From: Crambe crambe
Taxonomy: Eukaryota > Porifera > Demospongiae > Poecilosclerida > Crambeidae
DNA length: 64,000 nt
Direction: 5' to 3'
Assembly: GCA_963924555.1 (NCBI GenBank)
Contig: OZ004593.1
Coordinates: 5,266,480-5,330,479 of the forward strand
Each line of letters starts with the position of its first letter. Position 1 is the first letter of the stretch. This document shows positions 1 through 64,000 of the stretch, one piece after another. Under the pieces are notes generated by a model, which worked only from the letters and a program-made list of their open reading frames with translations, had not been told where the DNA came from and ran no database searches. The position numbers and the translations under genes were made by a program.

Positions 1-53
1 GGTAATGATGTCGTCATAATTTATATTCAGAGTTCACTTCTTTTCTTTTGTAG

Positions 54-1279
54 GAAACACATTCTATTACTCTGCAAGGTTGTACAGACGTTTATCCCAC
101 AACTCTGCAATCTTCTGCATGTGTTTATACAGTGAAGTGTACACAAAGGTATGCATGCTTCTCTCCTGAAGTCTAACTGATAATATTATGACATGTGCAG
201 CATTGTGACAAGGTGATGAAGGAGGTTGGTGGAAAAGACTGGGAAGTTAGTACCATCACATCTGAACTCACATCAGAAGAAGTCTGTCTTACTGTGACTG
301 ATGGAATAGGATGGAAGGTCATCTTCGACACAGAGCCTTCTGAAGTTAGTCAGTGAATTGTCATAGTAACATAGAGGGAGGGATTTTCATTGTTTTGGAT
401 CTCTACTCTGCAGTTCACTTTAGTGACTTTAAAGTGAGACCACCCCTGTCATTAAAGGAATAATGTTCTCATTGCTAGCATTTTTGTTTTTTGGTTAGTT
501 TTTGGTATTAGGCTAATTCTGAGAATGGATACTTGCTGAGGTTTATGGAAACTGGTCATTTTATCCCTCCCCAGATTTTGAAGAAAGAAATTCACATACC
601 AGAAGAGTTACACAGAGGCATCGAAGAGTGTCCTGATTATCCTCCAAGACGTTTGATTCAATTTCTTCCTATTCAACTGGATCCATCAACTGAACGCTCC
701 AACCCAATCAAGCTAAGAGTGGATGGACTATATAAGGAGTTTTACTTCAATATCGTAGCCCCAAGTAAGTTCTATTAATAGGTACATCAAACAAACAATA
801 ATGTGTAGCATTTCATAACCACATCAAATTAGAGATCATGCTTTAATGATCACTTTGTAACATTCTTTGCAGATCCTACACATGCCGAGTTCAGCAATCA
901 TCCCGAGAGTGGCATGGTGTCCACTAGCCCCTTAGCAACTGCTACTAACCTCTCGTCAATTTCTATCAAAAACTCTCCTGGACCTCATCAACCTTCTTCA
1001 TGGAGTCAAGATGAACCCACACTTGGTGAAACCTTTCGCATCTTGTTCCCCATAGCACGTGAGTGGGAGAACATTGGTACTTTGCTGGATCTATCACCTG
1101 ATCAACTCTCCAACATCAAGAATGACAATGACGGGGTACAAAACTGTTTGCGTGAAATGGTTAAACTCTGGCTGAAACAAGTCACTGTCCATCCTACTTG
1201 GCAGTCACTGGCAGATGCTGTGTCACTGATCGACCCGAGAGTCACTTTAAAAATCTCAGAAACCTACAAAAAATGGTAG
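54..1279 (+). CDS. 3' part of an ankyrin-ZU5-UPA-Death gene (copy B)
   Basis: Four exons are visible: 54-148, 201-344, 575-764 and 873-1279. They match exons 3-6 of the complete gene at 5116-8549 one for one, with the same phases and identical or nearly identical lengths. The first bases of the window are the end of the intron that precedes exon 3, so the ankyrin and ZU5 exons lie outside. Exons 54-764 encode the UPA-type segment. Exon 873-1279 encodes a Ser/Pro-rich linker and then a Death domain (from DEPTLGETFRILFPIAREW to ISETYKKW). Death domains make homotypic contacts in apoptosis and innate-immune signalling, and UPA packs against ZU5 in UNC5, PIDD and ankyrin. The reading frame is open throughout, so the gene looks intact. 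Function in this organism is inferred from domains only. Confidence 0.8.
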
Positions 1280-1747
1280 ACTCTCCTCCTTTATTATATA
1301 TGTGTTTGTGTTCTAGTGTGTAAGTACAGTCATGCATCCTCTTCCTTTAAATATACAGCAGGTACGTATGTAATTAATCTTTTCATAGAAATCTAATAAT
1401 CTTTGGCTCGAGTTCAATACCACTCCTCTCATTGGATGTAATGACCTAAGTATACTGTCTTGGAATTTTTTATAGAGAGGTGAATGTCTCAAATATCCTA
1501 TCATGGCTATCATGTTTACAATTGAACTAAGTCCTAATAAGGATGTGGGCAAGTGTACACATGCTATTTCTTCAGCAATTATTAACAATCAACCCATGCA
1601 TATGGTTCACTAGCTACTACAGTAGACCATCTGGCACACTTTCTTTGGGACCCAGCCCTTTTGTCATTTGCAGTTAGAATTTTGTCCTCTTTTGGAAGAG
1701 TGCATCCTAGGACTAGATCATCCTTTGATCTCCACGATTCCATTAAT
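1280..1747. other. 3' flank of copy B, homologous to the 3' flank of copy A
   Basis: No gene is seen. The stretch aligns by eye with 8550-8775, the flank after the complete copy, sharing blocks such as AATAATCTTTGGCTC and GTGGGCAAGTGTACACA. It is therefore duplicated flank that travelled with the Death-domain exon. Confidence 0.6.
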
Positions 1748-1870
1748 ATTGTTCTCTATCACCCCACAACTAACAGTTGGTCTCCTCTATCAGTCTAGCA
1801 TCATGACTCACCAAAATCACACCTACGACAGTTAGAACACCCAACATAAAAGTCGGCTCAAGGGAGGGAA
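1748..1870 (-). pseudogene. ABCF1: Duplicated fragment of the last ABCF1 exon and adjoining intron
   Basis: The segment matches 9327-9446, which is the start of the last coding exon of ABCF1 plus part of the preceding intron. Shared blocks include GGTCTCCTCTATCAGTCTAG and CATGACTCACCAAAATCACA, in the same orientation. The copy has a one-base length difference in a C run and lacks the other 17 exons, so it cannot be functional. Its place directly after copy B, as ABCF1 follows copy A, indicates that the duplicated unit once reached into ABCF1. Confidence 0.8.
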
Positions 1871-2876
1871 TTTTGGTGCCTAATCTGTTCACCTGGGGAA
1901 GAGGCTACTCAACGGTTGGTAGTAATCCACGTTAAGACCTCAACATCTCTCTATATTATAACCTTGGATCAATTGGTCATGTGTTAGATTCTGCCCAGTG
2001 AAACTGATCAGAGCGACCACATTAAAGGATTTTGATAATATTATCATGGCTATTAAAATACATTGTTTTAACCAAAAATGGGCCATATCAGAATGGTGTT
2101 GCACCGCTCTAACACCCTTTGGAGAGACACATGTACACATACACACCACGTACACACACACTTAAACTTGAACTAAGAGGATAATGCACAGAGTGGCAGA
2201 CAGAATATTAGTTGTCTTCTTACGATGATGGTGGCCTAGCTTGTCACCTGATCCCAGCCCCAAGGGTGAGTCATCTTACATATCTTGCCATGTCCTTTTG
2301 GTTCTCTTATAGGTACTAGACTGAAAAGGTTTGGTGGCTGTTCTGTCACTTCCTCCAGCACTCTCCTCAACATGGGGACTTCTCTTAATCTTGTCCTCGT
2401 CAACTCTCCTCCTGGTAACCTGAAATCAACATATCACCCATCAAGACATACACAAGAAGGGTCCCTCCAAGCTGACAACCCTCAAGGTGTGGAAATAGGT
2501 TTGTGTCGAGACCTGGAACAAGACTACAGAACCACAGACCTGCAACAAGACTGAGTTCAAAACAGAGGAAAGGTGATGCTATTACTCTTGAAAAAGTCTT
2601 GAAGAAACCACATACTGGAATGAACTGCCACAAAATAAGACAAAGTCACGAAGATTGCACAATACCAGGAACCAAAGACAGCAGTTAACAGGATACAAAA
2701 TTGAAGAATGGTGGAAAGTGCAAAAAGGAAGAAGATCTGTCTGATTCTCAATGAGAAAAAGAGATGGAGGCAGATAAATGGCTCATACAATTGCACTGGC
2801 AAATAAACCCAGGGAAAGCTTGATGAAGAAAATAACTGGAAGTGTGAAGCTAACTAAAGGAGACAAGTCAACTACA

Positions 2877-2886
2877 GCGCATGCGC
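2877..2886. promoter_or_regulatory. NRF1-like palindrome upstream of the truncated copy
   Basis: GCGCATGCGC lies 90 bp before the ATG at 2976 and matches the core of the NRF1 binding site. The same palindrome is kept at 5017-5026 before the complete copy. Confidence 0.45.
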
Positions 2887-2975
2887 ACTTTGTTAAATTA
2901 TAAAATGGGTGTGTCTATCACTTAACAACGTCATTTTGTTTTGAAGGGTCCGGGTATATCGATCATCAATAAACG

Positions 2976-3692
2976 ATGGAGGAAATTCAACTTCAAGGAG
3001 GACAGTCTAGAGAACGTACCAAACGTGGAACTTTGTCAGTGAAAAATCTTGCCATTAGATCGAATCGAATGCTGAAGAAAGGTTGGAGGAAAATGAGATC
3101 ATTTGGTGTGCGCATCGGATACATAGCTGAGCAAGATAAGAAATTCCCTGATGATCGCTCCAAAACACGTCACAACAAGCCGAGCTCGCTCAATGAAACC
3201 GAAGGAGTCGATCAAGACAGTAGCAGTGGATCCCTGGATCTATTATCAGCAAGTTCAGAAGGGAAACTTGACACCATAAAGCAGCTCTTGGAAACAGGTA
3301 CTGAAGTTGATATGCAAGATGGCGATGGAGTGTCTGCTCTGATGTTGGCATGCCAAAATGGACATAAGGAAGCAGCTAAACTGTTGCTGGAAAGAGGTGC
3401 TCAAGTGGATTTACGGGACAATTATGGATGGTCTTCTCTAATGTGGGCAAGTAATGAGGGACAAACTGAAGTAGTCAAACTGTTGCTTGAAAGAGGTGCT
3501 CAAGTGGATTTACAGGATAATGATGGATAGTCTTCTCTAATTAGGGCAAGTAATAATGGACAAACTGAAGTGGTCAAACTGTTGCTTGAAAGAGGTGCTC
3601 AAGTGGATTTACAGAATAATTATGGACAATCTTCTCTAATATTTGCAAGTGATAATGGACAAACTGAAGTGGTCAAACTGTTGATTGAAAGA
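2976..3692 (+). pseudogene. Truncated ankyrin-repeat copy (copy C)
   Basis: The first 552 bases are almost identical to the start of the complete gene at 5116. They encode the same basic N-terminal region and the first ankyrin repeats. An in-frame TAG at 3528-3530 ends the ORF at 184 aa, inside the ankyrin array. Ankyrin coding sequence resumes to about 3692 and then meets an inverted piece of a Death-domain exon, so the ZU5, UPA and Death exons are missing. The promoter-proximal sequence is intact, so a short ankyrin-only protein could still be made. I regard it as a broken duplicate of a host gene. Confidence 0.75.
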
Positions 3693-3896
3693 GGTCCAGG
3701 AGAGTTTTTGATAGAAATTGACGAGAGGTTAGTAGCAGTTGCTAAGGGGCTAGTGGACACCATGCCACTCTCGGGATGATTGCTGAACTCGGCATGTGTA
3801 GGATCTGCAAAGAATGTTACACAGTGATCATTAAAGCATGATCTCTAATTTGATGTGGTTATTATTGTTTGTTTGATGTACCTATTAATAGAACTT
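3693..3896 (-). pseudogene. Inverted fragment of a copy-B Death exon and its 5' intron
   Basis: Read on the - strand, this stretch matches about 770-985: the end of the intron before the Death exon, the TTTGCAG acceptor, and the coding start around HPESGMVS. It abuts ankyrin coding sequence at 3692, so the + strand ORF at 3570-3779 runs from ankyrin repeats into antisense Death-exon sequence. The junction marks a rearrangement between copies in opposite orientation. Confidence 0.8.
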
Positions 3897-5016
3897 AGGA
3901 ATAAGTAGCTATGTGTGGGCAAGTGTACACATGCTATTTCTTCAGCAATTATTAAATGCATATGGTTCATGGGAGGGAATTTTGGTGCCTAATCTGTTCA
4001 CCTGGGGAAGAGGCTACTCAACGGTTGGTAGTAATCCACGTTAAGACCTCAACATCTCTCTATAGTATAATCTTGGATCAATTGGTCATGTGTTAGATTC
4101 TGCCCAGTGAAACTGATCAGAGCGACCACATTAAAGGATTTTGATATTATCATGGCTATTAAAATACATTGTTTTAACCAAAAATGGGCCATATCAGAAT
4201 GGTGTTGCACCGCTCTAACACCCTTTGGAGAGACACATGTACACATACACACCACGTACACACACACTTAAACTTGAACTAAGAGGATAATGCACAGAGT
4301 GGCAGACAGAATATTAGTTGTCTTCTTACGATGATGGTGGCCTAGCTTGTCACCTGATCCCAGCCCCAAGGGTGAGTCATCTCACGTATCTTGCAATGTC
4401 CTTTTGGTTCTCTTATAGGTACTAGACTGAAAAGGTTTGGTGGCTGTTCTGTCACTTCCTCCAGCACTCTCCTCAACATGGGGACTTCTCTTAATCTTGT
4501 CCTCGTCAACTCTCCTCCTGGTAACCTGAAATCAACATATCACCCATCAAGACATACACAAGAAGGGTCCCCTCCAAGCTGACAACCCTCAAGGTGTGGA
4601 AATAGGTTTGTGTCAAGACCTGGAACAAGACTACAGAACCACAGAATGCTTTATCAACTCAAAGATAGACGACCTGCAACAAGACTGAGTTCAAAACAGA
4701 GGAAAGTTGATGCTATTACTCTTGAAAAAGTCTTGAAGAAACCACACACTGGAATGAACTGCCACAAAATAAGACAAAGTCACGTCCAGCAAGGAGAGAA
4801 CAAGTGAAGAAGATTGCACAATACCAGGAACCAAAGACAGCAGTTAACAAGATACAAAATTGAAGAATGGTGGAAAGTGCAAAAAGGAAGAAGATCTGTC
4901 TGATTCTCAATGAGAAAAAGAGATGGAGGCAGATAAATGGCTCATACAATTGCACTGGCAAATAAACCCAGGGAAAGCTTGATGAAGAAAATAACTGGAA
5001 GTACAAGTCAACTACA

Positions 5017-5026
5017 GCGCATGCGC
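5017..5026. promoter_or_regulatory. NRF1-like palindrome upstream of the complete gene
   Basis: GCGCATGCGC sits 90 bp before the ATG at 5116, followed by conserved promoter sequence that is the same in both duplicates. No convincing TATA box is seen next to it. Confidence 0.45.
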
Positions 5027-5115
5027 ACTTTGTTAAATTATAAAATGGGTGTGTCTATCACTTAATAACGTCATTTTGTTTTGAAGGGTCCGGGTATATC
5101 GATCATCAATAAACG

Positions 5116-7672
5116 ATGGAGGAAATTCAACTTCAAGGAGGACAGTCTAGAGAACGTACCAAACGTGGAACTTTGTCAGTGAAAAATCTTGCCATTAGAT
5201 CGAATCGAATGCTGAAGAAAGGTTGGAAGAAAATGAGATCATTTGGTGTGCGCATCGGATACATAGCTGAGCAAGATAAGAAATTCCCTGATGATCGCTC
5301 CAAAACACGTCACAACAAGCCGAGCTCGCTCAATGAAACCGAAGGAGTCGATCAAGACAGTAGCAGTGGATCCCTGGATCTATTATCAGCAAGTTCAGAA
5401 GGGAAACTTGACACCATAAAGCAGCTCTTGGAAACAGGTACTGAAGTTGATATGCAAGATGGCGATGGAGTGTCTGCTCTGATGTGGGCATGCCAAAATG
5501 GACATAAGGAAGCAGCTAAACTGTTGCTGGAAAGAGGTGCTCAAGTGGATTTACGGGACAATTATGGATGGTCTTCTCTAATTTGGGCAAGAAATAAGGG
5601 ACAAACTGAAGTGGTCAAACTGTTGCTTGAAAGAGGTGCTCGAGTGGATCTACAGGATAATGATGGACGGTCTTCTCTAATGTGGGCAAGTGATAAGGGA
5701 CAAACTGAAGTGGTCAAACTGTTGCTTGAAAGAGGTGCTCAAGTGGATCTACAGGATAATGACGGATGGTCTTCTCTAATGTGGGCAAGTGATAATGGAC
5801 AAACTGAAGTGGTCAAACTGTTGCTTGAAAGAGGTGCTCGAGTGGATTTACAGGATAATGATGGATTGTCTTCTCTAATGTGGGCAAGTGGTATGGGACA
5901 AACTGAAGTGGTCAAACTGTTGCTTGAAAGAGGTGCTCAAGTGGATCTACAGGATAATGATGGATGGTCTTCTCTAATGTATACAATACAAACTGAAGTA
6001 GTTGAACTGTTGCTTGAAAAAGGTGCTCAAATGGACTTACGGAATAATGATGGATGGACTGCCCTTGAACTTAATGATGAGCTCGGTTATTTTGATATCG
6101 TTGAACTCCTACAGAAGAAAAGTACACAAACTACAACTAACTTATGTGGAACTTCAAATCTTTATGGTGAGTTCTTCACTTTGTATTATGTGCTGCAATC
6201 TTATGGCTGCCCCTCCCATGTACATGTAGTCATGGAAACATGTAATCTTTAAGGTAGAAAGGATACTAATTTTCAGGGGTTTGCCAAAGTTAATTGAATA
6301 TAATTATGTCCTGATAATATGTTGCTAATTGCTATCTAGATATTCCAGATGTGCGTAATTTCTCAGAGTGTCCTGGGTTAGTGTTTGATCATGACACCAT
6401 CACACAAGGAGACGTCACATCTGAAGAAGTTACTCTCAATGGAATGGGAATACGTATGTCTATTCCTGAGGACTCGCTAAGTGATGGGGAAGAACCTGTT
6501 ACTCTATTAGTTCATCCTTGCTTCACTGGACCATTTGAGCTGCCAGACGATTTCGAGTCGGCCAGTCCTGCTTACCTGATCAAACCCAGCAGAAGAGTGA
6601 AGTTCAAGAGAGACGTGATTGTCAAGATCAACCACTATGCTCATCTGGAGAGTGAGGAGGACTGTGAGGACATGGTGTTCCTCTCAGCCAGCACCACTCC
6701 AGAATTCAGGGAGTCTGGTCCAGTGTATGTCTTCAAGGAAATAGAGGGGGCCAAGGGGGTGTTCCAATCTCGTTTTTTTGTTGGGGAGATCACCTTGAGG
6801 CATTTTTGTTTGATAAAGGCAGGTAAAAGAAAAAGGACATCACACTCTTCAGAATCAAAGAAGTCCAAAGGTAATGATGTTGTCATACTTTTACATTCAG
6901 AGTTCACTTCTTTTCTTTTGTAGGAAACACATTCTATTACTCTGCAAGGTTGTACAGAAGTTTATCCCACAACTCGGCAATCTTCTGCATGTGTTTATAC
7001 AGTGAAGTGTATACAAAGGTATGCATGCTTCTCTCCTGAAGTCTAACTGATGATATCATGACATGTGCAGCATTGTGACAAGGTGATGAAGGAGGTTGGT
7101 GGAAAAGACTGGAAAGTTAGTACGATCACTTCTAAGCTCACATCAGAAGAAGTCTGTCTTACTGTGACTGATGGAATAGGATGGAAGGTCATCTTCGACA
7201 CAGAGCCTACTAAAGTTAGTCAGTGGATTGTCATACTTGAAGGGAGGGGAGATTTATGCATTTCTATGTGACTTACAGTGAGACCACCCCTGTTATTAAA
7301 AACAAAATTATCATTGTACATATGTTTGTGTGTACGTGTGCGTGCACGCGCGCATGCATACGTGGAGTCACTCTGGGCTTGTAAGTGGGAGACCGTGAGA
7401 TCGAGTCCCACCAGTGACATATGGTGTTTATCCTGCCACCAGTCCACCCAGCTGAAAATGGGTACCTAGAATTTCCAGGATGCAAATCAAACTGGCTATC
7501 TCTCCAATATCAGCTGTGGTCCAGGTGGGACTTCGGGTGCTCACACCACTTGCTGAGAAGAGATAGTCAGTCTTCCTGCGAGCCTGGGCTCCAGGAGGTA
7601 GCCAGCACTGGCTCATAGTACCTGCATAGTGCACAGGCAGCAGCAGCAGCAGGAGGTAGATGATTTGCATTT

Positions 7673-7703
<31 letters not shown>

Positions 7704-8549
7704 GGGGGGGGGGGGAGAGGGGGGAGGGGGGAGGGGATGTCAGTGTATACATGGTGTACATATGTTCTGAGAATGGAGGTTTTGCCTAAAAGTCATTACA
7801 CCTGCTTCACCCCCACCCCAGATTTTGAAGGAAGAGATTCATCTTCCTGAAGAGTTGCACAGAGATATTAAAGGCTGTCCTGATTATCCTCCAAGACGTG
7901 CGATTCAATTTCTTCCAATTCAACTGGATCCTTCCACTGAGCGCTCCAATCCAATCAGGCTAAGAGTGGATGGACTAGACTTTGAGCGTTACTTCAATAT
8001 CACAGTCCCAAGTAAGTCACATGCAGTGGTCTTACTAGCAAGTATGGAAATAGGGGTAGTCTGACACATCAATCAATGCATGTGGCATTTCATAACCACA
8101 AGAATTAGAGAGACCATGAATTGTGCTTGTAGTGTTTTAATGATCACTGTGTGACATTCGTTGCAGATCCTACACTTGCCGAGTTCAGCAATCATCCCGA
8201 GAGTGGCATGGTGTCCACTAGCCCCTCAGCTAATCTCTCATCAATTTCTATCAAGGACCATCAGCCTTCTTCATGGAGTCAAGATGAACCCACACTTGGT
8301 GAAACTCTTCGCATCCTGTTCCCCATAGCACATGAGTGGGCAAACATTGGCAGTTTGCTGGACATGTCTCCAGATGAACTCTCCAATATCAAGCATGACA
8401 ATGATGGGGCACAGAACTGTTTGCGTGAAATGATTATACTCTGGCTGAAGCGTGTCACTATCCGTCCTACTTGGCAGTCACTGGCAGATGCTGTGTCACT
8501 GATTGACCCGAAAATTGCTTTAAAAATCTCAGAAACCTACAAAAGATGA
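5116..8549 (+). CDS. Ankyrin-ZU5-UPA-Death domain protein, complete (copy A)
   Basis: Six exons (5116-6166, 6340-6870, 6924-7018, 7071-7214, 7822-8011, 8167-8549) join in phase to 797 aa. Residues 1-85 are basic and Ser-rich. About eight ankyrin repeats follow (residues 88-345); repeats 3-6 are nearly identical (GQTEVVKLLLERGA core). ZU5 spans about 358-520 (GMGIRMSIPEDSL, then SPAYLIKPSRRVKFKRDV). The UPA-type segment is about 528-671 (ITVPN end). A Ser/Pro linker leads to a C-terminal Death domain at about 705-795. No signal peptide or membrane segment is seen, so it is likely cytoplasmic. The layout resembles ankyrins and PIDD/UNC5, where ZU5-UPA regulates Death-domain signalling. Its ligand and pathway are unknown. 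Intron 4 contains a SINE and a G-rich microsatellite. The architecture is clear; the biological role is inferred. Confidence 0.88.
7362..7630 (+). mobile_element. tRNA-derived SINE (in intron 4 of copy A)
   Basis: The head has a B-box-like GATCGAGTCCC after GGGCTTGTAAGTGGGAGACC, and a non-tRNA body follows. The head recurs reverse-complemented at 23905-23988, and the body recurs at 29480-29600. Three dispersed copies with partly different extents support a SINE family. No clear target-site duplication was found. Confidence 0.6.
7673..7736 (+). repeat. (GT)n followed by a poly-G run
   Basis: A short (TG)n is followed by about 29 consecutive G and then a GA-rich stretch. It lies in an intron of the Death-domain gene, about 85 bp before the acceptor at 7821. 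Confidence 0.9.
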
Positions 8550-8938
8550 ATAATTACTTCATGGTAGACTCTCTCAATTCACTGGTTTATTGCAAGTATG
8601 TAATCAGATTCTTTGTAACTAAATAATCTTTGGCTCAAGTCTGATACCGAATTTTAAAGTTCCCCTTCTCCTTGGGTGCAATAACAGTTGAGAATAATCA
8701 TGTTTGGGATGATATGGTCATCTATAACAATAAGTCCTAATAAGGAATAAGTATGTGTGGGCAAGTGTACACATACACACTATGAATTTGATTATCAACC
8801 ACAAGTCACTGGAGTATAGAACATCTGATTAATGGCCTAGGTTGTCCTCTTCTCTCTTTTTTTTTGTATAGAGTGAATAATTATACAAAGGTACTTTTAG
8901 ATTTCCTTTGATGAGAAGTTTCCGAGTGTCCTTGTTCC
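8550..8938. other. Spacer between the Death-domain gene and ABCF1
   Basis: These are 3' flanks of the two convergent genes. The first part is homologous to 1280-1600. No coding or RNA feature is recognised. Confidence 0.5.
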
Positions 8939-9165
8939 ACTGCATAACCCAATAACACTATATACCCTATAACACTACATACCCTATAACACTACATACC
9001 CTATAACACTACATACCCTAGAACACTACATACCCTATAACACTACATACCCTATAACACTACATACCCTATAACACTACATACCCTAGAACACTACATA
9101 CCCTATAACACTACATACCCTATAACACTACATACCCTATAACACTACATACCCTATAACACTAC
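8939..9165 (+). repeat. 17-bp minisatellite, about 13 copies
   Basis: The unit CATACCCTATAACACTA is repeated with rare T/G changes in the convergent 3' spacer, about 80 bp beyond the ABCF1 stop codon. Confidence 0.95.
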
Positions 9166-9246
9166 ATGGAATGGTTGTTAACTTGCAATGATTGGTAATC
9201 ATGATTAACATGATGTGTACAAAAAAATGGAAAGCCATCATAAATA

Positions 9247-12200
9247 TTAGTTGACAAGTTCTCCCAGTGCTTGAAGGACTTCTTGTTTGTAGTCGTCAAA
9301 GTCTCCATCGATCTCACTGATCCCTTTGTTCTCTATCACCCACAACTGACAGTTGGTCTCCTCTATCAGTCTAGCATCATGACTCACCAAAATCACACCT
9401 ACGTATGACAGTAACAACACCCAACATAAAAGATGGCTCAAGGGAGGGCACAAGTGGAGTGTGGTTCACACATTATTTCCCCAATCTGTTAAGACCTCAA
9501 CAACCATGGGTCTGGTGGTACGTGTAGCATATAAACATACATACATACATACATACATACATACATACATACATACATACATACATACATACATACATAC
9601 ATACATACATACATACATACCTCCAGTGAATTCATTGATAGCATCAGCCAGTGCATCTATTGATTCAATATCGAGGTTATTGGTGGGCTCATCCTGCAAT
9701 AATACCAAATAATGCACATCATGTCCAGTACATATGTGGGTACAGACTGGGCTGGGCCTTCTCTTTACTTTCCCACTTACAAGTATCAAAATATCAGGCT
9801 CCATAAGTGCCAGCTCAGCAAAAACCACCCTGGCCTTTTGACCTCCAGAGAGATCCCGGATCTTGATGACATGGGCGTGACCTGGTAACCCATAACGACC
9901 AAGAGTTTTGCGTGTTAGCTGGTAATCTGTATTGAACTTTCTCTGCAAAAAAAAAAAAAAAAAAAAAAAAAATCACAAAAGTATTTCTTTTGTTCTGATG
10001 GTGACCATAATTGTGGGAAATTTTCGTGGATGAAAACAAGGGAATTTATAACGCACAACATTTAACTATGAAAATTTTAACCCACAAAAATTAAAACACT
10101 GTGATGATAACTTACCCTAAGGTATTCAACAGGTGACTCTGAGAGTTCTAATTGGTCTGCTGCATGTTGATTGTACACACCAATTCTCTAAAGTGATACG
10201 AATCACAAGAAAATGATGCACATTCCATATCCTGTGCCCCCCCCCCCAATTAATAATAATAATAAGATTGACTCACCAGTCGATGGTTTCTTCTGACCTC
10301 TCCAACCAACTACATAAACACATTTAGATAATTCTAATTTGTAGGTCGTACATCACCAACATCTAGTCACTACTTTTAAGCTATAGATAAGTGAGGTGTC
10401 CTTCTATGACAGGACAGGGTCACTGAATTTGCTCTTATTGTGATAGTGTAAAACCAACAGGAGAATGGCTGGCCAGTTTTGCTTAGACATTAGTCCTGAC
10501 TGTCTGTCAGACTGTTAAAATAGCCCCTGATAGTATTAAATTTGACAAGCACTATAGCTCACAGGATCTATTCTTCCTATGAGTAAGTTGAGGAATGTCG
10601 ATTTCCCTATCCCATTCGGTCCCACGACAGCAACTACAAAGAGAAATAAACAAAAAACAAAAACAAAAAAAAAACAGTATGCATGCTAGTGATCATGAGG
10701 AAAAAAAATCACAGTTCAGTGTTGTTTATGTGACCACCTCCACCTACTCATACCACTTGGTGTGATCACTGGTGGTCTACTCACACCACCTGCAAAACCT
10801 CCTAACATAACACTCGTACCTCTAGACTCCATATCGATTCCAAAGTTGAGTGACTTAAAGAGTTGTGGTTGTCCAGGGTAACCAAAATCCACATCTGTAT
10901 GGTATTGTATGTTACTGAGCAACCATAGTAACCATGGAAGCTAGCCCACAAGCATACCGTAGAGACCCAATATGGGAGGGCTGAGGGGAGGGGGACTTGG
11001 GAAGGAGAATTTCACAATGTATTCACGAGGTTTTCTCAGCAGTTCAGTCGGTCCTTCATCATCTTCTACCACTGGACGCTTCTGTATGAGTCAATGACAG
11101 TCGATCACATGAACAGAGCATAACTGGGTAGGGGGAATGAGAATCCTACCTTGCCTCCTCCTCCACCTCCTTTCTTCTTGTCCTTAGTTTGTGCCTCTTT
11201 TGCAGCTGCTTCCTGCAGTCAGCCAAAGGCCATAACAGAGAAACTGCTGACTAATCAATTCTGGGATTGGAAGTGTGGATGAAAGACTCACTGCACTGGC
11301 TTTGGATTTTCCTTGGCTCTTCATCTGTTTGATGGCCTTCACTTGCTTGGTGTACGCCTTTTCCGTCTCTTTGAACTTCTGAAGGTACATCTTCTTGAAA
11401 TCATCTGAACAACATGTCAAAACAAACAAACAAACTAGTAAAGTTGTGTAAAGTTGACTATGTACAGGCGGAGCTTTCTCTTGAGCTTAATAGTGTGCAT
11501 AAGTTGAACTCACTATAATTTCCTCTGTAGTAGTGCAACTTCTGGTCATCTACATAAAGAAGAGAATGTCTTACAATTGAGCATGTCCAGAAACTCAGTC
11601 AGTGTGTCCAATAAGGACTCTGCTGTGTGTCTGTGTGCCCTGAGCTAGACTAAGTGGGCTGGCCTTGGTATATAATCTTTCTTTCTCGTTCAATTTTGAT
11701 CACACCCACCTAGATGAATAACGTCAGTGCACACATTGTTGAGGAAGTCTTGGTCGTGGGAGACAATTAAAAGTGTCTTCTTCCAAGAGCAGAGATAACT
11801 ACATGTTAACAAGAATACAATCAGTAGACACTTCTACAAACTGAACTACAATGGAAGAAACCCCTTAATCTACTCCTGAAATGAGGACATCCAGTGAGGA
11901 AACCCCTTTAATCAACTCCTAAATGATGAGGAAATCCCTTTAATCAACTCCTGAAATGAGGACACTTCCTGAACAGCTTCTTGGGGAGACATCTTTACTC
12001 ACTTGTCCAGCCAAATGACTGCATTAAGATCAAGGTGATTTGTGGGTTCATCCAACATCAGCAACGTTGGTTCCATGAAGAGGGCCCTATGATCACATGA
12101 GAATCACATGACAGTCATGTTTTACAGCTAGTGGGTCAGATACTACATACCTGGCTAAAGACACTCTCATCCTCCAACCTCCAGAGAACTTCCTGGTGGC

Positions 12201-15200
12201 CCTTCCTTGCATTTCAGGATTGAAGCCCAAACCCTAATAATAGCACTGTCTGGTAAAGGGTCATCAAAATACAAACATATTACAGTATTCAATTTACATA
12301 CCTGGGGTGGAAGGGCAACAACAATAACAACAACAACAACAACAACAACAACAACTTACTGCTAGTATTCGTCTTGCTTTGGCTTCAGCACTGTCAGCAC
12401 CTATAGCATCCAGTTCAATATATACCTACATTTCACACAAAGGGGAAAAAGGAGTGAGCCCCTGATTTAGTGTACAATTAATTAAGAGGATCCCTGATTC
12501 AATCATAATCCAATGAGCCCCTAAGGATGTAGGAAAGGAGTAAGCCCTTACTTAATTACAACCTTGAACCTTGAATATGAGGATAAGCCCTTACTTAATT
12601 ACAGCCAAAGGGTAATGAGTGAACCTTGAATGTGAGGAAGGGGAAGGAGTAAGCCCCTGTCATAATTACAACCCACTGAGTACTGCTGGGTGGGGTCATT
12701 GTACCTGTTTGAGTCTATCTGACTGAGAATCATTGCCAGCCTCTGACTCAGCCACCAGTTTCTTCTCCTCTTCCAAAAGTTCCAACCTCTTGGTATCGGC
12801 CTTCAGCACAGCATCAATGGCGGGTGTGTCATCAGCCACGACCTCCTGTTCACACAGAAGCACGTCTATCCGAGGTGGGATGGCCAGTTTTCTCTCTGCT
12901 ATGTGATTCAGTAAGGTAGTCTTTCCCATCCTAAATGGAGAAGCTTTAATTAATCAGTGAAAGTTGTGCTTTGATTTGGATGGGTCATAAGGAAGGCAGA
13001 GGGGATCCGATTGTCCAAATTAGGAAGGCAAGGTTGCCAAGGGTATCTGAATGTCCAAATTAGGAAAGCAAAGTTACCAAGGGTATCCAAATTAGGAAGG
13101 CAAGGTTGCCAAGGGTATCTGAATGTCCAAATCAGCCTAGAGCATCCAATTGTCCAAATTAAAGTTACCAAGGAGTAAGAGGCTTCAACTGTACATCCAT
13201 CATGACCAAAACAAAATTTCTCATTCTGAGTCAACCTCCATACTATTTTTCAGTTTTGCTTTGTACACTTTGATAGTGTCAATTTTGGATTCTTCTCTTT
13301 TTCCATGAGTCTGTTATTATAGTTTAAAACACTGTAGGAAGGTCAGGTTACCAAGGGTACATTGTTTATAAGGGAAAAAGCATTTCGTGAAATGAAAAAA
13401 GATGTAGGGATGACCACTGCTCAAAAAAGTAAGGAAACAAGAAGGATGAAAATGGGATCAATCTTTGTTCTGTATATCCAGCCAACAATCCCTACATATA
13501 CACACATTACTACACTATAATCTGAAGCTACCCGACGTATATGTAGGGATTGTTGGCTGGATATACAGAATAAAGATTGATCCCATTTCCATCCTTCTTG
13601 TTTCCTTACTTTTTTGAGCAGTGGTCATCCCTACATCTTTTTTCATTTCACAAAATGCTTTTTCCCTTACTTGTTCCTGGTCTTTTTTCCTCTCTTTTAT
13701 GGTTTTAGCTATGTATAGAGTTCATTCTTTATGTGTAGCTATGCAGGGACAGATGAAAGAATAGTTCTCCAATAGCATACCAGCCATCATTATCAACGAG
13801 TCAAGGTGTTGTGTACTTGGAGGTCGAAGATGGTCTACCGTGGTGAATCTAAATCCCCGAGTAGATACAGTAGTCTATCATCATCTAGAGTGGTCTCGCG
13901 TGGCCGGACCCTTTACCAACTGCAGCATGGATGTATTACATCATCCGCACGCAGAAGGAAGGGTCTGGTGTCAGCGTGTACTGGCTTTCATTGCATTCCC
14001 CAGGAATGTGAACTTCAATACTTTGTGTGTATTGCTTATGGGAGTGTGGTTTTTTTTATCTCATTAATAATATTCACGTACACCGATAACCGTAGACACA
14101 TGGGCAATTCCACGGGCTGGAATTGCTACAATGCCTGGTTCCACTTGTGCTGACTGAAACGCCAGTGCACTCTGCAAATTGTTGGTCAGCGTTTGCAGGC
14201 GGTCACTACAAGATCTGCAAACGTATCCAGTGTGCAACTTGGTGCAGTCCACTTCAGGAAACCTGGAGATCAGAGCAGTAAGGCATTCCAGTGCACTTGA
14301 CATGCCAGGACTTGACAAGGGTCTCCTTCTCTTCTTCTCATTGGCACTGGCCACAGACTTTCCACAGCAAAAACAATTCTCCATAGCTAAGCAGCCAGAT
14401 GCAATAACAATAGCGTGCAGTTTACTCTTATGGTTTTGTGGTGTGAACGTGGGTGTAAATTGCATTCCACTGCAACGCGAGAGCCAGTACAAGCTGACAC
14501 CAGACCCTTCCTTCTGCGTGCAGATGATGTAATACATCCGTGCTGCAGTTGGTAAAGGGTCTGGCCACGCGAGACTACATCTAGAGCTAGCTAGCTAGAG
14601 ACAGCTGAGTAATATTATAATTTCGAATAATTGGATATGCGCATGCGTATTATAGAAAAGATGGCTTCCTAATTGAATTAGTCGAGTGCTGTGCTCCGTA
14701 GTGTCTCCTTTTTCATCGACTCTTTCGAGGATCAACGAGTAGAAAAGATCGTAGTTCGTAGAATTTGGAGTTGATTTATCCAGAAATCATAGCTGTAGCT
14801 TGAGTGGTTCGAGAGATATGGTTGTCTAAGAAGAATAATAATAATAATAGAGAAGAAGAATCCAGCGATTTACCTGCTTGCCGTATTTCTGAAACGGTAA
14901 GCTCCCTGGTCCTGAAACTTGGTCTGCGCATTGTAGTAGGCTCTAGTAGGCTGGATAATCATTCACAGTAGCTTTTGTTAGGTCTAAGTGGGGGAACTAG
15001 AATTTCACTTTAGTATTAGTCTATAGGTGGCGCGCGCGGCCGTCCGAGTCATCCCTACATAGAGAGTGCTACCGCACTCTCTGATAAAGAGAAATCTTAT
15101 AGTACATAATGCAAAGATGGTTTTAGATATCGAGAAATTGTTTAGAATGCCAAGATGCACACTACCTTGCCCAGAGAGAAAGGTTCACACACCCATTGGG

Positions 15201-16333
15201 CAAGATGCACACTACCTTGCACAGAGGTTCACACACCCATTGGGCAAGATGCGCACTACCTTGCACAGAGAGAGAGGTTCACACACTCATTGGGCAAGAT
15301 GCACACTACCTTGCACAGAGGTTCACACACCCATTGGACGAGATGCACACTACCTTGTCAAGAGGTTGACTCACCCATTGGGCCCCACAAGGCCGTATCT
15401 CCGCCCTGCTGTGATGGAGAGAGTAGCATTGACAAACAGGTCTTTGCCACGAGCAGAGAGAGAGAACTTCTCAATCTTGATGTCAGAGGTGTTCTCAAAT
15501 AAGACCTCGTTGACCTTTGTCTCCCGCTGGGAAAAGGTGAAATTAGACTCCTGTTCTTCCATCTCTAAGCGACGCTGAAACTCCGCCTACATCACATAAT
15601 CATACATTCACATTATAGTGCGAAATTTTCGTGGGTAAGAATTTCGTTGCTTGCAAATGAAGAAATTTATACCCACGAAAATTTCCTCACTATGGGGTGT
15701 GGGCATCTTATACACTACCTGAAACTGCTTCCAAATTACCTTTTTCTGCATCATCTTTCTTTCTTTTCTTGTCATAGGTTTGATCTTTGGTGTATCGTCC
15801 TCTTTGACTCTACCCACTTCTTCCCTCTCATCCCCTTCACTTCCACTCTTTTCCTCACTCCCATTTGTCTCCATGGAGACAGAACTACTTCCCCCCACGG
15901 CTCCTCCTCCATCACTCTCCTCTTCTCCCAAATCTTTGAATAATCCCTTCGTCTTCCGATTCTTCATAGCAAGTCTGGCCATTTGTTCCGCAAAATCTTC
16001 TTCTTCTTCTTCTTCCTCCTCCTCCACTTCCGGAGGCAACATATCGTCATTGGGATCAGCCACAATCAACCCACCTCCAGGTGTGTGCTTCTTCTTCTCT
16101 TTCTTCTCTTTCTTTGGTTTCTGGTGATCAGGATTCTGTTGGCCCTTCTGCTGGTCTTTTTGGCCCTTACGGGATTGTTGCTGCTGCTCTGCTTTGGAAG
16201 GATGCTGTTCCTTTTGACCCTTGCCTTTCTGTGATTGTTTGTCTGTGGCCTGACCTTTTTGGCCCTGTGATTGATTACTAGCCCCTCCTCCTCCTCCTCC
16301 TCCTCCTTTCTTCTTATTCTTTCCTCCTGCCAT
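9247..16333 (-). CDS. ABCF1: ATP-binding cassette subfamily F member 1
   Basis: Eighteen exons join in phase to 775 aa: 16333-15740, 15586-15375, 12930-12705, 12425-12360, 12233-12151, 12086-12003, 11798-11710, 11549-11514, 11404-11292, 11212-11150, 11081-10958, 10894-10820, 10633-10563, 10309-10277, 10187-10116, 9942-9781, 9693-9621, 9398-9247. ABCF1 is a soluble, twin-ABC ATPase that works with eIF2 and ribosomes in translation initiation. The N-terminal ~190 residues are Gly-, Lys- and Glu-rich as in the family. ABC1 has Walker A GPNGMGKTT, signature FSGGW and Walker [16 protein letters not shown]2 has [17 protein letters not shown] and [12 protein letters not shown], then the switch SHDARL. 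A charged linker separates them. Length is slightly below the vertebrate protein (about 800-845 aa). The assignment is secure. Confidence 0.95.
9536..9620 (-). repeat. (ATAC)n array starting at an ABCF1 splice donor
   Basis: On the coding (-) strand the intron begins directly with GTATGTATGTATG and continues for about 21 units. Every unit offers a GTATGT, which resembles a splice donor. Confidence 0.95.
9947..9972 (-). repeat. 26-base poly-T polypyrimidine tract at an ABCF1 acceptor
   Basis: On the coding strand a run of 26 T directly precedes the GCAG acceptor of the exon at 9942-9781. Confidence 0.95.
10005..10105. mobile_element. Degenerate MITE of the GAAATTTTCGTGG family
   Basis: GTGGGAAATTTTCGTGGATG on the left and a degraded inverse partner ending ACCCACAAAAATT on the right flank a short AT-rich core. 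It matches the elements at 15614, 49219 and 50774. Confidence 0.55.
12310..12354 (-). repeat. (GTT)n next to an ABCF1 splice donor
   Basis: On the coding strand the donor GTAAGTTG runs straight into about 13 GTT units with one interruption. Confidence 0.9.
13005..13135. repeat. Short tandem repeat in ABCF1 intron 2
   Basis: Three diverged units contain TCCAAATTAGGAAGGCAAG and TTGCCAAGGGTATC. A further fragment lies at 13330-13360. Confidence 0.8.
13369..13666. mobile_element. Foldback (hairpin) element, nearly perfect arms
   Basis: The ends are TAAGGGAAAAAGCATTT and its inverse. The two arms of about 130-140 bp differ at only a few bases and flank a core of about 30 bp. Other than its inverted arms it has no coding capacity. 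The high arm identity suggests a young insertion. No clean target-site duplication was found. It lies in intron 2 of ABCF1. Confidence 0.85.
13891..14577. mobile_element. Mutator-like element with 9-bp target duplication
   Basis: The 687-bp element begins TGGTCTCGCGTGGCC and ends with the inverse GGCCACGCGAGACTA. Terminal inverted repeats of about 115-125 bp are well matched. Identical 9-bp flanks CATCTAGAG lie at 13882-13890 and 14578-14586, the size typical of Mutator/MULE insertions. It carries no transposase but contains a zinc-binding ORF. It sits in intron 2 of ABCF1. Confidence 0.75.
14064..14384 (-). CDS. Zinc-binding (ZAD-like) ORF inside the Mutator-like element
   Basis: An open frame inside the element encodes a CFCC pair near its start. 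About 45 residues later comes [17 protein letters not shown], giving a C-x2-C ... C-x2-C pattern. ICxxCxxxL followed by a helix recalls the ZAD domain of zinc-finger proteins, but the match is by eye only. It could be a captured host gene fragment or part of the element's own lost protein. I start it at the ATG that gives MENCFCCG; the longer upstream frame runs into the terminal repeat. Expression is unknown. Confidence 0.4.
   Translation of the reverse strand: MENCFCCGKSVASANEKKRRRPLSSPGMSSALECLTALISRFPEVDCTKLHTGYVCRSCSDRLQTLTNNLQSALAFQSAQVEPGIVAIPARGIAHVSTVIGVREYY
14600..15150. other. Rest of ABCF1 intron 2
   Basis: No gene was recognised. The stretch has an NRF1-like GCGCATGCG near 14641, a short (AAT)n run and a perfect 9-bp stem hairpin (AGAGAGTGC ... 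GCACTCTCT) at 15061-15082. The dense CpG use differs from the AT-rich flanks and may mark another old element. Confidence 0.35.
15152..15381 (-). repeat. 44-50 bp minisatellite overlapping the exon 2 splice donor of ABCF1
   Basis: Five units alternate between about 50 and 44 bp. On the coding strand each contains a CAATGGGTGTGTGA-like block. The last unit contains the true exon end and donor, AATGG|GTGAGT at 15375/15374. Confidence 0.9.
15614..15693. mobile_element. MITE of the GAAATTTTCGTGG family in ABCF1 intron 1
   Basis: ATAGTGCGAAATTTTCGTGG and its inverse CACGAAAATTTCCTCACTAT form the ends of an element of about 80 bp. It fills about half of a 153-bp intron. Confidence 0.75.
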
Positions 16334-16614
16334 TTATAGCACTGTGTAATGAACTTGCTAGACATCAAAAAGTTAGGTAAGTTACAAGATTTCTCGATTT
16401 CGACTCAAACCTCTTTTGTAGCTAAACTTTTTAAGAGTTACCTGTTGAAATCTACGACGTAGAATTAAATACTGACTCTCTTCCACAAGGATCAGCAAAG
16501 ATTGTGCAATTAAAGTATTTATTCTATATAATGCACATGCGGGCGCGGCAACGTGGTGGGTAAAGCGCGGTTTAAACTTTAAAGGTTACCATGGAGATTC
16601 ACTAATCAATATCA
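16334..16614. promoter_or_regulatory. Bidirectional promoter: ABCF1 (-) and the CaaX protein gene (+)
   Basis: Only 281 bp separate the two start codons, which face apart. The spacer has a GC-rich island near 16533-16570 (ATGCGGGCGCGG). A weak X-box-like GTTACCATGGAGAT lies at 16585-16598, two mismatches from consensus, and its ATG opens a four-codon upstream ORF. No TATA box is seen. Confidence 0.55.
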
Positions 16615-17478
16615 ATGTTCAGGAGAAGGAAAGTTCACGTCGCTCCTCAGGTGGATGAGTACATCCGCAGGAGATATGAGGATTTAGCAATTTGTATCCA
16701 CATGGACATTGCCAATAACAGAGGACTCCTATGCTATTATGCAATTTGGCTGGATCAAATGATGGAAAAATTCAACCTATCCGAAAAACTCAAGCAAAAG
16801 AGCTCTTTAATAGTCAAGGACTCACAGGGGAGGCATATTGGATGCAGTGGAGCCATATGTAACACTCTTGAATACTATAACCCTGGGTCTTTACTAAATA
16901 GAACGTTGTCAAACTTCCCAGATATTGCAGAGAGCAATGAGAAATCTTTTGCTTCAAGGGAGGACAGTGAAGTAGTCTCGTATGGACAAGAAAAGGTACT
17001 GCATATGTATGACATCAGGAATAGACCAGCCATTTGTGAGAAAGACCTTTCCACTTGTAGAATTCAGACTTGTGATTCAGATGAAGGAAAAAATAATACT
17101 GGACAACAACGTCCATCTTCTTATGAGGAACCAGAAAATAACATTTCATCAGATACTAAACAGGCACAAGATGAGAGTAATTTGAAAGATAACTGCAAAT
17201 CCTCAACTGGACAGACAGCAGACAATCATATGAAGGAATTCACTAGAAATGATGATAATTTATCAAGACCACAGACAGAAGATAGCTACTATGCAAGAAT
17301 AGATGAAGCATTTCGTAGAGGAAGACCTGGATCACCTCGAATTGCTTGGGAGGAAGTCAGAGATGGAAATAAGGGAGATGGAAATAAGGGTGGTGAATGT
17401 CCTAGAACTAACTTGACTTCAAAAACAAGAAAGAATAATAATCAAGCCCATAGATCAAAACGATGCACTCTCTTATGA
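16615..17478 (+). CDS. Unknown 287-aa protein with C-terminal CaaX box
   Basis: This is a single-exon ORF starting MFRRRKVHVAPQVDEYIRRR. Residues 1-90 look folded, with a mixture of hydrophobic and charged segments and several Cys. About 95-275 is polar, Asp/Asn/Ser/Lys-rich and probably disordered. The end is basic and finishes RSKRCTLL, a CaaX motif with Leu last, which usually directs geranylgeranylation and membrane attachment. No GTPase motifs are present, so it is not a Ras-like protein. It is head-to-head with ABCF1 and ends 171 bp before the docking-protein ATG. I do not recognise the family. The long open frame and the clean CaaX end support a real gene. Confidence 0.7.
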   Translation: MFRRRKVHVAPQVDEYIRRRYEDLAICIHMDIANNRGLLCYYAIWLDQMMEKFNLSEKLKQKSSLIVKDSQGRHIGCSGAICNTLEYYNPGSLLNRTLSNFPDIAESNEKSFASREDSEVVSYGQEKVLHMYDIRNRPAICEKDLSTCRIQTCDSDEGKNNTGQQRPSSYEEPENNISSDTKQAQDESNLKDNCKSSTGQTADNHMKEFTRNDDNLSRPQTEDSYYARIDEAFRRGRPGSPRIAWEEVRDGNKGDGNKGGECPRTNLTSKTRKNNNQAHRSKRCTLL

Positions 17479-17649
17479 CATCTCATAAAATTATTTTTTA
17501 TACTGTATAAAATTTTTGTAGAAAATGGTAAAGGATCGGCATCTCATAAAGCAGCTGAGCTGAATCAGCAAAGTGTGGTAACTTCCTGAGCTGATTGGTC
17601 ATTGTTTTGCGAGTGTACAAAGCTTCGACGAGATAAAAAAAAAAAGTCG

Positions 17650-20600
17650 ATGGAGCAACAGATGGCAATAGTACACGAGGTAAATAGCTATGGTAAAGCG
17701 AACTAGAGCTGTTAAGTACTTATACATATAAATCTTACCATCAGGGTGTCCTCCAGTTGGGCAAAAACCCTTCCAGCTCTTCTTCCAAAGATTGGAAAGC
17801 TTACCTCTGTGTTCTCAAGCACAATCCTGAGAAGAGGATGTCAGTGCTCGACCTCTACAAGGACTTGAAGAAAAGATGGCAGAAGCAAGAGAGGAAAGCC
17901 TCAATAGAGCTGTGGCCAAATTTCCACATCTCGCTAGCACACAGCTGCTCCTACCAGTTCCCTTTCAAGCTCACTTCTGGTGATAAGAGAGATTATTTTC
18001 TTTCTGCTGGTACTTTTGACAGCATGAACAAGTGGTTCAACATGCTGCAGATGCAGAGTTACCTTGTCCCACCCACCAGCAGAGGTGAGTGTGTCTCATT
18101 GTACAGTCTTTGCAAGTTGGTGCAGTTGTATGTAAACTCTCTATTGTGTTTACAGTAGTGCACATTATCAGAATTATAGTACTTAAGATTACTAAATGGC
18201 CAGAAATATTAAAAAAACAACAGTGTTATGTTTTTTAACAGTCATGCTGTTTATACTGTTACAGAATACTCTCTACCAATGCATTTCAGTTTTAACAGTA
18301 TCAGTTGGTAACAGTCATGCCGTTTATACTGTCAGTTGGTATTAAGTATGAGTCCTCAATGGCTGACCTTCCCACAAGGTATTGTTCATGTGGTGTCACA
18401 CTTAACCACACAGTGATGGGAACTAGAGTCAACACCCTCCAAGTGTTTATCAGTTACTTTTAGGCGGCCCAGGAAGTTCAGTATGATGTTTGTGGACATG
18501 GTATCTCTGCTGCATAGCTAAGATATCTTAGCCACTTTTGTCTTTCCAACTTGTGCCAAGACACGAGTCTTGACACAGCTGTGTGACGTAAGCTAACAAA
18601 GTTACGTTGATGATCTCTAAGGGTGGTAACTACATTTAGTATTGTAGATGGATAATTTGCAGATAAGTCCAATGTACACTTTCAGGTTGATACTACTCCC
18701 TCAATCAACCTCTGTAGTCATAGTACATATATCCAAAATAAATATTTACTTGGGAAAGGGACCTAGCCTCAGATTATCTGTTGTTATTTCATTGTAGTAA
18801 TAATCAACTGAGTGATTAGTACAAAGTTGTTTTATAAATCTCAATGGAGTGTGCTGGAACTTTGTTCTCTCACTGGGTTTTATAAATTGTTATCTCCATC
18901 TGTGCCTGTTCTAATGTTGTCATAACATGCAATTGAGACTGGTCATAGACAATCAAATGCGATCCAATAATAATCCTTTTTGGGAACTCATATCATCTTC
19001 TTCTGCAAAATCAGTAGATGCTCCATACTGACATAATAATACTTCAAAGGGGATTTTCCTTTAATTAATGTCAAGAAGGACCCATCTCCTGGGAAAGAAT
19101 TTATGTGACCATTACCAAATACAGACACTATAATAGGGGAAAGTTAAAAATAACAGATTTTTCTCTTAGAAAACTCCCACCAATAGTCATGGTAGTCCAT
19201 TTTGAAGTCCCAGGCACATAAATTGTATATATAGGCAGCAGTCTATCTTTGAAACATCACTGATAGAGGCTAAAAGCAATTTTTGCCCATGAAGGACAAA
19301 ATGAGGTAAACATTATAATCAATATTAATTTTCTCCAGGTCAGTACTACGAATTCGAAGTGATAGCGATTAATTCTCCAAGCACGTCCATGATAGGAGCA
19401 GTGGGGAGTTGCATATTGGCCTTCACTCTCCAGAATGAGGTCGTCTGTGCCCTCCTCCCAAACAGGCAGAAAGTGGGGGTGTGGCCCTACACTAGCCTGA
19501 GGACTTATTGGGGAGGGAAGGAGAAATTCGGGTTCAAAGCGGGCAGGCGCTCACCTCGAGGGGAGGGAGAGTTCGTCTTCGCCACCCATCAGGGAGAGGA
19601 GATATTTCGCATTTTGGAAAGAGTCATAAAGAACATGTCACAGGTTACAGAAACGCGACCCCTGGCTTTTCTCCCCTCTGACTCGAGTTCCCCCAAAAGT
19701 GGACTCTTCCCCGTGGATCCCACTCAGTCTGAGACCCTCCCTCCTGATCCTACGCAGTCCGAAACGCCAGTCCCAAGCAGCGAATCAGAAGATGACGAAC
19801 AAGAATCTACCTCAAATACATACACGCATCTCCCACCCACTGGAGGAGGGGGTGGAGGGACTGCCCCACCCCCTGGTTGGCCCACTGGTGGCGATCCCCA
19901 CATGCCCCTTGCACTGGGAATCGAGAACGGCACTGTAGTCTCGGAAACCAGTCCTGCTTATTCCTTGAGTTCTGGTTCACAGAGAGTCGCTCCTGTTAAT
20001 TACGAGTTACATGACCCAACGAAGGATCCCCCAAAATATCCTTCACATTATTCTTCGCCAAAAAATCCTCGATCTAGGGAGGACTTGATGGAGTCCCCAC
20101 AAGGACCATCATTGCCTGAGGACAAACCTACACATTCTTCACCACTTCGACCTTTGACCCGAGAGGATTCATTCAAGCAGTCGTCACCACTACCTCCTTT
20201 TCCCAAAGACAAACCCTCTCCTGTACCCTCGCTGCAATCAAATTTGCCACGCCCTCTCTCCATGGATGGTTCCATTCGATCAGCCTTACCACCTCCACCC
20301 CTAGACAAGCCTCCAGCCATACCCTCACTGCAATCAACTTCACCGCGCCCTCTCTCCAGGGAAATTTCAGCAGCCAAGCCTCTAGTGCAATCACCACCAC
20401 TCCCTAAAGATAAACCTCCACTTAATAGATCCTCAATACCGCCATCATCACCCCCTCCTCTCCTACCCAGGACATCTGCAAAGTCCTTCCCTCTCACTTC
20501 AGCACAAGCACCCCTGTCACCCACGTCTAAACACACCCCCAAGGGCGAAGATGACGATGACACATATGCTCATACTAATCACAACTTACCACTCCAGTTC

Positions 20601-21890
20601 ACGAGAACCTCTTCGCTAAAAATTATAGAAGGGAGCGAAATTTACCATGGACTAGTCAGGTCAGACGCTACATCCACGAGTCAAGCTGCCACCAGAAAGA
20701 AGCGGTCCGATTCTCAGGTGGAATCGGAATCAGAAGCACAGGTGTACGATATTGCATTCCCTCCCAGTTTGCAACGGTCTAAAATTCTCATACCCATTCA
20801 AGAGGGTGACTACGGCTCGATGGGGAATGTGGAAGAACAACAAAAGCAGCTAATGGAAGTCAAGAAGATGCTTCCCAGTAGGGGATTGTCGTTTGGTGCC
20901 CAATTACGAGGACGAGCAGACAGTGCAGATAGCAGGGGGCGGAGTGCAAGTGGTGCAAGCATTACCAAACAAGGTAGCGAGGATGGGATGACCAATAACC
21001 CTCTGTACGGCTCCCGGGAGGATGCTATGTTGAGTAATTTAGTTATTACTGGAAACAATGGCCCTCAGGAGGAAGAAGTTATTTGCAAACACACGACAGT
21101 CCAAGGATGTTTGAGTGCCAGTACGGAGAACCTTGTTGATAATCCTGTGTACGGAGACCATCGAATCCCTCTCACTTCTCCTCCTCCCGCTGCAACAGGT
21201 ACCGGAGAGTGGACCTTCGTAGAAAGGACGAGTGTAGCAGCTCCACCACCACAGGGTGGTCCTAAACCGTTGCGAGAGTTTGAGGATTCACTGGAGATCA
21301 ATCCGACTTATAGCAGGCATGATCTTGTCACTGGACTGAACTTAACTGAGTTGAATGATTCATTCGAGTTGAATGGTGGAATAAAAATGGCAGCTCCTCA
21401 TGGTGAAAACTTTGCAGACTGTGGAGATAGTGAGACCGGCATGCATAGGGAAAGCAATCCACAGATTGGTAGTGCAACACAAAAAGATAAAGATGGAGAG
21501 GAACCGATGAAGAAAGATGACCAGGTATCCAAGAGCATAAGAAACAAAGACACCGATGCACTCAAAGATGATGGAAAAGAGAGCTACAATGATGAGACGA
21601 AATCTCTTAACAGAAGTTCCCAGAGTGAGAGCAGAAAACCCCCAAACACAAGCACCGATAATGAGAGCCATGGTGACAAAGGAGATGAGAACAGTGCCAA
21701 TGGTGGTCAAGAAGAAGATAAAACAGTAGTACTCAGGGGTGCTGATGGGTACAGCAAAGTGGACAAGAGCAAAAAGACCAGCAACGTTAAAACCAAAGAA
21801 CAGGAAGAAGAAGAAGCAGAGAAGGATGGGGATTCCCCTCCTCCCCCTGTCCCTCCCAGGAAATACAGCAATGACACCATCAATAGCTAG
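17650..21890 (+). CDS. DOK/IRS-like docking protein (PH plus IRS-type PTB)
   Basis: Three exons (17650-17679, 17745-18084, 19339-21890) join in phase to 973 aa. Exons 1-2 encode a PH domain (about residues 1-122; KDWKAYLCVLK, then a C-terminal helix with MNKWFNMLQ). Exon 3 starts with an IRS-type PTB domain (about 124-225; YYEFEVIAI to EEIFRILERV). The remainder is Pro/Ser-rich and disordered. It has NPLY (Y680), NPVY (Y728) and NPTY (Y781), further tyrosines in acidic settings, and a C-terminal PPPPVPPRKY SH3-type site. Such adaptors bind activated receptor tyrosine kinases and are phosphorylated to recruit SH2 or PTB proteins. PH-PTB order fits DOK and IRS; the length is between the two. 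The 10-residue first exon rests on splice consensus and phase only. Confidence 0.85.
18085..19338. other. Intron 2 of the docking-protein gene
   Basis: AT-rich intron of 1254 bp. A short direct repeat (AACAGTCATGC followed by GTTTATACTG) occurs twice at 18239-18335. No other gene or element is recognised. Confidence 0.6.
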
Positions 21891-22101
21891 CAAAAGATAA
21901 CATTATGAACTAGCTATCAATAATTTGTGTTCGCCTTTTCTTACATGAATCATTATTTTTTATTGAGTGTATTTATGGAAAAAAAAATTCCACTGATGTT
22001 TAATTTTGGTTTTTAAAAGTATTGAGTCAATCGACCACCATAATGGCTACACATTATGTAAGATAAAATCATAATTATATATGACAGAATAATATGTAAA
22101 A

Positions 22102-41678
<19,577 letters not shown>

Positions 41679-42074
41679 CTTTGCCAAAAAAAATTATGCA
41701 CTAACAAAGATCCACTTCCCCTGCTTTCTTATAAAAAATGTAAATAAAAAAAAACATGAAATAATGCTAGCTATACCAGTGCATCTTTCTGATTTTCATT
41801 GCTATGACAACCATTCCTGAAGGAAAATTTGACAAACTGGCCCGCGGGGTTGCTGCCATGAATCCTCGACTATGCTTTCATTCAAAGGACAAAGAACCAC
41901 AGCTCTGTCTAGTGGACCTACTCAAGAAGTTCCTTGCAAAAAAACAAAACAAAAAAACAACTGAGTTCTAAATATCCACGTGACTGGCTGCTCGCGCAAA
42001 TAATAATAAGCACGTGGAATTGGAAGTATCACTTTAAATGCGGATGCTTGCATGCACTGTTTACAATTCTGTAA
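41679..42074. promoter_or_regulatory. Shared upstream region of the exchanger (-) and TGF-beta gene 1 (+)
   Basis: The two start codons are 397 bp apart and face away from each other. The spacer has two E-boxes, CACGTG at 41977-41982 and 42011-42016, and a near-consensus X-box at 41798-41811. No TATA box is clear. Confidence 0.6.
41798..41811 (-). promoter_or_regulatory. RFX X-box candidate upstream of the exchanger gene
   Basis: ATTGCTATGACAAC on + differs from the RFX consensus (GTTGCYATGRNAAC type) at one position, the first base. It lies about 120 bp upstream of the exchanger ATG. X-boxes drive ciliary genes, and SLC9C proteins are flagellar. Confidence 0.5.
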
Positions 42075-42560
42075 ATGAATGATTCAAAGATGCTCCGAGT
42101 TTTGCTAACCCTGTCACTGTGCATCTGCGCCTCAGAAGGTGAAACGAGGTCGCCCCTTATTCGCTATATGATGGATCTGCAGTCCTCTCTTGCAGATGAA
42201 GCAGGGAACCCAAGGTCACTGAATCTTACTGACTACTCCACTTCCACCTTTTGCCTCCCAGATTATGGTTAGCACTGTTTATATTCATTTATAATATGAT
42301 AGTAATTGCTGAGTATTGCTAGCAAGTTTGAATGTATAATTAATTGTTCTTTAATATTTAGGTCAAACTTGTCTGTCTGTATAGTAACCCAATGAAGCAT
42401 GTTGCTGTATCTTACTACACTTGCATGTCTAATTAATTTATAGCTACTTATATTATACCATAGATAGAAAACATAACATTGAGTCTCTTCCAAAATTATT
42501 GTCAATAAAAAATCATTGGCTGATATGTAATTATTGCTAACTCAAATGAATAGCTAGGAC

Positions 42561-42602
<42 letters not shown>

Positions 42603-44268
42603 TGTCCAAGTGTCTATCTCAGAAAAAAAAAATTCCTTCAATAGCCTATTACTATAACAGTACTTGATGGTGCCAAATTTAGAGAACATCTTGTGATCAG
42701 AAAATTCCTCAAATTCAGCAAGTGATTTTCACTGGAAGTGCCTGCTTGTAATCCAATTAACGTGGCTATTATGTAAATCATATTTTTTTTTTTGAGAATT
42801 ACATTTTTGATTTCAGATAATAGATCTAATTATTAGCATGATATTAGCCAATGTGATTATACTCCTGGTCCATGGTGAGGGTTCTGGATGGAACCTCAAA
42901 AATTTGAAACCATTGAATGACTTAAATCTGGGGTCTCACCGGGGTGACCTTAATGATATTCATGTGTCCGTTTAATCAGCTCAGGGGAGTATAAACCATC
43001 ATCTTATTATCATTGTCAAGGACACTTAATACTTCCCCAAAGCAGTGTATTTCTGCCTACACACATGCGGTAAGTGGGCACCAATAAAGTTCTCACTTTC
43101 CCAAATGCAAACTGTTAATACTATTATTACTTAAAAGTTTGTCCTATGACCTTAATTTACTAGATTTCCAGCATATCCTGCTCAGAGATCTAGTAACAGC
43201 TTCTAGCTTCTTCTAAATTAAACCTTCCCCTTGTAAAATCTTACAAGGAGTACAGAAATATTCAGGTACTAATCCCTCCCTTTTTGTAAAAATGTAGACA
43301 TTGCCAACAACCAGTCTGGAACAGAGATGTGGTCTCCAAGTAAATGCTCCAGTGCATATAGACTCTCTTTCAAATGGGACTCTGGAGACGAAGATAGACA
43401 ATTCCCTATGACCAAAGCACTCTTACGTGTCTACAAAGAAGTCTTGAGAAGGCATATTCCCACGGAACAGAATGTTACTGTTAATATCAGTATGATCCTC
43501 AACTTTGAAACTGATCGAAATTCTACTTCGTCATATGATGAAGAGTCATGGGTTCCAATAAAGACCATACAAGTGACACGGAACTCAAATGACTGGTTGG
43601 AACTTGATGTGACTGATCAGTTAGAAGCTGTGTGGGACCCGATGTTAAAACTTGGAATCATTACTATTGCTATGAAGTTCGATGTCGATTGCAAACAGCA
43701 AACAAAAATCCCTCTAAAGATTGTCAATCCAGCTGTGGAGGTGAGGAATGCAAGAAAAGAGAGACTTCTGCGTCATCAGCCATTCTTAGTTGTATTCATC
43801 AATGATGAAAATGTTAGAAAGGCAATTGAAGAGAATCAAAGATTCTTTTCTGATGATCAAATACTGAGTGTATCATCAAAGAATAAGAGAGATGTCACTA
43901 AAACCAATGGCTGCCAATTAAAGGACTTCCGCATCAATTTCGGTGATCTGAAACTCAACTACATCCTTTCTCCCCTGGTAGCCAACATCAAGACATGCAC
44001 AGGTCGCTGTGGGATTCAATACGTTCGACTCTACCCTTCCCTGGGTACAAACTACGCTAGACTCATGGCAGGGGCTCATGTTCACTATCTTAGTATCCCA
44101 GAAGGAGAGAAGAACACCTCTTTGTATGCAGACAACCCCAAGCCCAAGGAACCCTGTTGCTCTCCCATAGCATATAATCCTCTTATGCTCCTTACGGTAA
44201 CGAGGTACCCCGTGGTAGAACAGCGAATCTTTCCAGATTTTGTAGCATCGAGATGTGGCTGTAGGTAA
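42075..44268 (+). CDS. TGF-beta family ligand 1
   Basis: Two exons (42075-42267, 43298-44268) join in phase 1 to 387 aa. The N-terminus has a hydrophobic signal segment (MLRVLLTLSLCICASEG), so the product is secreted. The prodomain follows to about residue 275. KNKRD is the likely furin-type cleavage site. The mature region has seven cysteines in family spacing: NGC, KTC, GRC, the CC pair, and a terminal RCGCR. The CC pair includes the Cys used for the interchain disulfide. The two aromatic (Trp) positions usual before Cys2 are absent. I cannot place it with BMP, TGF-beta sensu stricto or activin. It starts 397 bp from the exchanger, and its close relative follows downstream. Confidence 0.9.
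42268..43297. other. Intron of TGF-beta gene 1
   Basis: AT-rich 1.03-kb intron with an (AAT)n run at 42561-42600. No other feature is recognised. Confidence 0.6.
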
Positions 44269-44641
44269 TAATTGTCTTTAGCATTGCACTGTGTCTGTGT
44301 TTTGTGCATTATTACTTTACTTTATAGTGTTAAGCTCAATCCATTATCATTGTGACATGTTGTAATGCATGTTAAAATACCTATCATTAATTTTTGCAAT
44401 TATATTATTATTGTACTTCCATAACTTTATAAGATACTGATCAGCAATGTAGGTACAGGGTAGTTAATAATACACAGTGTAGCAGCATAGATTGTTAGCA
44501 GCTCGCGCTCGCGCGCTGTGGCTGACTTATGCGCATGCGCAAAGGATGTATGACGTGTTTATAATAACGGTGGCTTAGTTTATAAAAAGAGTACGAGCTT
44601 GCAAGATTTACAACAGTTTTAATCAAGCATTATTCATTATA
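44269..44641 (+). promoter_or_regulatory. Promoter of TGF-beta gene 2
   Basis: The 373-bp spacer has a NRF1-like GCGCATGCGC at 44531-44540, a CRE-like TGACGTG at 44551, and a TATA-like TATAAAAAG at 44581-44589, about 55 bp before the ATG at 44642. Confidence 0.6.
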
Positions 44642-46184
44642 ATGAAATCATTACATCAAAGTAAAACCATGACCAAATACCTGGCGTTTCTATTAATCCT
44701 ATTCACATTTGCTCGAAGTTTTGAGCAAGATCACTTACTTGAAAGTCTGGGGAGAGAGAGAAGAAAAGCAACCAAGACGCAGAATCTATCCTCTAGTGCT
44801 GTGGACTATATGGTAAACCTCAGAAATCAACTCTCAGATAAGAATGGAAGACCGAAGTTGTCGAATTCTGATTTTCCCACCGAGATATGGGCGACACAAG
44901 ATCGAGGTACGGTGTGTAATAATAGTGGCTAGCAGCTAGGTGGGCATGGCTAGTCAAGTGTGCAGTCAACCATGACTGGTCTGCAGTCAACCATGAAGGA
45001 GCTGGAGAATATTAGCTACTGTATATAGCTAAGTGATAGATGCCCAGTGTGAAAGTAGCCAGGACTTTAAGGGCCAGGGCTCAGATGTGAAACTAGCCAG
45101 GGCTCAGGTGTGAAAATAGGTGAAAATAGCCAGGTCACCAAGGTGTGAATTAACCACTTGTTCCATCCCACTGTCTGGGGCACAAACTGTAAAACCAAGT
45201 GGATTTTATTGTATTCCTCTGGCTTTCACAGATTTATTGAGTGGTGTGTATAGAGCCAAGCAAAGAACTGGAAGTCGATGCACGGCAAAGAATCGTTTCA
45301 TCTTTGATTGGAGGTCCATTGCAGAATCTGAGCAGAGCAAGGCGCTGCCCGTGGAGAAAGCCATTCTGAGAGTCCACTTAAAAGTGATCCCAAGACTTCT
45401 CAATCAAAACCGTCCGACCTCTGTCAATCTCTCAGTGCATATGAATATACTTGGTAGGGATGAGAGCTTGAGGGTTCCAACAGGAGAGCATCAACTCTCT
45501 GTGACATCCCAATCTGCTGAATGGATGGAACTCAATATCACTCAGGGTGTTCGCAGTCTATGGCCACCAAAATTAAATGAATCTGTGATAGAGGTCACTA
45601 TTCTTTTCACAGTCAACTGTCAAACGTCCAAAAAGGTTCCTGCCATTTTCGAAGATCCTACGATTGTTCCTATCCACCAAAAGAAACGAAGGCAACGATT
45701 GTCAGCCCTTCAGCCTCTCTTCCTGGTATACCTCTCTGATGAACACATTAAGGAGATTGTGAGAAATGAAACTCAACCCAACTCTGTGGAGGAGGAAGAC
45801 AAGAGTGACATTGCCGGTCTCCAGAGGAACAAACGATCAACCAACCACCAATGCAGCATGGAGAATTTCTATGTCAATTTCAATGACTTGCAGCTGCATT
45901 ATGTGTTGGCTCCAAGTGCTTATAATGCCAAGCAATGCAGAGGCTCCTGCTCACATTCGACAGTGTCCATCAACAGTCACTTAGCAAACAACCACGCGAA
46001 GATCATGGCGAGTGCAAAGAAACTCTCCGAGATCAGAAGTGATATTCAATTCTTGAACGCACCCAAGGGACCCTGTTGCGTGCCTACAAAATACAGCTCT
46101 CTCACACTAGTGATCCCAAAGGGACAGAGCATAGAGTATGTGGTGTACCCGCATATGATAGTGGAAGAATGTAGGTGCAGATAA
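44642..46184 (+). CDS. TGF-beta family ligand 2
   Basis: Two exons (44642-44906, 45232-46184) join in phase 1 to 405 aa. A signal segment follows a second possible Met (MTKYLAFLLILFTFA). The prodomain runs to RNKRS, an R-x-K-R cleavage site near residue 291. The mature domain has the seven cysteines NHQC, AKQC, GSC, the CC pair and ECRCR, with a VLAPSAYNAKQC stretch near the family pattern. Exon structure, phase and sequence match gene 1 directly upstream, so they are tandem paralogues. Their mature domains have diverged considerably, so the duplication is not recent. Partners would be serine/threonine kinase receptors; subfamily is not decided. Confidence 0.9.
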
Positions 46185-46262
46185 GTAGGGGAGAAAAACA
46201 AATCACCATAGCTGCTCTATTCACGGAACACTCATCCCCTCCTATTAGCCATATCATTACTC

Positions 46263-46268
46263 AATAAA
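46263..46268 (+). terminator. Polyadenylation signal of TGF-beta gene 2
   Basis: AATAAA lies about 79 bases after the stop codon, followed by a GT-rich stretch. Confidence 0.6.
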
Positions 46269-47133
46269 ATGTGGTATTTATTATAAAGTATTGTTTCATT
46301 GTTTCTTCTACCAGTCAGTGGCTTGGCCTGTATTTTTTTAATATCCAATGATGTAATCATTTTTTATCTATGACATTTTTATACTTTTTAGTCATTTTTT
46401 TACAAATCAGTAATTGAATTTTTTTTTAAAAATCACTTAATTTTTGCTAGCCCAATCATCAATATTGCATCTCTAGAGAATAATCAAAACAGCTTTAAAA
46501 AAAAGAAAAAAAGAAAAAAAAAAAAGAACTCTACCTGGCTATGCAGAATATTATTATAAATACTGACTAGTGCTGATGGCACACAAAGGTCAATAATTGA
46601 CTTGTAGAATGGTTATCTAGACACAGCACACTAATAATGGGAGCTTTTGTTATAGAACTGATGTGTTTGACCTGAACATCCTACTTGTGTGTAGCTCATT
46701 AGCTTCATTAATAACCTTGTTACCTGACCATAATGATGATTGAAGTATAAGTTCCCAACCCAAACAGAATCACTACAAGTCAAGCAAGAAACAATTACTG
46801 GCCAATTCTCGAAGGCATTCTTTAAGATAATATGGGCACGTTTGGTGAGTGATAAAATCTTTGCCACAACAATCATTGAGTCTAATCTAATAATTATACG
46901 AAAACAATGAATAAAGCAATATAGCCATCAAAATATAATGCTTGAAAAGGTACCGATATGCTATGATGATTGTGATGATGAAAAAGTGATCTAGTTGCAA
47001 GGCTACTCTCTATCTATCAACCATACCAGTCTGGTCCTGCTATAAAATTAATGATGAAATAATACTATGAACTGAAGTGATATAACCAGCTAATTATTAT
47101 TATTATAGGGTGTTCAAAATTATTGCAGATTTT
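46269..47133. other. Convergent spacer
   Basis: AT-rich spacer between TGF-beta gene 2 and the armadillo gene, with an A-rich run at 46497-46527. No gene is seen. Confidence 0.6.
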
Positions 47134-63807
<16,674 letters not shown>

Positions 63808-64000
63808 CTGGTGGGTGGGTGAGGGATTAACAATAATTTAGCTGGAGATAACTTATTAACTTTGGGGTTCTCTATTTAGAGTCAGAAGTGAATAATAGAT
63901 CTAAAAAGTGTCTGTATTGACAGTACATAAGCGTATAGACCAACTTCCAAACAAATGCATGTTTCTCCCACAATTACTGTAGTTAAAAGGAGGTCTTAAG

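Follow-up and report, generated by a model that had tools for sequence, protein, structure and literature searches.

A shuffling tandem array of ankyrin-ZU5-Death genes in the sponge Crambe crambe, with a candidate self-cleavage motif

The genes analysed here may encode ankyrin-based, probably self-cleaving sensors that signal through a Death domain and are held in a shuffling array, a reading to which we assign a probability of roughly 0.5. According to this model, each array protein would act as an intracellular sensor whose ankyrin array binds a target, with changes concentrated at positions of the DARPin-type binding surface, and whose ZU5 domain would cut itself between Phe and Cys or Ser. 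After the cut the ankyrin-ZU5 half would stay clamped on the Death half, and disturbance of the sensor half would free the latter to build a signalling platform of the cell death or NF-kB type. Both cleavage and immune function are predictions drawn from sequence, and for the family as a whole we infer the immune-sensor role that had been suggested in the initial annotation.

The stretch of DNA that was analysed (the window, 64,000 nucleotides) had been described as containing three copies or partial copies of such genes within 8.5 kb, namely a bare 3' end, a truncated copy and a complete one. Three units are indeed present at this place (Table 1), but two of them, U4 and U6, are complete genes instead of one. 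A tandem array of 30 kb ends, on its 3' side, with these three copies; it starts approximately 22 kb to the left of the window and comprises at least six gene units of the type ankyrin-ZU5-(UPA-position)-Death, as well as a loose Death-exon fragment and an extra partial promoter match at C16:5234137. Units U3, U4 and U6 are intact: their splice sites are canonical and no stop interrupts the reading frame. The frame of U1 is open, but this unit lacks the symmetric ZU5 exon, and U2 and U5 are broken. What had been taken for a bare 3' end is a complete gene cut by the window edge: the ATG of U4 lies 1952 bases left of the first window base, its first exon and ZU5 exon lie outside the window to the left, except for the last ZU5 base, which is base 1, and its spliced model encodes 871 aa, compared with 797 aa for U6.

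Table 1. Array features in the window (chromosome 13 of Crambe crambe, HiFi assembly); copies are numbered as in the initial annotation.
Feature	Position	Strand	Remark
U4	1..1279	+	3' part of complete gene; copy 1
U4 exons in window	54-148, 201-344, 575-764, 873-1279	+	873-1279 is the Death exon with stop
U4 intron and Death exon start	766..986	+	inverted near-copy inside U5
U5 upstream/promoter block	1855..2975	+	98.9% identical to U6 block
U5 head and ankyrin exon	2976..3690	+	copy 2 (rearranged)
U5 inverted fragment (intron and Death exon start)	3691..3897	-	fused into U5
Gene 3' flank remnant closing U5	3914..3969	+	direct copy of 1544-1609
U6 upstream/promoter block	3964..5115	+	near-identical to U5 block; copy 3
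U6 exon 1	5116..6166	+	conserved head (~90 aa) and ~7 ankyrin repeats of 33 aa; donor GTGAGT
U6 exon 2	6340..6870	+	ZU5 domain; 531 nt; flanked by phase-1 introns
U6 exon 3	6924..7018	+	
U6 exon 4	7071..7214	+	
U6 exon 5	7822..8011	+	UPA-domain position, without sequence match to UPA
U6 exon 6	8167..8549	+	Death domain and stop

The copy described as truncated, U5, is broken but was not simply cut. Its open reading frame ends after 184 aa at a TAG (3528-3530), ankyrin similarity runs on to about 3690, and there an inverted piece of 207 bp from the UPA-position/Death region is attached, followed by a direct copy of a gene's 3' flank. This inverted piece agrees with the corresponding stretch of U4 at 206 of 207 aligned bases, with 14 gap columns, about 114 of its bases are exon, and its left joint has a 5-base overlap, GAGGT, as judged by eye; the DNA fold of the joint showed nothing notable. 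For the chimeric stretch 3600-3960 the only full match in the genome is the stretch itself. It is highly improbable that U5 functions as it stands, i.e. as a short ankyrin-only decoy that also supplies antisense to the Death exon of its neighbours from a promoter of the shared type, since the unit looks as if one deletion combined with an inversion had produced it by accident, it recurs nowhere else in the genome, and no more than about 114 of the inverted bases are exonic, even if a promoter block as close as this to that of the intact U6 and the near-identity with U4 would suit such a role.

The claim that upstream sequence and first exon of two copies are almost identical, non-coding bases included, is borne out. 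Between 1855-3262 and 3964-5402 (upstream sequence and first-exon head) 1373 of 1386 aligned bases are identical (99.06%, with 75 gap columns), as are 1087 of 1099 in the non-coding part (98.9%), and the blastn match extends to 3695/5835 at 94% over 1894 columns with gaps. The genome contains four full-length matches to the promoter segment 2200-2975, each of them within the array. Along their length the array genes are mosaics, with dS of 0-0.03 in the 5' halves (head 0-0.016, ZU5 0.009-0.026) and 0.2-0.42 in the 3' halves (U6 against U4: 0.42 in the UPA-position exon, 0.27 in Death); U2 and U4 show no difference in 134 Death codons. Promoter, head and ZU5 are near-identical between units and the 3' halves are older, except for copied blocks that run from Death to the next promoter. 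The array evolves through duplication, loss and exchange between units, and the recent shuffling proposed initially is strongly supported by the promoter and head blocks confined to the array, the mosaic divergence and the one unique rearranged copy; the array is thus a DNA record of how such genes recombine. An assembly artefact, judged from assembly statistics, is unlikely because of the HiFi depth and quality given for the assembly (459x, QV 58.1), the indel differences between copies and the one-off inversion.

As judged from codon comparisons, the 3' halves are under purifying selection: dN/dS is 0.28-0.38 for Death in the nine pairs that differ and 0.13-0.40 for eight of the ten UPA-position exon pairs (the remaining two give 0.69 and 0.93), while the ZU5 values between units (0.28, 0.57 and 1.43) rest on six changes each and are uninformative. 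The number of ankyrin repeats varies among array units from about 7 to 11 in steps of two. Among 20 close array repeats, which are not independent, pN at positions 2, 3, 5, 13, 14 and 33 is 2.0 times the overall pS (bootstrap 1.59-2.74), against 0.40 times at the other positions, and pN/pS at the former positions alone is 1.02. We take these six to be the target-binding surface positions of DARPins (designed ankyrin binders), at which ankyrin repeats are variable in general.

With regard to the proposed architecture, ankyrin-ZU5-UPA-Death, the ankyrin, ZU5 and Death parts reach Pfam cut-offs exon by exon, whereas the UPA part found no support from PF17217 or PDB. Exon 1 of U6, with its tandem 33-aa repeats and a match to Ank_2 at E 2.4e-80, is that of an ankyrin repeat protein; its ZU5 exon scores 24.1-24.5 bits (PF00791 cut-off 21) and its Death exon 22.8 bits (PF00531 cut-off 22.6), the single Death exon of U4 reaching 24.7 bits. 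In the spliced protein ZU5 barely passes (21.1 vs 21) and Death falls below (19.2 vs 22.6). PF00791 also matches, at E<=1 and in part below the cut-off, 57 of the 62 members of set A1, which consists of 61 of 80 locus references and the window exon. Twenty-one spliced sequences were assembled (U6 and 20 loci), and 14 of the 20 free of stops make up set A2. PF17217 had no match in the spliced protein, in these 14 or in a genome-wide search in which no control matched, and a PDB search with a ZU5-to-UPA profile of the 14 returned nothing. FIIND (PF13553) was absent from the 14 at E<=10 and from the genome-wide search, again with no control match, and appeared weakly in two of the 62 A1 members (best E 0.049). 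A phmmer search for solved ZU5/UPA relatives gave THO complex Death domains as best matches (E 0.045 and up), and the ZU5 profile of the 62 had a single, unrelated match among solved structures (E 0.72).

The expansion that had been supposed holds as a whole-genome count in Crambe crambe, the one genome on which all family-wide statements rest: the ZU5 exon matches at least 150 places (of 287 candidates 150 were scored, each of them significantly), a lower bound in which at least one exon is entered as two places, and the union of these with Pfam ZU5 matches is 186. The ZU5 exon of U6 contains TLRHFCLIKAG near its end, and HFC recurs there in U3 and U4. Rows were read for 84 of the 150 places, a non-random sample weighted to the best-scoring; rows under 115 residues and R rows (all but one, besides the window's own) were left out of the tree, and one row was undecidable. 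Of the 81 tree rows that could be decided, 64 have Phe followed by Cys or Ser near the ZU5 end, and HF[C/S] requires 4 changes on a tree built with the motif columns excluded, as opposed to 15.6 in shuffles. Cys is replaced by Ser (AGT/AGC) in 6 of 67 rows, other residues being rare at this position, and the His is retained in 63 of 67 with free synonymous change, both synonyms being in use for the codons of H, F and C. This interchange of Cys and Ser, together with the synonymous codon use, is more readily explained if the residue is a nucleophile than if it binds zinc or forms a disulfide. The genome's top-scoring ZU5 by Pfam (L001, 45.5 bits), absent from the 150 places, has MHFCSF; the Phe follows the Pfam match by 42 residues, compared with 49 in U6.

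The motif is missing from 17 of the 81 rows, 13 of which fall in one clade and four outside it. In the SLQ/SLR rows, which belong to this clade, Leu stands in place of Phe, and Phe and nucleophile are lost together; among the best 150 of 339 COR-A matches, COR-A lies 2.8-3.5 kb downstream of ZU5 in 8 of 10 SLQ/SLR rows versus 0 of 64 HF[CS]-type rows. As motif loss is mostly confined to one clade, this link to ROC-COR counts as one or few events. Some relatives join the ZU5 tail to NACHT-LRR or ROC-COR; in one (L036, on C21) NACHT-LRR precedes ZU5, and the tail exon, which has no Pfam match, looks Death-like by eye. At another locus (L030) a helicase-like open reading frame lies upstream of ZU5 and is probably a neighbour gene.

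It has to be considered whether the family does without cleavage, or without any special role. In the former case the proteins would be scaffolds, ankyrin- or UNC5-like adaptors that bring a target to Death partners, with HF[C/S] having just a structural part in the ZU5 fold. The interchange of Cys and Ser where other residues are rare, and the joint loss of Phe and nucleophile in rows that mostly have ROC-COR downstream, make this the less likely reading, even though ankyrin, ZU5 and Death stand in an order generally known from ankyrins, the frame of U1 is open despite its absent ZU5 exon, the motif-less clade has many members (L005-L008), and the catalytic His of NLRP1 has no counterpart in U6. 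The latter case, in which a repeat-rich family would leave neutral birth-and-death debris and recombination alone would explain the differences between copies, is quite unlikely: two of six units are broken and a Death exon lies loose, as it would predict, but three full-length intact units persist beside U1, dN/dS is low in the Death and most UPA-position comparisons, and the motif His has been kept in the face of free synonymous change.

The self-cleaving sensor reading can be extended, tentatively and at somewhat less than even odds, to a kit of sensors that share an exchangeable self-cleaving tail, consisting of a phase-1-flanked ZU5 exon with an HF|Cys (or Ser) cut and a Death effector, behind ankyrin, NACHT-LRR or ROC-COR/caspase-like fronts. 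Such a kit would provide an NLRP1-like release switch with mostly Cys as nucleophile, and its uncleavable clade would have ZU5 before ROC-COR. Natural controls exist in U1, which has no ZU5 exon, and in the SLQ/SLR clade, so that the idea of self-cleavage is directly testable in vitro.

Among known systems, canonical ankyrins (ANK1-3) have ankyrin repeats, ZU5 and Death in the same order, the repeats being followed by two ZU5 domains, a UPA and a Death domain; they are reported to have 24 repeats, whereas array units have fewer repeats and a single ZU5. In UNC5, extracellular Ig/TSP domains and a transmembrane segment precede ZU5, where Pfam finds ankyrin repeats in the array protein. Bona fide NLRs differ in their NACHT and LRR, which according to Pfam are absent from the window genes and present in the relative L036. 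According to PMC3210808, UNC5b has Leu where CARD8 has an essential Phe, HF/S is the cut site behind each ZU5 of PIDD, and the residue from which such reactions start is Ser, Thr or Cys. UNC5b thus shares its Leu with the SLQ/SLR rows. The array genes resemble PIDD in a ZU5 followed by Death and in HF plus nucleophile near the ZU5 end (PMC3210808), and differ from it in one ZU5 instead of two, ankyrin instead of LRR, mostly Cys instead of Ser, and a cleavage that is here predicted. With NLRP1 and CARD8 (FIIND: ZU5-UPA, SF/S) they share a sensor part, a ZU5 with a predicted cut site and a death-fold domain; on the other hand, they end in Death and not CARD, have ankyrin repeats in place of NACHT-LRR, show no Pfam FIIND or UPA match in the sponge family, and in U6 lack a His at catalytic distance. 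The catalytic His of rat NLRP1 (H942) stands 27 residues before the nucleophile S969, and CARD8 requires H270, at the same distance before its nucleophile S297 (PMC3210808). No His stands 27 residues before Cys 507 of U6, those in that stretch being 449 and 452, more than 50 residues before the nucleophile, and 505, the motif's own; some other His of U6 could serve in catalysis.

A lineage-specific ZU5 expansion in sponges, with a suggested defence role, was mentioned by Zhang et al. 2012 (PMC3482391) in a one-sentence passage that gives no architecture, and is very probably of the same kind as the Crambe family. That paper gives CxH as the active-site motif of the ZU5 superfamily, whereas the order in Crambe is H-F-C. 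No earlier account of the array, its mosaic history, the motif survey or the motif loss was found among the matches listed in the literature searched. What is new here is HF[C/S] near the ZU5 end, which by its likeness to the HF/S or SF/S sites of PIDD, NLRP1 and CARD8 may be a self-cutting site. If so, the release-by-self-cleavage logic of these three proteins would be employed on a large scale by a sponge, where recognition would fall to ankyrin arrays.

The ankyrin-ZU5-Death genes of the window are part of a tandem array of at least six units, U1 to U6, which was mapped on contig C16 with a window-exon query after 30 kb had been added upstream of the window. A promoter query (window 2200-2975) gave four full-length matches in the genome, every one inside the array. 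The genome searched comprised 143,139,886 bases in 119 contigs, and the available part of the odCraCram1.1 description gives a total of 143,197,480 bases in 124 scaffolds and a construction from HiFi (459x) and Hi-C data with a QV of 58.1 (PMC12166358); a few small scaffolds are thus missing from the genome searched. C16 (7,061,294 bases) is chromosome 13 (7.06 Mb). Because of this assembly basis, tandem copies invented by assembly are unlikely.

Units and related matches of the array on contig C16
Feature	Position	Strand	Query
U1	head C16:5244697	+	window exons
U2	degenerate head C16:5248948	+	window exons
U3	C16:5254686	+	window exons
Isolated Death-exon fragment	C16:5262434	+	window exons
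U4 (window copy 1)	C16:5264513	+	window exons
U5 (window copy 2)	C16:5269440	+	window exons
U6 (window copy 3)	C16:5271580	+	window exons
Additional partial promoter match	C16:5234137		promoter

U6 (797 aa from six exons), U4 (871 aa) and U3 (936 aa) have GT/AG sites and no internal stops, and their ankyrin exons measure 1051, 1249 and 1447 nt, each longer than the last by 198 nt, the length of two 33-aa repeats. U1 lacks the ZU5 exon, and its exon 1 joined to exon 3 remains an open frame because the ZU5 exon is 531 nt long with phase 1 at both ends, while U2 has a broken head (the conserved start of exon 1) and a TAG within ZU5. U5 retains the promoter block and head, with a stop at window 3528-3530; its ankyrin similarity ends near 3690 and is followed by 207 bases that are the reverse complement of window 766-986 (206/207 aligned, 14 gap columns), after which the direct 3' flank picks up again at 3914. 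By eye, the two parts overlap at the left joint by the bases GAGGT, and the only full match of the rearranged stretch in the genome is itself. This structure would follow from a single deletion-inversion in a unit that had once been complete.

Pairwise dS between units ranges from 0-0.016 in the head and 0.009-0.026 in ZU5 to 0.03-0.19 in exon 4, 0.025-0.42 in the UPA-position exon (named for its place) and 0-0.39 in Death. The Death exon is the same in U2 and U4 (no difference in 134 codons), and together with its 3' flank it agrees at 973/979 bases (13 gap columns); U4 and U6, in turn, have upstream sequence and head in common (1428/1438 bases). Blocks that stretch from the Death exon of one gene into the promoter of the following one have thus been copied, and halves have been swapped between genes. 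Death exons are constrained, since every one of the nine pairs with differences has a dN/dS of 0.28-0.38; in the UPA-position exon it is 0.13-0.40 in eight of ten pairs, with 0.69 and 0.93 in the other two, and the ZU5 values are 0.28, 0.57 and 1.43, with six changes behind each.

The ankyrin repeats vary mainly at positions 2, 3, 5, 13, 14 and 33, the ones randomised in designed ankyrin binders. Mean entropy in the 27 repeats of the array was 1.56 at these positions versus 0.39 elsewhere (p 0.0002), with synonymous entropy flat (p 0.55), and 29 repeats from 14 other loci, found by the same pattern, gave 2.55 versus 0.86. Among 20 close repeats, pN at binder positions was twice the overall pS (1.59-2.74), a ratio reached by 91 of 20,000 random six-position sets, and elsewhere it was 0.40; pN/pS within binder positions alone was 1.02. 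These patterns support change of a binding surface; they do not prove positive selection, because ankyrin repeats are generally variable at these positions.

The expansion proposed in the initial annotation is borne out as a count within C. crambe, where the U6 ZU5 exon matches at least 150 places (of 287 candidates 150 were scored, and each was significant), although one or more exons (C11:3.945 Mb) entered as two and some contain stops. Together with 64 Pfam ZU5 matches, partly from other ZU5 proteins, the union amounts to at least 186 clustered places on 16 contigs. Death, COR-A and NACHT matches number at least 150 (150 scored of 965 candidates), 150 (150 of 339) and 103 (103 of 232), respectively. 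All 20 relatives examined with flanks have ZU5, exons 3 and 4 and the UPA-position exon, 14 have upstream ankyrin repeats and 13 a U6-like Death exon; of the remaining seven, five had their tail ORFs tested, where L031 alone gave a Death match, just under cut-off, and the L022 ORF gave none. In L031-L033 (C15) Raptor_N gives a caspase-like match that is weak (E 0.01-0.03, under cut-off), and L031 carries ROC-COR upstream. A cluster at C3:7.48-7.83 Mb holds 24 ZU5 places in 340 kb, with an SLQ/SLR motif in the members read; for 20 of the 24 places a COR-A is listed some 3 kb downstream, and in the C3/C5/C12 group this distance is 2.8-3.5 kb.

Among the NACHT matches listed, at least 3 of the 186 places have one within 3 kb upstream of ZU5, all on C21. 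One locus there (L036:3557-8500, C21:1584736) has Ig, NACHT and LRR in an open frame of 1648 aa, with a ZU5 tail behind it, and is thus an NLR that carries immunoglobulin domains; between LRR and ZU5 a short remnant resembling ankyrin and a donor of phase 1 can be read by eye, its ZU5 has HFC, and its last exon, without a Pfam match, is Death-like by eye only. Separately, C9:7.06-7.53 Mb has 25 listed NACHT matches on one strand, mostly in frames near 1050 aa. The parts of earlier reports available describe NACHT-Zu5 architectures in early animals, with C. crambe named in an NLR comparison (PMC12909245), and ZU5 with NACHT in cnidarians (PMC8260672). Among the finds listed by literature searches, none had HF[C/S] or sponge ANK-ZU5-Death arrays as the subject of its title or abstract.

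Elsewhere in the window, a minus-strand ABC ATPase exon (9469-9972; a weak match of 22.3 bits versus 25, ABC-F-like by eye) lies directly downstream of the array beside CATA and 17-bp repeat runs, and an inverted repeat at 13369-13669 has 133-nt arms, 98% complementary and 35 nt apart. A minus-strand sodium/hydrogen exchanger exon (38976-39428) and, 13 kb downstream, a weak cyclic-nucleotide-binding match under cut-off (25053-25493, minus strand) perhaps belong to a single exchanger gene of the sperm type. Adjacent TGF-beta ligand genes lie at 43273-44265 (mature domain E 6e-14, propeptide also matched) and 45120-46181 (2e-21).

The window gene has the sequence TLRHFCLIKAG close to the end of its ZU5 exon. 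In an alignment of 87 rows from 81 sources (query present twice), Phe plus Cys/Ser occurs as HFC (60), HFS (4), QFS (2), QFC (1) and YFC (1), the remaining rows having SLQ (9), SLR, SLD, HFY and TFL (1 each), SFN and TPC (2 each) or a gap (2); the exon of the TFL row carries an in-frame TAA. On a ZU5 tree of 82 rows built without the motif columns, Phe plus Cys/Ser is kept in 64, lost in 17 and undecidable in 1, requiring 4 changes versus 15.6 in shuffles, and a single clade (100/99) holds 13 of the 17 losses. COR-A is listed downstream of 8/10 SLQ/SLR rows versus 0/64 intact rows, a link that counts as one or few events because these rows form one clade. Codons are CAT 42/CAC 21 for His, TTT 45/TTC 22 for Phe, TGC 31/TGT 30 for Cys and AGT 5/AGC 1 for Ser; as the 67 rows were picked for Phe plus Cys/Ser, His (63/67) is the sole unconditioned test. 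The top-scoring Pfam ZU5 in the genome, outside the 150 places, has MHFCSF, its Phe lying 42 residues past the Pfam match versus 49 in U6.

According to the accessible part of one study, PIDD is cleaved after each ZU5 at HF/S, and NLRP1 and CARD8 at SF/S; such reactions begin with Ser, Thr or Cys, changing Phe to His abolishes cutting in PIDD and Nup98 and leaves CARD8 severely defective, and UNC5b has Leu at the Phe place (PMC3210808). Counting against self-cleavage in the window family, UPA and FIIND gave no recognisable sequence match, and unlike NLRP1, U6 lacks a His at the NLRP1 distance. In its favour are the Death tail and, as in PIDD, NLRP1 and CARD8, a cleavage-type motif in the same place, so that on sequence grounds the ZU5 of this family is probably self-cleaving.
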